Source: Zoogloea sp. 1C4 (GTDB lineage Bacteria > Pseudomonadota > Gammaproteobacteria > Burkholderiales > Rhodocyclaceae). From it: a stretch of DNA of 64,000 nt. This document shows positions 1 through 64,000 of this stretch, one piece after another. The translations under genes and the position numbers were made by a program. The DNA lies in assembly GCF_009469605.1 (NCBI RefSeq), contig NZ_SSXU01000020.1, forward strand, positions 1 through 64,000, written 5' to 3'. Positions within the stretch are counted from its first letter, which is position 1; the number at the start of each line of letters is the position of its first letter. A model generated the notes under the pieces. The model ran no database searches, was not told where the DNA came from, and was given only the letters and a program-made list of their open reading frames with translations.

Positions 1-45
1 CCAGTCACGGCGGACAAGGTGCGCCAAGCAGAGGTCGGTGGGCAT
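1..45 (-). CDS. 5' end of an unidentified gene, cut by the window edge
   Basis: An ATG at 45-43 on the minus strand is preceded by a strong ribosome binding site (CAGGAG, 7 bases upstream). It opens a frame reading MPTDLCLAHLVRRDW before the window ends. It lies 48 bp after the 111-residue gene on the same strand and is probably the next member of the same operon. Fifteen residues are too few to assign a family. Confidence 0.55.
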   Translation of the reverse strand, partial: MPTDLCLAHLVRRDW

Positions 46-93
46 GGTGGTCTCCTGGAGTGAGGCATGGGAGCCACAGGAAACCACCAATGA

Positions 94-429
94 TTATGCG
101 CAGGCGAGATCCGCCACCGGAGCCTGCAGAGGTGTTGGCCACGGCCATTTCAAGCCACGCCGCCGGCGACTCCGCATAATCGCGGACTGAACATAATTGC
201 GCTTATGCTGAACTCGACATAATCGGAAGAACAGCTCCTTTTCGGGGCTGCGTCCGTCCCGCACCGCAAACATCGCCAGGGCCAGGGTGTGGGCTTCGAT
301 GGGCGTGAGGCGCACCTTCAGCGCGTCACCGAGGCGCAGCACCAGCAGCCGGCCGAGGCCGCGGTGTGTCGTGTCCGTGACGCTGAACGGGGGATTGTCG
401 GTTTTGTGACCGCTCGCCGCCGTGCTCAT
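94..429 (-). CDS. Small basic protein of unknown function
   Basis: This 111-residue frame is not recognised. Its ATG overlaps the stop of the upstream TPR-like gene (ATGA overlap), which suggests translational coupling and argues that it is real. The middle (residues about 28-60) looks like a compact folded segment. A basic RSRRRR run near residue 86 is followed by a Pro/Trp-rich tail. No signal peptide or membrane segment is visible. The context is the third gene of a minus-strand operon that starts with a CobW GTPase. Confidence 0.5.
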   Translation of the reverse strand: MSTAASGHKTDNPPFSVTDTTHRGLGRLLVLRLGDALKVRLTPIEAHTLALAMFAVRDGRSPEKELFFRLCRVQHKRNYVQSAIMRSRRRRGLKWPWPTPLQAPVADLACA

Positions 430-917
430 ACCGGCTTCCGATTGGCGAGGAGGGCGGCCACCACCGACCCGCCGACGCCGTCCTCGGGGTCGAGCTCCTC
501 CAGCTTGGCGAGCGCCCGGGCGGAGGTGTCCTCATTGCCCCGGCGCAGCTCGATGAAGGCCAGGGCCTTCAGAAACTGCAGCAGGAAACGCCCCGGCAGC
601 TCCGGCGCGGTAGCCCGTTGGGCAGGCGTCCAGCCTTGCCAGTCGAGGCTCATGGCGCACTGGGCCGCGGCCTGGGCGAGGCCGGCCGTGGCCGTGTCGA
701 AGGCGGAATCGAAATCCCGCAGCTTGTTCTGCAGCTTGAACAGGCAGCGGTAAGACGGCAGCACCGCCGGCGCCACCTCGATGGCCGCGCGGAAGCAGGC
801 CCGGGCGCGGGCCGGGTCGCTTGCATGGGCAGCGACGCCCTGTTGCAGCAGGGCGTTGACGTGTTCGGGCAGGTCACCGAAGTCGACGAGATCTTCGGTG
901 AGGCTTGTCTGGACCAT
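426..917 (-). CDS. TPR-like helical protein
   Basis: A 163-residue soluble protein. Residues about 20-60 (ALLQQGVAAHASDPARARAC, followed by another helix pair) have the small/large residue spacing of a tetratricopeptide repeat, and a second helical pair follows around residues 110-145. The start is supported by a GGAGAG site a few bases upstream of the ATG at 917. It lies 71 bp downstream of the CobW GTPase gene on the same strand, and its stop overlaps the next start. TPR proteins act as scaffolds; no partner can be named from the sequence. Confidence 0.65.
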   Translation of the reverse strand: MVQTSLTEDLVDFGDLPEHVNALLQQGVAAHASDPARARACFRAAIEVAPAVLPSYRCLFKLQNKLRDFDSAFDTATAGLAQAAAQCAMSLDWQGWTPAQRATAPELPGRFLLQFLKALAFIELRRGNEDTSARALAKLEELDPEDGVGGSVVAALLANRKPV

Positions 918-988
918 GAAACTCTCCGGGGAATAGTGATTCCGGAGGGCTTAGCAAGTATGGGGCCAGCATGCCGGCCCCGGCGGGA

Positions 989-2026
989 TCAGCGGCAGGC
1001 GAGGCGGAAAGCGGCGGTGATGGCGGCCTCATCCAGGCGCCGCCCGATGACGACGATGGTCGTCTCGCGGGCCTCGCCAGCGGCCCAATCCCGCCCGTAA
1101 TCAAAGCCAGTGATGCGATGCACGCCCTGAAAGACCAACCGGCGATCCTCGCCCCGCACCGCCAGCACGCCCTTGTAGCGCAGCATGTCGTTGCCGTGCC
1201 TGAGGAGCAGATCCTCCACGAAACTGCCCATCAGCCCCACATCCACCGCCCCGGCGTGGTGCAGCACCATGGACGCGATGTCGTCATCGTGGCGCACGAA
1301 GGCCCGGTGGCTGCCGCCGCCGCGGGTGAGGCCGGCGGGGGTGGCGTCGGTCAGGAAGGCCGGAATCTGCTCTAGCACGTCGGAGAGCACGAAGGCATCC
1401 AGCGCAAACAACGCGGCGAGCTCCGCCTCGGCCACCGGCACCGGCGCCAGCGGCGCCCGGGCGTTGATGCGGACGAGGCGATCCTGGAGCACGGCGAGGG
1501 CGTCGGCATCCACGCCGTCGGTCTTGGTGAGGAGCACCCGGTCGGCAAAACCGATCTGGGCCGCAGCGACGCGGTTCTCGTTGAGCTGCCGCCCGGCGTG
1601 GATCGCATCGACCACGGTGAGGATGCCGTCCAGCTCGTAGCGGTCGCGCACGCCCTCATCCACGAAGAATGCCTGGGCCACCGGCGCCGGATCGGCGAGG
1701 CCGGTGGTCTCCAGCACCAGATGGTCGAAGTCCAGCTCGCCCCGGTCCCGCCGGTCGGCCAGATCCGCCAGCGCCACCGACAGCTCGCCCCGCACGCTGC
1801 AGCAGATGCAGCCGTCGGTGAGCTCCACCACCTCGACCGCGGGCGAGCCGGCGATCAGCCCCCCGTCGATGCCCACCGCGCCAAACTCGTTCTCCAGCAC
1901 CGCCACGCGGCGAGCCGGCTGGGTGGCGAGGTAGCGGTTGAGGAGCGTCGTCTTGCCGGCGCCGAGGAAGCCGGTAAGGATCGTCGCGCGGATCGGTGGG
2001 CGGGGGAGGGCGAGGGGGTTGGTCAT
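989..2026 (-). CDS. CobW/COG0523-family GTPase (metallochaperone type)
   Basis: A 345-residue G3E GTPase. The Walker A motif GFLGAGKTT is at residues 19-27 and the CxCC metal-binding motif (DGCICC) at 71-76, with a TKTD guanine-recognition motif near 160 and a C-terminal CobW_C domain (about 235-340). COG0523 proteins use GTP hydrolysis to deliver or insert metals, often zinc or cobalt. The CICC signature fits the zinc-related branch, but no Zur box was recognised upstream. A GTG at 2077 could add 17 residues with no recognisable ribosome site; the ATG at 2026 begins just before the conserved domain. It is first in a minus-strand operon and divergent from the glycerophosphodiesterase gene. 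Confidence 0.85.
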   Translation of the reverse strand: MTNPLALPRPPIRATILTGFLGAGKTTLLNRYLATQPARRVAVLENEFGAVGIDGGLIAGSPAVEVVELTDGCICCSVRGELSVALADLADRRDRGELDFDHLVLETTGLADPAPVAQAFFVDEGVRDRYELDGILTVVDAIHAGRQLNENRVAAAQIGFADRVLLTKTDGVDADALAVLQDRLVRINARAPLAPVPVAEAELAALFALDAFVLSDVLEQIPAFLTDATPAGLTRGGGSHRAFVRHDDDIASMVLHHAGAVDVGLMGSFVEDLLLRHGNDMLRYKGVLAVRGEDRRLVFQGVHRITGFDYGRDWAAGEARETTIVVIGRRLDEAAITAAFRLACR

Positions 2027-2255
2027 GGCTGCGGTACGCGGCAAACACGGAAACGGCCCGCAGCTTGCCACAGCCACGCGCGGGTGGGCGGATCAATCCC
2101 GCGATTGGCGTGACGCAGGCTGCCGGGTGCGCTTTCGCTTCGTCGGGCAGATGCCGTCACGGGGCGTTCACGTGCCCTTAATTCCGGGGAGATAGATTGG
2201 TCGGGACCTATCACCCTTGCAAGCAGCGCTCTCCCACCTCGATCGGACCCTTCCC

Positions 2256-3407
2256 ATGAAGATCAAAATCCTGATTCCCCTTCTTTCCCTCGCCTTTCTC
2301 CAGGCCTGCGGCGGCAGTGACGACGACAGCCAGCCGGCGTTCAAGACCCTCTCCGGTGGTGCGCCGCTGGTGATCGGCCACCGGGGGGCGTCGGGCAGTC
2401 TGCCGGAGCACACGCTGGAATCCTACAAGGCAGCCATCGAGCAGGGCGCCGACTTCATCGAACCCGATCTGGTGCTGACCAAGGACGGCGTGATGATCGC
2501 CCGCCACGAGCCGATGCTCGATGGCACCACCGATGTGGCGACCAAGTTTCCGGCGTCGCGCATGAGCACCCGAAACGTGGATGGCGTGCCCACCACCGCT
2601 TACTTTGCCAGCGACTTCACCCTGGCCGAGATCCGCACCCTGCGCGCGGTGCAGGCCCGCGCCAGCCGTTCGCAGGTGTACAACGGGCTGTTCGGCATCC
2701 CCACCCTCGACGAGGTGATCGCCCTGGCCAAGTCGGAAGGCGCCCGCCTGGGCCGCACGGTTGGCATCTATCCGGAGATCAAGCACTCAACCTTCCATGC
2801 CGACGAGGTGCGCTTTGGCGCCAACGTGTTCGAGGAAAAGCTGCTGACCACCCTGCACACCGCCTACGGCAACGTGGCAAGTGCGCCGGTGTTCATTCAG
2901 TCGTTCGAGGTGAGCAACCTGCAATACCTCAACACCAGGACCAACATCAGACTTGTGCAGCTGATCGACGCCGACGACGTGAAGGACGACGGCAGCATGT
3001 CGCTGGTGGCCCAGTACCACAAGCCCTACGACTTCGTGGTGAAGAATGACGCCCGCAGCTTTGCCGATCTGCTCACCTCCACCGGGCTGGACTTTGTGAA
3101 GACCTACGCCGATGCGGTTGGGCCGTGGAAACCCTATCTGGTGAAGACGGTGCGCGACGGCGTGGAGCGCACCGGCGACGCCACCCTCAACATCAACGAC
3201 CGCCGGGTGGACGGCAGCACCGGGGTGATCGAGTTGGCCCACCAGAAGGGCCTGCTGGTGCACACCTGGACCTTCCGTGACGATGCCAGCGGCTACGGCT
3301 TCGCCGACCCGAAAGCCGAGATGCAGTACTACATGCGTCTGGGCATCGACGGAGTGTTCACCGATTTCCCCGCCACCGGCGTGGCCGCGCTCAACGGCAT
3401 CCGCTGA
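2256..3407 (+). CDS. glpQ: Glycerophosphodiester phosphodiesterase lipoprotein
   Basis: A 383-residue enzyme hydrolysing glycerophosphodiesters to glycerol-3-phosphate and an alcohol. The N-terminus is a lipoprotein signal ending LAFLQAC with the lipid-accepting Cys at 18, so the enzyme is probably anchored facing the periplasm. GDPD active-site signatures are present: HRG at 42-44, EPD at 69-71 and a catalytic His at 84. The C-terminal GVFTDFP signature is also typical. The ATG at 2256 is chosen because it starts the signal peptide; a TTG at 2217 is in frame but unlikely. It is monocistronic, facing a repeat-filled convergent gap. Confidence 0.93.
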   Translation: MKIKILIPLLSLAFLQACGGSDDDSQPAFKTLSGGAPLVIGHRGASGSLPEHTLESYKAAIEQGADFIEPDLVLTKDGVMIARHEPMLDGTTDVATKFPASRMSTRNVDGVPTTAYFASDFTLAEIRTLRAVQARASRSQVYNGLFGIPTLDEVIALAKSEGARLGRTVGIYPEIKHSTFHADEVRFGANVFEEKLLTTLHTAYGNVASAPVFIQSFEVSNLQYLNTRTNIRLVQLIDADDVKDDGSMSLVAQYHKPYDFVVKNDARSFADLLTSTGLDFVKTYADAVGPWKPYLVKTVRDGVERTGDATLNINDRRVDGSTGVIELAHQKGLLVHTWTFRDDASGYGFADPKAEMQYYMRLGIDGVFTDFPATGVAALNGIR

Positions 3408-3483
3408 CCGTCACTCAGGCTTGAAGTCGGGCGCAGGGGCGACGCCTGCGCCCGAAGCCGTGTCGATTGCCTGGCTCTCCTGG

Positions 3484-3850
3484 GATGGAGGGCACCCATC
3501 CGACGGCGGTGGCAGCGATGCCTTGCGCGTGGATCTGTCACCCGACTTCGGCTGCGCGCGACCCTCGGCTGGACGAACCTGGAGCCGATGTCGGCTCGCC
3601 GCCCTCCGACTTCGACGAGTTGCGAGCCGACCTCGACTTCCCGGGAGGCGACCGAGGGGGCGCGCCGACCCGGGCAGGGGGTGGCGATCAGCCGATGTCG
3701 CCCAAAAATGAGGCGACTTCGGCCGGGCGCCAGCCTCACTGGGGGTGGCGCGACATCGCCGAGGATGCGCGGGAAGGCAACAGAGGGTGTTCGACGTCCG
3801 ACCTTGCCTGTCGGGGAGGGGGCGTCGGATTGCCTGGAGCACCACCCCGA
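3484..3850. repeat. Degenerate tandem repeat array, period about 21 bp (array 1)
   Basis: This fills most of the 459-bp convergent gap between glpQ and ybdD. Repeat units begin with TTCG, GTCG or CTCG and end with GAC or GAT. Starts were read at 3484, 3505, 3526, 3547, 3568, 3590, 3611, 3632, 3653, 3674, 3697 and 3718, which gives a 21-22 bp period. Phase weakens after 3740, with further TTCG/GTCG starts at 3790 and 3810. A representative unit is 3611-3631 (TTCGACGAG...GAGCCGAC). The open frames across it look like chance products of high GC. I saw no gene or clear terminator here. Confidence 0.6.
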
Positions 3851-3866
3851 AGGTCGGGCACGTCCT

Positions 3867-4070
3867 TCAGCAACACCGCCCCGGCCGCCCATCCCCACCC
3901 CCATACCGCGCCTCCTGACGCTCCCGGAAGAACGCCTCGTAGGTCATCACCGGCTGGTCCGGGTGGGTCAGGCGCATGTGCTGCACGTAGGTGTCGTAGT
4001 CCGGCACGCCCACCATCAGGCGGGCGGCCTGGCCGAGGTATTTGCCCATGCGGGCAAGGTCGCCAAACAT
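3867..4070 (-). CDS. ybdD: YbdD/YjiX family small protein
   Basis: A 67-residue protein with the DUF466 signature: [12 protein letters not shown] around residues 21-32 and a C-terminal RYGGG near 55-59. Family members almost always follow a CstA-type pyruvate/peptide transporter. Here the start is 13 bp after the cstA stop, so the two are co-transcribed. The role is not firmly established; it is thought to support the transporter. Confidence 0.9.
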
Positions 4071-4083
4071 CTGCCGGATTCCG

Positions 4084-6144
4084 TCAGTTGCTGGCCGGCA
4101 TCGGCTCGAACGGGGTTTCCACCGCCGTCGGCTTGCTGTTGCCCAGGGCGCGGAAGCAGGCGGGAATCGCGTAGGCGAGGATGCTCACCACCAGCAGCAT
4201 GAACAAGCCCGCCAGGGCCGCATCCACGTAGTTGTTGGTGACGATCTGGTGCATCTGGTCCAGCGACTTGGCCGGGGCCAGCACTTCGCCGCGGGCGATG
4301 CCGGCTTCGTACTTGTGGGCGTTGGCCAGGAAGCCGATCTTCGGGTTGTCGTGGAAGACCTTCTGCCAGCCGGCGGTGAGGGTGCAGATCAGCAGCCACA
4401 CGGTGGGCGTGACGGTGACCCACGCATAGCGCTGGCGCTTCATCTTGAACAGCACCACGGTGGCGAGGGTGAGCGCCACGCCGGCGAGCATCTGGTTGGC
4501 GATGCCGAACAGCGGCCACAGGGTGTTGATGCCGCCCAGCGGGTCGACCACGCCCTGATACAGGAAGTAGCCCCACGCGGCCACACACAGCGCAGTGGCG
4601 ACGAGGCTGGCGAAGATGGAATCCATCTTGCGCATCGACGGCACGAAGGTGCCCATCAGATCCTGCAGCATGAAGCGCCCGGCGCGGGTGCCGGCATCCA
4701 CGGCGGTGAGGATGAACAGGGCCTCGAAGAGGATCGCGAAGTGGTACCAGAAGGCCATCATCGCCTTGCCGCCGAGGGCGTTGGAGAGGATGTGGGCCAT
4801 GCCGACGGCCAGCGTCGGAGCGCCGCCGGCGCGGGAGATGATGGTCTTCTCGCCCACATCCTGGGCGGTCTGGAGCAGCATCTCGGGGGTGACCACGAAG
4901 CCCCACTGGTTGATGACCTGGGCGGCGCTTTCGGCGGTCTTGCCGATCACGGCGGCCGGGCTGTTCATCGCAAAGTACACGCCAGGCTCGATGACCGACG
5001 CGGCCACCAGCGCCATGATCGCCACGAAGGACTCCATGAGCATGCCGCCGTAGCCGATGAAGCGGGCGTTCTTCTCGTTGTCCAGCAGCTTGGGGGTGGT
5101 GCCGGAGGAGATCAGCGCGTGGAAACCCGACACCGCGCCGCAGGCGATGGTGATGAACAGGAAGGGGAACAGGCTGCCCGACCACACCGGGCCGGTGCCG
5201 TCGATGAACTTGGTGAGGGCCGGCATCTGCAGGTTGGGGGCCACGACGGCGATGCCGATGGCGAGGCCGACGATGGTGCCGATCTTCAGGAAGGTGGACA
5301 GGTAATCCCGCGGTGCCAGCAGCAGCCACACCGGAAGCACCGAGGCGACGAAGCCGTAGCCGATCAGGAGCCAGGTGAGCTGCTTGCCATCAAACGTGAA
5401 CAGCGGGCCCCAGGTGGGGCTGGCGGCGATGTCGCCACCGTAGATGATCGAGGCCATCAGCAGCACGAAGCCGATGATCGACATCTCGCCGATGCGGCCC
5501 GGGCGGATGTAGCGGCTATACACGCCCATGAGTAGCGCGATGGGGATGGTGGCGGCGACGGTGAACATGCCCCACGGGGATTCGGCCAGCGCCTTCACGA
5601 CGATCAGCGCCAGCACCGCGAGGATGATGACCATGATCATGAAGGTGCCGAACAGGGCGATCACGCCGGGCACGGCGCCGAGCTCGGATTTGACCAGATC
5701 GCCCAAAGAGCGGCCGTCGCGGCGGGTGGAGATGAACAGGATCATGAAATCCTGCACCGCGCCGGCAAACACCACGCCGGCGAGGATCCACAGCATGCCC
5801 GGCAGGTAGCCCATCTGGGCGGCGAGCACCGGGCCCACCAGCGGGCCGGCGCCGGCGATGGCGGCAAAGTGGTGGCCGAACAGCACGTATTTGTTGGTGG
5901 GGACGTAGTCCAGCCCGTCGTTGTGACGCAGGGCGGGGGTCATGCGCTTGGGGTCGAGCTCCATCACCTTCTCGGCGATGAACAGGCTGTAGTAGCGGTA
6001 GGCGATGAGATAGCTGCATACCGCGGCGATGACCAGCCACAGGGCGTTGATGGTCTCTCCGCGGTTGAGCGCGACGATGGCGGTGGCAGTGGCGCCCAGC
6101 AAGGCGACAGCACCCCAGCCCAGGTGACGCTGGATGGCGTTCAT
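4084..6144 (-). CDS. cstA: Carbon starvation protein A family transporter
   Basis: A 686-residue inner-membrane protein with many hydrophobic segments and the CstA domain across the first 400 or so residues (for example [20 protein letters not shown] near 92-111), followed by the CstA 5TM domain. CstA/BtsT relatives import pyruvate, and CstA has also been linked to peptide uptake during carbon starvation. Substrate cannot be decided here. It forms a two-gene unit with ybdD. Start is the ATG at 6144, preceded by an AGAGGAAAG ribosome site. Confidence 0.95.
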
Positions 6145-6448
6145 GGCTTTCCTCTTTTCTTGTTGGCAAGGGCGGGCGGGCCCGGCCGACGAGAAAGAAG
6201 AAGCAACAGTTCGGGGCGACGCTGCGCGGGGAGCTGAAACTGGATCTCACACGGGGTCGGGGCACAACCCGCTGCAGGCTTGAATCCGCGGCCCGACCGC
6301 GAACTCAACCTGGGCGGATTCTTCCATACGCGTCCGTACGGTCAATCAGGGTTTTACACATCAATGGGGTGAGGTTGACCGAGATCAGACGATCGAGCCT
6401 CACGCCGACTTCGGCCGGACGCAGGTCGCCGCCAACCTGACGCAGGCG
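6145..6448. other. cstA leader and parE downstream spacer, no gene
   Basis: This gap of about 350 bp contains the promoter side of cstA and ends in the parE terminator. I see no convincing coding frame. A short stretch at 6392-6440 (CGCCGACTTCGGCC) resembles single units of repeat array 1 but is not periodic. Confidence 0.5.
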
Positions 6449-6475
6449 AAAAAACGGCCAGGAGATCCCGGCCGT
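6449..6475 (-). terminator. Rho-independent terminator of parE
   Basis: Read on the minus strand, a stem ACGGCC / GGCCGT with a 10-base loop is followed by TTTTTTCG. It starts 23 bp after the parE stop codon. Confidence 0.8.
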
Positions 6476-6497
6476 GTGGATGCGAGTGGGGGACGGA

Positions 6498-8501
<2,004 letters not shown>

Positions 8502-8541
8502 CTATACCGTGGGAGGCGGCTTCGGGCGAGACTCCCGGCGA

Positions 8542-9027
8542 TCAGTCGCGGATGCTCACCCGCCCGGCGTTGTCGGCGGTCTGCCGGGCGATGCGGGCGA
8601 GCAGGACGTTGGCGGCGCGGGCGCCGGGGCTGTCACCCACCGCGGTGCGCCACGCCAGACGCACCGTGGACGGATCGCCGGGGAGGGTGAAGATCGCCAT
8701 CGACAGGGGACACTGGGCCACGTTGAGGGGGTTCTCCTTCGCCATCTGCCAGGCGATGCGGGCGCTGCAGAAGTGGAGCACCTCGGCCTGGGCATAGACG
8801 GGCTTGTCTTCGCCCAGCGCGGGGCCGGTGCGGGACAGCATGTCACCAAAGACGCTCGGCGGGGAAGGAATCAACCCTTCGGCCTCGATGGCATCCACCA
8901 GCGCCTCGCGGGCGTCGGCGTAGCGGCTGGGGGTGATGCGCTGCTCGACGATGCCGTCGGCCGTGGCGGCCGGACTGGTGAGCAGAAAGGCGAGGGCGGC
9001 AAGGGCCGTGAAGAAGGGGTGCGACAT
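8542..9027 (-). CDS. DUF302-like secreted protein
   Basis: A 161-residue protein with a clear Sec signal peptide (MSHPFFTALAALAFLLTSPA, cleavage likely near residue 24, ATADG). The mature part contains a DUF302-like region: the pair ALVDAIEAEGL and later VLHFCSARIAWQMAKENPL, with a lone Cys typical of the family. The function is unknown; the location is predicted periplasmic. A longer frame extends upstream to 9222 but would cover the porin terminator and lacks a signal peptide, so the ATG at 9027 is preferred. Confidence 0.75.
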   Translation of the reverse strand: MSHPFFTALAALAFLLTSPAATADGIVEQRITPSRYADAREALVDAIEAEGLIPSPPSVFGDMLSRTGPALGEDKPVYAQAEVLHFCSARIAWQMAKENPLNVAQCPLSMAIFTLPGDPSTVRLAWRTAVGDSPGARAANVLLARIARQTADNAGRVSIRD

Positions 9028-9063
9028 CGGCGGCTCCGGTGGAACGGCGAAGATCGGACGATA

Positions 9064-9092
9064 CAAAAAAAGATGGCGCCACGGGGGCGCCA
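9064..9092 (-). terminator. Terminator of the porin gene
   Basis: On the minus strand, a GGCGCC-CCCGT-GGCGCC hairpin is followed by ATC and a run of seven T. It lies about 75 bp after the porin stop and before the DUF302 gene, separating the two transcription units. Confidence 0.8.
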
Positions 9093-9166
9093 GAAGGAGG
9101 GAGAACACAGCAAGAGACTGTTTCGATGGCGGGCCTGTGGCGGCCCGTCCATCCGATGTGTGTAGC

Positions 9167-10399
9167 CTAGAAGAACAGGATCGCGCCGGCGGACAAGGTG
9201 CGGTTCTTGGTTTCGCTGTCATCCACGGTGCTGGTGATCTTTTCCTGGTTCAGTTCGCCGACGAGGGTCACGAACTTGTTCAGGCTGTGATAGACGCCCA
9301 GGGTGTAGGCCTTGTTCTTGCGCTCGTTGCCGGCACCCAGGATGCCGTCGTTGTCCTTGTTCTGACCAAAGTTGATGCCGAACTTGGTCTTGTTGTACTG
9401 GTAGGTACCTTGCAGGAAGTAGCCCTTGGAGTCGGTCTTGTTGCCGAGGCCATCGGAGCCGCCGAAGAACTGGGCGCCCACGGTGGACAGGCCCAGGCCC
9501 TTGCCGGTGAAGGCGTAGGCGACAGCGCCGAAGTTGTTCATGCTGGCCTTGGCACCGATTTCGTAGCCGGAAGCGGTGAAGGACTTGTCCGGGTTACCGG
9601 TGGCACCGTCACAGGTGGAGCCCTTGGAGCAGCTGGTGCTCTGGGTGATCAGGCCGCCCCAGACCTTGCCCGGCGCCATGCCCTTCCAGTCGTAATCGAC
9701 CTTGGCCTGGAAGCCTGGGGTCTTGGTCTGGTCGCCCGCGAAGGAGCTCGGCTGGAAGATGCCGGCAGAAGCTTGCAGGCCGTCGAAGTTCGGGGTGGTG
9801 TAGGTGATCTGGGCCTGGAAGCCGGTGTACATGTAACCGTGGCCGATCATGCCGAAGGTGGTGTTGAACGGGATGCCGGCGTTGGAGGTGCCGCCGACGC
9901 CCAGCAGGGTCATGTCGGACAGGATGATGTTCTGGCCGAACAGGCCGATGTCACGACCGAACTTCAGGGTGCCCCAGTCGTTGTTGCCAAACTGGAAGTA
10001 CACGTTACGCACGTCGATCTGGCTGTACGGGCTGGAAGCGCCCGGCACGGCGCCAGCGCCGGTGCCGACGGTGGAGGGCAGGCCGACCACGGACGAAGAA
10101 TCGTTGATACCCGGGGCGAAGCTGAAGTGAGCCTTGATGTCCTGATCAGCGGCCTTGGTGGTGACCACGAAGTTGATCCAACCCGGCAGCAGGCCGTTGG
10201 TCAGGGCGCTGTTCTGGGTCTTGGTCTCAGGACCGCCGGCGACGGTGGTCTTGGACTCGCGGTTGACGTAGAAGCCGTTGATGGTGCCGTTGATGTCGAG
10301 GGTGACATCGTTCTGGGTGAAGCTCACGGCTTGGGCGCCACCGGCGGCAGCGGCAAGGCAGGCGAGGGCGACGGACTGAGCCAGCAGGGACTTCTTCAT
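9167..10399 (-). CDS. Gram-negative porin
   Basis: A 410-residue outer-membrane beta-barrel porin. It has a signal peptide (MKKSLLAQSVALACLAAAAG, cleavage near AQA-VSF), alternating aromatic strands and a C-terminal phenylalanine (LSAGAILFF) required for barrel insertion. DWGTLKFGRD near residue 130 is a recognisable porin strand/loop motif. The start has a GGAGAC ribosome site. Codon use is unusually uniform (AAG, AAC, GGC, ACC), in keeping with high expression. Substrate preference cannot be read from the sequence. Confidence 0.92.
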   Translation of the reverse strand: MKKSLLAQSVALACLAAAAGGAQAVSFTQNDVTLDINGTINGFYVNRESKTTVAGGPETKTQNSALTNGLLPGWINFVVTTKAADQDIKAHFSFAPGINDSSSVVGLPSTVGTGAGAVPGASSPYSQIDVRNVYFQFGNNDWGTLKFGRDIGLFGQNIILSDMTLLGVGGTSNAGIPFNTTFGMIGHGYMYTGFQAQITYTTPNFDGLQASAGIFQPSSFAGDQTKTPGFQAKVDYDWKGMAPGKVWGGLITQSTSCSKGSTCDGATGNPDKSFTASGYEIGAKASMNNFGAVAYAFTGKGLGLSTVGAQFFGGSDGLGNKTDSKGYFLQGTYQYNKTKFGINFGQNKDNDGILGAGNERKNKAYTLGVYHSLNKFVTLVGELNQEKITSTVDDSETKNRTLSAGAILFF

Positions 10400-10816
10400 G
10401 ATCTTTTGTCTCCGGAATTTTCTGTTTGATTTCACCAGCGCAACGGCCACGGCCCTGCGCTTGTGCTCCGCTCCTCCCGTTGTCGCATTCCAGCGTCGAT
10501 CGCGCCTTGAAACACGCCGTTACGGAGCGCACTACCCATTGCGAAGGCTGTGCCAGCTCGGGGCCAGATCCGGATCAAAATAGAACAAGCTTATGTTACG
10601 AAAAGGAATTTTTTGTTTTGACGCGGCGGGGACGTGATTTTTCGTCACATTTATGCTGTTCATTTCCTGAACAACTGCCCCGAGGGCGCTGAAACGGGGT
10701 GGAGCATGTTGTGACGCAACATGTGCCGTTTTGCACAGCGGCCGTCGATGTGCGCAGGGCTGGTAAAATTGCGGCCGACACTCAACTGCCCCGGCCGAAC
10801 CCGGCCCGCCCTCCCC
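10400..10816. promoter_or_regulatory. Divergent control region between porin and pyrF
   Basis: A 417-bp region without a gene. The porin-proximal half is AT-rich for this genome (10570-10670), consistent with a strong promoter. It contains CGTGA-N7-TCACA at 10633-10649, which resembles a CRP/FNR-type half-site pair but has one base too many in the spacer. It also contains a perfect 7-5-7 inverted repeat at 10705-10723. A TAAAAT near 10765 may be the pyrF -10 element. Confidence 0.5.
10705..10723. promoter_or_regulatory. 19-bp inverted repeat, possible operator
   Basis: CATGTTG-TGACG-CAACATG is a perfect 7-5-7 inverted repeat about 95 bp upstream of pyrF. Length and spacing suit a dimeric repressor site. 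The regulator is unknown. Confidence 0.45.
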
Positions 10817-11635
10817 ATGGATTTCCGTTCCAAGCTGGCTGCCGCCTGGCAGCGCCATGATTCCCTGCTGTGCGTCGGCCTCGACCCGGACGTCGCCCGC
10901 TTCCCGGCCCACCTGAAGGATCGCCCGGATGCCGTGCTGGCCTTCTGTAAGGGCATCGTCGATGCCACCGCCGACCTCGCCTGTGCCTTCAAGCCGCAGA
11001 TTGCCTACTTCGCCGCCGCCCGCGCCGAAGACCAGTTGCAGGATCTCATCGCCCACATCCACGACAAGCACCCGCAGGTGCCCGTGGTGCTCGACGCCAA
11101 GCGTGGCGACATCGGCGCCACCGCCCAGCAGTACGCCCGCGAAGCCTTCGAGCGCTTTAAGGCCGACGCGCTGACGGTCAATCCCTACATGGGCTTCGAT
11201 TCCGTCGAGCCTTATCTCGAATTTGCCGACAAGGGCCTGATCGTGCTGTGCCGCACCTCCAACCCGGGCGGTTCCGACCTGCAGAACCTGGAGATCGCTG
11301 GTGGCCGCAAGCTCTACCAGCACGTGGCCGAACTCGTGGCTGGAAAGTGGAACACCCACGGCCAGAACGCCCTGGTGGTCGGCGCGACCTTCCCGCAGGA
11401 GCTCGCCGACGTGCGCGCCATCGTGGGCGATCTGCCGCTGCTGGTGCCCGGCATCGGCGCCCAGGGCGGCGATGTGGAAGCCACCGTCAAGGCCGGTCGC
11501 ACCGCCGCAGGCACCGGGCTGATGATCTCCTCGTCCCGGGCGATCCTCTACGCCGGCAAAGGCGAGGATTTTGCCGACGCCGCCCGCAAGGTGGCCCTGG
11601 CGACCCGCGAGGAAGTCAATCTGTACCGCCGCTGA
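10817..11635 (+). CDS. pyrF: Orotidine-5'-phosphate decarboxylase (type 2)
   Basis: A 272-residue cytoplasmic enzyme making UMP from OMP in pyrimidine synthesis. The catalytic DAKRGDIG stretch is near residues 93-100, and the type 2 family signature SNPGGSD is near 155. The start ATG at 10817 begins [10 protein letters not shown], the usual N-terminus; longer frames have no support. It is monocistronic, facing away from the porin. Length matches the PyrF2 family found in betaproteobacteria and actinobacteria. Confidence 0.95.
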
Positions 11636-11806
11636 TCGGCCCAAAAACCGCTCAACTGCGCAGAAAACCCGCCATGTTGCAGCGCCGCAGAGTAGGATGA
11701 AGGGTCTCGCAACCGGGCCGGCGCCATGCCGCTGCCCGAGCGGAGCCTATTTGTCTTGCTGAATCAGGCGCAATCCCGCGTCAAAGCACGCTCTTTTGGA
11801 ATGCCC

Positions 11807-12685
11807 ATGATCAGGCTGAAGTTCTCGGTGGAATTGAATTACGAGGTCGCTGCCCCCGGTTGCGACTTCATCTTCAACATCCACGCCGCGCACACCCGTC
11901 GTCAGCGGGTGCTGACGGAAATGATGGAGATCGGCCAGTTCCTGCTGCCGCAGGTGCACACCGACGCCGCCACTTCCAACCGCTACATGCGCCTGAAGGC
12001 CGAGCCCGGCCCGCTGCGCCTGCGCTACAGCGCCACGGTCGAAGTCCAGCACCACGTGGCGGCGCCCGAGCTCATCGCCGAGCAGCCCGTCTCGCGTCTG
12101 CCGGCCGAAGTGCTCACCTATCTCTACCCCAGTCGCTACTGTCAGTCCGACCGTCTGTTTGACGTGGCGCTGCGCGAGTTCGGGCAGTTGCGGCCCGGCT
12201 ATGCCCGGGTCAAGGCCATCTGCGACTGGGTGGCGAGCCATGTGCGCTTCAAGTCGGCCACCACCAACGCCAGCACCTCGGCGGTGGATACGCTGCACGA
12301 CCGGGTTGGCGTGTGCCGCGACTTCGCCCACCTGATGATCGCCCTGTGCCGCGCGCTCAACATGCCGGCGCGCTTTGCCACCGGGATCGACTACGGCGCC
12401 GACCCGGCCCTCGGCCCCAGCGATTTCCACGCCTATGTCGAAGTCTTCCTTGGCGACCGCTGGTATCTCTTCGATCCGTCCGGCACCGCGATCCCCATGG
12501 GGCTGATGCGCTTCGGCGTCGGCCGCGATGCCGCCGATGTCTCCTACGCGACGATCTTCGGCGGCGTGCGTGCCGAGCCGCCCAACATCTCGATCATCGC
12601 CATCGAAGACGCGTTTTCCGGTGCCGAGCTCCCACGCCGCCGGCCCGAAGCCCTGTCCACCGACGACGGCCCCATCACAGCCTGA
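11807..12685 (+). CDS. Transglutaminase-like cysteine protease/amidase family protein
   Basis: A 292-residue cytoplasmic protein of the COG1305 type with an N-terminal beta-sandwich (residues 1-110) and a transglutaminase core. The catalytic triad is visible: Cys in VGVCRDFAH (about 169), His in DFHAYVE (about 208) and Asp in FDPSG (about 223). Homologues are commonly encoded with ATP-grasp and alpha-E proteins and are proposed to act on a peptide made by that system. Those two genes are 11 kb away here. The ATG at 11807 is chosen at the start of the conserved sandwich; the ATG at 11801 is equally close. Confidence 0.88.
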   Translation: MIRLKFSVELNYEVAAPGCDFIFNIHAAHTRRQRVLTEMMEIGQFLLPQVHTDAATSNRYMRLKAEPGPLRLRYSATVEVQHHVAAPELIAEQPVSRLPAEVLTYLYPSRYCQSDRLFDVALREFGQLRPGYARVKAICDWVASHVRFKSATTNASTSAVDTLHDRVGVCRDFAHLMIALCRALNMPARFATGIDYGADPALGPSDFHAYVEVFLGDRWYLFDPSGTAIPMGLMRFGVGRDAADVSYATIFGGVRAEPPNISIIAIEDAFSGAELPRRRPEALSTDDGPITA

Positions 12686-12736
12686 CGCGCCCGAACCGGC
12701 CAAACCAATTCAGATCATTCCGACAGGAGAACCCCC

Positions 12737-13261
12737 ATGAGCACCATCGACGACATCGCCGCCCGCCACGGTTTCAGTGCCGACGCCGGCCGCGCCGCCT
12801 ATGCCGCGCTGCAGGCCGGCGGCTTCAGCCAGGCCCAGTTCAGCCACCCCGAGCTGGGTGGCATGGGCCAGTGGATGAGCGGCGGCATGATGATGATCGG
12901 CGACATGTTCAACGAAGGCCTGAAGTGGCGCGTGGGCGCGCTGCTGACCGATCTGTCCCAGCACCGCGAGCCGGTGCAGCAGGCCGCGCCGTCCTTCGGC
13001 GGCGACTTTGTGAACAACGCCAACTGGTGGCCCGCCGAGCTGGGCTATCCGTCCACCTCCGGCAGCCAGAACGACATGGCCTACGCGTGGTTCCCCAACT
13101 CTGCCAAGCTTTTGATGAAGGTGGGCAGTGACGTGTTCTCCTTCGACACCGGCGCGCTGACGATCTACGGCGTGCAGCAACAGCAGGGCGGCGGCATCGG
13201 CTCCGTGGTGCTCAACACCTCCAACGGCCCGATGGGGCTGCTCGGCCTCAACCGCTCCTGA
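12737..13261 (+). CDS. Conserved hypothetical protein
   Basis: A 174-residue soluble protein without a signal peptide, preceded by an AGGAGA ribosome site. It has an unusual Met/Gly segment (GGMGQWMSGGMMMIGDMFNE, residues 45-64) and a C-terminal part rich in Gly and Gln. Similar proteins with this Met-Gly segment occur in other betaproteobacteria, sometimes annotated with a SHOCT domain, but I see no clear SHOCT motif here. It is 51 bp after the transglutaminase gene and probably co-transcribed. Function unknown. Confidence 0.75.
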   Translation: MSTIDDIAARHGFSADAGRAAYAALQAGGFSQAQFSHPELGGMGQWMSGGMMMIGDMFNEGLKWRVGALLTDLSQHREPVQQAAPSFGGDFVNNANWWPAELGYPSTSGSQNDMAYAWFPNSAKLLMKVGSDVFSFDTGALTIYGVQQQQGGGIGSVVLNTSNGPMGLLGLNRS

Positions 13262-13265
13262 CCTT

Positions 13266-13877
13266 TCAGGGCCTGCGCCGCCACACCACACAGCGGTTGT
13301 TGGCGGGCATGGCCCGGTCTTCCACCAGCGCAAAGCCCCGGGCCCGGGCGAGGGCATCGACGGCCTCCAGGTCGCGGATGCCACGCTTCGGATCGTCGGC
13401 CCGCAGCGCCGCATCGAAGGCGGCGTTGCTCTCGCTGGTGAACTTTCCCCCCTCATTGAACGGCCCGTAGATCGCCAGCAGCGCGTCGGCGCCGAGCGCG
13501 CCATCGAGCCCGGCAAAGAAAGCCTCCACCTCCGGCCAGCCCATGATGTGCAGGGTGTTCGACGAGAACGCCGCGTCGAAGCCGCCCGCCGGCCATGGGC
13601 GGGTCACGTCCAGTTCGAGCGGCAGCGGGGTGTTGGGTAGCGCCGCCTGATTCAGCCACAGGCGGATGCCCGCCAGCCACTGGGGCCGGTCGCTGGTCTG
13701 CCAGACGAGGTGGGGCAGGGCTGCGGCAAAATGTACCGCGTGCTGGCCGGTGCCCGAGCCCACCTCCAGCACCCGACGCCGGTCGGCAAAGTGCTCGCGC
13801 AGCACCTCAAGGATCGGGCCGCGGTTGCGTTCGCAGGCGGCCGACCAGGGTTTCTCGGGCTGGATCTCCATCATCAT
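13266..13877 (-). CDS. DUF938 SAM-dependent methyltransferase
   Basis: A 203-residue protein of the DUF938 class I methyltransferase family. Family hallmarks are KPWSAACERNRGPIL at the N-terminus, the SAM motif I LEVGSGTGQHAVHFA near residue 37, and YGPFNEGGKFTSESNAAFD near 140. The substrate is unknown. Three consecutive ATG codons (13877, 13874, 13871) can start it; the first overlaps the LysR stop codon, suggesting translational coupling. Confidence 0.88.
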   Translation of the reverse strand: MMMEIQPEKPWSAACERNRGPILEVLREHFADRRRVLEVGSGTGQHAVHFAAALPHLVWQTSDRPQWLAGIRLWLNQAALPNTPLPLELDVTRPWPAGGFDAAFSSNTLHIMGWPEVEAFFAGLDGALGADALLAIYGPFNEGGKFTSESNAAFDAALRADDPKRGIRDLEAVDALARARGFALVEDRAMPANNRCVVWRRRP

Positions 13878-14776
13878 TGCAGCGCTCCGTGTTCGCCGAG
13901 CTTCGCCGCAAGGCTGCCGGCAAAGGCCTCCCGCGCCGGCTGACGGCTGCGGGCCTTGTGCCAGATCATCACCGTCGTCACCCACGCCACGTCATCCGGC
14001 ACCGGATGCACCCGAAGCACGCCGGCCGTTCCGGCAAGCTGCCCGCCAATGATCGCCCGCGGCACCAGGCTCACCCCCATCCCCGCCGCCACGCAACCGA
14101 CGATCGCCTCGAAGGTGCCGAAGCTGCTGGTGCGGGCGATGGGCACGCCGTCGCGCCACAGCCAGTCGAGCAGGCGCTGGCGATAGCTGCAGCCCTCGCG
14201 GAAGGTGATCAGCTCCACCGGCCCGCGGGCGACAAGATCGGCGCTGGAGGCGATCGGCGCCCAGTCGGCGGCGCTGATGAGCACCAGCTCCTCGCGGATT
14301 ACCGGCAGCTGTTCGAGATCCGGATGCTTGATCGGGCCTGCGACGAGGGCCGCATCAAGCTGATGGGCCAGCACGTCCTGCACCAGCCCGGCGGTGTGGG
14401 AGGTGGCAAGGCGCAGCTCGACCTGGGGATGACGCCGCCGGAAGTCCGCGATCACCGCCGGCAGGCGGGTGGCGGCGGTGGTTTCCATCGACCCCAGCCG
14501 CAGCAACCCTTGCGGTGCGGCGGCGCTGCGCACGGCGTCGCGGGCCTCGTCGGCCAGATTGAGCAGGCGGTCGGCGTAGCTTTCCAGCAGGCTTCCGGCC
14601 GGCGTGATCACCAAACGCCGATTGATGCGGTCAAACAGCGGGGTGCCAAGGCTTTCTTCCAGCAGGCGCAGGCGGGTGGTGACGTTGGACTGCACCGTGT
14701 GGAGGCGCTGGGCGGCGCGGGTGACGCTGCCTTCCTCGGCCACGGCACGAAAGAGGCGAAGATCGGCGAGATCCAT
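13874..14776 (-). CDS. LysR-family transcriptional regulator
   Basis: A 300-residue regulator with an N-terminal winged helix-turn-helix (residues about 3-62: LRLFRAVAEEGSVTRAAQRL, QSNVTTRLRLLE) and a PBP-type effector domain (about 90-290). It is divergent from an MFS exporter and two tautomerases, which it probably controls. Its effector is unknown. The ATG at 14776 is chosen, with AAAGAG upstream; an ATG at 14782 adds two residues. Confidence 0.9.
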   Translation of the reverse strand: MDLADLRLFRAVAEEGSVTRAAQRLHTVQSNVTTRLRLLEESLGTPLFDRINRRLVITPAGSLLESYADRLLNLADEARDAVRSAAAPQGLLRLGSMETTAATRLPAVIADFRRRHPQVELRLATSHTAGLVQDVLAHQLDAALVAGPIKHPDLEQLPVIREELVLISAADWAPIASSADLVARGPVELITFREGCSYRQRLLDWLWRDGVPIARTSSFGTFEAIVGCVAAGMGVSLVPRAIIGGQLAGTAGVLRVHPVPDDVAWVTTVMIWHKARSRQPAREAFAGSLAAKLGEHGALQ

Positions 14777-14874
14777 GATCATCTCTTTTTGTGATGGAGT
14801 TGATCCTATTAAATCATTTTTAGTGCTGATCTGTCGCGCGTAACCTGCACGCATCCGAAACCGGGAGAGCCGTC

Positions 14875-16050
14875 ATGCGCAGCACCACCGTTCCAGTTCC
14901 ATCCGTCCTGTCCAGCCCGCCGGTCATTGCCGCCGCCGGGCTGCTCTCCTTGCTGCTGGCCATGGGCATTGGCCGCTTCGCCTTTACCGCGCTGCTCCCC
15001 CAGATGCGCGATGACGGGCTGGTGGACATCGGCAGCGCCGGCCTGCTGGCCGCGATGAACTACCTGGGCTACCTGGCAGGGGCGCTGTGGGCGGCCTTCA
15101 GCCGCAACGCCGATCCGGCCCGTCGGCTGGCTGGCGGACTCATCGCCAGTGTGCTCACCACTCTGGCGATGAGCGTCGACCTGGGCTTTGGCGGCTGGTG
15201 CGCGCTGCGCTTCGTGTCGGGCGTGGCGAGCGCGGCGGTTTATGTCTACGCCACCGGCATCGTGCTGCGCAGTTTGGCCGACGTGGGCGCGGCGGGGTGG
15301 AGCGCGCTGCATTACATGGGTGTCGGCGCGGGTATCGTCACCTCGGCCATCGTCGCGCAGAACCTTGCCGGCGGCGCTCTTGTCGGGTGGCGGATGCTGG
15401 GCCTGGTGGCCGGCGTGGCGGCTTTGGTGGTGGGCGCCGTGCTGGTGCCCCGCGGGCGCGTGGTACCGCTTGCGGGCGCAGCGCCCGTCACCCCTGCGGT
15501 GGCGCCACCGCTGGGGTGGCTGGCGGCGGCTTACGGGCTGGCCGGGTTTGGCTACATCGTCAATGCAACCTTCCTGCCGACCATCCTGCGCAGCCAGTCG
15601 GGCACCGCCGACGCGGCGCTCACCGGCTGGCTGGTGGTGGGCCTCGCGGCGCTGCCGGCTACCGCCCTGTGGGTGCGGCTGTCGTTCCGCCGCGGCGTGT
15701 ATCCGGTGCTGATCGCCGCGACGTTGATCCAGGCCGTCGGCGTGGCGCTGCCGGTGCTGGTGGATGGGGTGGCCTCGGCGATGGCCGGCGCGGTGCTGCT
15801 GGGCGGCACCTTCATGGGCATCGCCGGGCTGGCCCAGTGGCTGGCGCGGGTGCCGGACGCCCAGACCACCGCCCGCCGGATCGGGCTGATCACCGCCTGT
15901 TATGGCGTCGGGCAGATCGTCGGGCCGCTGCTGGTGGCGGTGCGCGGGCGCGACGCCGGCTTCGAACTGCCGGTGCTGCTGGCCGCCGCCGCGCTGGTGC
16001 TGAGCGCACTGCTGCTGGAAGTCTCGCGCCGCCGGGAGCGGCTGGGCTGA
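14875..16050 (+). CDS. YbfB/YjiJ family MFS transporter
   Basis: A 391-residue inner-membrane protein with about 12 hydrophobic segments. The N-terminal MGIGRFAFTALLPQM motif (about residues 30-44) and GYLAGAL near 62 are characteristic of the YbfB/YjiJ branch of the major facilitator superfamily. The substrate is unknown. It heads a plus-strand unit with two tautomerase genes and is divergent from the LysR gene. Confidence 0.9.
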   Translation: MRSTTVPVPSVLSSPPVIAAAGLLSLLLAMGIGRFAFTALLPQMRDDGLVDIGSAGLLAAMNYLGYLAGALWAAFSRNADPARRLAGGLIASVLTTLAMSVDLGFGGWCALRFVSGVASAAVYVYATGIVLRSLADVGAAGWSALHYMGVGAGIVTSAIVAQNLAGGALVGWRMLGLVAGVAALVVGAVLVPRGRVVPLAGAAPVTPAVAPPLGWLAAAYGLAGFGYIVNATFLPTILRSQSGTADAALTGWLVVGLAALPATALWVRLSFRRGVYPVLIAATLIQAVGVALPVLVDGVASAMAGAVLLGGTFMGIAGLAQWLARVPDAQTTARRIGLITACYGVGQIVGPLLVAVRGRDAGFELPVLLAAAALVLSALLLEVSRRRERLG

Positions 16051-16086
16051 TCGGTTATCCATCTCACACGCAAAGGAGAACTCACC

Positions 16087-16482
16087 ATGCCTTATCTGAA
16101 ACTCGCCTACGCCTCGCCCGCTGCCGTCGCCACCGCAGAGCTTGCAGCGACGCTTACCCGTATCACCGTTGATCTGCTCGGCAAGAAGCGCGAGCTGACC
16201 GTGGTCGCCATCGAACCTCTGCCGGTGAGTGGCTGGTTCGTGGGCGGCGCGGTGCTGGAGGCAGGGGAGTCTGGCGCAGTGCTGGAGATCCGCATCACCG
16301 AGGGCACCAACACCAAGGCCCAGAAGGCGGCCTTCATCCGCGCCGCCTTCGAGGCGCTGGCCGCGGCGCTGCCCGGGCTGAACCCGGCGAGCTACGTGAC
16401 CCTCCACGAACCGCCCGCCGACGCCTGGGGCTATTCGGGCAAAACCCAGGAATACCGTTTCATCCACAGCCAGATGCTGTAA
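16087..16482 (+). CDS. Tautomerase-superfamily protein, 131 residues
   Basis: It starts MPYLKLAY, so an N-terminal proline is available after Met removal, as required for the tautomerase general base. At 131 residues it has the two-unit length of the cis-CaaD/MIF-like branches rather than a single 4-OT unit. The start has an AAGGAG site. Its position between an MFS exporter and a 4-OT-like gene suggests that the operon handles a small organic acid or enol compound. Confidence 0.8.
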   Translation: MPYLKLAYASPAAVATAELAATLTRITVDLLGKKRELTVVAIEPLPVSGWFVGGAVLEAGESGAVLEIRITEGTNTKAQKAAFIRAAFEALAAALPGLNPASYVTLHEPPADAWGYSGKTQEYRFIHSQML

Positions 16483-16511
16483 GCCAACCCACCCGACCCC
16501 GGAGAGAAACC

Positions 16512-16733
16512 ATGCCCTACGTGAACATCCGCATCACCCGCGAAGGCGCCACCGCCGAACAGAAGGCCGCGCTGATCGAAGGCGTCACCCAGCTCCTTCA
16601 GGACGTGCTGGGCAAGAACCGCTCGACCACCTTCGTCATCATCGACGAGGTGGAAACCGACAACTGGGGCATCGGCGGCGAGCCGGTGACAAAGCTGCGC
16701 GCGGCCGCGAAAGCCGCGCGCGGCGAGATATGA
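16512..16733 (+). CDS. 4-oxalocrotonate tautomerase-like protein
   Basis: A 73-residue protein starting MPYVNIRITREGATAEQKAA, the classic 4-OT fold with catalytic Pro1 after Met removal and a conserved Arg at about position 38 (KNRSTTFV). 4-OT enzymes interconvert unconjugated and conjugated enones. It is preceded by GGAGAG and is 29 bp from the previous tautomerase. A GC-rich hairpin (GCGCGCGGC...GCCGCGCGC) overlaps the end of the gene. Confidence 0.88.
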   Translation: MPYVNIRITREGATAEQKAALIEGVTQLLQDVLGKNRSTTFVIIDEVETDNWGIGGEPVTKLRAAAKAARGEI

Positions 16734-16737
16734 GTTT

Positions 16738-16756
16738 GAGAATCAGTCGCATTTAC
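16738..16756. promoter_or_regulatory. Fur-box-like site upstream of fbpA
   Basis: GAGAATCAGTCGCATTTAC matches the 19-bp Fur consensus at 11 positions by eye. It sits 71 bp upstream of the periplasmic iron-binding protein gene. Confidence 0.5.
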
Positions 16757-16827
16757 ATTTTCAGGAAGTCTGGTTAGACTCGGTGCATCGAATTTTCGTA
16801 TGCGCCATTTTTTCCGGAGTCCAACCG

Positions 16828-17844
16828 ATGAACTGCAAGTCCACCGTGCTCGCCGCAGCCCTCGCTGGCATCGCCTTCGGCGCCCAGGCCGACGACAAGG
16901 AACTCAACCTTTACTCGGCCCGGCATTACCAGACGGATGAAGCGCTCTACAGCGACTTCACCAAGCAGACGGGCATCCGCATCAATCGGATTGAGGGCAA
17001 GGAAGACGAGCTCCTCGAGCGCATCCGCAACGAAGGCGCCAACAGCCCGGCCGACATCCTGCTCACCGTGGATGCCGCGCGCCTCGCCAAAGCCCACGAG
17101 CTGGGCCTGTTCGTGCCGGTGAAGTCGAAGGTGCTGGAATCGCGCATCCCGGCTCATCTTCGCGCGGACGACTGGTTCTCGTTCTCGACCCGCGCCCGGG
17201 TCATCATCTACAACAAGCTGGGCGTGAAGGCCGACGAGGTGCGTAATTATGACGACCTCGCGAAGCCCACGCTTAAGGGCAAGCTGTGTTCCCGCTCGGG
17301 TTCGCACCCTTACAACCTGTCCCTCGGCGCCTCGGTGATCGCTCACCAGGGCGAGGGCAGGGCCGAGGAGTGGGCCCGCGGCATGGTGGCCAACTTTGCC
17401 CGCGCGCCCAAGGGCGGCGACACCGACCAGATCAAGGCCGTGGCGGCGGGTGAATGCCAGGTGGCGCTCTCCAACACCTATTACATCGCCCGCATGATGC
17501 GCTCGACCAAGCCGGAAGACGTGAAGGCGATGGAGCGGGTTGGCGTGGTGTGGCCCAACCAGGCGAGCACCGGCACCCACATCAACGTGTCCGGCGCCGG
17601 CGTGCTGAAGTACGCCCCGCACAAGGAAGCCGCGGTGAAGTTCCTTGAATACCTCGCCTCGGACGACGCCCAGCGCTACTTTGCCGACGGCAACAACGAG
17701 TGGCCGGTGGTCGATTCGGTCAAGGTGAGTAACAAGGCCCTCGACGCCCTCGGCAAGTTCAAGGCCGACACCCTGCCGGTAAAGAAGCTGGAGATGTATC
17801 AGGTGAAGGCCCAGATGATCTACGACCGGGCCGGCTACAAGTAA
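16828..17844 (+). CDS. fbpA: Ferric-iron ABC transporter, periplasmic binding protein
   Basis: A 338-residue Fe(3+)-binding protein. The signal peptide MNCKSTVLAAALAGIAFGAQA is cleaved near residue 21. The mature protein starts with the family motif LNLYSARHYQTDEALY. Adjacent tyrosines in SNTYYIARM (near 225) match the paired Fe-ligating tyrosines of FbpA/FutA. A CGGAG ribosome site supports the ATG at 16828. It binds ferric iron in the periplasm and passes it to the FbpB/FbpC pair encoded just downstream on other transcripts. Confidence 0.93.
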   Translation: MNCKSTVLAAALAGIAFGAQADDKELNLYSARHYQTDEALYSDFTKQTGIRINRIEGKEDELLERIRNEGANSPADILLTVDAARLAKAHELGLFVPVKSKVLESRIPAHLRADDWFSFSTRARVIIYNKLGVKADEVRNYDDLAKPTLKGKLCSRSGSHPYNLSLGASVIAHQGEGRAEEWARGMVANFARAPKGGDTDQIKAVAAGECQVALSNTYYIARMMRSTKPEDVKAMERVGVVWPNQASTGTHINVSGAGVLKYAPHKEAAVKFLEYLASDDAQRYFADGNNEWPVVDSVKVSNKALDALGKFKADTLPVKKLEMYQVKAQMIYDRAGYK

Positions 17845-17862
17845 TCGCGGTGCTTCCGCACC

Positions 17863-17902
17863 AAACAGAAACGCCCCGCAATGCCGGGGCGTTTCTGTTT
17901 TT
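17863..17902. terminator. Bidirectional terminator between fbpA and fbpB
   Basis: A 16-bp perfect stem (ACAGAAACGCCCCG / CGGGGCGTTTCTGT core) with a six-base loop and a T-run on the plus side. A T-rich tail also follows on the minus side. It separates the convergent fbpA and fbpB genes. Confidence 0.92.
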
Positions 17903-17920
17903 GCGAGCGGATGGAAGCGG

Positions 17921-19585
17921 CTACTTCCGATCCCGCGCGATCTGCCGGGACAGGGCGATCAGCGGCAGCAGGCCCACCGCGACGATCGCCAGCGCGGCGG
18001 TGGAGGCTTCGGCGAGCCGCTCGTCGGAAGCCAGCGTGTAGGCCTGAGTGGCCAGCGTGTCGAAGTTGAAAGGGCGCATCACCAGCGTGGCGGGCAGCTC
18101 CTTCATCACATCCACGAACACCAGCAGCCCGGCGGTGAACAGGCTGCCCCGCAGGATGGGCACATGCACCCGGCGCAGGGTGTGCCCCTGGCCCAGACCC
18201 AGACTGCGGGCGGCGTCGTCCATGCTCGGGGTGATCTTGGCGAGGCTGGCGTCCACGGTCTGCAGCGCCACCGACAGGAAGCGCGCCAGGTAGGCGTAGA
18301 TCAGCGCCGCGATGCCGCCGGTAAGCAGCAGGCCCGGGTTGGTGCCGAACCACGCCTCCCACTGCCCGGCCAGCCAGTTGTCGAGCCGGGTGACGGGGAT
18401 CAGCACGCCCACCGCGATCACCGTGCCCGGCACCGCGTAGCCCAGGCCGACCATCCGGTTGAGGCCGGTGGCGAGGAGCGTCTTCGACAGCCGCGCGCTA
18501 TAGGCCAACAGCACCGCCAACAGCACGGCGATGAGCGCGGTGGTCCCCGCCAGGGTGAAGCTGTTGCGGCCCAGCATCACGAAGCGCTCGCCGAACTGGG
18601 CGTCGCCTTCACCCAGCGCCATCCGCAGCAGCAGCCCGCCCGGCAGCAGGAAGCCCAGCACTAGCGGGGTGAGGCAGGCGAGGGTAGCCGCCAGCCCGGC
18701 CACGCCCGACAGGCGCGGCGCCGGCGGACGATGCCGGTTGGAGGTGTTGTGATAGCGCGCGCGGCCGCGGGTGATCCGCTCGATGGCCACCAGCAGCAGC
18801 ACAAAGCCAAGCAGGATCGCCGCCAGCTGGGCCGAGGCGATCCGGTCGCCGAGGGAGAACCACGCCCGGTAGATGCCGGTGGTGAAGGTGTTGACCGCGA
18901 AGTAGGCCACCGTGCCGTAGTCGGCCAGGGTTTCCATCAAGGCCAGCGCCACGCCGGCAGCGATGGCTGGGCGGGCCAGCGGCAGCGATACGCTGAAGAA
19001 CGCCCGCCACGGCCCGATGCCCAGGGTACGCGCAGCCTCCAGCACGCCGCCGGCCCGCTCCAGAAATGCCGTGCGAGCGAGCAGATAGACGTAGGGGTAG
19101 AGCACGAAGACGAACATCAGCATCGCGCCGGGCAGGGTGCGGATGTCGGGAAAGTAGTAGTCGCCGAACTCCCAGCCGAAGGCGTCGCGCAGGGCCGTCT
19201 GCACCGGGCCGACAAACTGCAGGAAATCGGTGTAAACATAGGCCATCACGTAGGCCGGCATCGCCAGGGGCAGCACCAGCGCCCAGTCGAACACGCGCCG
19301 GCCCGGGAAGTCATGCATCGTGGTGAGCCACGCGGTGGCGACGCCGACGGTCGCCACACCCACGCCCACGCCCAGGCACAGGGCCAGGGAGTTCTGGATG
19401 TATTCGGGCAGCACGGTGGCGGCGAGGTGGCTCCAGGTGGCGCTGGTGCCACCGGCGAGCAGGTTGAAACCCACGCTGGCAACAGGCAATCCGGCCAGCA
19501 GCGCAACCGCTAGCGCCGTGATGACCAGCGGCGAGAGATGTCGGGAAACCGCGCCGAGCGGCGGAGAAGGAAGTCGTGAGCTCAT
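17921..19585 (-). CDS. fbpB: Ferric-iron ABC transporter, fused permease
   Basis: A 554-residue inner-membrane protein with two BPD_transp_1 permease halves of about six segments each. Each half has an EAA coupling loop: EAARTLGIGPWRAFF (around residue 190) and DDAARSLGLGQGHTL (around 465). This is the usual fused FbpB layout. The ATG at 19585 is chosen; an alternative further upstream would run through the Fur-like site. It is divergent from the ATPase gene with 40 bp between start codons. Confidence 0.93.
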   Translation of the reverse strand: MSSRLPSPPLGAVSRHLSPLVITALAVALLAGLPVASVGFNLLAGGTSATWSHLAATVLPEYIQNSLALCLGVGVGVATVGVATAWLTTMHDFPGRRVFDWALVLPLAMPAYVMAYVYTDFLQFVGPVQTALRDAFGWEFGDYYFPDIRTLPGAMLMFVFVLYPYVYLLARTAFLERAGGVLEAARTLGIGPWRAFFSVSLPLARPAIAAGVALALMETLADYGTVAYFAVNTFTTGIYRAWFSLGDRIASAQLAAILLGFVLLLVAIERITRGRARYHNTSNRHRPPAPRLSGVAGLAATLACLTPLVLGFLLPGGLLLRMALGEGDAQFGERFVMLGRNSFTLAGTTALIAVLLAVLLAYSARLSKTLLATGLNRMVGLGYAVPGTVIAVGVLIPVTRLDNWLAGQWEAWFGTNPGLLLTGGIAALIYAYLARFLSVALQTVDASLAKITPSMDDAARSLGLGQGHTLRRVHVPILRGSLFTAGLLVFVDVMKELPATLVMRPFNFDTLATQAYTLASDERLAEASTAALAIVAVGLLPLIALSRQIARDRK

Positions 19586-19606
19586 GGCATTCTTTTTGGC
19601 CTGGAT

Positions 19607-19625
19607 GAGAATTATAATTGATTGC
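19607..19625. promoter_or_regulatory. Fur-box-like site between fbpB and fbpC
   Basis: GAGAATTATAATTGATTGC matches the 19-bp Fur consensus at 12 positions by eye. It lies in the 40-bp gap between two divergent starts, directly abutting the fbpC ATG, so one bound repressor could shut off both genes. Confidence 0.55.
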
Positions 19626-20693
19626 ATGTCCAAGCTAGAACTCAAGGCGGTTGCCCAGCGCTACGGCCAGCACACCGTCGTCAATGGCGTCGATTTTCGC
19701 CTGGAGCAGGGTAGCATCGCCTGCCTGCTGGGGCCGTCGGGTTGCGGCAAGACGACCTTGCTGCGCTGCATCGCCGGCTTTGAGGAGGTCTCCGGTGGCG
19801 AGATCCTGATCCACGACCAATCCATGAGCCGTGCCGGCTTCCGGGTGCCGCCCGAGCGCCGGCGGGTTGGCATGGTGTTCCAGGATTACGCGCTGTTTCC
19901 TCACCTCACCGTCGAGGACAACGTGGGCTTTGGCCTGCGCGGCGTGTCGGCGGCCGAGCGCGGGCAGCGGGTCGAATCGCTGCTCGCCACGGTGGGCCTG
20001 GCGGGTCAGGGGCGCAAGTTTCCCCACGAGCTTTCCGGCGGCCAGCAGCAGCGTGTCGCGCTGGCCCGGGCGCTGGCGCCTCGGCCCGAGCTGGTGCTGC
20101 TCGACGAACCGTTTTCAAACCTCGACGTGGATCTGCGCGAACGGCTGTCGGTCGAGGTGCGCGAGATCCTCAAGAGCGAGGGCATGACCGCGGTGCTGGT
20201 CACCCACGACCAGCACGAGGCCTTCGCGATGGCCGACGAGATCGGCGTGATGTACGAGGGGCGCATCCAGCAATGGGATACGCCCTACAACCTCTACCAC
20301 CGGCCGGCCAACCGGTTCGTGGCCGATTTTGTCGGCAAGGGCGTGTTCGTGCCGGGCACCGTGCTCGACGCCAATCGGGTGAGGATCGAGCTGGGTGAGC
20401 TCAACTCTGGCGTGCCGGTGGAGTGCAGCGTGGGCTGTGCCGCCTGCGGCAAGGGCTGTGGCGTGGATGTGCTGCTGCGTCCCGACGACGTGATCCACGA
20501 CGACGCCAGCCCGACCCGCGCCGAGGTGCGTCACAAGGCCTTTCGCGGCGCCGACATCCTATACACCCTGCGCCTGGCCAGCGGCACCGAGGTGCTGTCG
20601 CTGGTGCCGTCCCACCACAACCACGCCCTTGGCGAGGCGATCGGGGTGCGGCTGGAGGCCGACCACGTGATCGCCTTCCGGCACGGCGCCTGA
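19626..20693 (+). CDS. fbpC: Ferric-iron ABC transporter, ATPase
   Basis: A 355-residue ATPase energising iron import. Walker A GPSGCGKTT is at 36-44, the signature LSGGQQQRV near 137, and Walker B LVLLDEPF near 158, followed by a C-terminal TOBE-type regulatory domain. That domain carries four cysteines, C267, C271, C274 and C278 (CX3CX2CX3C), which are not part of the usual FbpC description and could bind iron, an Fe-S cluster or zinc. No ribosome site precedes the ATG; an in-frame ATG at 19605 (MRIIIDCM) is also possible but would overlap the Fur-like site. Confidence 0.93.
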   Translation: MSKLELKAVAQRYGQHTVVNGVDFRLEQGSIACLLGPSGCGKTTLLRCIAGFEEVSGGEILIHDQSMSRAGFRVPPERRRVGMVFQDYALFPHLTVEDNVGFGLRGVSAAERGQRVESLLATVGLAGQGRKFPHELSGGQQQRVALARALAPRPELVLLDEPFSNLDVDLRERLSVEVREILKSEGMTAVLVTHDQHEAFAMADEIGVMYEGRIQQWDTPYNLYHRPANRFVADFVGKGVFVPGTVLDANRVRIELGELNSGVPVECSVGCAACGKGCGVDVLLRPDDVIHDDASPTRAEVRHKAFRGADILYTLRLASGTEVLSLVPSHHNHALGEAIGVRLEADHVIAFRHGA

Positions 20694-20703
20694 GCGCTGC
20701 CGG

Positions 20704-21372
20704 TCAGAAGTCCGGCGGGCTTTCCAGTGTCAGTTGCGCCCCGCTCAACGGGTGGAGCAGGGCGAGACGCGTCGCGTGCAGGAGCAAGCGCGGCGCAGCC
20801 GTCCGGCTCGCCGCGTCGCCGTAAAGATCATCCCCCAGGATCGGATGGCCGATGGCCAGCAGATGCACCCGCAGCTGGTGGGATCGGCCGGTGTGGGGGG
20901 TGAGCGCCACCCGGCTGGTGTTACGCGCAGCGTCGCGGGCCAGCACCTCGAAGCCGGTGAGGGACGGCTTGCCCAGTTCGAAATCCACCTTCTGCCGCGG
21001 CCGGTTGGGCCAATCGGTGATGAGGGGCAGGTCGATCTCGCCGCTGTCTTCGGCGATCTGTCCGGCCACCACCGCCACGTAAAGTTTTTCCACCTGACGT
21101 TTCTGGAAGGCGATGCTGAGCGCCCGCTCCATCGCCGCGCCCCGGGCCAAAACGATGAGGCCCGACGTCGCCATGTCGAGGCGATGGACGATGCGCGCGT
21201 CGGGGAATTCCGCCTGAACCCGGCTGGCCAGGCTGTCCGCGTGGGCGGGGCCGCGGCCCGGCACCGACAGCAATCCGGAGGGCTTGTCGAGGACGATCAG
21301 GACCTCGTCCTGATGGACGATCTTCAGCGGTCCGGCAGGCGGCGCATAAACCGGCGGCGGCGGTAGCGACAT
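20704..21372 (-). CDS. rluA: RluA-family RNA pseudouridine synthase
   Basis: A 222-residue enzyme with the catalytic motif HRLDMATSGL (Asp66) and the RluA-family signature GRSHQLRVH near residue 172. The short length without an S4 domain and the text LLSVPGRGP near 34 fit RluA, which modifies 23S rRNA U746 and tRNA U32. Exact target sites are inferred from the family. It is convergent with fbpC, 10 bp apart. Confidence 0.88.
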   Translation of the reverse strand: MSLPPPPVYAPPAGPLKIVHQDEVLIVLDKPSGLLSVPGRGPAHADSLASRVQAEFPDARIVHRLDMATSGLIVLARGAAMERALSIAFQKRQVEKLYVAVVAGQIAEDSGEIDLPLITDWPNRPRQKVDFELGKPSLTGFEVLARDAARNTSRVALTPHTGRSHQLRVHLLAIGHPILGDDLYGDAASRTAAPRLLLHATRLALLHPLSGAQLTLESPPDF

Positions 21373-21549
21373 GGGTGGAGCGGGGTGGCGACGGCGGGGG
21401 CCGCATTCTGGCACAGGGGCCGCCGCGTGTGGATAAGTCTGTGGATTGGCGCGGGAAAAGCGGTGGATCGAATGTGGGCAGCTATCAGCACCGGTGCCGA
21501 ACGGGCGTTTTGTACCGGGAGTAAAAGATCAGCCCGAATTCCTTACTTT

Positions 21550-23613
21550 TCAGGCGGCTGAATCCAGCGTGGTGTTGCCAGCCCGCGCCTTCGGGCGATG
21601 GCGGACCAGCACATCCCGCAGCGCGCCCTGGCTGTAGGGCTTGGCGAGGAAGTCGTCCATCCCGCATTCCCGGGCGAGGGCGTGCTCGGACACGTTGCCG
21701 GTCATCGCGACGATGGCGGTGCGCTGGGGCAGCCGGCCGATCATTTCCAGTTCGCGGATGCGGCGGGTGGTGTCGTAGCCGTCGAGCACCGGCATCTGGC
21801 CGTCCATCAGGATCAGGTCGAAGGCGCGGCGTTCGAGCAGTTCGAGGACTTCGACCCCGTTGGCAGCGGTGGTGACTTCGCAGTGGAACTGCGCCAGCTG
21901 GGCGGTGGCGAGCACCTGGCTGAGGGCGTCGTCATCGGCCACGAGCACCCGCAGGCCGGCCAGCTGCGTGGCGCTCTCGCGGGTGTCGAGGGGGTGGGCC
22001 GGCGCGGAGGCGGGTTCGGCGGCGGCGCTTTGAACCGGCGCGCTGATCGTGAACCAGAAGTTCGACCCTTCGCCCGGCGTGCTCTCCACGCCGATCTCGC
22101 CGCCCATCAGATCCACCAGCTGCTGGCAGATCGCGAGGCCCAGCCCGGTGCCGCCAAAGCGCCGGGCGTAGGAGCTGTCGGCCTGGGTGAAGGGGGTGAA
22201 CAGCCGCGGCAGCACGGCCGGCTCGATGCCGATGCCGCTATCGCGCACGCTGAAATGGAAGAACGACAGCGATGTGTCGTCGCCGCCATCCAGATACCGC
22301 TGATCGACGCTCAGTACGATCTCGCCGCTGCTGGTGAACTTGATGGCGTTGGCGATGAGGTTGCCCAGCACCTGGCGCAGGCGGATCGGGTCGATCTTGG
22401 CCGAGGCGGGCAGGTCGCCGGCGATCCGGCAGCGGATCATCAGGCCCTTGTCGGCCGCCTGAAACTGAAAGAAGGCGGCGATATCCTCGATGATCTCCCG
22501 CGGGTTGCACCACACCGCTTCCACGTCCATGCGGGCGGCTTCGAGTTTGGAGAAATCGAGGATGTCGTTGATCACCCGCATCAGGCTGTCGGCCGAGATG
22601 CGAATGTGGCGCAGGAGGTGCTGCTGCTCCTCGTCGAGCCGGGTGAAGGCGAGGAGATCAGCCATGCCGATGACGCCGTTCATCGGGTTGCGGATCTCGT
22701 GGCTCATGGTGGCGAGAAACATGGATTTGGCCCGGCTGGCTTCCTCGGCGGAATCCCGCGCCTCCAGCAACTGGGTGTGGCCGCTCTCGATCTGGTCGAG
22801 CATGGCGTTGAAACCATGCATCAGCGTGCCAATCTCATTGCATCCGACCGGCGCTGCGCGCACGCTGTAGTCACCGGTGTGGGTGACCTTGCCAATGTGG
22901 TGGGCGAAGTCCTCGATCGGCGCGGCGATCAGCCGCTGGAGACGGGCGGCCATCAGCCACGCGAGGAGCCCGGCAGCCACGAGGATGATCGCGGCGGTGG
23001 CGATCCGCTCGCGGATCAGGCGATTGAGGGGAGAGAGGTCGAAGTACGCCTCGATGGTGCCGAGATCGCGGTTGCCGGCGCGGATGGGCCGGGCGATCTC
23101 GAGGAAGGGCGCATCGGTCAGTGCCAGCAGCGGTTGGGCGCCAGCGTCCAGGGGCACATCGGGGCCGGGCTTGTCGGCATGGTGGCTGGCGATGGCGGAG
23201 AGGAAGTCGGCGTGGTTGGCCAGCGGGCTGCGGTAGCGGGCGAACTCGCCGCCGGCGGCATCGTGGATGGTGACGGCGATCACGTCCCGGTCGGCGCCCA
23301 GCACGGCCAGCATCTCGGCAGCCTCGGCCGGCGCGCCGCGCAGCAGGGCATCGCTGGTGTGCAGGCCGACGAGGCGCGTGAGCCGCTCGGCACTCTCGTG
23401 GCGCGCGTCGGCTGCGGCGTCCACTTCGCCCACGACGAGACACAGCAGCGCGACGATCAGCGCGAGCGAGGTCGTCACAAAGGCAATCAGCACCACCTGG
23501 TGCTTGATCGGAAGCTCATGGAGGCTGCGTCTGAGACGACTGAAGAACGGCGGCGAAGCGGTCGGCAAGATGGACGGACTTGGGCGGTGGAACGTTTGCG
23601 GGGGGGATTTCAC
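21550..23613 (-). CDS. Hybrid sensor histidine kinase/response regulator
   Basis: A 687-residue membrane kinase. In order: a transmembrane segment ([20 protein letters not shown], about 37-56), a periplasmic sensor region, a second membrane segment (about 205-225), HAMP, HisKA with [15 protein letters not shown] (phospho-His near 302), HATPase_c ([18 protein letters not shown]) and a C-terminal receiver ([10 protein letters not shown], Asp near 602). No HPt domain is seen, so output probably goes to a separate HPt protein. The start is uncertain: GTG at 23613 is chosen because upstream DNA is AT-rich and promoter-like, but GTG at 23709 would add 32 residues. The signal is unknown. Confidence 0.88.
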
Positions 23614-23892
23614 AAAATGGGGAAATCCCAGTCTGCAGGCGGGATTGTAACGAGTGAACCTATAACTAAAGAAATAGATTTTTCGAACGAGACGATACAG
23701 ATTTGGCACCCGTGCACACGCGTCCGTGTCGCTCGGATGCCGGATGCGCTCCCCTTACCCGGACGGCAAGCGTCGACGGTCACGCACCGAGATGCAGCGC
23801 CTCGATTCCCCATGCCGGTGCGGTGGCACCAAAGCGGTGCAGGACAGCCCCGAATAGGGGGACGAATTTTGGTTTTATCTCGACTTTTTTCT

Positions 23893-23908
23893 TGGCACGC
23901 TTCTAGCT
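23893..23908 (+). promoter_or_regulatory. Sigma-54-type promoter of the ATP-grasp/alpha-E operon
   Basis: TGGCACG-N4-TAGCT differs from the sigma-54 consensus (TGGCACG-N4-TTGCW) at one base. The diagnostic GG and GC doublets are separated by exactly 10 bases. It lies 47 bp upstream of the ATP-grasp start codon. The family operon is known in several bacteria to respond to nitrogen limitation, which would fit. Confidence 0.65.
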
Positions 23909-23954
23909 ACACAAAAAGTGGTATTTCCGCCTCACAACATGACAGGGCACAGAG

Positions 23955-25373
23955 ATGGCCATCACAAAATTCTTCAATGAAATGACTGCGGACGACGGGA
24001 GCGTTCGTGAGCATTACGCGGCATACGCCAAGTGGCTCAGCGACACTCCGGCTGACCGAATCGCGCGTAAGCGTGCGGAGGCCGACTCCCTGTTCCATCG
24101 CTACGGCATCACCTTCGCGGTGTACGGTGAAGAATCCGGAACCGAGCGACTGATTCCCTTCGACATCATCCCGCGCATCATTCCCGCCCAGGAATGGAAG
24201 GGCCTCGAAGCCGGGATGCGCCAGCGGGTCAAGGCGCTCAACGCCTTCATCCACGACATCTACCACGACCAGGAAATCCTGAAGGCCGGGCGCATCCCCA
24301 AGGAGCAGGTGCTCAACAACGCCCAGTACCGCCCCGAAATGCAGGGCGTGGATGTGCCGTGCAACGTCTATGCGCACATCGCCGGGGTGGACGTGGTGCG
24401 AGCCGGCGCCGGTGAGTTCTACGTGCTGGAAGACAACCTGCGGGTGCCGTCGGGCGTGTCGTACATGCTCGAAGACCGCCGGATGATGATGCGGCTGTTC
24501 CCCGAGCTCTTCGCGAGCCACCGCATTGCGCCCGTCGAGCACTACCCGGACATGCTGCTGCACACCCTGCGCAGTGTGGCGCCCAAGGGCGTGGATGATC
24601 CGACTGTGGTCGTGATGACGCCGGGCGCCTACAACAGCGCCTACTTCGAGCACGCCTTCCTCGCCCAGCAGATGGGCGTCGAACTGGTCGAAGGCCAGGA
24701 TCTGTTCGTCCGCGACGATCAGGTGTTCATGCGCACCACCCAGGGCCCGCGCCGGGTGGATGTGATCTACCGCCGCGTGGATGACGACTTCCTCGATCCC
24801 ACCGCCTTCCGCAAGGATTCGATGATCGGTGTGCCGGGCCTGCTCAATGCCTACCGCGCCGGACGGGTGACGCTCTCCAACGCCATCGGCACCGGCGTGG
24901 CTGACGACAAGTCGATCTACCCCTATGTGCCCGAGATGATCCGCTTCTATCTCGGCGAGGAGCCGATCCTCAACAACGTGCCCACGTACATGTGCCGCAA
25001 GCCGGAAGACCTGGCCTACACCCTGGCCCATCTGCCCGAGCTGGTGGTCAAGGAAGTCCACGGCGCCGGCGGCTACGGCATGCTGGTCGGCCCGGCCTCC
25101 ACCAAGGAGCAGATCGAGACCTTCCGCAAGTACCTCGTGGCCAACCCCGAGAAGTACATCGCCCAGCCCACGCTGGCCCTTTCGAATTGTCCGACCTTCG
25201 TCGAGAGTGGCGTTGCGCCCCGGCACCTGGATCTGCGTCCCTTCGTGCTCTCGGGCAGCGAGATGCGCCTGGTGCCGGGCGGGCTGACCCGCGTCGCACT
25301 GCGCGAAGGATCGCTGGTGGTGAATTCCTCGCAGGGCGGGGGCACCAAAGACACCTGGGTACTGGAGGCCTGA
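23955..25373 (+). CDS. Circularly permuted ATP-grasp type 2 protein
   Basis: A 472-residue protein of the DUF404/DUF407 (COG2308) family. Recognisable features are FHRYGITFAVYGEE near residue 47, FYVLEDNLRVPSGVSYM near 156, and the basic ATP-site segment ELVVKEVHGAGGYGM near 362. The permuted ATP-grasp fold is predicted to form amide bonds, probably a small peptide. It is co-transcribed with the alpha-E gene one base downstream and sits behind a sigma-54-type promoter. Confidence 0.93.
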   Translation: MAITKFFNEMTADDGSVREHYAAYAKWLSDTPADRIARKRAEADSLFHRYGITFAVYGEESGTERLIPFDIIPRIIPAQEWKGLEAGMRQRVKALNAFIHDIYHDQEILKAGRIPKEQVLNNAQYRPEMQGVDVPCNVYAHIAGVDVVRAGAGEFYVLEDNLRVPSGVSYMLEDRRMMMRLFPELFASHRIAPVEHYPDMLLHTLRSVAPKGVDDPTVVVMTPGAYNSAYFEHAFLAQQMGVELVEGQDLFVRDDQVFMRTTQGPRRVDVIYRRVDDDFLDPTAFRKDSMIGVPGLLNAYRAGRVTLSNAIGTGVADDKSIYPYVPEMIRFYLGEEPILNNVPTYMCRKPEDLAYTLAHLPELVVKEVHGAGGYGMLVGPASTKEQIETFRKYLVANPEKYIAQPTLALSNCPTFVESGVAPRHLDLRPFVLSGSEMRLVPGGLTRVALREGSLVVNSSQGGGTKDTWVLEA

Positions 25374-25374
25374 C

Positions 25375-26322
25375 ATGCTGAGCCGCACCGCCGACCATCT
25401 TTTCTGGATGGCACGCTACATGGAGCGCGCCGAGAACACCGCGCGCATCCTCGACGTAACCTACCGCCTGAGCCTCCTTCCCCAGAACGGGCAGGAAGTG
25501 GAAGCCATGTGGGCCGGGATGCTGAAGATCATGGAGCTGCAGGACACCTTCCATGCCAAGCATCCCGCCTTCACCACCGAGGCCGTGCTCGAGTTCATGA
25601 TCTTCGACCGGGACAACCCCGGCAGCATCTACCGCTGCCTGCGGGCCACCCGCGAGAACGCCCACGCCGTGCGCGGCACGCTCACCTCCGAGCTGTGGGA
25701 GACGTCCAACGCCACCTGGCTGAAGATGCGTGACTTCTCCATGGCCAAGATGATGGAGACCGGCCCGGGCGCCTTCTTCGAGTGGGTGAAGTACCGCTCG
25801 CACCTGTCCCGCGGCGTCACCATCGGCACCATGCTGCAGGACGAAGCCCTGCGCTTCATCCGCCTGGGGACTTTCCTGGAGCGCGCCGACAACACCGCGC
25901 GCATCCTCGAGGTGAAGTACCTCAACCTGCTGCCCGGCTCCGAGAGCGACGTGGAGAGCACCGACTACTACCAGTGGAGCGCGCTGCTGCGCTCGGTGTC
26001 GGCCTTCGAGGTGTATCGCAAGGTCTATCGCGATCACATCACTCCGCTGCGGGTGGCCGAGCTGCTGATCCTGCGGGCCGACATGCCGCGCTCGCTGGCC
26101 CGCTGCATGAAGGAGGTGTATTCCAACCTTGGCCGCGTCGCCAACTCCCGTTCGGCCGAAACCGAACGCATGGCCGGCGAGCTTGAGGCGCACCTGCGCT
26201 TCGGCCGGATAGAGCGGATCTTCGAACTGGGGCTGCGCAACTACCTCGAGGAGTTCCGGGACAGCATCTTCGATCTGGGCTGCCGGATCTCCGATGACTT
26301 CCTGATCCCGGCGAGCGCCTGA
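25375..26322 (+). CDS. Alpha-E domain protein
   Basis: A 315-residue all-helical protein of the DUF403 (COG2307) family, recognised from MLSRTADHLFWMARYMERAENTAR at the N-terminus and an internally similar LGTFLERADNTARIL near 162. Its start is one base after the stop of the ATP-grasp gene. The pair, often with a transglutaminase and sometimes the Anbu proteasome-like peptidase, is proposed to make and process an amide-linked product. No Anbu gene lies in this window. Confidence 0.92.
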   Translation: MLSRTADHLFWMARYMERAENTARILDVTYRLSLLPQNGQEVEAMWAGMLKIMELQDTFHAKHPAFTTEAVLEFMIFDRDNPGSIYRCLRATRENAHAVRGTLTSELWETSNATWLKMRDFSMAKMMETGPGAFFEWVKYRSHLSRGVTIGTMLQDEALRFIRLGTFLERADNTARILEVKYLNLLPGSESDVESTDYYQWSALLRSVSAFEVYRKVYRDHITPLRVAELLILRADMPRSLARCMKEVYSNLGRVANSRSAETERMAGELEAHLRFGRIERIFELGLRNYLEEFRDSIFDLGCRISDDFLIPASA

Positions 26323-26343
26323 CACGGCGGCATCAGCGCCTTG

Positions 26344-26384
26344 AAAGCAGAACGCCCGATGGAGTCCATCGGGCGTTCTGCTTT
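26344..26384. terminator. Bidirectional terminator between alpha-E and mltD
   Basis: A perfect stem of about 18 bp (AAAGCAGAACGCCCGATG and its complement) with a short GAGT-type loop, giving A/T tails on both sides. It serves two convergent genes. Confidence 0.92.
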
Positions 26385-26406
26385 ACAAGCTTGGAACAGG
26401 CGGCTT

Positions 26407-27885
26407 TCAGCGATGCTTCCTGGCGGGCGCCGAAGGCTTTGCTGCGGCCTTGGGGGGCTCGGCGGACTTGCCAGCAGCAGCCTTGCCCGGCGCGGGCTTT
26501 GCAGGCGGCGCGGCCTTCTCGGGCTTGCCGCCTTTCTGGCGGGCGGCGGGCGCCGGCTCGGCCGCAACCGCGATCTTGCGCTCGATGACGATCTGCTTGC
26601 CGTTCTTGCCGCGCATGGTGGTCCGCTGGACCAGCGCCCGGGGTGGTGGCGGGGGAGGGGGCTCGACCGCGCCGGCCTGGGGCCGGTTGGGCATCAGGCT
26701 CGCCAGGCTGATCCGGTCGCCTTCGCTCTCGGACGGCACGATGAGCGTGTAGCCGGTGCCGATACGCGCCCGCGGCGACAAACCATTGACCTGGCGCAGG
26801 CGGCTGGCGGAAATACCCAGCCGGTCGGCCACGCCTTCGAGGCCTTCGCCTTCCTGCAGCTCGTAGGTCTTCCAGCTGGCGTTGGCCGGATCGTGCCGCT
26901 GCAGGTTGATCAGGAAGGCTTCGAGCTTCTCGGCGGGCACCACCAGCGACTGCGGGCCGGCCGTGGGCAGGATCGGCCGCTTGTAGCCAGGATTGAGGGC
27001 GAGGATCTCGTCGACCGGCGTTTCGGCCAGCCGCGCCGCGGTGGCAAGATCGAGCGGAACACGGCTCTCGACGGTGACGAAGTAGGGCCGGTTGGGGATC
27101 GCCGGCAGGGTGATGCCGAAGAGCTCCGGCTGGGCGATGATGTTCTTCAGCGCCTGCAGCTTGGGTACGTAGTAGCGGGTCTCGCCCGGCATGTTGAGGT
27201 ACTGGTATTCCGCCGGCAGGCCGGCCGCCTTGTTCTTGGCCACCGCACGGCCGACGGCGCCTTCGCCCCAGTTGTACGAGGCGAGCGCCAGCTGCCAGTC
27301 GCCGTGCATCTCGTAGATGGTCTGGAGGTAATCGAGGGCGGCGTTGGTGGAGGCGATCACGTCGCGTCGTTCGTCCACCCACCAGTTCTGTTCGAGCCGG
27401 TAGCTCTTGCCGGTGGACGGGATGAACTGCCACAGGCCCGAGGCCTGGGCCGACGACAGCGCCATCGGATTGAACGCGCTCTCGACCATCGGCAGCAGCG
27501 CAAGCTCGGTGGGCATACCGCGCCGCTCGAGCTCTTCGACGATGTAGTAGAGGTAACGCTGACCGCGGGTGAAGATCTGGCGCAGGGCGCCCGGGCGGTT
27601 GATGTAGTAGATCTGCCGGTCGGTGACGAGATCGGTGTTCAGATCCGGCATCGAGAAGCCGCGGCGGATGCGCTCCCAGAGGTCGTCGGTCTCGACGGTG
27701 AGATCGACGGTGGGAACCCGGACGTGCTGCTCCCGGATCTCGAAAACCTTCGGAGGCTGGGCGCTGTCGTCCTCGAAAAGAGGGATCGAGCTGACAAAAC
27801 GCGGCGCAAATCCGTCCGCCTCCTGAGCCAGCAAGGGGGTGGCACCCAGGAGCGACAGGAATAGCGCGATAACTCTCGGAAACAT
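26407..27885 (-). CDS. mltD: Membrane-bound lytic murein transglycosylase D
   Basis: A 492-residue exported peptidoglycan lytic enzyme. The signal peptide MFPRVIALFLSLLGATPLLA ends near residue 20; no lipobox Cys is present. The SLT domain has the catalytic Glu in LLPMVESAFNP (about 131) and ASGLWQFIPSTGKSY (about 150). A LysM-like segment is at about 345-390. The last 90 or so residues are Pro/Ala/Lys-rich low complexity, longer than usual, possibly a cell-wall tether. It cleaves the MurNAc-GlcNAc bond. Confidence 0.92.
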   Translation of the reverse strand: MFPRVIALFLSLLGATPLLAQEADGFAPRFVSSIPLFEDDSAQPPKVFEIREQHVRVPTVDLTVETDDLWERIRRGFSMPDLNTDLVTDRQIYYINRPGALRQIFTRGQRYLYYIVEELERRGMPTELALLPMVESAFNPMALSSAQASGLWQFIPSTGKSYRLEQNWWVDERRDVIASTNAALDYLQTIYEMHGDWQLALASYNWGEGAVGRAVAKNKAAGLPAEYQYLNMPGETRYYVPKLQALKNIIAQPELFGITLPAIPNRPYFVTVESRVPLDLATAARLAETPVDEILALNPGYKRPILPTAGPQSLVVPAEKLEAFLINLQRHDPANASWKTYELQEGEGLEGVADRLGISASRLRQVNGLSPRARIGTGYTLIVPSESEGDRISLASLMPNRPQAGAVEPPPPPPPRALVQRTTMRGKNGKQIVIERKIAVAAEPAPAARQKGGKPEKAAPPAKPAPGKAAAGKSAEPPKAAAKPSAPARKHR

Positions 27886-28093
27886 CAGGCTTTGTCGCGC
27901 GGAACCAAAGGGCGGATTTTAGCTGCCCGCGGCAGCCAGGGTCAAACCGGCAAAGCCGCGCGAATCACATCACACCCGATACAAAGAGGCTTCGACGGAT
28001 GTCGGGAATCCGTTAAAGTACGCCCTTGGCTGCGTGGCAGCCGCCGAGCCATCCAATTTCAACGGCCTTACGAATCAATTTCCCGGGAATCCA

Positions 28094-29047
28094 GTGAAAG
28101 CGCTACTGATCGAGGACACGCTGACAAGTGCGACGCTGGTGTCTCATCAGTTACGCAAGATGGGGATTGAACCCATCCTGGCCCGGGATGGCGAGCGGGG
28201 CATCGAACTCTTCAAGGCCGAACGGCCCGATCTGATCCTGCTCGACATCATCATGCCGGGGATGGACGGTTTCGAGGTCGCGCGGCGCATCCGCCAGCTC
28301 GAACAGGCCGGCGAATGGACGCCGATCATCTTTCTCACCGCCCGCACCAGCGATGCCGACCTCGAAAAGGGCATCAGCGTCGGCGGTGACGACTACCTCA
28401 TCAAACCGGTGTCCGAGACGGTGCTCGCCGCCAAGGTGAAAGCCATGCAGCGGATCGCCCAGATGCGTTATTCGCTGCTGGTGCTGACCCGCAAGCTCGA
28501 CGACGCCAACCAGGAACTCACCCGGCTGTCGTCCCTCGACGGGCTCACCGGCATCTCGAACCGTCGCCAGTTCGACGAGATCCTGCTGCGCGAATGGCGC
28601 CGCTCGGGCCGTCAGGCCAAGCCCCTGTCGATCCTGCTGTGCGACGTCGATCACTTCAAGCAGTTCAACGACGGCTACGGCCACCAGGTGGGGGACGAAT
28701 GCCTGAAGGCGGTGGCGCGCACGCTGCAATCGGCCCTGCGTCGCCCGGCCGACCTTGTGTCGCGCTACGGCGGCGAGGAGTTTGCCGCGATCCTGCCCGA
28801 CACCGATCTGCCCGGCGCGCTGCGGGTGGCCGAGGTCATGCGCAGCGCCGTCGAAGGCCTGCGCATCACCCACCGTTTCACGCCCAACGGCGTGGTGACG
28901 GTTAGCATTGGCGTGGCGTCGATGGTTCCCCCGCGGGGCGAGGCCGACTCGGCCGGTCTGCTCAAGCGTGCCGACGACGCGCTCTACGGGGCCAAGCAGT
29001 CCGGGCGCAACCGCATCTCGGCGACGCCCATCGAATCGGTGGCCTGA
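28094..29047 (+). CDS. Response regulator with diguanylate cyclase output
   Basis: A 317-residue cytoplasmic protein. The REC domain (residues 1-120) has the phospho-acceptor Asp in LILLDIIMPGMDGF near 50, a short helical linker follows, and a GGDEF domain (about 150-310) has the active GGEEF motif near 225, so it should make c-di-GMP. An RxxD-type inhibitory site is not obvious. The GTG at 28094 is chosen because VKALLIEDT matches the usual start of a receiver; the ATG at 28034 would add 20 unstructured residues. The partner kinase is not adjacent. Confidence 0.9.
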   Translation: MKALLIEDTLTSATLVSHQLRKMGIEPILARDGERGIELFKAERPDLILLDIIMPGMDGFEVARRIRQLEQAGEWTPIIFLTARTSDADLEKGISVGGDDYLIKPVSETVLAAKVKAMQRIAQMRYSLLVLTRKLDDANQELTRLSSLDGLTGISNRRQFDEILLREWRRSGRQAKPLSILLCDVDHFKQFNDGYGHQVGDECLKAVARTLQSALRRPADLVSRYGGEEFAAILPDTDLPGALRVAEVMRSAVEGLRITHRFTPNGVVTVSIGVASMVPPRGEADSAGLLKRADDALYGAKQSGRNRISATPIESVA

Positions 29048-29059
29048 GTCAGGCGACCA

Positions 29060-29821
29060 TCAGAAGCGGTTTTTCCACTCGCGGATCGCCGCGAACACAT
29101 CGACCGGCGCCTTGAGCGCATGCCCGGCCTGCACCTGGGCCTGCGCAATGACTTCAGGATCAGCGCTGCGCAGGAACGGATTGGTCAGAAGCTCGCCCTC
29201 AAGCGGAAACGGCACCGTCGGCGTACCGGCCGCGCGCAGGGCCTGGCTGCTGACGATGCGTTCGGTGATGGCCGCATTGGACGGCTCGACCGCGGCCGCA
29301 AAAGCCAGATTCGACAGGGTGTACTCGTGGGTGCAATAGACCTGTGTGTCGCCGGGCAGGGCGGCCAGCTTGCCGAGGGAATCGTACATCTGGGCCGGCG
29401 TGCCTTCGAACAAGCGGCCGCAACCGGCTGCAAACAGCGTGTCGCCGCAGAACAGGGCGCCTTCGCCGTAGTAGCCCACATGACCGGCGGTATGGCCGGG
29501 CAGATCGAGCACGCGGAATTCGGCGCCGAGTTCGGGCAGCAACACCTCGTCGTCCTGGCTCACCGGATGGGTGATGCCGGCGATGTCTTCCATCGCGGGG
29601 CCGAAGACCGGCACCGGATGCGCATCGAGGATCGCCTCGATGCCGCCCACGTGATCGGGGTGGTGATGGGTGACGAGAATCGCCACGAGGGTCAGGCCCT
29701 CGTCGGCAAGATGGCGGAGAACCGGCGCGGCATCGCCCGGATCGACCACGGCGGCGTGGCGACCACTGCGAAGCAGCCAGATATAGTTATCGCTGAACGC
29801 GGGAAGAGGGATAATCTGCAT
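29060..29821 (-). CDS. gloB: Hydroxyacylglutathione hydrolase (glyoxalase II)
   Basis: A 253-residue metallo-beta-lactamase-fold enzyme that hydrolyses S-lactoylglutathione, completing methylglyoxal detoxification. The metal-binding motif THHHPDHVGG is at 51-60, and further ligands lie in GHTAGHVGY and FCGDTLFAAGCGRLFEG. It is divergent from the yafS-like methyltransferase gene with 49 bp between starts, the same neighbourhood as in E. coli. Confidence 0.95.
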   Translation of the reverse strand: MQIIPLPAFSDNYIWLLRSGRHAAVVDPGDAAPVLRHLADEGLTLVAILVTHHHPDHVGGIEAILDAHPVPVFGPAMEDIAGITHPVSQDDEVLLPELGAEFRVLDLPGHTAGHVGYYGEGALFCGDTLFAAGCGRLFEGTPAQMYDSLGKLAALPGDTQVYCTHEYTLSNLAFAAAVEPSNAAITERIVSSQALRAAGTPTVPFPLEGELLTNPFLRSADPEVIAQAQVQAGHALKAPVDVFAAIREWKNRF

Positions 29822-29870
29822 CCGGCGATTGTACCCCGTCGTCGGGCGTTCCTTATTCCTGCACTGCCCA

Positions 29871-30644
29871 ATGAGAGATTCCGAATCCTTCCCCGGCCTC
29901 CACGCGTGGCTCGACACCCCGCTGGGGCGCTACGTGATGGCGTGGGAAGCAGCGCGCTTCGACGCGCAGGTGGCGGACATCTTCGGCTACAACGCGGTCC
30001 AGCTCGGCGTGCCCGAGTTCGACTTCCTGCGGGCCAATCGGATGCCTTTCCGCTTCCGGGCCGGGGCCGGCAACGTGGGCGTCGAGACCGATTACGCGGC
30101 GCTGCCGTTTGCGGCAAACAGCCTCGATCTCGTGGTGCTGCCCCATGTGCTCGAATTCGCCGCCAACCCCCACCAGGTGCTGCGCGAAGTGGAGAGGGTG
30201 CTGGTGCCGGAAGGGCATGTGGTGATCGCCGGTTTCAACCCGGTGAGCCTGTTCGGCATCAAGCGGATGCTCGCCGGCAAGACTGGCTGCTACCCGTGGC
30301 GCGGGCAGTATCTTTCGCTCCGGCGACTGAAGGACTGGCTGGCGCTCCTCAGCTTTGAAACCGGCAGCCAGGCCTCGGGCTGCTTCCTGCCGGCTGTCGA
30401 GCAGCCCCAATGGCTGGAACGCCTGCGCGGCCTCGACTGGGCCGGTGACCGCTGGTGGCCGATCGGTGGCGGCGTGTATGTGATTCACGCCATCAAGCGG
30501 GTGCAGGGCATCCGGCTCATCATGCCCAAGTGGGATCGAAAGGCGGGCGCGCGGGCGCTTGCGCCGCTGGTCCAGAAAGCCGGCGGCCAACCGGGATCGC
30601 CCGGCATGCGGCTGGATGTCGGCGACGACACGCCGCGGCCCTGA
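29871..30644 (+). CDS. yafS: YafS-like SAM-dependent methyltransferase
   Basis: A 257-residue class I methyltransferase. The glycine-rich SAM motif is poorly conserved, but a Methyltransf_11-like segment ([20 protein letters not shown], then [20 protein letters not shown], around residues 80-130) is clear. The gloB-yafS-rnhA-dnaQ order is the same as in enterobacteria, so orthology to E. coli yafS is likely. The substrate is unknown. Confidence 0.85.
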
Positions 30645-30648
30645 CGCG

Positions 30649-30658
30649 CCCCCCCCCC
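30649..30658 (+). repeat. C(10) homopolymer
   Basis: Ten consecutive C bases lie between yafS and rnhA, 24 bp before the rnhA start. It is the only such run noticed in an intergenic region and could vary in length or reflect a sequencing ambiguity. Confidence 0.6.
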
Positions 30659-30681
30659 AACAACACGCAACGAGAGAATCA

Positions 30682-31155
30682 GTGGAAGAAATCGACATCT
30701 ATACCGACGGGGCCTGCTCGGGCAACCCGGGGCCCGGCGGCTGGGGCGCGATCCTGCGCGCCGGCCCCCACGAAAAGGAACTGTGGGGCGGCGAGCCCGC
30801 CACCACCAACAACCGGATGGAGCTGCTGGCGGTGATCCGCGCGCTGGAGATGCTCAAGCGCCCGGTCGCGGCGCGGGTGCATACCGACTCCCAGTACGTG
30901 CAGAAGGGCATTTCCGAGTGGATTCACGGTTGGAAGGCCCGCGGCTGGAAGACCGCCTCGAAGGAGCCCGTCAAGAACGCCGACCTGTGGCGCGCGCTGG
31001 ACGAGGCCGCGTCACGCCATCAGATCAAATGGCTGTGGGTCAAGGGCCACGCCGGTCATGCCGAGAACGAGCGCGCCGACGCGCTGGCCCGACGGGGCGT
31101 GGAGGCCGTGCGCAAGGCCGGCCGAGTTGTGGAATCAGAGGACATCAAGGCATGA
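30682..31155 (+). CDS. rnhA: Ribonuclease HI
   Basis: A 157-residue enzyme degrading RNA in RNA-DNA hybrids. Its acidic catalytic residues lie in [12 protein letters not shown] (Asp9 region), NNRMEL (Glu near 48), HTDSQYV (Asp near 70) and the C-terminal ERADALA (Asp near 134). The GTG at 30682, with GAGA upstream, gives the normal length; the longer upstream frame runs through yafS. The stop overlaps the dnaQ ATG. Confidence 0.94.
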
Positions 31156-31886
31156 GACAGATCGTACTGGATACGGAAACCACCGGCCTCGACTGGAAGA
31201 GCGGCGACCGGGTGATCGAAATCGGCTGCGTCGAGCTGCTCGACCGCAAGCTCACCGGGCGCCACTACCACGTGTACATCAACCCGCAGCGGAACATCGA
31301 CGCCGGGGCGATGGCGGTGCACGGGATCACCAACGAGTTCCTGACTGACAAGCCGGTGTTCAAGGACATCGTGTCGGAGTTCGAGGCCTTCGTGGATGGC
31401 GCCGAGCTGGTGATCCACAACGCGACCTTCGACGTGGGCTTCCTCAACTACGAGCTTGGCCTGCTCGGCCGTCCGCTGCTCACCGCGATCTGCCCGAGCG
31501 TGATCGACACGCTCAAGCTCGCCAAGGAGCAGAACCCCGGCAAGAAGGCGTCGCTGAACGCCCTGTGCTCGCTCTACGAGATCGACAACACCCACCGCGC
31601 CCTGCACGGGGCGCTGCTCGATGCCGAGCTGCTGGCCGACGTCTACCTGGCGATGACCCGCGGCCAGGAGAGCCTCATCATGATGCTCGACGAGCCCGCG
31701 CCCCAGCAGGACGACGCTGACACCGGCGGCGGTCTCCTCGAACGCGTGCCTCTGCGTGTGCTGCGGGCCACCAACGAAGAGCTCGCCGGCCACGACAAGG
31801 TGCTGGCCGAGATCGCCAAGGCCAACAAGGGCCACTGCCTGTGGATTCCGCCGGAGCCTGTCGAGCAGGCCGCTCCGGCTGCCTGA
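31152..31886 (+). CDS. dnaQ: DNA polymerase III epsilon subunit (proofreading exonuclease)
   Basis: A 244-residue 3'-5' exonuclease of the DEDDh family. Exo I is LDTETTGLD (Asp7, Glu9), Exo [12 protein letters not shown] (Asp near 103) and Exo [16 protein letters not shown] (His/Asp near 162-167). A C-terminal tail should bind the alpha subunit. The ATGA overlap with rnhA shows translational coupling, the reverse of the divergent arrangement in E. coli. Confidence 0.95.
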
Positions 31887-31900
31887 CGGATCGACAAAAC

Positions 31901-31930
31901 AAAAGGGCGACCCGTGGGTCGCCCTTTTTG
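31901..31930. terminator. Bidirectional terminator between dnaQ and fabI
   Basis: AAAAGGGCGACCC-GT-GGGTCGCCCTTTTT is a perfect hairpin with T-tails in both directions. It serves the convergent dnaQ and fabI genes. Confidence 0.93.
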
Positions 31931-31948
31931 CGCAGAACAGAACCGGGC

Positions 31949-32746
31949 TTACTGGCCGAGCGGTTCGGCGTTGCCCAGCGCGGTGGTGTTGAAGCCACCG
32001 TCCACGTACATGATCTCGCCGGTCATGCCGCTGGCGAGGTCGGAACACAGGAAGGCAGCGGCGTTGCCGACTTCCTCGATCGTAACGTTGCGACGCAGCG
32101 GGGCATTGTGCTCGTTGAACGAGAGCAGCTTGCCGAAACTGCCGATGCCGGACGCCGCGAGGGTCTTGATCGGGCCGGCGGAGATGGCATTGACGCGGGT
32201 GCCTTCGGGGCCGAGGGTGACCGCCATGTAGCGCACCGAGGCTTCGAGGCTGGCCTTGGCCATGCCCATGATGTTGTAGTTCGGCATGGTGCGCACCGCG
32301 CCCAGGTAGGACAGGGTGAGCAGCGAGCCGTTGCGGCCCTTCATCATCGGACGCGCGGCCTTGGCCAGCGCCGGGAAGCTGTAGGCGCTGACTTCCTGGG
32401 AGATGCGGAAGGCCTCGCGGGAGAGGCCGTCGAGGAAGTCGCCTTCAAGGGCTTCGCTGGGCGCGAAGGCGATGGAGTGCACCAGGCCGTCGAGGTAATC
32501 CCACTTCTGGCCGAGCTGCTCGAAGAGCCTGGCGATTTCCTCGTCGTTCTGGACGTCGCACGCGAACACCATCGAGCTTCCGAATTCGGCCGCCATTTTG
32601 GTGACGCGTTCCTGGAAGCGTTCGTTCTGGAAGGTAAAGGCAAGTTCGGCGCCTTCGCGGTGCATCGCCTTGGCGATCCCGTAGGAGATCGAGCGATTGG
32701 ACAGCAGCCCGGTGATGAGAATGCGCTTGCCGGCAAGAAAGCCCAT
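31949..32746 (-). CDS. fabI: Enoyl-ACP reductase (NADH)
   Basis: A 265-residue short-chain dehydrogenase-type enzyme reducing enoyl-ACP in the last step of fatty acid elongation. The N-terminus ([20 protein letters not shown]) has the FabI-type dinucleotide site. The catalytic Tyr-X6-Lys pair is in [10 protein letters not shown], with the second Tyr in SYLGAVRT. The ATG at 32746 has an AGGAGA site upstream. It is divergent from the binding-protein gene. Confidence 0.95.
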
Positions 32747-32853
32747 GTAAGGTGTCTCCTGTGAATAACCGCACAATTATAACGGATGCTCCCGGAGCGT
32801 GTGCTGCCGCTAATTTCGATGGCACCCGCAGAGTGATCCGGTAGACTCGCCCC

Positions 32854-35043
32854 ATGCGCGCGATCCATTGCCCCACTTTATACCGGCGCCTTGTCGCTGT
32901 CCTGCTGGCCACCCTCGCGGCCGGCTGCGGCGAGGTGTGGAACGACCCCTATCCCGCCGTCGAGCGCGGCCGGAACATCCTGTATTCCGCCTTCACCCAG
33001 CGGCCCAAGCATCTTGATCCGGTGCAGTCCTACAGCGAGGACGAGGCCACCTTCCTGTACCAGATCTACGAGCCGCCGCTCCAGTATCACTACCTCAAGC
33101 GCCCGTTCCAGCTGAACACCGCCGCCGCCGCGCAGATGCCGGTGCTGCGCCAGTTCGACGCCGCCGGCAAGCTGCTGCCGCCGGATGCCGACCCGGCGCA
33201 GATCGCCCGCAGCGAATACGAGATCACGATCCGGCAGGGCATCCGCTTCCAGCCGCATCCGGCCTTTGCGGTCGACGCCAAGGGCCAGCCCCTTTATCTC
33301 GCGCTCTCCGACAAGGATCTCACCGACAAGCGTGCTCTGGGCGACTTCCCGGCCACCGGCACGCGCGAGCTCACCGCCGACGATTTCGTGTACCAGATCA
33401 AGCGACTCGCCCACCCGCGGCTGCATTCGCCGGTGCTTGAGCTGATGGGCGACTACATCGTCGGCCTGAAGGATCTCCACGCCAGGCTCGTCGCCGACGA
33501 AAAGAAGCGTGCGGCCGAAGGCAAGGGCGGCGTGTGGATCGATCTGCGCGACTACCCGATGGAAGGCGTGGAGGTGGTCGACCGATACACTTACCGGATC
33601 CGGCTCAAGGGCACCTATCCCCAGTTTCCGTACTGGCTGGCGATGCCGTTCTTCGCGCCGGTGCCCGTCGAGGCCGACCGTTTCTTCGCCCAACCCGGCA
33701 TGGCCGAGCGCAACCTGACGCTCGACTGGTGGCCGATCGGCACCGGCCCCTACATGCTCCGCGAGAACAACCCCAACGCCCGCATGGTGCTGGCCCGCAA
33801 CCCCAACTTCCGCGGCGAGACCTATCCCTGCGAGGGCGAGGAGGGCGACAAGGCCGCGGGCCTGCTGGCCGATTGCGGCAAGCCGCTTCCGTTTGTCGAT
33901 GAGGTGGTCTTCACCCGCGAGAAGGAAAGCATTCCTTACTGGAACAAGTTCCTGCAGGGCTACTACGACGCATCCGGCGTGTCGTCCGACAACTTCGACC
34001 AGGCGGTGCAGATGGGCGGGCAGGGCGACGTGACCTTGTCCGACGAGATGGTGGAGAAGGGCATCAAGCTCAACACCTCGGTGGCGCCCACGGTGATGTA
34101 CATGGGCTTCAACATGCTCGACCCGATCGTGGGCGGCACCAGCGAGCGGGCTCGCAAGCTGCGCCTGGCGATCTCCATCGCCATCGACCAGGAAGAGTTC
34201 ATCTCGGTGTTCCAGAACGGCCGCGGCGTGCCGGCGATGCACCCGATCCCGCCCGGCATCTTCGGCTACAAGGCCGACGAATCGGGCGTGAATCACGAGG
34301 TGTACGACTGGGTGGACGGCCAGCCGCGCCGCAAGTCGGTGGATGAAGCCCGCCGCCTGCTGGCTGAAGCCGGCTATCCCGGCGGGCGCAACGCCAAGAC
34401 CGGCGAGCCGCTGGTGGTCAACCTCGACACCACCGGCGGTGGCATGGGCGACAAATCCACCGTGGATTGGCTGACCAAGCAACTGCGCAAGCTGGACGTG
34501 CAGCTGGTGGTGCGCGCCACCGACTACAACCGCTTCCAGGACAAGATCCGCAAGGGCAACGCCCAGCTGTTCTACTGGGGCTGGAACGCCGACTACCCCG
34601 ACCCCGAGAACTTCCTGTTCCTGCTCTACGGGCCCCAGGGCAAGGTGAAGAGCCAGGGCGAGAACGCCGCCAACTACGAAAACCCCGAGTACGACCGGCT
34701 CTTCGAGCGCATGAAGGCGATGCCCGACAGCCCCGAGCGGGCCGAGATCATCCAGCGCATGCTCACCATCCTCCAGCACGACGCGCCGTGGGTGTGGGGA
34801 ATGTATGAAAAGGCCTACACGCTCCAGCACGGCTGGCTCTACAACCGCAAGCCGGGCAAGATCATCCGCAACACGCTCAAATATCAGCGGGTGGACGTGG
34901 CCCAGCGGGAGCGGATGCGCGCCGAATGGAACAAGCCGATGGTGTGGCCGCTGGCGCTGGTGGCGCTGCTTGGCGTGGCGATGGTTGCGCCAGCGGTGGC
35001 TCACTACCGGCGGCGTGAGCGGGCAGCGGCGGCCGAAAAGTAG
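32854..35043 (+). CDS. Peptide-type ABC substrate-binding lipoprotein, orphan
   Basis: A 729-residue solute-binding protein of family 5 (SBP_bac_5; oligopeptide/dipeptide/nickel class). The lipobox LAAGC ends a short signal (lipidated Cys near 25). The binding domain spans about 40-690 (for example IGTGPYMLRENNPNARMVLARN, WGWNADYPDPENF). Unusually, it ends in a further hydrophobic segment (MVWPLALVALLGVAMVAPAVA, about 695-715) followed by RRRER, which looks like a second membrane anchor. It is longer than typical family members (500-600), and no permease or ATPase gene follows. Ligand unknown. Confidence 0.87.
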   Translation: MRAIHCPTLYRRLVAVLLATLAAGCGEVWNDPYPAVERGRNILYSAFTQRPKHLDPVQSYSEDEATFLYQIYEPPLQYHYLKRPFQLNTAAAAQMPVLRQFDAAGKLLPPDADPAQIARSEYEITIRQGIRFQPHPAFAVDAKGQPLYLALSDKDLTDKRALGDFPATGTRELTADDFVYQIKRLAHPRLHSPVLELMGDYIVGLKDLHARLVADEKKRAAEGKGGVWIDLRDYPMEGVEVVDRYTYRIRLKGTYPQFPYWLAMPFFAPVPVEADRFFAQPGMAERNLTLDWWPIGTGPYMLRENNPNARMVLARNPNFRGETYPCEGEEGDKAAGLLADCGKPLPFVDEVVFTREKESIPYWNKFLQGYYDASGVSSDNFDQAVQMGGQGDVTLSDEMVEKGIKLNTSVAPTVMYMGFNMLDPIVGGTSERARKLRLAISIAIDQEEFISVFQNGRGVPAMHPIPPGIFGYKADESGVNHEVYDWVDGQPRRKSVDEARRLLAEAGYPGGRNAKTGEPLVVNLDTTGGGMGDKSTVDWLTKQLRKLDVQLVVRATDYNRFQDKIRKGNAQLFYWGWNADYPDPENFLFLLYGPQGKVKSQGENAANYENPEYDRLFERMKAMPDSPERAEIIQRMLTILQHDAPWVWGMYEKAYTLQHGWLYNRKPGKIIRNTLKYQRVDVAQRERMRAEWNKPMVWPLALVALLGVAMVAPAVAHYRRRERAAAAEK

Positions 35044-35253
35044 GCGCGGCAGGATCGATCCGGGCAGGGCCTCAGGCGGGCATGCGACGCAGCCGGCGCG
35101 CCCGGATCACATGCACCGCCAGTGCGCCTAGCTGGCGATCGCCCGCCATTCCTCGTTGGCCAGGCAGTGCAGCCCATACCTGGTCAGCGCCAGCAAGGTG
35201 GCCGCACCGGCATGGCCCAGGGAAAAAGGGGTGATTTTCGTGCGGAAAAATTG
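35044..35253. other. Spacer after the binding-protein gene, no gene identified
   Basis: About 210 bp with no supported gene. On the minus strand a short frame ending at 35129 would read TLLALTRYGLHCLANEEWRA and stop soon after, which could be the tail of a degraded gene, but it has no start codon. Confidence 0.35.
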
Positions 35254-35277
35254 ACGGCGCGCAAGATTTACGCGCCG
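35245..35277 (-). terminator. Probable terminator of the rhodanese gene
   Basis: On the minus strand a GGCGCG...CGCGCC stem with an 8-9 base loop is followed after four bases by a run of five T. It starts about 15 bp after the rhodanese stop. The T-run is slightly displaced, so efficiency may be modest. Confidence 0.55.
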
Positions 35278-35291
35278 GGCGGGCGGTTGAA

Positions 35292-35672
35292 TCAGTCAAA
35301 AGCAGGCATGGCGGGCTTCGCGACCGGCTTGCCGGCTGCAACCCAGGCGTCGAATCCGCCGGTGATGGACCGCACCTGGAGATAGCCCATCTCCTGCAGC
35401 GCAGCGGCGGCAAGGGCGGCGCGGCCGCTGGTCTTGCAATAAAGCACGATGGCTTGATCCCGGGCGGCGAGTTCGGGCGCGCCGCTCATGCGAAACTCCA
35501 GTACGCCGCGAGAGATGTGGATGGCGCCAGGAATGTGGCCGGCCGCGTACTCGTCGGCTTCGCGTACATCGATCAGGACCTGGGCGTCACGGATGGCCTG
35601 TTCGGCGTCGGCAAGAGGAACTTCCTGAATGCGGCTTTTGGCGGCAAGAACCAGATCGTGGGCAGACTTCAT
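35292..35672 (-). CDS. Rhodanese-like sulfurtransferase
   Basis: A 126-residue single-domain rhodanese. The CDC25/rhodanese loop is YCKTSGRA with the persulfide-forming Cys, and LIDVREADEYAAGHIPGAIHI is the standard substrate-entry motif. Such proteins carry sulfane sulfur in sulfide, thiosulfate or cyanide handling. It is cytoplasmic (no signal peptide). It is divergent from a methyltransferase gene across an operator-like palindrome. Confidence 0.9.
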   Translation of the reverse strand: MKSAHDLVLAAKSRIQEVPLADAEQAIRDAQVLIDVREADEYAAGHIPGAIHISRGVLEFRMSGAPELAARDQAIVLYCKTSGRAALAAAALQEMGYLQVRSITGGFDAWVAAGKPVAKPAMPAFD

Positions 35673-35725
35673 ACGGGGTTTTCTCCTCAATGGACGATGC
35701 GCGGCAAGCGCGGGACGCTCATTAT

Positions 35726-35741
35726 ATTAGACTTCTCTAAT
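35726..35741. promoter_or_regulatory. Operator-like palindrome between rhodanese and methyltransferase genes
   Basis: ATTAGACTTCTCTAAT is a 6-4-6 inverted repeat in an AT-rich patch between the two divergent genes, 54 bp upstream of the rhodanese ATG. Size and sequence recall the AT-rich TTAGA/TCTAA-type sites of ArsR-family persulfide sensors (BigR/YgaV type) that control rhodanese genes. That assignment is an inference. Confidence 0.5.
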
Positions 35742-35864
35742 TTTAAAGGTGGCGAGCTTCCGGCAGGGGCATCCGGTCCGCGTTTTGAACGAAGTGCGGA
35801 TTGATCCGTCTCTTCTGGAAACCCGCTCGCGCGTGACAACGATACCCAATCAAGGAGACAAGCC

Positions 35865-36494
35865 ATGACTCAGGAAAGCATCTGGAGCACCCGCTACCGC
35901 GACGCCGGCGAGGAATACCTCTTCGGAACCGAACCAAACCGCTTTCTGGCCCGCCGCCAGGGCCTGCTTGAAGGAGGGCGGACGGCGCTGTCGGTGGCCG
36001 ACGGTGAAGGGCGGAATTCCGTATGGCTGGCCGAACAGGGGCTGGACGTCACTGCCATCGAGCTCTCCGCCGTCGCCATTGAAAAAGCCCGCCGCCTGGC
36101 CGCCGGTCGAAAGGTGAGCGTGGATTTCATCCAGGCCGACATGCTGGCGCCGGGTTGGCCGCCAGAGGCGATGCAGGGGCGCTTTGACTGGGTGATCGGC
36201 GTCTTCATCCAGTTTGTCGGGCCCGAATGGCGGGAGCGCCAATTTGAAACGATGAAGGCGCTTACTGCGCCCGGCGGCTGCATCCTGCTGCAGGGCTACA
36301 CGCCGAAGCAGCTCGAATACCGCACCGGTGGGCCGTCGGCCGTCGAGAATCTCTACACCGAAGAAATCCTCCGCGCGGCCTTCGCCGACTGGACGATCGA
36401 GGAACTGGCGAGCTACGAGGAAGACATCACCGAAGGCACAGGTCACAAGGGCCGCTCGGCGCTGATCGGCATGGTGGCCCGAAAGCCGGGCTGA
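35865..36494 (+). CDS. TehB/thiopurine-type SAM methyltransferase
   Basis: A 209-residue class I methyltransferase. SIWSTRYRDAGEEYLFGTEPN at the N-terminus and the SAM motif ALSVADGEGRNSVWLAEQG (near 41-59) place it in the TehB/tellurite-resistance-like group. Such proteins methylate small chalcogen or metalloid compounds or volatile thiols. It is preceded by AAGGAG. The divergent rhodanese suggests a role in sulfur-compound handling, which is an inference. Confidence 0.85.
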   Translation: MTQESIWSTRYRDAGEEYLFGTEPNRFLARRQGLLEGGRTALSVADGEGRNSVWLAEQGLDVTAIELSAVAIEKARRLAAGRKVSVDFIQADMLAPGWPPEAMQGRFDWVIGVFIQFVGPEWRERQFETMKALTAPGGCILLQGYTPKQLEYRTGGPSAVENLYTEEILRAAFADWTIEELASYEEDITEGTGHKGRSALIGMVARKPG

Positions 36495-37008
36495 AGTCCG
36501 CGGTGGCGCCGAGCAGTTGTGTCGCTCGGCGTCGAGGCAAAAAAGCTACCGGCACGATTGCCGGAGTTTGCCGAGGCGATGCGTGGATTCGTTGGATAGA
36601 CGTACGCCGCGGCAAACGCAGGTTTCAACTCCCCATTTCATGTGTTCTGAAAATTACTGTTTTCAGAACTAAAGCGTTCCATGGATACGCCTCCTCAGCG
36701 CACTCCATGACCTATCCACTCATCGCCCCCGCCCGACGTAAACGCGCCGTCTTCAATCCTCGGCCACACCGCCAGCAACCAACGATTGTCGGCCCGGGTG
36801 CTCCGCTCGTCGGACCAGAGGCTCCCCCGATAGCTGGAAAACGAATCGCTCGGAAGTGCCAACACCCTTGCGTGGCATGACCGGGCGCGATTTTGCGGAC
36901 ACTGCCTGATCGACATCGAGCCGGTAAATCCGCCTAGACTACCCAATCAGACTAGCGACGGCTCCGCTACAATGGCCGGAAGTCCATTCGAGGAATGCTT
37001 CCACACCC
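36495..37008. other. 514-bp gap with hairpins and a 26-bp palindrome, no gene supported
   Basis: Contents: a GC-rich hairpin near 36509-36534; a CCGGCA/TGCCGG hairpin at 36538-36566 with six A on its left flank, which reads as a terminator only on the minus strand; a perfect 26-bp palindrome at 36644-36669; and a TACAAT at 36969 that could be a -10 element for the tail-like genes. A minus-strand frame (36946-36695, 83 codons) contains a plausible-looking stretch (SSYRGSLWSDERSTRADNRW) but has no ribosome site or known family. Confidence 0.45.
36644..36669. repeat. Perfect 26-bp inverted repeat
   Basis: GTTCTGAAAA-N6-TTTTCAGAAC. Both 10-base arms match perfectly, in a locally AT-rich patch. 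It lies between the methyltransferase gene and the phage-tail-like genes and could be a regulator site or a hairpin. Confidence 0.7.
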
Positions 37009-38184
37009 ATGGCAACGCCAGTTAACGACACCTACACCGTGCCCGCCGGCCAGTCGATCAATGCCGGCCGATCCTTGTCGGTCGCTGCACCGGACGCAAC
37101 GGGTGGCACGGTTGCCCAGCTGCTTGCTGGCTGGTCCGGCACCGGTTTCCAGTTGCTCACCACCCTGCCCGATCTCCCCATCTACGACGCTTCCGGCCAC
37201 GCTGGCAGTGCCTGGGACGAGGGCCGGCAGCGGCTGTGGATCTTCGGCGCTGAAACCCACGGCACCGCCCAGACCCGCAACGCCATCTACTGTTGGGATG
37301 CCAGGGACGGCCTCCTCAAGCGCCAGTACGCGCCAGATCCGTGCCCCGGCGCCTATCACATCAGCGCCGACGGTTTTCTCTACGCCGATGCCGCCAACAG
37401 CCGCCCTTGGGGCATGCACGCGTTTCGAACCCTGTGGTTCGACGCTGCAACCAAAGAGGTCGGCGTTGCCTACGATGCCTACGACCACGCCCTGTGGACG
37501 CCGCCCTACGATGCGCCTGCGATCGACATCGAATCCCGCAAATGCCCTTTCTGGTACTACAACACCGTCACCGGAAAATGGCGCAAGCAGGATTCTCCCG
37601 CGATCACGGCGTATAACCGGGCTGGCACGGGTACCGCATCCACCCGCGTCCCTGGCGACGGCTGGTACCGGGTGAACGACGCCTACATCTGGCACCTGTC
37701 GGAGGACGGCACCACCCGCACCGTGGGCAACTACTCCGGCAAGGTTCCGCCGCTGATCCAGCACTTCGCGCATCTGGTCGGGCGGACCATCGTGCAGATC
37801 GGCGGCTACTACGACACGCCGGGCAGCTTTCTCGGCTCCATTCATCCCCTGGACGATCTCGCCGCATCCCGGGTGCTGATGGTTTCGTCCTTCCCTGCCC
37901 TTGCCGGCTGGGATGTGTCCAACTGCTGGTCGGCGTCGATGCCCGACGGCCGGATTGTTTTCGGTGCCCAGCAGACCGGCACGGGCCAGATCGGCGCGTT
38001 CATCCTCGACTGGAACAAGACCACGCCTACCGTCACCGACACCGGCCACCGGCTTGGCATCACCACCAGCAGAACGGTGGACCACTACGAACTCAAGGCC
38101 GCCTGGTCGGCCACCCACAACTGCGCCATTTTCATCACGAACCGGATGGGCGCAGGCGAAAAGGTTTTCGGACTGAGGATTTAA
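37009..38184 (+). CDS. Phage-tail-associated beta-propeller-like protein
   Basis: A 391-residue protein without a signal peptide. Recurrent WDxxxxxLWIFG- and GRTIVQIGGYYD-like strands spaced by 45-60 residues suggest a Kelch-type beta-propeller. It opens a three-gene plus-strand unit, 6 bp before the FN3 protein gene. Codon use is richer in ACC/AAC and less extreme in GC than neighbours. A GAGGA lies somewhat far (14 bp) upstream of the ATG. No specific family was recognised; the phage link comes from its two downstream neighbours. Confidence 0.65.
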   Translation: MATPVNDTYTVPAGQSINAGRSLSVAAPDATGGTVAQLLAGWSGTGFQLLTTLPDLPIYDASGHAGSAWDEGRQRLWIFGAETHGTAQTRNAIYCWDARDGLLKRQYAPDPCPGAYHISADGFLYADAANSRPWGMHAFRTLWFDAATKEVGVAYDAYDHALWTPPYDAPAIDIESRKCPFWYYNTVTGKWRKQDSPAITAYNRAGTGTASTRVPGDGWYRVNDAYIWHLSEDGTTRTVGNYSGKVPPLIQHFAHLVGRTIVQIGGYYDTPGSFLGSIHPLDDLAASRVLMVSSFPALAGWDVSNCWSASMPDGRIVFGAQQTGTGQIGAFILDWNKTTPTVTDTGHRLGITTSRTVDHYELKAAWSATHNCAIFITNRMGAGEKVFGLRI

Positions 38185-38190
38185 TCTGAC

Positions 38191-39741
38191 ATGGCTCTGG
38201 CTCTGAATGCTTCCCACCCGCTGGCATCGCGCGTAAAGGTGCTGATCGGCGTTGATCCCGCCACCGGCACCCTTGTCGACCTCGCCCGCACGGGCGTCAC
38301 CTTCACCCTCGATGCCGGTGTTTCCGGCTCGGTGGACACCCCTATCGGCAAGGGCATCCGCTGCACCGGATCGGGCACCGATTCGAGAGGTTTCAGCTTT
38401 ACCGACTTCTCGATCGCCACCCAGGTTGCCCACGAAGGCACCCTGTTCATCGTCGTCAGCAAGATGACGGGCTACGGCGGCAACGGCTCGCAACCCATCC
38501 GCCTGCCTGGCAGCACGCTGGCCTCCAACGCGATGATGGTCGGCTTCAGCCAGACCACCGGCAACGTGGGCCTCAACGACGGCAACCTGAGCAGCGCGCT
38601 CACCGAAATCAGCCCGACACGCAACATCGTTGGCGACAATCAGTGGCACTCCTTCGCCGTCCAGCAATGGAGCGCCGGCGGATGGACAGCCCTCAATGGC
38701 GCGCTGTTCATGGATGGCGTCGACACCGGCGTCGCCATGTCCAACAAACCCGCCGACCGGATGCACATCAACGGCTTTGCGCGGAACATGTCCACCTCGT
38801 GGGCGGGTGATTTTGTCTGGATGGCGTTTTTCGACAAGAAACTGACAGCCGCCGAGATCTCCGGCCTTCACACCAGCATCGGCGCCGGCAACGCCTTCGC
38901 GCTCGTCACGGGCAGCGGCGCTGTCGTCACGCCCCCTTCCGGCGTGGTGACGATTACCACCGTCACCCCGGCAACCACCAGCGCCAGCGTTGCGTACAGC
39001 TACAGCGCGTCGGATGCCACCGCTTACGAATATCGCCTCAATGGCGGCACGGCCGCAGCCCTCGGCGCTTCGCCTGCCACCCTTTCCGGCCTCACCGCCG
39101 GCACCACCTACACCCTCGAGATCCGCGCCACCAACGGTTCCGGCGCCAGCGCCTGGTCGGCCGCCCGCAGCTTCACGACCGCAGCCACTCCGCCGGCCGA
39201 CACCACGGCGCCGACCCTTGCTGGAACCATCACCATCAGCAGCCTTGGCTCCACCAGCTACACCGCGAGCTGGCCAGCAGCAACCGACAACGTCGCCGTC
39301 ACCGGCTACGAATACCGGATCAACGCCGCCTCAAGCTGGACATCCACCGGCACCGGGACGAGTGCGAACATTGCCGGCCGAACCCCGGGTGCCACCGACA
39401 CGTTTGAGGTCCGGGCCTACGACGCCGCAGGCAACCGCTCGGCAGCCCTCTCGAAAACCGTGACGCTCGCCGCTGCCGCAGCAGGTGGCCGGCTCTCGGT
39501 GGTTGATCCGCTCAAGAACAACGCCGGCGCGGTTCAAGCCAACCTGACCGGCATCATCGCGACGGTCCTCCGGGCGTCGGACTTCACCGCGGTCGCAACG
39601 GTTGCCAACTTGACGACGGGCAGCACCGGCATCCTCGCCAGCGTCACCCACGCCTCGATCGTCGCCGGCACCCAATATCACCTCGCTCTCAAGACAGCAG
39701 GAGGCGGCATCGGGATCACCGGGCCGATCACCGCAGCATGA
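38191..39741 (+). CDS. LamG-like/fibronectin type III protein, tail-fibre-like
   Basis: A 516-residue protein. The N-terminal 240 residues look like a concanavalin/LamG-type jelly roll (WHSFAVQQWSAGGWTALNGA; WAGDFVWMAFFDKKLTAAEI is the typical LamG ending). Two fibronectin type III domains follow (about 245-330 and 340-430, each with TTYTLEIRATN- or TDTFEVRAYD-like strands) and a short C-terminal beta domain. There is no signal peptide or LPXTG. This architecture is common in phage tail-tip and fibre proteins. It overlaps the next gene by four bases. Confidence 0.75.
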   Translation: MALALNASHPLASRVKVLIGVDPATGTLVDLARTGVTFTLDAGVSGSVDTPIGKGIRCTGSGTDSRGFSFTDFSIATQVAHEGTLFIVVSKMTGYGGNGSQPIRLPGSTLASNAMMVGFSQTTGNVGLNDGNLSSALTEISPTRNIVGDNQWHSFAVQQWSAGGWTALNGALFMDGVDTGVAMSNKPADRMHINGFARNMSTSWAGDFVWMAFFDKKLTAAEISGLHTSIGAGNAFALVTGSGAVVTPPSGVVTITTVTPATTSASVAYSYSASDATAYEYRLNGGTAAALGASPATLSGLTAGTTYTLEIRATNGSGASAWSAARSFTTAATPPADTTAPTLAGTITISSLGSTSYTASWPAATDNVAVTGYEYRINAASSWTSTGTGTSANIAGRTPGATDTFEVRAYDAAGNRSAALSKTVTLAAAAAGGRLSVVDPLKNNAGAVQANLTGIIATVLRASDFTAVATVANLTTGSTGILASVTHASIVAGTQYHLALKTAGGGIGITGPITAA

Positions 39742-40157
39742 GCATCCGCATCGACACCAATCCGCTGATTGTCGGCGCTGTCGTCGTCGGCACGCCGGGC
39801 CTTGGCGTGCGAGCCGAGACCATCCCCTCAAGCGGCGACAACGGCCCGTCCATCCTCTACAACGACATCGCCCTCCCCGCTGACGCCGGAAAGGAAATCC
39901 GCGCGCAGGTCACCACCTGGCCAAGCGGCGGAACGCTCGATATCGGCGAGGATGGCGGCTTCACCTACACCGGCCCCTCCGGCTCCTTCCGCTATCAGCT
40001 ATACGTGGATGGCGTCGCGGTCGGTGCCCCCGCAACCGTCACGCTCACCGTCGGCACGCCGCCGGCCGTTCTCCCCGGCTACCCCAACCCCGCCGACGTT
40101 CGCGCCGGCGTGGTGTACGGGCCGAACGGTGAGTACGTCGGCACGCTGGTGGTGTGA
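39738..40157 (+). CDS. Small phage-tail-like protein
   Basis: A 139-residue protein. The C-terminal stretch PNPADVRAGVVYGPNGEYVG followed by TLVV is a motif I associate with phage structural proteins, and the middle resembles an Ig/cadherin-like strand set. ATGA overlap with the FN3 gene shows coupling. It is the last gene of the cassette; tRNA-Pro follows 90 bp later. Confidence 0.65.
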   Translation: MSIRIDTNPLIVGAVVVGTPGLGVRAETIPSSGDNGPSILYNDIALPADAGKEIRAQVTTWPSGGTLDIGEDGGFTYTGPSGSFRYQLYVDGVAVGAPATVTLTVGTPPAVLPGYPNPADVRAGVVYGPNGEYVGTLVV

Positions 40158-40207
40158 CCCTTCATCCGCACCACCGCGCCTGGTTCTCGAATTTTGCTAA
40201 TGAGTAC

Positions 40208-40236
40208 TTGGCAAAGCGATTATCGATGTCTATAAT
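40208..40236 (+). promoter_or_regulatory. Promoter of tRNA-Pro
   Basis: TTGGCA and TATAAT boxes are separated by exactly 17 bp, a near-perfect sigma-70 promoter. The -10 ends 11 bp before the mature tRNA. Confidence 0.85.
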
Positions 40237-40246
40237 GCGCAGCTTG

Positions 40247-40324
<78 letters not shown>

Positions 40325-40334
40325 AAGAATCAAG

Positions 40335-40368
40335 CAAAAAAGGTCAGTCTTCGGACTGGCCTTTTTGC
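40335..40368 (+). terminator. Terminator of tRNA-Pro
   Basis: A GGTCAGTC-TTCG-GACTGGCC hairpin with an ultrastable TTCG loop and one G-T pair, followed by TTTTTG. It begins about 15 bp after the tRNA. Confidence 0.9.
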
Positions 40369-40387
40369 TTTGTTCCGCCGATCTCCC

Positions 40388-40652
40388 CTCCTCCCGTCCA
40401 AACCTGCTTCAACGCCTCCGCACTTCGATTCGACCTCCCCGAAGTATCTTCGGCACCGCCGGACGACGTTCGGCGCTGGCAAGCACACTTCGTCCCGCAG
40501 AGGACGTTGTTTGGTGACGCCAAACACACTTCGCCGCCGCCAAACTGTGTTCGTCGCGAGCGAGATTGAGTTTGGTGAAAAATATCGACGTTCGACAGTG
40601 CCAAACTGACGTCGGCGGCGAAAAAACAATCTTCCGCCGCGCGGAATCCTTA
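40388..40652. repeat. Degenerate tandem repeat array, period 20-21 bp (array 2)
   Basis: About 13 units fill the gap between the tRNA-Pro terminator and the FUSC gene. Starts were read at 40388, 40408, 40429, 40449, 40469, 40489, 40510, 40530, 40550, 40571, 40591, 40611 and 40632. Consensus is roughly TTCGnCgccGCCAAACnnac; the CCAAAC block occupies positions 11-16 in the units at 40388, 40510, 40530 and 40591. Individual units vary greatly. Mixed 20- and 21-bp spacing breaks any reading frame, so it is unlikely to be coding. Confidence 0.75.
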
Positions 40653-40782
40653 TTTTTACGGTGAGTGAGCTGCATCTCGGCCGTTTTTTTATACCTCTGC
40701 CGTGCAGGCCACGCTTTGCCCGTGACCATCTGCCCGAAGCGCGTTACCCTTGCTTCTCGCTCCCCGCAGATCACTCCCGACC

Positions 40783-41880
40783 ATGCCCCCACCGGCACCC
40801 CGCCGCCGCGCCATCGACTTCGTCCGTGACGAACTGCGCCAGCTTGTCACCATCAAGCCCAGCGACCGGCCGTGGCAGATGCCCTTTGCCGCAGCGCTGG
40901 CCAACGGGCTTCCGCTTTTCGTGGGGGCGTTTTTCGGGCATCTGGAGTACGGGTTGATCTCATCCCTGGGCGGGCTGGTGTTTCTGTACCTGCCGGAAAC
41001 CCCCATGGCCCACCGCATGGTGTCGCTGATGGCCACGGCTTTCGGGATGATCGCCTGCTACGCCCTGGGGGTGATGAGCCACCTCTTGCCGGCGGTGATG
41101 ACGCCGGTGCTCACCTTCATCGCCATCCTGGTGACGATGGTGTGCCGCTTTTACCGGGTGGGCGTGCCGGGCAGCCTGTTCTTCATCATGGCGGCGGCCA
41201 TCGGGGCCTATTCGCCGGGCGACATCCTGCAGATTCCCCAGAAGGTCGGGCTGATCGCCATGGGCAGCCTTCTGGCCTGCCTGATCGCCTTCTTCTACAG
41301 CCTGTTCATCCTCAGCCGGCGCGCACCAAAGCCGGTCGAGCCGATCCCGCCCGCCACCTTCGATTTCGTGGTCTTCGATTCGCTGGTGATCGGCCTGGCG
41401 GTGGGTTTGTCCCTCGCCCTGGCCCAGCTGCTGCAGATGGAAAACGCCTACTGGGTGCCGATCAGCTGTCTTGCGGTGATCCAGGGGATGTCGCTCCGGG
41501 CGGTGTGGGAGAAGCAGCTCCAACGCCTGCTGGGCACCGCCATCGGGCTGGTGCTCTCGTGGGCGCTGCTGTCGCTCCCGCTGGAGAAATGGAGCATCGC
41601 GGTGACGATCACCCTGCTGGCCTTCATCATCGAGACCGCCGTGGTGCGCCACTACGGCTTTGCGGCGATCTTCATCACCCCGCTCACCCTGCTGCTGGCC
41701 GAAGCCGGCAACCTGGGCCAGCTCGATCCAGGCACGCTGGTGCAGGCGCGCTTCCTCGATACGCTGCTGGGCTGTGCGGTCGGGCTCGCCGGGGGCGTGT
41801 GCCTGCACGACCCACGCGTCCGGAGCGCCATCGGCAGGCCCATCCGGCGCCTGCTGGGCGTCCGGCCCGATCTGCAGTGA
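40783..41880 (+). CDS. FUSC-family inner-membrane protein
   Basis: A 365-residue membrane protein with two blocks of about five hydrophobic segments and a charged middle segment (SRRAPKPVEP, near 190-200). This is the layout of the fusaric-acid-resistance/aromatic-acid-exporter-like (FUSC) family. It lacks the long cytoplasmic domain of full-length AaeB. The ATG at 40783 is chosen over a TTG at 40750. No membrane-fusion partner is adjacent. Substrate unknown. Confidence 0.82.
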   Translation: MPPPAPRRRAIDFVRDELRQLVTIKPSDRPWQMPFAAALANGLPLFVGAFFGHLEYGLISSLGGLVFLYLPETPMAHRMVSLMATAFGMIACYALGVMSHLLPAVMTPVLTFIAILVTMVCRFYRVGVPGSLFFIMAAAIGAYSPGDILQIPQKVGLIAMGSLLACLIAFFYSLFILSRRAPKPVEPIPPATFDFVVFDSLVIGLAVGLSLALAQLLQMENAYWVPISCLAVIQGMSLRAVWEKQLQRLLGTAIGLVLSWALLSLPLEKWSIAVTITLLAFIIETAVVRHYGFAAIFITPLTLLLAEAGNLGQLDPGTLVQARFLDTLLGCAVGLAGGVCLHDPRVRSAIGRPIRRLLGVRPDLQ

Positions 41881-42106
41881 GATCTCACGGGCCAATCCCC
41901 GTGGCCAACGCGCGCATCGTGCAACGCTGAAACAGCCGCAACGGCGCCCGGTCCAATCGGCGGACAAGTTCTGACGCTCCCGCAAGCTTGCCGAAAGGTT
42001 TTCTTCAAAGGCGTGTAAGGCGCGCTCAGGAGAATCTCGTGTTGCAGTCTGATAAAGCAGGGCAACACCGCTCCGAACGCCCATTCCCCACGAGAAACAC
42101 CGAGTC

Positions 42107-42922
42107 ATGACCCGGATCAACATACTGACGTATCACCGCGTCGGAGATTTCCCCCAGCGCATGCCCAGCCACCGCGGCCAGTATTGCCACGTGACGCGAT
42201 TCGAATCGCAGATGCAGATGCTGAGCCGCGCCGGTTACGCGGTGATCAGCCTCGACCAAGCGGCCGCAGGCCTGCGCGGCGAGACCGTGCTGCCGCCACG
42301 CCCGGTCGTGCTCACCTTCGACGATGGCTACGTGGATTTCCTCGAATATGCGGCCCCGATCCTCGACCGGCACGGCTACCCCGCCGTCGTCTATGCCGTT
42401 GCCGGGATGCTGGGCGAGACGTCGCAATGGGTCGCACCCGAGGGTTTGACACCGGCCCCGCTGATGACGGCCGCGCAGCTCCGGGAGGCGCAGTCGATGG
42501 GCTTCACCATCGGCTCCCACACCCTCAGCCACCCCAGGCTCGCCAGCCTCAAGACCCAGGCTGTCGTCGAGGAAGTGTCGGTCAGCAAGCGGATGCTCGA
42601 GGACGTGCTGGGCACCCGCGTCGACCACTTCTGCTATCCCTACGGCAGCCATGACATCCGCGCCGTCGAAGCGGCCGCCGATGCGGGCTACGTCACGGGC
42701 ACGACCTGCTTGCGCGCCATCGCCACGCCCGAGGACGACCTGCTCTCCCTGCCCCGCAAACCCGTGTCGCAAGGCAACACCGCGTTCGGCGTGCTGTGGA
42801 AGCTCCTCACCAAGAACACGCCCCGGTCGGCACCGATCCGGCGCGGCAAGCGGCCGGAAACGACGCTTCAGGATCGACGGATTGGCGAACACGGAATGGG
42901 GCCGTCAAGCGCCGGCGCGTAA
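42107..42922 (+). CDS. Polysaccharide deacetylase family protein
   Basis: A 271-residue NodB-homology (CE4) enzyme. Motif 1 is VLTFDDGYVDF (catalytic and metal Asp near 69-70), motif 2 IGSHTLSHPRL (two metal His, near 140-147), and motif 3 HFCYPYGSHD near 175. No signal peptide is seen, so it may act in the cytoplasm on a lipid- or sugar-linked precursor. It stands alone; no exopolysaccharide genes are nearby. Confidence 0.88.
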   Translation: MTRINILTYHRVGDFPQRMPSHRGQYCHVTRFESQMQMLSRAGYAVISLDQAAAGLRGETVLPPRPVVLTFDDGYVDFLEYAAPILDRHGYPAVVYAVAGMLGETSQWVAPEGLTPAPLMTAAQLREAQSMGFTIGSHTLSHPRLASLKTQAVVEEVSVSKRMLEDVLGTRVDHFCYPYGSHDIRAVEAAADAGYVTGTTCLRAIATPEDDLLSLPRKPVSQGNTAFGVLWKLLTKNTPRSAPIRRGKRPETTLQDRRIGEHGMGPSSAGA

Positions 42923-43302
42923 ACCCGGCTGAGGCCGGGCGCAGCACCGCCCGCGCCCCAGCCAGCCCTCTCCAGCGCTATCCTCACCCGCATCCCGGCG
43001 ACGTTTCCGCCCCGCCCATGCGACAATCGCGGCCGAAACCGACACCACCGGCCAGCGCCCGATCTGCACCCGCCGCCAGCCCCCATCAACCGGGCTTCCA
43101 TGACGGTCGATCCGCGAAACACACCGTGCCCCCGCTGGCCCGGATGGTCGTCGAGAACAAGGACTTTCCCAGGTACAGGCAGCACGGCCACCCGCGCATG
43201 CAGACGGGTCATGGCGTCATTTTCTGACCACGCCGCAGCCCACCGCACGCCCCGCCAGGGCCGCCGCACCACCGACACAGTTTCGTAAGCAGGATCAACG
43301 GC
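42923..43302. other. 380-bp gap before mutS, no gene supported
   Basis: GC-rich sequence with weak open frames on both strands. The minus-strand frame across it is continuous with the antisense of mutS and is not credible as a gene. The last 40 bp contain the mutS ribosome site (AGGA, 43291-43294). Confidence 0.4.
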
Positions 43303-45900
43303 TTGAGTAAGAAAACCGAGAAAATTCAGGGCCTCACGGACGACGAGATAAGCTCTCACACCCCGATGATGCAGCAGTACCTTCGCATCAAGCGGGATCA
43401 CCCGGACACGCTGCTCTTCTACCGGATGGGCGACTTCTACGAGCTGTTCTTCGAGGACGCCGAGAAGGCCGCGCGGCTGATGGACATCACCCTCACCACG
43501 CGGGGGGCGTCCGCCGGGCAGCCGATCAAGATGGCCGGCGTGCCCCATCACGCGGTCGAGCAATACCTCGCGCGACTCGTCAAGCTGGGCGAATCCGTGG
43601 TGATTGCCGAGCAAGTGGGCGACCCGGGCGCCACCAAGGGGCCGATGGAGCGCGCCGTGTCGCGCATCGTCACGCCCGGCACGCTCACCGACGCCGCGCT
43701 GCTCGACGACAAGGCCGACGCGCCGCTGCTGGCGGTCAATCTGCATCGCGGTGTGCTGGGCCTCGCGTGGCTCAACCTCGCCAACGGTGACTTCCGGGTG
43801 CTCGAATGCGATGCGCCCCAGCTCGCCGCCCAGTTCGAGCGCCTGCGCCCGGCCGAGGTGCTGATCCCCGATGGCCTGCGCCTGCCGCTGCTGGATCAGC
43901 TCGCCCCCAGCCTGCGCCGGCTGGCCGACTGGCAGTTCGACGCCGAAACCGCCCGCCGCCTGCTCACCACCCATTTTGGCACCCGTGATCTGGCCGGCTT
44001 TGGCGCCGACGAGATGCCCGTGGCCCTGGCCGCCGCGGCTGCACTCTTCGACTACGCCCGCGCCACCCAGCGCCAGGCCCTGGCCCACATCACCGCGCTC
44101 ACCGCCGAGCGCGATTCGGCCTACCTGCGCCTCGACGCCGCCACCCGGCGCAACCTGGAGCTCACCGAAACCCTGCGGGGCGAGGCTGCGCCCACCCTGC
44201 TGTCGCTCCTCGACACCTGCGCCACCAGCATGGGCTCGCGCTGGCTGCGCCACGCGCTGCACCACCCGCTGCGCGACCGCAGCATCGCCGCCCATCGCCA
44301 TGCAGCAGTGGCCGAGCTGGGCGAAGGCCCGGCCGAGATCACCCGTCGCGTGCTGCGCGGCGTGTCGGACGTGGAGCGCATCACCGCCCGCGTGGCCCTG
44401 CGCAGCGCCCGTCCGCGGGATCTTTCGGCACTGCGCGACAGCCTCGGTCGCCTCGCCGAACTCCGCGCCGCCCTCGGCACGCCCCAGGCGCCGCTGCTCC
44501 AACGGATGATGGAAGAGCTCGCCACGCCGGAGGCCGCGCTCGACCTGCTCGTCGCCGCCATCGCGCCCGAGCCGTCCACGGTGCTGCGCGACGGCGGCGT
44601 GATCGCCGAAGGCTTCGACGCCGATCTCGACGAGCTGCGCGGCATCCAGACCAACTGCGGCGCCTTCCTGCTGGAGCTCGAAGCCCGCGAGCGCGAACGC
44701 ACCGGCGTGCCCAACCTCAAGGTCGAGTTCAACCGCGTCCACGGCTTCTACATCGAAATATCGGCCGCCAATGCTGCCAAGATCGAGCTGCCCGACGACT
44801 ACCGCCGCCGCCAGACGCTCAAGAACGCCGAGCGCTTCATCACGCCCGAGCTGAAAGCCTTCGAGGACAAGGCGCTGTCCGCCCAGGAGCGCGCCCTCGC
44901 CCGCGAGAAGCTGCTCTACGAAGAGGTGCTCGACAAGCTCGCCGCCGACATCCCGCGCTTCCAGCGCATCGCCCGGGCCTGCGCGGTGCTGGACGGCCTG
45001 TCGGCCTTCGCCGAAGCCGCCGCCCGCTACGGCTACGCCCAGCCGCAGTTCTCGGATCAGCCCGGCATCGAGATTGTCGCGGGCCGTCACCCGGTGGTCG
45101 AACGGCAGGTGGAGAACTTCATCGCCAACGATTGCCGGCTTGATCCGACCCGCCGGATGCTGCTCATCACCGGCCCCAACATGGGCGGTAAATCGACCAC
45201 CATGCGGCAGGTCGCGCTCATCGTGCTGCTCGCCCATGTGGGCTGCTTCGTGCCGGCAAGCGCCGCGCGGATCGGGCCGGTGGATGCGATCTTCACCCGC
45301 ATCGGCGCGTCGGACGATCTGGCCTCGGGGCGTTCCACCTTCATGGTCGAGATGACCGAGGCGGCCAGCATCCTCCATGGCGCCACCGACCAGAGCCTGG
45401 TGCTGATGGACGAGATCGGCCGCGGCACTTCCACCTTCGACGGCGTGGCGCTGGCCGTTTCGATCGCCCGCCACCTGCTCGAGAAGAACCGCTGCTGGAC
45501 GCTGTTCGCCACCCACTACTTCGAGCTCACCCGCCTCGCCCAGGATTACCCCGAGTGCGCCAACGTGCATCTGGATGCGGTCGAGCACAACCACGGCATC
45601 GTCTTCCTGCACGCGCTGGAAGAAGGCCCGGCCAGCCAGAGCTACGGGATCGAGGTGGCGGCCCTCGCCGGCATCCCCGGCACCGTCGTCCGCGACGCCA
45701 AGCGCCGCCTGCGCGCGCTGGAGAACCGCGAGATCAGCGGCGGCCCCCAGGCCGACCTGTTCGCCAGCCTGCCGCCCGAGGAGCCCGAGACCATGTCGCA
45801 CCCGGTGCTCGGCGCCCTGGCCGACATCGACCCGGACGCCCTGACCCCGCGGGAAGCCCTCGAAGCCCTGTACGAACTCAAGCGCCTGGGCGCCGGATGA
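43303..45900 (+). CDS. mutS: DNA mismatch repair protein MutS
   Basis: An 865-residue mismatch-recognition ATPase. The mismatch-wedging Phe-X-Glu is in GDFYELF (Phe45, Glu47), domain I follows [10 protein letters not shown], and the ATPase domain has Walker [10 protein letters not shown] near 624, Walker [14 protein letters not shown] near 700 and ATHYFEL near 735. The start is TTG at 43303 ([10 protein letters not shown]), because the conserved HTPMMQQYL block begins only 19 residues in and an AGGA site precedes it; no upstream ATG is in frame. The next gene overlaps its stop. Confidence 0.96.
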
Positions 45901-46865
45901 TGCGCCCCGCCCTGCTCCGCCGCCTGCTCGCCGGCTTCGCCCTTGCCCTTGCGGGCGGCACGGCGCTGGCTGCGGAGGGCTTCGCCTTCGGCCTCTTCGG
46001 CGACACGCCCTACAACGGCTTCGAGCGCCGCCACCTGCCGCTGCTCATCGCCCAGATGGACGCCGAGCCGCTGGCCTTCGTGGCCCACGTGGGCGACATC
46101 AAGGCCAGTAGCGAGCGCTGCGACGACACGCTGTACGCGGCCCGGCTGGCGGATTTCCAGGCCAGCTACCACCCCTTCGTGTTCGTGCCCGGCGACAACG
46201 AATGGACCGACTGCAACCGGCGCGCCGCCGGCGGCTACGATCCGGTCGAGCGCCTGGCCCGGCTGCGCCAGCTCTTCTTTGCCGATCCGCGCAGGAGCCT
46301 CGGTCGCAACCCGATGCCCGTCGAGAGCCAGGCGGATGATCCGGCCTTTGGCAAATGGATCGAGCACCAGCGCTGGCAGAAAGGGCCCGTGCTGTTCGCC
46401 ACCCTCAACGTGCCGGGCAGCGACAACAACTTGGGCCGCGCGGCGGGCCCGTCGGAGGAGTTCATCCAGCGCTCGGCGGCCGTCAAGGCCTGGGTGGCGG
46501 ATGCCTTCCGGCTGGCGCGGGAAAAGAAGCTGGAGGGCGTGGTGCTGATCCAGCAGGGCAACCCGGATCTGGAGGATTTCAGCGCCGGCCGGCCCAACCG
46601 GGCCTATCGGCAGCTGCTGGATCAGCTCCTCGCCGAGACCCGCAGCTTTGCCGGCGAGGTGCTGTTCGTGCACGGGGACACCCACGTGCACCGCATCAAC
46701 CAGCCCCTGGCCGACCCGGCCAGCGGTGCGCTGGTGGAGAACTTCACCCGCGTGGAAACCTTCGGCTCACCCTTCATGGGCTGGGTGAAGGTGGACGTGA
46801 CGCCGGGAGCGAAGCCCCTGTTCCGCTTCGACTCCCGGCACTATTCGCCGGGTACGAACAATTGA
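45897..46865 (+). CDS. Secreted metallophosphoesterase-like protein
   Basis: A 322-residue protein with a signal peptide ([19 protein letters not shown]). The mature part has calcineurin-like motifs: [16 protein letters not shown] (metal Asp), [10 protein letters not shown] (GDN) and [12 protein letters not shown] (GDxH). It is predicted to be a periplasmic phosphohydrolase of unknown substrate. The start overlaps the mutS stop (ATGATG), so it is likely co-transcribed. The ATG at 45900 is an equal alternative. Confidence 0.82.
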
Positions 46866-46867
46866 GC

Positions 46868-47170
46868 TTACTGCTGGACGGGGCGCAGCCGGGCCTGGAC
46901 GCGCTCCAGCGCCCGCCGCACGCCTTCCGCCGCGGCCTCGACGCCGTCGATGGCCGCCGCTTCCTGCACCACGTGGTAGTGCAGCACCAGCAAGCCGCGC
47001 ATCTTGTCCCAGGCGAGCTGGTTGGTGACATTGCACAGGCTGGTGTCGCCCCGCAGCACGGCCTCGGCCACGCCGGGCTCCAGCAGATGCACGTCGCACA
47101 GCTGGGCCAGCCGGGCGATCTCGAGGTCGATGGATTCCAGCTCGTGATTGAAGTTTTCGAAGGTGCTCAT
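46868..47170 (-). CDS. Small helical protein of unknown function
   Basis: A 100-residue protein starting MSTFENFNHELESIDLEIARL. It is almost entirely predicted alpha-helix with heptad-like leucines and two cysteines (near 24 and 46). GGAAAC lies just upstream of the ATG. It is convergent with the phosphoesterase gene (3 bp apart) and divergent from the spermidine-synthase-like gene. I do not recognise the family. Confidence 0.65.
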   Translation of the reverse strand: MSTFENFNHELESIDLEIARLAQLCDVHLLEPGVAEAVLRGDTSLCNVTNQLAWDKMRGLLVLHYHVVQEAAAIDGVEAAAEGVRRALERVQARLRPVQQ

Positions 47171-47242
47171 GATCGGTTTCCTTGAATCGCGCCGCCGCAA
47201 GACCGGCGCCGTCGCTGCGTTGCAGCATACACCTGTTCGACC

Positions 47243-48007
47243 ATGAATAACGACATCGACATCAGCGAGGAAGGCGGCGTCCGCTACCTGCACTTTGGCT
47301 CCGACTGGGTTCAGGGCGCGATGCGCATCCGCAAGCCGGATGCCCTCGAGCTCGACTACACCCGCGAGATGATGGCCGGCCTGCTGCTGCGCGATGCGCC
47401 GTGGCCGGCCCGGGTGCTGCTGATCGGCCTGGGCGCCGGTTCGCTCGCCAAGTTCGTCCACCGCCACCTGCCCCAGGCGCAGGTCACGGTGGTGGAGATC
47501 CTGCCCGAAGTGCACGCGGTGGCGAGCCAGTTCTTCCGCCTGCCGGATGAAGACGAGCGGCTGCGCGTGGTGATCGGCGACGGCGCGGCCTTCGTGGCCG
47601 AGGACGACACCCAGTGGGATCTGATCGCGGTGGATGGCTTCGACAGCAAGGCCAGCGCCGGCGCGCTGTCGGGCCAGCCGTTCTACGAAGCCTGCCGCGC
47701 CCGGCTGTCGGACCAGGGGCTGCTGTCGGTCAATCTGTTTGGCCAACTGCGGGGCTTCAAGACCCAGCTCCAGCGCATCCGCAAGGCCTTTGGCGGCCGG
47801 GTGCTGGCGCTGCCCGAGGTGGCCAGCGGCAACGTGGTGGCCTTTGCGACCACCGGCGCAGCGGTTGAACTGAGCCTTGCCACCCTGCGGGAGCGGGCCA
47901 AGGCGCTGAAGGATGCGACGGGGCTTGATCTCGCCCCGACGATCCGCCGGATGGAGAAATCCGGCACTTATTGGGACAAGAGCGCAGACAAGACCGTCCG
48001 GCTCTGA
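47243..48007 (+). CDS. Spermidine synthase-like protein
   Basis: A 254-residue protein of the polyamine synthase/fused-MFS-synthase-like methyltransferase fold. The SAM/dcSAM site is VLLIGLGAGSLAKF (near 56-69), with VTVVEILPEV near 85 and DLIAVDGFD near 127. It lacks the tight GGGDG of true SpeE, so aminopropyl transfer is not assured. Monocistronic; convergent with liuE, 1 bp apart. Confidence 0.82.
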   Translation: MNNDIDISEEGGVRYLHFGSDWVQGAMRIRKPDALELDYTREMMAGLLLRDAPWPARVLLIGLGAGSLAKFVHRHLPQAQVTVVEILPEVHAVASQFFRLPDEDERLRVVIGDGAAFVAEDDTQWDLIAVDGFDSKASAGALSGQPFYEACRARLSDQGLLSVNLFGQLRGFKTQLQRIRKAFGGRVLALPEVASGNVVAFATTGAAVELSLATLRERAKALKDATGLDLAPTIRRMEKSGTYWDKSADKTVRL

Positions 48008-48008
48008 T

Positions 48009-48929
48009 TCAGCCCTGGCAGGCCGCGGCCCGCTTCGCCAGCACCGCCCGCGCCACCTTGGAGGCCGGCGGCCGGCCCAGGCGTTCGCTGATCCAGCCTG
48101 CCGTATCGACGAGCTTGTCGAGGTCGATGCCGGTGTGGATGCCGAGGCCGTCCAGCAGATACACCACGTCCTCCGTCGCCACGTTGCCCGACGCGCCCGC
48201 CGCGTAGGGGCAGCCGCCGAGCCCCGCCACCGCCGCGTCGAACACCGCCACGCCGGCTTCCAGCGACGCGTAGATGTTGGCCACCGCCTGGCCGTAGGTG
48301 TCGTGGTAGTGGCCGGCGAGCTTTTCAACCGGCACGCGGCGGGCCACCACGTCCAGCATCTGCCGTGTCTTGCCCGGAGTGCCGACGCCGATGGTGTCGC
48401 CCAGGCTCACCTCGTAGCAGCCCATCTGGTAGAGCGTGGCGGCGACATCGGCGACGGCCTGGGGATCGACTTCGCCCTCGTAGGGGCAGCCCAGCACGCA
48501 CGATACGTAGCCGCGCACCTTCACCCCCGCCGCCTGGGCTGCGGCCATCACCGGCTCGAAGCGCTTGAGGGATTCGGCGATGCGGCAGTTGATGTTCTTG
48601 CGGCTGAAGGATTCGGACGCGGCGCCGAACACCGCCACCTCCGTCGCTCCCACCGCCAGCGCCGCCTCGAAGCCCTGCAGGTTGGGGGTGAGCACCGGGT
48701 AATCCACGCCCGGCAGGCGCTGGATGCGGCGCATCACCTCGGCGTTGTCGCCCATCTGCGGCACCCACTTGGGCGACACGAAGGATGTGGCTTCGATGGC
48801 GGGCAGGCCGGCGGCACCGAGCCGGGCGATCAGCTCGACCTTGGTTTCGGTACTGACCACCTGCTTTTCGTTCTGCAGGCCGTCGCGGGGGCCCATCTCG
48901 ACGAGGCGGACATGGGTGGGGAGGGTCAT
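48009..48929 (-). CDS. liuE: Hydroxymethylglutaryl-CoA lyase
   Basis: A 306-residue TIM-barrel enzyme splitting HMG-CoA to acetoacetate and acetyl-CoA, the last step of leucine breakdown. The N-terminus [12 protein letters not shown] carries the divalent-metal Asp, and the C-terminal [19 protein letters not shown] carries the catalytic Cys. It is the distal gene of the minus-strand liu operon, 13 bp after the acyl-CoA synthetase. Confidence 0.94.
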
Positions 48930-48942
48930 CGTGGGTGCTCCG

Positions 48943-50634
48943 TCAGGCGGTCGCGGCTTCCTGGAGGCCGAGGGTCTGCTTCATCTTCTCGCGGATCTGG
49001 AACTTCTGGATCTTGCCGGTCACCGTCATCGGGAAGCTGTCCACAAAGCTGATGTAGCGCGGGATCTTGTAGTGGGCGATCTGGCCCTGGCAGAAGGCGC
49101 GCACCTCGTCCTCGGTGAGGCGCTGCCCTTCGCGCACGATGATCCAGGCGCACAGCTCCTCGCCGTATTTCTTGTCGGGCACGCCCACCACCTGCACGTC
49201 GAGCACCTTGGGGTGGCGGTAGAGGAATTCCTCGATCTCCCGCGGGTAGATGTTCTCGCCGCCGCGGATCACCATGTCCTTGATGCGCCCGACGATGTTG
49301 CAGAAGCCCTCCTCGTCGATGGTGGCGATGTCGCCGGTGTGCATCCAGCCGGCCTTGTCGATTGCCTCGGCCGTCTTGGCCTCGTCGCCCCAGTAGCCGA
49401 GCATCACCGAATAGCCGCGGGTGCACAGCTCGCCCGGGGTGCCGGGGGGTACGATGCGGCCTTCGTTGTCGACGATCTTCACCTCGCAGTGGGGCTGCAC
49501 GCGGCCCACGGTGGACACGCGGCGCTCGATGGGGTCGTCGGTGCCGCTCTGGAAGCTCACCGGCGAGGTCTCGGTCATGCCGTAGGCGATGGTCACCTCG
49601 CCCATGTTCATCTTGTCGATGACGCGCTTCATCACCTCGATGGGGCACGGGCTGCCGGCCATGATGCCGGTGCGCAGGCTCGACAGATCGAAGCGCGCGA
49701 ACTCCGGGTGATCCAGTTGGGCGATGAACATCGTGGGCACGCCGTAGCTGGCGGTGCACTTTTCTTCGGCCACGGCCTCGAGCACGGCCAGGGGCTCGAA
49801 GGCCTCGGCGGGATAGACCATGGTCGCGCCGTGGGTCAGGCAGCCCAGATTGCCCATCACCATGCCGAAGCAGTGGTACAGCGGCACCGGGATGCACACC
49901 CGGTCGCCGGGCACCAGGCGGATCGCCTCGCCCACGAAGAAACCGTTGTTGAGGATGTTGTGGTGGGAGAGCGTGGCGCCCTTGAGGTTGCCGGTGGTGC
50001 CGGAGGTGAACTGGATGTTGATCGGGTCGTCGAACTGCAGCCCCTCGCCGAGTTCTTCCAGCTCGCCCAGCTCGTCGCGGCCGGGGCTGACGAACAGGTC
50101 GTCGAAGTTGAGCATGCCGGCGCTGTGCTCGGCACCCAGGCGGATCACGATCTCCAGGCTGGGCAGCTTGTGGGCGCGCAGCAGGCCGGCCTCGCAGTGG
50201 GAGAGCTCCGGCGCCAGATCGGCGAGCATCGTCAGGTAATCGCTGCTCTTGAAGCTGGGCGACAGGATCAGCGCCCGGCAGCCCACCTTGTTGAGGGCGT
50301 ATTCGAGCTCGCTGCGGCGGTAGGCCGGGTTGATGTTGACCAGCACCAGCCCCGCCTTGGCGGTGGCGAACTGGGTCAGCGCCCACTCCACGTTGTTCTG
50401 GGACCAGATGCCGATCCGCTCACCGGGCGCGAGGCCCAGCCGGCGCAGGCCGCAGGCCAGGGCATCCACCTTCTGGCGCAGCTCACCGTAGGTCAGGCGC
50501 ACCTTCTGATGCCGCACCACCAGCGCCTCGCGGCTGCTGTGGCGGGCACAGGCTTCATCAAAGTAACGGCCGATGGTCTGGCCGATCAGGGGCTTGTCCG
50601 ACGCGCCGTGGACGTAGCTCAATCGATTGCTCAT
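48943..50634 (-). CDS. Acyl-CoA synthetase (AMP-binding)
   Basis: A 563-residue ligase of the ANL superfamily. The P-loop is [16 protein letters not shown] (near 195), then YGMTETSP (near 355), [12 protein letters not shown] (near 430) and the catalytic Lys in [11 protein letters not shown] (near 545). In liu-type operons this enzyme probably activates isovalerate or related branched acids, or acetoacetate, to CoA thioesters. The ATG at 50634 has a GAGGAGA ribosome site. It is separated from liuD by 685 bp. Confidence 0.92.
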
Positions 50635-50690
50635 GTGTCTCCTCACACCCGATACTCGGTTTGCACCTGCCAGCTGTACCGCTGGTACTT

Positions 50691-50760
50691 GTAGGTCGGA
50701 CTTCAGTCCGACAACCGTTGCCGGATTAGAGCGTGGTTGTCGGACTGAAGTCCGACCTAC
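50691..50760. repeat. Inverted pair of REP elements, family A
   Basis: Two perfect inverted copies of a 26-base element (GTAGGT plus core GTCGGACTTCAGTCCGAC plus AACC) face each other across 18 bp, about 60 bp upstream of the acyl-CoA synthetase start. Each core is itself a near-palindrome. This is typical REP/BIME structure mobilised by RAYT transposases, though no RAYT gene is in the window. Confidence 0.85.
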
Positions 50761-50883
50761 ATGCCCGATCTGCCGATCTCTGCAAGCACCAGCCTTGGCA
50801 GGTGCGGCTTGGCGAACGTCCGTCTTCGCGGCTCATCCGCCCGATCCGACTGCAGCAAAGTGCTGCAATCCCTTACAAAAGAA

Positions 50884-51306
50884 CCTGTGCTGCAACGCCC
50901 GATGGCGCAAAGGCCTGGCACAAGGCCTTGCGATCCGGGTTCTGCGCTGTGCGGGCGGAGCAGAAAGCCTCGCCTTCACGCTTTTCAGCCAGCCCCGCCC
51001 GCCCGAAAGCCTTGCGGGCGAAGCCTGATGCTTCGGTCGCAAAGCGCGAAACCCTGCGATCCGGGCAATAAACCTTGCGCTTGCAGCCCGCAGCCTTGCA
51101 CGCAAGGTAAAAAGCCTCGCCGCCTATGCCCAAAGCCTCGGGGGGCAAGGCTCAACGCCTTGCGACCGTCCCGAAAAACCTCGCAACCCCGGCTCATACC
51201 CTTGCGGTGCAAGGCTTTGAAGCTTGCGGCCGAGGTTTTGGATTCTGCGGTGCAAGGCCCAAAGCCTTGCTATCAAGGCCGCGGGCCTTGCAGCATCTGC
51301 CGCAGG
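50884..51306. repeat. Degenerate tandem repeat array, period 21 bp (array 3)
   Basis: About 20 units lie between the acyl-CoA synthetase and liuD genes. Clear starts: 50926, 50947, 50968, 50989, 51010, 51031, 51052, 51073, 51094, 51115, 51136, 51158, 51179, 51200, 51222, 51243, 51265 and 51286, with two weaker ones at 50884 and 50905. The mean spacing is 21.2 bp. Consensus is about CCTTGCGGnCnAnGCCCnAAAG: the CCTTGC head and AAAG tail are best kept, the middle is very variable. Chance frames on both strands read as seven-residue repeats (KPC..., QGF...), but they lack ribosome sites. Confidence 0.8.
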
Positions 51307-51319
51307 GCCCGCGGGAGGA

Positions 51320-53320
51320 TCACGCCGCCACCTCGAACTCCACCAGCTCCGCCCCGTCGCCCACCTGATCGCCCACCGCGAAGCGGAAGGCCTTGACCGT
51401 GCCGGCGGCCGGCGCGGTGATCGTGTGCTCCATCTTCATGGCTTCGAGGATCAAGAGCGGCGCGCCCTTCTCGACCGTTGCGCCTTCGGCCGCCACCAGC
51501 GCGATGACCTTGCCGGGCATCGGGGCCAGCAGGCCGCCTTCGGCACCGCCGCCCTCGCCGCCGTGGTGCAGCGGGTCCACCGCCGCAAACTGCCACGCCC
51601 GGCCCTGGCCAAACACGTGACGGCGCTCGCCGGCAACGATCACCGTGGCGGTGGTGCGCAGGCCGTCGAACTCGGCCCGCAGCAGACCACGGGGGTTTAG
51701 GGTGCCGGAGATGTGGCTCACGCGGCCGTCCAGGGCCACATCAAAGCTGTTGCCGCGATGGGTGATGGTGAGGTGCTTTTCCACCTCGCCCAGACGGTAG
51801 ATCTTGCTGCGGCTGGGTGACGAATTCACGCGCCAGCCGTCGCGCCGGTGCCAGGGCGAATCGGGTTCGCAGTGGCGGGCAGCCAGGCCCTGGGCGTGCT
51901 CGCGTTCGCGCAGCAGATCGGCCAGGGCCACGGCCAGCCAGGCTTCCCGGGCGGGCTCGACCTGCTCGGGGAAGAGGTAATCCTTCTCGCGCTCGATGAG
52001 GCCGGTGTCGAGATCGGCGTTGGCAAAGGCCGGGCAGGCGGTGAGGCGCGACAGGAACTCGATGTTGTTGGCGACGCCCACCACCCGGTACTCGGCCAGG
52101 GCCTGGAGCATGCGAGCCAGGGCGCGGTCGCGGTTCACGTCCCACACGATGAGCTTGGCGATCATCGGGTCGTAGAAGGGGCTGATCTCGTCGCCCTCCT
52201 CCACGCCGGTATCCACGCGCACGTGCAGGTTCTCTTCGGGCGGCGACAGGTGCGCCAGCCGGCCGGTGGAAGGCAGGAAGCCCTTGGCCGGGTCTTCGGC
52301 GTAGATGCGCGCCTCGAGTGCGTGGCCGTTGATGGCCAGTTGCTCCTGGGCCAGCGGCAGCGGCTCGCCGGAGGCCACGCGGAGCTGCCACTCCACCAGA
52401 TCGAGCCCGGTGATCATCTCGGTGACCGGGTGCTCCACCTGCAGGCGGGTGTTCATCTCCATGAAGTAGAAGGTGCCGTCCTGGTTGGCGATGAACTCCA
52501 CCGTGCCGGCACCCACGTAGCCCACGGCCTTGGCGGCATCCACCGCGGCCTTGCCCATCGCGGCGCGGCGCTCGGCCGTCATGCCGGGGGCTGGCGCTTC
52601 TTCGAGCACCTTTTGGTGGCGGCGCTGCACCGAGCAGTCGCGCTCGAACAGATACACCACGTTGCCGAAGGTGTCGCCGAACACCTGAATCTCGATGTGG
52701 CGCGGGCGGGTGAGGTATTTCTCGACCAGCACGTGGTCGTCGCCAAAGCTCGACGCCGCCTCGCGCTTGCAGGAGGCCAGCGCATCGATGAAGTCCTCGC
52801 TCTTCTCGACAAGGCGCATGCCCTTGCCGCCACCGCCGGCCGCGGCCTTGATGAGCACCGGGTAGCCGATGGCGTCGGCCTGCACGTTGAGGAAGGCCGG
52901 CTCCTGGTTGTCGCCGTGGTAGCCGGGGGTGAGCGGCACCTGGGCCTTCTCCATCAGCTTCTTGGCTTCGGACTTGGAGCCCATCGCCCGGATCGCCGAC
53001 ACCGGCGGGCCAATGAAGACGATGCCGGCGGCGTCGCAGGCGTGGCAGAACTCTTCGTTCTCAGACAGGAAACCGTAGCCCGGGTGGATCGCCTCGGCGC
53101 CGGTCTGCTTGGCTGCCGCGATGATCTTGTCGATGACGAGATAGCTCTCCCGGGCCGCGGCCGGGCCGATATGCACGGCCTCGTCGGCCAGGCGCACGTG
53201 GCGGGCGCCGGCGTCGGCGTCGGAATACACCGCGACGGTCTTGATGCCGAGGCGCCGCGCCGTCTTGATGACGCGGCAAGCGATCTCCCCGCGGTTCGCA
53301 ATCAGGATCTTGTTGAACAT
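51320..53320 (-). CDS. liuD: Methylcrotonoyl-CoA carboxylase biotin subunit (alpha)
   Basis: A 666-residue biotin carboxylase plus biotin carrier protein. The N-terminus is FNKILIANRGEIACRVI, with ATP-grasp Gly loop KAAAGGGGKGMR near 160 and EMNTRLQVEHPVTE near 290. The biotinyl Lys lies in ILEAMKMEHT near 628. With LiuB it carboxylates 3-methylcrotonyl-CoA in leucine catabolism. The stop lies 13 bases beyond repeat array 3. Confidence 0.94.
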   Translation of the reverse strand: MFNKILIANRGEIACRVIKTARRLGIKTVAVYSDADAGARHVRLADEAVHIGPAAARESYLVIDKIIAAAKQTGAEAIHPGYGFLSENEEFCHACDAAGIVFIGPPVSAIRAMGSKSEAKKLMEKAQVPLTPGYHGDNQEPAFLNVQADAIGYPVLIKAAAGGGGKGMRLVEKSEDFIDALASCKREAASSFGDDHVLVEKYLTRPRHIEIQVFGDTFGNVVYLFERDCSVQRRHQKVLEEAPAPGMTAERRAAMGKAAVDAAKAVGYVGAGTVEFIANQDGTFYFMEMNTRLQVEHPVTEMITGLDLVEWQLRVASGEPLPLAQEQLAINGHALEARIYAEDPAKGFLPSTGRLAHLSPPEENLHVRVDTGVEEGDEISPFYDPMIAKLIVWDVNRDRALARMLQALAEYRVVGVANNIEFLSRLTACPAFANADLDTGLIEREKDYLFPEQVEPAREAWLAVALADLLREREHAQGLAARHCEPDSPWHRRDGWRVNSSPSRSKIYRLGEVEKHLTITHRGNSFDVALDGRVSHISGTLNPRGLLRAEFDGLRTTATVIVAGERRHVFGQGRAWQFAAVDPLHHGGEGGGAEGGLLAPMPGKVIALVAAEGATVEKGAPLLILEAMKMEHTITAPAAGTVKAFRFAVGDQVGDGAELVEFEVAA

Positions 53321-53368
53321 GCTTGTCTCCCCCGCCCCGGCACACGCGTGCCCGAAGCTGCTGATTCT

Positions 53369-53391
53369 GTAGGTCGGACTTCAGTCCGACA
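53369..53391. repeat. Single REP element, family A
   Basis: One copy of GTAGG plus the GTCGGACTTCAGTCCGAC core, 49 bp upstream of the liuD start, same orientation as the left copy at 50691. Confidence 0.8.
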
Positions 53392-53424
53392 TCTGTGTGT
53401 GTCTCGTTTGCTGCGGCAAGTTTC

Positions 53425-53606
53425 GTAGGTCGGGTTAGCGCAGCGTAACCCGACGCCCCAAGCACGCCATCGACGCGCTATCGTTTCCAGTTGCAGCCTT
53501 TTCACTCCACCCCGTCGTCCTCCGGCCGCCGTCAGACGACCTGACAGCGAGGTGTGGTCGGGGCCGATCCCTCGATGTCGGGTTACGCTGCGCTAACCCG
53601 ACCTAC
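53425..53606. repeat. Inverted pair of REP elements, family B
   Basis: GTAGGTCGGGTTA-N8-TAACCCGAC at 53425-53454 and its inverted copy at 53577-53606 enclose 122 bp. They fill the 300-bp gap between liuD and liuC together with the family A element. The family B core is a widely seen REP type in beta- and gammaproteobacteria. No gene is seen in the gap. Confidence 0.85.
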
Positions 53607-53620
53607 CTCAAGTTGCGAAT

Positions 53621-54409
53621 TCAGTTCGGCACCCACGCCGCCGGGCGTTTGTCGAGGAAGGCGGCGAGGCCCTCCTTTGCCTCTGGCGTGGCGCGCAGCT
53701 CGGCGATGCGGCGGGCGGTGTCTTCCACCACGGCGTCGCTCACCGGCTGGTCGGCCACGGCGCGGATCAGATCCTTGGCGGCTGCCTGGGATTTCGGCCC
53801 GCCCTGCATCAGTGCGGCGACGATCGCCGCCACCTTGGCGTCGAGCTCTTCCGGCGCGACGACTTCGTGGGCGAGGCCCAGCGCCTTGGCCTCGGCCGCG
53901 GAGATCCGCTCGGCGGTCTGGAAATAACGCCCAGCCTGACGGGCGCCGATGGCGCGCAGCACGTACGGGCTGATGGCCGACGGGATGATCCCGAACTTCA
54001 CTTCGGAGGTGGCGAAGCTCGCCGCCGTGGAGGCCACGCAGATGTCGCAGGCCGACGCCAGCCCCATCCCGCCACCCAGCGCTGCGCCCTGCACCCGGGC
54101 GATGGTCGGCTTGGTGAGTTCGGCCAGGGCCCGCAGCATCCCGGCCAGCTTGCGGGCATCGGCGAGGTTTGCTTCCACCGACGCATCCGCCGCGCGGCGC
54201 ATCCAGTTGAGGTCGGCGCCGGCCGAAAAGCTCTTGCCCCGCCCGGCGAGCACCACCACGCGCACCGTGTCGTCGGCGTCGAGCTGCCGGCAGGCGTCGG
54301 TGAGTTCGGCGATCAACGCCTCGTTGAAGGCGTTATGGACATCCGGACGGTTCATCCAGATGGTGGCGATGCCGCCGTCGCGGATAATTTCGAGGGTTTC
54401 GAAGTGCAT
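53621..54409 (-). CDS. liuC: Methylglutaconyl-CoA hydratase
   Basis: A 262-residue crotonase-family enzyme. The oxyanion-hole segments are FSAGADLNWM (near 60) and ALGGGMGLASACDI (near 110), and the catalytic Glu is expected in SEVKFGIIP (near 138). Operon position between the two methylcrotonoyl-CoA carboxylase subunit genes identifies it as the hydratase that makes HMG-CoA. Confidence 0.92.
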   Translation of the reverse strand: MHFETLEIIRDGGIATIWMNRPDVHNAFNEALIAELTDACRQLDADDTVRVVVLAGRGKSFSAGADLNWMRRAADASVEANLADARKLAGMLRALAELTKPTIARVQGAALGGGMGLASACDICVASTAASFATSEVKFGIIPSAISPYVLRAIGARQAGRYFQTAERISAAEAKALGLAHEVVAPEELDAKVAAIVAALMQGGPKSQAAAKDLIRAVADQPVSDAVVEDTARRIAELRATPEAKEGLAAFLDKRPAAWVPN

Positions 54410-54462
54410 TTGTGCGCAATCTCCGGTGGGTCGCAGCAGTTCGAGGTCGTTGTGGTCGGACT

Positions 54463-54531
54463 GTAGGTCGGACTTCAGTCCGACATCGCGGATGAAACAG
54501 GCACAAGTTGTCGGACTGAAGTCCGACCTAC
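54463..54531. repeat. Inverted pair of REP elements, family A
   Basis: GTAGG plus core at 54463-54484 and the inverted copy at 54510-54531, 25 bp apart, in the 138-bp gap between liuC and liuB. A partial extra copy (GTGGTCGGACTG) begins at 54452. Confidence 0.85.
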
Positions 54532-54547
54532 AGGACCGACCTGCTTG

Positions 54548-56155
<1,608 letters not shown>

Positions 56156-56169
56156 GGGGGCTTCCTTGC

Positions 56170-57342
56170 TCAGGCCGTCTCGGAGAACAGTTCGCGACCA
56201 ATCAGCATGCGGCGGATCTCGCTGGTGCCGGCGCCGATCTCGTAGAGCTTGGCGTCGCGCCACAGGCGGCCGGTGGCGTATTCGTTGGTGTAGCCCACGC
56301 CGCCGAGGGTCTGGATCGCCTCGCCGGCCATCCAGGTGGCCTTCTCGGCGGAGTACAGGATCGCGCCAGCGGCATCCTTGCGCAGGGTGCGGGCGTGGTC
56401 GGTGCGGTCACAGGCCTGGCCGAGGGCATACACGTAGGCCCGGTTGGCCATCCAGGTGGAGTACATGTCGGCCACCTTGCCCTGCATCAGCTGGAACTCG
56501 CCGATGCTCTGGCCAAACTGCTTGCGGTCGTGGAGGTAGGGCACCACCACGTCCATGCACGCCGCCATGATGCCCAGCGGGCCGCCGCACAGCACGGCGC
56601 GTTCGTAGTCGAGGCCGCTCATCAGCACCTTGGTGCCGTTGCCCACGCCGCCCAGCACGTTCTCTTCGGGCACTTCACAGTCGTCGAAGAACAGCGGGTA
56701 GGTGTTGGAGCCGCGCATGCCCAGCTTGTCCAGGTGCGAGCCGTGGGTGAAGCCCTTGAAGCCCTTCTCGACGATGAAGGCGGTCATCCCTTTGGCGCCG
56801 GCTTCGATGTCGGTCTTGGCGTACACCACCAGGGTGTCGGCGTCGCCGCCGTTGGTGATCCACATCTTGGAGCCGTTGAGCACGTAGCGGTCGCCCCTCT
56901 TGTCGGCGCGCAGCTTCATGCTGACCACGTCGGAGCCGGCGTTGGGCTCGCTCATCGCCAGCGCGCCGATGTGGTCGCCGGAGATCAGCTTGGGCAGGTA
57001 TTTCTGCTTCTGGGCTTCGGTGCCGTTGCGGCGGATCTGGTTGATGCACAGGTTGGAGTGGGCGCCGTACGACAGGCCGACGGAGGCCGAGGCGCGGGAG
57101 ACTTCTTCCAGCGCGATGATGTGGGCGAGGTAGCCCATGTTGGTGCCGCCGTATTCTTCCGGGGCGGTCATCCCGTGCAGGCCCAGGTCACCCAGCTTCT
57201 TCCACAGATCGGCCGGGAAGAGGTTGTCCCGGTCGATCTCGGCCGCGCGGGGCGTGATCTCCTTGGCCGCGAAGGCCTGCACGGTGTCGCGCAGGGCCTC
57301 GATGGTTTCGCCGAGGTGGAAATTCAGGCTGGGGATGTTCAT
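56170..57342 (-). CDS. liuA: Isovaleryl-CoA dehydrogenase
   Basis: A 390-residue FAD acyl-CoA dehydrogenase. [16 protein letters not shown] (near 128) and [11 protein letters not shown] (near 155) contact FAD. The catalytic Glu of this subfamily is expected near [12 protein letters not shown] (about 245), as in human IVD, and [19 protein letters not shown] closes the protein. First gene of the liu operon, with GGAGAC just upstream of the ATG. Confidence 0.95.
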
Positions 57343-57492
57343 GGGTTGTCTCCTCCGGTTTGTTCTGGGCCGAATCGTGTGCAATGCACCGTTCGAGTGC
57401 CCCGCAGCGTACGTGGTCAGCGGTGGCTGCGGGCGCCATCGTGGTTGCAAATCGTGCCACGCGATCATCTCAAGCGGTAAGATTTCGCCACC
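57343..57492. promoter_or_regulatory. Divergent control region of the liu operon and AraC gene
   Basis: 150 bp between liuA and the regulator. It contains the palindrome GTGCAATGCAC (57379-57389) and a wider inverted repeat CGTGG-N12-CCACG (57440-57461). Either may bind the AraC-type regulator. No clear -35/-10 pair was recognised. Confidence 0.45.
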
Positions 57493-58569
57493 ATGACGAT
57501 CCGTACTCCCGACGCTTCACCGCCGTCCCGCCCGGGGCGCGCCGCCACGCCCATCGCCTTCATCCGCGCCATCGTGCTGGCCTACCGCCGGTATGGCATC
57601 GACCCGGCCGGCGCGCTCGCCAGGGCCGACATCGATCCGGCCGCGCTCGACGATCCGGACGCTCGCGTCACCGCCGCCCAGATGGAACTCATTTCCGGCC
57701 ACGCGATGCAGGAGCTCGACGACGAGGCGCTGGGCTGGTTCTCGCGCCGCCTGCCGTGGGGCAGCTACGGCCTGCTGTGCCGGGCCTCGCTGGGTTCGCC
57801 CGATCTGGGCGTGGCGCTCAAACGCTGGTGCCGCCATCACCGGCTGCTCACCGACGACATCGGCCTCGCGCTGGCGGTGGATAAATCCGTCGCCACACTC
57901 ACGATCACCCTCAACCGGCCCCTCGGCGAGATGCACGAGTTCTGCCAGGTCACGCTGCTGCGCTACGTGCTGGGCTACGCCTGCTGGGCGATCGATTCGC
58001 GGATTCCGCTGCTGGAGAGCTGCTTCCCCTTCCACGCGCCGGCCCACGCCGACGCCTATCCACTGATGTTCCCCGGCCCGCTGCGCTTCGATGCCGAGCT
58101 GGCGGCGATCCGCTTCGACGCGCGCTACCTGGATCTGCCGATCCGCCGCGACGAGGCGGCCTTGCGCGCCATGCTCCAGCGCGCCCTGCCCCTCACGGTG
58201 CTGCAATACCGCCGCGACCGCTTGCTGGTGGAAGGCGTGCGCCGCTTCCTGCGTGATCCGGCCAACGGCGCGGCCACTGCCGAGATCGTCGCCGGCAGCC
58301 TCAACGTGTCGGTGCGCACCCTGCACCGGCAACTCAGCGACGAAGGCTCGTCGCTCCAGCAGCTCAAGGACGAAGCCCGTCGCGCCCGGGCGATCGAGCT
58401 CCTCAACCGCAGCCAGCGCTCGATCAAGCAGATCTCGGCGCTGGTGGGTTTTCGCAACGAGAAGAGTTTTGCCCGGGCCTTCCGGGCCTGGACGGGCGTG
58501 CCGCCGCAGACCTTCCGGGAGCGGAAGATTGACGGCGACGCCGATGACAAGGGCAATCCGGGCGAGTGA
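57493..58569 (+). CDS. AraC-family transcriptional regulator
   Basis: A 358-residue regulator with an N-terminal arabinose-binding-like sensor domain (about 20-210: [20 protein letters not shown]) and a C-terminal AraC double helix-turn-helix (about 250-345: [40 protein letters not shown]). Divergent from liuA, it probably activates the liu operon. Classical liu regulators (LiuR) are MerR-type, so this is an alternative control scheme. Confidence 0.88.
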
Positions 58570-58599
58570 GGATCGCCGCGTCACGTCATCCGTGACTTA

Positions 58600-58730
58600 A
58601 TTTACGGTTAATTACATTTGGAATGTTGCACTGCAACCATACGGAGGCGTATGCTTCGCTCTGTCTCCTCCACCCTCTCCTCCTTTGGTGTGGATTTAAC
58701 CCGAGCGGCCCAGGCCCCTCGGGTTTTTCT
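58600..58730 (+). ncRNA. Candidate small RNA or structured 3' UTR
   Basis: Downstream of the AraC gene, an AT-rich patch is followed by a GTTGC-ACT-GCAAC hairpin (58624-58636), a CATACG-GAGG-CGTATG hairpin, and a pyrimidine-rich single-stranded stretch with repeated CTCC/CCTCC (58658-58684) able to pair with ribosome binding sites. A Rho-independent terminator ends the region. No plausible coding frame is present. It could be a separate Hfq-type sRNA or the 3' end of the AraC mRNA. Confidence 0.45.
58697..58730 (+). terminator. Rho-independent terminator
   Basis: TTAACCCGAG and CTCGGGTTTTTC pair around a GC-rich loop, followed by TTTTTCTTTTTC. It ends the AraC gene transcript or the candidate small RNA. 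Confidence 0.88.
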
Positions 58731-58771
58731 TTTTCTGGCGCCGTGCGGGAAAAACCTGCCTCGCGGGCCGA

Positions 58772-59599
58772 TCAGGCAGCCGGATCGGTGATCCGGTCGA
58801 CCCGCGAATAGACCGAAAACCCGCTCCCCCGCAGCCACCCGACAAGGGTCATGCCAGCCGCTTCCGCGTTGCGCACCGCCATCCCGGTGGGCGCCGACAC
58901 CGCCGCCAGCAGCTGGATGCCGGCGCTGGCGGCCTTGTGGACGAGCTCATGACTCGCCCGGCTGGTGATGAGCACAAAGCCGGCCGCCGGGTCGATGCGC
59001 TGGCGACGCAGCGCACCGACGAGCTTGTCGAGCGCGTTGTGACGGCCCACGTCTTCACGCACGAGATGGATTTCGCCATCAATCCCGGCCCACGCCGCCG
59101 CATGCACGCCGCCACTCTGGCGATGCAGTCCCTGGACTTCCGGCAGCGCGGCGATGGCACGGGTCAGCGCTCCGGCCGGCACGGCAAGGGTTCCGGCCAC
59201 CTGCGGCACCGCCAGGATGGCCTGCTCCAGGCTCTCCCGACCGCACAGCCCGCAACCCGTGCGCCCGGCCAGCTGCCGGCGGGTCGCCTTGAATCCCTGA
59301 AAACGCTCTGCGGTAACACGCAGCTGAAGCTCGATGCCTAGCGGGGTGGCGTTGATCTCCACTTCCAGCAGCTCCGCCGGGCTGGCGATGAGGCCTTCGC
59401 TGAGGCTGAAACCCAGCGCAAAGTCTTCCAGATCGGTGGGCGTGGCGAGCATCACCGCGTGGGAGATGCCGTTGTACACCAGCGCCACCGGCACCTCCTC
59501 GACGACCGAATCCTCCACCCCACGCCCGCCCTGCGGCCCGAAGCGCCGGGCCGGCACACGGAGCAGCGCCGGAAAATCGTCGCCCTCCTCCGCCGTCAC
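58772..59599 (-). CDS. fdhD: Formate dehydrogenase accessory sulfurtransferase
   Basis: A 275-residue FdhD-family protein that passes sulfur from IscS to the molybdenum cofactor of formate dehydrogenase. The redox CXXC is in GCGLCGRES (near 125). HLVREDVGRHNALDKLVGAL and FVLITSRASHELVHKA are family signatures. The start is a GTG at 59599 whose TGA overlap with the fdsA stop (GTGA) shows coupling. In fds operons this gene is called fdsC. Confidence 0.93.
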   Translation of the reverse strand: MTAEEGDDFPALLRVPARRFGPQGGRGVEDSVVEEVPVALVYNGISHAVMLATPTDLEDFALGFSLSEGLIASPAELLEVEINATPLGIELQLRVTAERFQGFKATRRQLAGRTGCGLCGRESLEQAILAVPQVAGTLAVPAGALTRAIAALPEVQGLHRQSGGVHAAAWAGIDGEIHLVREDVGRHNALDKLVGALRRQRIDPAAGFVLITSRASHELVHKAASAGIQLLAAVSAPTGMAVRNAEAAGMTLVGWLRGSGFSVYSRVDRITDPAA

Positions 59600-62451
59600 G
59601 CGTCCGGCCCCGGGGGCAGCAGCGCGTGCTGGTCGGCGTCGTGGCGGGTGAAGTCGGCCTGCCAGCGGGCCGGCTGCTCGCCCAGCGCCACCTGCACGGC
59701 GGTCACCTTGTATTCGGGGCAGTTGGTGGCCCAGTCCGAGTTGTCGGTGGTCACCACGTTGGCGCCGGAATCCGGGAAGTGGAAGGTGGTGTAAACCACC
59801 CCCGGCTGCATCCGCTCCGTCACCCGAGCCCGCAGCCGCGTCTCGCCGGCGCGGCTTTCGATGTGCACCCAGTCGCCATCGGCGATGCCCCGGTCGGCGG
59901 CGTCCAGCGGATGGATGTCGAGCCGGTCCTCGCTGTGCCACACGGTGTTGGCGGTGCGGCGGGTCTGGGCGCCCACGTTGTACTGGCTGAGGATGCGCCC
60001 GGTGGTGAGGATCAGCGGGAAGCGCCGGGTGACCTTCTCGGTGGTCGGCACGTATTCGGTCACAACAAAACGCCCGAGGCCGCGGGTGAAATGCTCGGTG
60101 TGCATGATCGGCGTGCCGGCGGGCGACGCGTCGTTGCACGGCCACTGCAGGCTGCCGGCGGCATCGAGCCGTGCGTAGCTCACCCCGGCAAAGCTGGGCG
60201 TGAGCGCCGCGATCTCGTCCATGATCTCGGACGGGTGGCGGTAATCCATCGCCACACCCAGCGCCTGGGCCAGCGCTTGGGTGGCCTGCCAGTCGGCCTT
60301 GCCGGAGAGCGGCTCCATCACCTTGCGCACCCGCGAGATGCGCCGCTCGGCGTTGGTGAAGGTGCCGTCCTTCTCGAGGAAAGACGAGCCGGGCAAAAAC
60401 ACGTGGGCAAACTTGGCCGTCTCGTTGAAGAAGATGTCCTGCACCACCAGACATTCCAGCGAGCGCAGCGCAGCCTCTACGTGCTGGGTGTTCGGGTCGG
60501 ACTGGGCCAGATCCTCGCCCTGCACGTACATGCCCTTGTAGCTGCCGGCAATCGCCGCGTTGAACATGTTGGGGATGCGGTAGCCGGGCTCCGGGTCGAG
60601 CGTCACTCCCCAGCGGGCCTCGAACGCCTCGCGCACCGCCGCATCGGCCACCGAGCGATAGCCCGGTAGCTCGTGCGGAAACGACCCCATGTCGCAGGAG
60701 CCCTGCACGTTGTTCTGCCCGCGCAGGGGATTCACCCCCACGCCGGGCCGGCCGATGTTGCCGGTGGCCATCGCGAGGTTGGCGATGCCCATCACCATCG
60801 TCGAACCCTGGCTGTGCTCGGTGACGCCCAGGCCGTAGTAGATCGCCCCGTTGCCGGCGCCGGCGTAGAGGCGCGCCGCGGCGCGGATGGCATCCGCCGA
60901 CACGCCGGTGATGCCCGAGACGACCTCGGGGCTGTTCTCTTCACGCAGCACGAAATCCCGCCACGCGGCAAAGGCCTCGGCCTCGCAGCGCTCGGCAACG
61001 AAGGCTTCATCCACGAGCCCCTCGGCGACGACCACATGGGCCAGCGCGTTGATCATCGCCACGTTGGTGCCGGGCTTGAGCGCCAGATGGTGGGCCGCCG
61101 CCACGTGGGGCGTGCGTACCAGATCGATGGCGCGGGGGTCGATCACGATGAGCTCGGCGCCCTGGCGGATGCGCTTCTTGAGCAGCGAGCCGAACACCGG
61201 GTGGCCGTCGGTGGGGTTGGCGCCGATCACCACGATCACGTCGGCCGACAGCACGGATTCGAAATCCTGCGTGCCGGCGGATTCGCCCAGGGTCTGCTTG
61301 AGGCCGTAGCCGGTGGGCGAATGGCAGACCCGGGCGCAGGTATCCACGTTGTTGTTGCCAAAGCCCGCGCGCACCAGCTTCTGGACGAGGTAGGTCTCTT
61401 CGTTGGTGCAGCGGGACGAGGTGATCCCGCCCACCGCCAACCGGCCGTACTTGGCCTGGATGCGCCGGAACTCGCCGGCCGCGTAGGCCAGGGCTTCGTC
61501 CCACGACACCTGGCGCCAGGGGGCGTCGATGCTCTCGCGGATCATCGGGGTGGTCACCCGGTCCGGGTGGGTAGCGTAGCTCCAGGCAAAGCGGCCCTTC
61601 ACGCAGGCGTGGCCGGCGTTGGCGCCACCGGACTTGTCCGGCACCATCCGCACCACCTGCTCGCCCTTCACCTCGGCCACGAAGCCGCAGCCCACGCCGC
61701 AGTAGGCGCAGGTGGTGGCCACGCTGCGCTGGGCCTGGCCGGCGTCGATCAGGCTCTTCTCGGCGAGTGTTGCCGTCGGACAGGCCGCCACGCAGGCGCC
61801 GCAGGAGACGCATTCCGAGCCGAGAAAGCCTTCGTCCGCGCCGGCCGTCACCTTCGATTCAAAACCCCGCCCGGCGATGGTCAGGGCGAAGGTGCCCTGC
61901 ACTTCCTCGCAGGCCCGCACGCAGCGGCTGCACACGATGCACTTGCCTGGATCGAAGCTGAAGTACGGGTTGGATTCGTCCTTGGGCTGGGCGTGGGCGG
62001 CGTCGAAATGGTTGTCGCCGGCAAAGCCGTAGCGCACCTCCCGCAGGCCCACCACGCCCGCCATGTCCTGCAGCTCGCAGTTGCCGTTGGCGCTGCAGGT
62101 GAGGCAATCGAGGGGGTGATCCGAGATGTAAAGCTCCATCACCCCGCGGCGTAGCTCGGCGAGCCTGGGCAACTGGGTGACGACGCGCATCCCCGCCTCG
62201 ACGGGCGTGGTGCACGACGCCGGATAACCCCGCCGCCCGTCGATCTGCACCAGGCACAGCCGGCATGAGCCAAAGGCTTCAAGCGTGTCGGTGGCGCACA
62301 GCTTGGGGATCGGGATGCCGGCGTCCAGCGCGGCGCGCATCACCGAGGTGCCGGCGGCTGCGACCACCTGCTGGCCGTCGATGGTCAGGGTGACGGTGTG
62401 GTCCGACGTAACCGGCGGCGTGCCGAGATCGGTCTGGCAGCGGCAGCTCAT
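59596..62451 (-). CDS. fdsA: NAD-dependent formate dehydrogenase, catalytic alpha subunit
   Basis: A 951-residue molybdo-bis-MGD enzyme. The N-terminus binds a [2Fe-2S] cluster (LCATDTLEAFGSCRLCLVQ, near 52-69), followed by a His/Cys [4Fe-4S] domain (DHPLDCLTCSANGNCELQD), two ferredoxin-type clusters (CIVCSRCVRACEE; CVSCGACVAACPT) and a CAYCGVGC cluster. The Mo ligand is Cys in CARVCHSPT (near 379), not selenocysteine. Oxidises formate to CO2 and feeds electrons to FdsB. Overlaps fdsB by four bases. Confidence 0.95.
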   Translation of the reverse strand: MSCRCQTDLGTPPVTSDHTVTLTIDGQQVVAAAGTSVMRAALDAGIPIPKLCATDTLEAFGSCRLCLVQIDGRRGYPASCTTPVEAGMRVVTQLPRLAELRRGVMELYISDHPLDCLTCSANGNCELQDMAGVVGLREVRYGFAGDNHFDAAHAQPKDESNPYFSFDPGKCIVCSRCVRACEEVQGTFALTIAGRGFESKVTAGADEGFLGSECVSCGACVAACPTATLAEKSLIDAGQAQRSVATTCAYCGVGCGFVAEVKGEQVVRMVPDKSGGANAGHACVKGRFAWSYATHPDRVTTPMIRESIDAPWRQVSWDEALAYAAGEFRRIQAKYGRLAVGGITSSRCTNEETYLVQKLVRAGFGNNNVDTCARVCHSPTGYGLKQTLGESAGTQDFESVLSADVIVVIGANPTDGHPVFGSLLKKRIRQGAELIVIDPRAIDLVRTPHVAAAHHLALKPGTNVAMINALAHVVVAEGLVDEAFVAERCEAEAFAAWRDFVLREENSPEVVSGITGVSADAIRAAARLYAGAGNGAIYYGLGVTEHSQGSTMVMGIANLAMATGNIGRPGVGVNPLRGQNNVQGSCDMGSFPHELPGYRSVADAAVREAFEARWGVTLDPEPGYRIPNMFNAAIAGSYKGMYVQGEDLAQSDPNTQHVEAALRSLECLVVQDIFFNETAKFAHVFLPGSSFLEKDGTFTNAERRISRVRKVMEPLSGKADWQATQALAQALGVAMDYRHPSEIMDEIAALTPSFAGVSYARLDAAGSLQWPCNDASPAGTPIMHTEHFTRGLGRFVVTEYVPTTEKVTRRFPLILTTGRILSQYNVGAQTRRTANTVWHSEDRLDIHPLDAADRGIADGDWVHIESRAGETRLRARVTERMQPGVVYTTFHFPDSGANVVTTDNSDWATNCPEYKVTAVQVALGEQPARWQADFTRHDADQHALLPPGPDA

Positions 62452-63998
62452 TGCGCCTCCCCGGAATCAAGGCCGAAATCGGCCGGAAAATGCCTGAGCG
62501 CCGACTGCACCGGGAAAGGCGTCATCCCCCCCATCGCGCACAGCGAGCCGTCGGTCATCAGGCTGCACAAATCCTGCAGCAGCGCGGTGTTTGCCGCACG
62601 CTCGTCGCCGGCGATGATGCGGTCGATGACCTCCATCCCGCGGGTCGAGCCGATGCGGCACGGGGTGCATTTGCCACAGGATTCCTCGGCGCAGAACTCC
62701 ATCGCAAAGCGCGCCATCCGGGCCATGTCCACCGTGTCGTCGAAGACCACCACGCCCCCGTGGCCGATCATCGCGCCGCGGGCGGCGAAGGCTTCGTAAT
62801 CCAGCGGCAGGTCGAAATCCGCCGGCGGCACATAGGCGCCCAGCGGGCCGCCCACCTGAACCGCGCGGATCGGCCGACCGCTGGCGGTGCCGCCGCCAAA
62901 GTCTTCGAGCAGCGCGCGCAGGGTGAGCCCGAAGGCTTTTTCCACCAGCCCACCCCGACGCACGTTGCCGGCAAGCTGGAACGGCAGCGTGCCCAGCGAG
63001 CGGCCCTGGCCGAAATCCCGGTAGAACGCAGCCCCCTTGGCGAGGATCACCGGCACGCTGGCCAAAGTGATGAGGTTGTTGATGACCGTCGGCTTGCCGA
63101 ACAGGCCCTTCACCGCCGGCAATGGTGGCTTGGTGCGCACCTGCCCGCGCTTGCCCTCGATGCTCTCCAGCATCGCGGTTTCTTCGCCGCAGATGTAGGC
63201 GCCGCCGCCCAGCCGCGCCTCGATATCGAAGGCCCGGCCCGAGCCGAGAACGTCGTCCCCCAGCAGCCCGGCCTCCCGCGCGCGCTTGAGCGCCGCGTTC
63301 ACCACGCTCCAGGCGCGGGGATATTCGGAGCGCAGATAGACGTAACCGCGGTTCGCCCCCACCGCCAGCCCGGCGATGACCATGCCCTCGATCAGGCAGA
63401 ACGGGTCGCCCTCCAGCAGCATGCGATCCGAGAAGGTGCCGGAATCGCCCTCGTCGGCATTGCACACCACGTACTTTTCAATGCCCGGCGCGCCCAGCAC
63501 CGTGCGCCACTTGATGCCCGCCGGGAAGGCCGCGCCACCCCGCCCACGCAGGCCCGAATCGGTGACGGCCTGGACGATCTCCGAGGCGCTCATCGCCAGC
63601 GCCGCCCGCAGGCCAACCAGCCCGCCGTGGGCCGCGTAATCATCCAGCGACAGCGGATCGACCACCCCCACCCGGGCGAAGGTCAGGCGCTCCTGCTGCC
63701 TGAGGAAGGGGATGTCGTCGGTCGGCCCGAGGGCCAGGGGATGGTCGCCACCGGTGAGAAAGCCCGCATCCAGCAGGCCCGGCACGTCGGCCACGTCCAC
63801 CGGCCCATAGGCCACCCGGCCGGCGGGTGTTGCCACCTCGACCATCGGCTCCAGCCAGAACAGCCCTCGGGAGCCGTTGCGCACCAGCTCAATCGACACG
63901 CCCCGCGCCGCCGCGCCGGCCGCAATCGCCAAGGCGACTTCCTCGGCGCCCACCGCAAGCGCGGTGGTGTCGGCCGGCACATAAACCCGCACGCTCAT
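62448..63998 (-). CDS. fdsB: NAD-dependent formate dehydrogenase, beta subunit
   Basis: A 516-residue NuoF-like diaphorase subunit. The FMN/NADH site is GLRGRGGAAFPAGIKW (near 148-163) and CNADEGDSGTFSDR (near 174). The [4Fe-4S] site is ESCGKCTPCRIGSTRG (near 440). An N-terminal thioredoxin-like part (1-110) replaces the separate position seen in complex I. The full gene fits, with the ATG three bases from the window edge. fdsG (NuoE-like gamma) should lie just outside. Confidence 0.95.
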   Translation of the reverse strand: MSVRVYVPADTTALAVGAEEVALAIAAGAAARGVSIELVRNGSRGLFWLEPMVEVATPAGRVAYGPVDVADVPGLLDAGFLTGGDHPLALGPTDDIPFLRQQERLTFARVGVVDPLSLDDYAAHGGLVGLRAALAMSASEIVQAVTDSGLRGRGGAAFPAGIKWRTVLGAPGIEKYVVCNADEGDSGTFSDRMLLEGDPFCLIEGMVIAGLAVGANRGYVYLRSEYPRAWSVVNAALKRAREAGLLGDDVLGSGRAFDIEARLGGGAYICGEETAMLESIEGKRGQVRTKPPLPAVKGLFGKPTVINNLITLASVPVILAKGAAFYRDFGQGRSLGTLPFQLAGNVRRGGLVEKAFGLTLRALLEDFGGGTASGRPIRAVQVGGPLGAYVPPADFDLPLDYEAFAARGAMIGHGGVVVFDDTVDMARMARFAMEFCAEESCGKCTPCRIGSTRGMEVIDRIIAGDERAANTALLQDLCSLMTDGSLCAMGGMTPFPVQSALRHFPADFGLDSGEAQ

Positions 63999-64000
63999 GG

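Follow-up and report, generated by a model that had tools for sequence, protein, structure and literature searches.

Between a putative liuD gene and a putative acyl-CoA synthetase gene, the window (the whole 64,000-nucleotide stretch of DNA analysed here) holds a row of units that had been picked out from the letters alone as about 20 highly degenerate repeats, with 18 recurrent heads at a mean spacing of 21.2 bp and no two units identical. Twenty-one base pairs make two helical turns, and the question that this locus raises is whether the spacing, the sequence or neither is what has been kept in such a row, and what kind of element the row represents. The features that bear on it are these:

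50891..51292, no strand assigned: class-1 array of 19 degenerate 21-bp dyad units; 15 spacings of 21 bp and three of 22 bp; chain score 160.8
51320..53320, minus strand: putative liuD (named so in the original prediction), its 3' end facing the class-1 array from 28 bp away
48943..50646, minus strand: putative acyl-CoA synthetase (named likewise), the next co-directional gene, its called start 257 bp from the array
about 50690..50760, no strand assigned: REP-like inverted pair with core GTCGGACTTCAGTCCGAC, between the class-1 array and the next gene, recognized from its sequence and from a count of REP cores in the spacer

The original prediction had staked its case on a 21-bp peak above shuffled controls, and autocorrelation of segment 50884-51306 revealed such a peak. 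Lag 21 gave a match of 0.445 with z 7.8 and was echoed at lags 42, 43 and 64, and none of 1000 dinucleotide shuffles equalled it at their best lag within 15-30. Chaining with spacings of 20-23 bp permitted gave 19 units at a mean spacing of 21.17 bp, all 19 of them mutually different, which bears out the count, the spacing and the diversity described at first. Free EM modelling likewise placed period 21 at the top among periods 18-24, with a score attained by 0 of 40 first-order shuffles. Each unit forms a dyad with some degeneracy, GC(A/G)AGGC-N5-GCCT(T/C)GC (GCAAGGC-N5-GCCTTGC in single-sequence form), followed by 2-3 linker bases, and the row begins on its right side 28 bp past the stop codon of the 51320-53320 gene. 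Tandem Repeats Finder reported just 2.7 copies of all this, at 51201-51258.

A plasmid collection gave no match, and a comparison of 50600-51500 with Rfam returned six weak matches, none of them at the gathering score. The synthetase next to the array has its nearest named relatives in Azoarcus, Aromatoleum and Thauera (84-85% identity), with two MAGs at 91%. Behind the counterpart of the 51320-53320 gene, nine relatives (L005-L013) carry spacers of 118-450 bp that differ in content, several of them with palindromes, and no class-1 array was detected in these nine spacers.

Class-1 arrays and where they lie

A profile search of the genome and its relatives, which had been put forward as a check on the first description, revealed related arrays at further loci in the own genome and in seven congeners, the eight genomes of the genus with class-1 arrays being G000, G002, G009, G014, G017, G018, G019 and G020. 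Direct DNA search of the own genome and its relatives gave a match in 4 of the 60 genomes tallied; one such match, L004 in G011, proved by eye to hold no array. The further class-1 loci came from sequence-only profiles, around whose matches 40 loci were fetched, and 25 of the 40 hold a chain of class-1 units with scores of 33.8-132.7 (160.8 for the window array), compared with a background of at most 16.1 in 708 kb from 80 related loci and at most 15.7 across the own genome's 1.26 Mb once its two arrays are set aside. In the other 15 loci, which came from weaker profile matches (L151, L159-161, L166, L171 and L173-181), class-1 detection was empty. G014 has a class-1 array at the same place as the window array (L002), and each of the own genome's four known class-1 arrays (window, C75, C47 and C129) aligns with an array in G014.

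Beyond the genus, matches became few. A search across the family passed E 1e-4 in 6 of 249 genomes, three of them in the genus (the own genome included), and one of the three matches outside the genus was confirmed as an array (L172 in G270); a search across the order passed in 4 of 399 genomes, these being the own genome and three others. The order-search matches outside the genus (G377, G606 and two in G646) were rejected, all four lying inside called genes. Within the genus, no fewer than 10 of the 23 genomes carry class 1 or class 2 (described below), and some genomes are without arrays in the portion searched.

Location was counted over 26 class-1 rows, with L155, three units within a gene in G005, excluded. 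Where called genes stand on both sides (21 of the 26, orthologs counted separately), the spacer is convergent in 13 cases, tandem in eight and divergent in none, compared with 22 convergent, 133 tandem and 64 divergent among own-genome control gaps of at least 200 bp in 1.26 Mb. A gene 3' end lies within 60 bp of the array in 21 of the 24 class-1 rows that have a 3' end in view, the exceptions being L142 and L143 (85 bp) and L153 (311 bp), and in six convergent cases (L146, L148, L149, L150, L152 and L158) at most 34 bp separate the array from either stop codon. L162, L167 and L172 have a single flank in view, a 3' end; at L144 and L168 the array lies between a 5' end and the end of the contig. 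In G017, 4 of 6 arrays occupy convergent spacers, though only 6 of its 93 spacers are convergent.

The genes themselves are diverse. Pfam comparison of 30 proteins flanking class-1 arrays revealed no common function, left 6 of the 30 without a family match and found no replication initiator among them. The original prediction had placed the array inside the liu gene series, but the arrays are untied to liu genes.

At two sets of loci the surroundings of the arrays differ on one side. At L146:4304-4597 and L157:4296-4526, an array follows a CbbQ-type gene in two species (the CbbQ match was computed for L146 and taken for L157 from a similar end sequence), and the gene on the other side differs, being a glycine transporter in one and a methionine synthase in the other. 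At L147:4300-4614 and L148:3984-4298, one array occurs twice in one genome, 92% alike, each copy following the 3' end of a porin-like gene (identified by Pfam at L148) and with unlike DNA on the other side.

The same period in unrelated sequences

Intergenic regions of 120-1200 bp were also scanned for lags blind to sequence. In the own genome, with 329 such regions in 1.26 Mb, z 5 was exceeded by 12 rows, and 8 of the 12 had lags of 21, 42 or 63, one of the eight, C75:22217, being a plain 7-bp repeat; in G017 (0.4 Mb, 93 regions) lags of the 21-bp type appeared in 6 of 8 rows. The same scan of 0.4 Mb of G005, in the same genus, gave 0 of 1 row with such a lag, and in other genera, at 0.2 Mb each, it gave 0 of 3 rows in G027 and no row at all in G029. 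The absence of arrays from the 0.4 Mb of G005 indicates that the element is not essential. Periods of other lengths were seen as well: two spacers of G027, which belongs to a different genus in the family, repeat every 16 bp with units of GTGGGAGCGGCGGC type (L286:8868-9172 and L286:13136-13635, corresponding to G027:C1:88868-89172 and 93136-93635), and the window spacer 40158-40782 has a lag of 61 bp (z 6.8).

The rows with 21-bp lags do not share one sequence. Class 2, of CTGAGAGAAGCAATCTCAGGG type, was first seen at two places in the own genome and then traced to 11 loci in five genomes (G000, G007, G009, G011 and G014), and its consensus is unrelated to that of class 1. Its placement is less uniform than that of class 1: L306, L307, L309, L311 and L313 lie near a 3' end and L310 in a convergent spacer, C64:187k is closer to a 3' end and C75:304k slightly closer to a 5' end (121 vs 142 bp), L308 and L312 have just a 5' end in view, and L314 lies between divergent called genes. 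Further sequence-distinct 21-bp arrays are present at C64:220k, C64:245k and C53:4k in the own genome, with three to four more in G017, and the window has a second array of its own:

3543..3862, no strand assigned: second window array, family c6, CCGAC-T-GG type, 15 units; ten spacings of 21 bp, three of 22 bp and one of 23 bp; in the convergent spacer 3408-3866

This second array has a lag-21 z of 4.1 and an EM score reached by 0 of 40 shuffles. Family c6 is weakly kept, since the G014 counterpart matches in part (one stretch of 51 bp at 94% and another of 45 bp at 82%) and has its strongest lag at 60, not 21 (L315).

Statistics were gathered over 42 arrays (24 of class 1, 11 of class 2 and 7 others; L153, L155, L172 and G017:93k are absent from the set). 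EM resolved 516 units and 474 spacings, of which 442 are of 21 bp, 25 of 22, 5 of 20 and 2 of 23, with models restricted to 20-23 bp; the autocorrelation scans are free of that limit. Period 21 scored highest in 14 of 14 arrays when 18-24 were tried, and for all 9 arrays that were compared with 40 shuffles each, no shuffle attained the EM score. Profile comparison sorted the arrays into nine clusters at both thresholds (24, 11 and seven singletons). A significant dyad is present in 29 of the 42, made up of 24/24 in class 1, 0/11 in class 2 and 5/7 among the others, the dyad in c3 being not significant and that in c6 borderline. Within-array match spans 0.90, for the near-identical units of C64:187257-188025, to below 0.5. 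That the same 21-letter step recurs despite different letters suggests that the spacing is what is kept.

What is constrained within arrays

The original prediction had held that phase rather than sequence is selected, and the data support the first half of this and qualify the second. Nine families with one 21-bp step speak for phase, as do aligned arrays, inside which lengths differ either by single bases or by complete units (20-21 bp). Sequence matters too, given the dyads and a slowly evolving core in class 1: over four close pairs (C75, C47, C129 and L147/L148, the last within one genome), 8 of the 77 substitutions fall in the CRA/TYG core (positions 3-5 and 17-19) vs 22 expected (p 1e-4), and 1 falls at positions 3 and 19 vs 7.3 expected (p 0.004). 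Substitution rates for each phase of the unit, taken over all pairs, look stronger, and as fast pairs may align non-orthologous units, the four slow pairs were used.

Rates relative to the 4-fold sites of neighbouring genes differ by locus. The C75 array (0.035 vs 0.087-0.150) and the C129 array (0.072 vs 0.186) are slower than these sites, the C47 array is about equal to them (0.139 vs 0.129), and the window array, at 0.487 from its G014 ortholog vs 0.147-0.157, is about three times faster. Constraint is therefore not uniform, and at the window locus units turn over.

Explanations of the arrays

The arrays are a chromosomal element of the genus, in which degenerate units of 21 bp stand in tandem where transcription units end; the element recurs with a fixed period and is mostly dyadic, its arms vary independently, and class 1 has a 3'-end location and a slow core. 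Our best explanation, which we hold tentatively, is that the arrays are phased sites for a putative dimeric DNA-binding protein that marks transcription-unit ends. Each unit would offer two half-sites to be read by the dimer in double-stranded DNA, and two helical turns per unit would place all dimers on one face, allowing cooperative binding or a filament. A row of this kind could form a symmetric barrier at a gene end, limiting how far transcription reads through, or supercoils spread, from both directions, and arrays may have been born with, or have drifted to, different half-sites with period and dyad kept. We are more doubtful of the larger proposal that many transcription units of the genus end in an element whose kept trait is geometry and not sequence, with units exactly two helical turns apart seating a row or filament of protein along a single face and making the arrays two-way seals against read-through and supercoil spread.

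Several observations go against a protein reading: the window array is faster than 4-fold sites and C47 about equal to them, class 2 is without significant dyads, L314 is divergent, terminator-like hairpins near array-side 3' ends are not clearly scarcer than in controls, and a single binding protein would not easily account for nine families. A candidate filament-former is offered by KfrA, which forms filaments on DNA with its sites, the KfrA of RA3 binding five 9-bp repeats, as PMC7783346 describes. KfrA_N is present in 22 of the genus's 23 genomes, and one of 14 control genomes has it with a score under the cut-off, yet its presence does not track the arrays, being missing in G018, which has arrays. 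One KfrA_N protein lies at G000:C52:36003-36356.

Nearly as likely as the dimeric-protein reading is a REP-like satellite, selfish or neutral, that amplifies in 21-bp steps, is tolerated at 3' ends and then decays. To our knowledge no process with a fixed 21-bp step has been described, which counts against it; the range of within-array match is such as births followed by decay would give, the fast window array, the whole-unit differences between orthologs and the congeners without arrays in the portion searched suit it, and conserved cores in close pairs, the rarity of indels other than whole units and dyads in unrelated families do not. Its niche is as published for REPs, which PMC3733652 describes as extragenic palindromes that neighbour 3' ends, in spacers whose flanking genes are convergent or unidirectional, known also as tandem clusters (among others in Thauera sp. 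MZ1T) and with alternative complementary residues in their stems. Class-1 arrays share this 3'-end niche, in convergent or tandem-gene spacers, with REP/BIME elements of the GTAG and CGTC super-families. The REP tag is missing from the arrays, however, with GTAG or CTAC in 6 of 516 units, and the CGTC tag is not enriched (CGTC plus GACG 89 times in 12613 array bases vs 1003 times in 95204 intergenic bases, as raw counts). Unlike REPs, the arrays are contiguous rows with a fixed 21-bp step and nine families, without covariation of arms inside an array. The adjacency to REP elements that had been noted at the window locus extends to the own genome, where a local REP is found in 16 of 350 spacers and 6 strong 21-bp arrays are among these 16, but is weak in G017, where a REP accompanies 1 of 6 arrays; in the own genome, no REP was counted with C53:4k or with the second window array.

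An RNA element, in which tandem hairpins at mRNA 3' ends would protect or terminate the transcripts of both flanking genes, appears unlikely. The 3'-end location would suit it, and single-strand folding of three arrays is better than that of shuffles (z -4.3, -4.8 and -4.4), as is expected from tandem dyads. Pairs changed on both sides in alignment A2 were matched by 2 of 500 shuffles and the covariation score by 11 of 500, and shuffling arms across arrays gave z 1.7-2.1; these cross-array tests are mildly positive, as they would be if arm sequences simply differ from one array to the next. The excess is gone when arms are compared within a unit and between units of the same array, with z -2.3 for Watson-Crick pairs and -2.0 with GU over 29 dyad arrays (2560 cells) and -0.7 and -0.5 over 16 class-1 arrays, and the stem complementarity that REPs keep is not seen within arrays. 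Selected hairpins would need better arm fit within units, and its lack speaks against them, whereas independent arms are as expected if half-sites are read one by one. In addition, nothing about RNA obviously calls for an exact step of 21 nt, and in a simple scan no more than 5 of 31 array-side 3' ends had a terminator-like hairpin within 200 nt (inside the array in three cases) vs 52 of 239 controls, which is not clearly rarer than controls.

We regard as more improbable still a bare DNA-shape or supercoil element, in which helix-phased bending or flexible steps (CR, YG) would act with no dedicated protein. A period common to unrelated sequences and the pyrimidine-purine steps of the conserved core agree with it, but the window array gives z -2.4 at lag 10 and z -4.6 at lag 11, and thus no simple 10.5-bp base phasing. 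The objection that the original prediction had raised against itself, a decayed coding gene, is already contradicted, as is a repeat-rich gene, in either case one encoding repeated heptapeptides: 21 is divisible by three and the R2 match in L317, outside the family, lies within a called gene with a 21-bp period, but 22-bp spacings break the frame, the arrays come after stop codons, and five frames over the window array gave no Pfam family at E 0.1.

Other known repeats resemble the arrays in part. Iterons of plasmid origins and centromere-like arrays are rows of protein sites, the iteron step being near two helical turns, and their sites are few, near-identical and beside rep, par or kfrA genes. 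The arrays have the iteron-like step of two turns (442 of 474 spacings at 21 bp) but, unlike iterons, comprise tens of degenerate units at diverse gene ends, with no replication initiator among the 30 flanking proteins of class 1. Minisatellites, or VNTRs, are tandem units that change length by whole units, a trait common to both; array units, unlike theirs, are mostly strongly diverged yet in register, with one period across unrelated families. CRISPR is excluded, as the units are contiguous and mostly degenerate and not identical repeats with unique spacers. The Betaproteobacterial repeat element BRE is described in PMC3110155 as intergenic and tandem, one sequence family with a unit of about 90 bp and a genome-dependent copy number (one copy in Azoarcus sp. 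EbN1). It is like the arrays in its intergenic tandem copies and unlike them in its unit of about 90 bp and its single family. No element fitting nine families with one two-turn period was found in the literature searched, subscription journals and preprints aside. We also know of none that combines nine unrelated families with such a period. What is new is the description of the element, and the function given to it under the dimeric-protein reading is a proposal.

If the geometry is selected, the arrays would be natural tests of helical phasing and cooperative binding at the ends of transcription. A standard repeat finder is largely blind to them, so that similar elements may be overlooked elsewhere.
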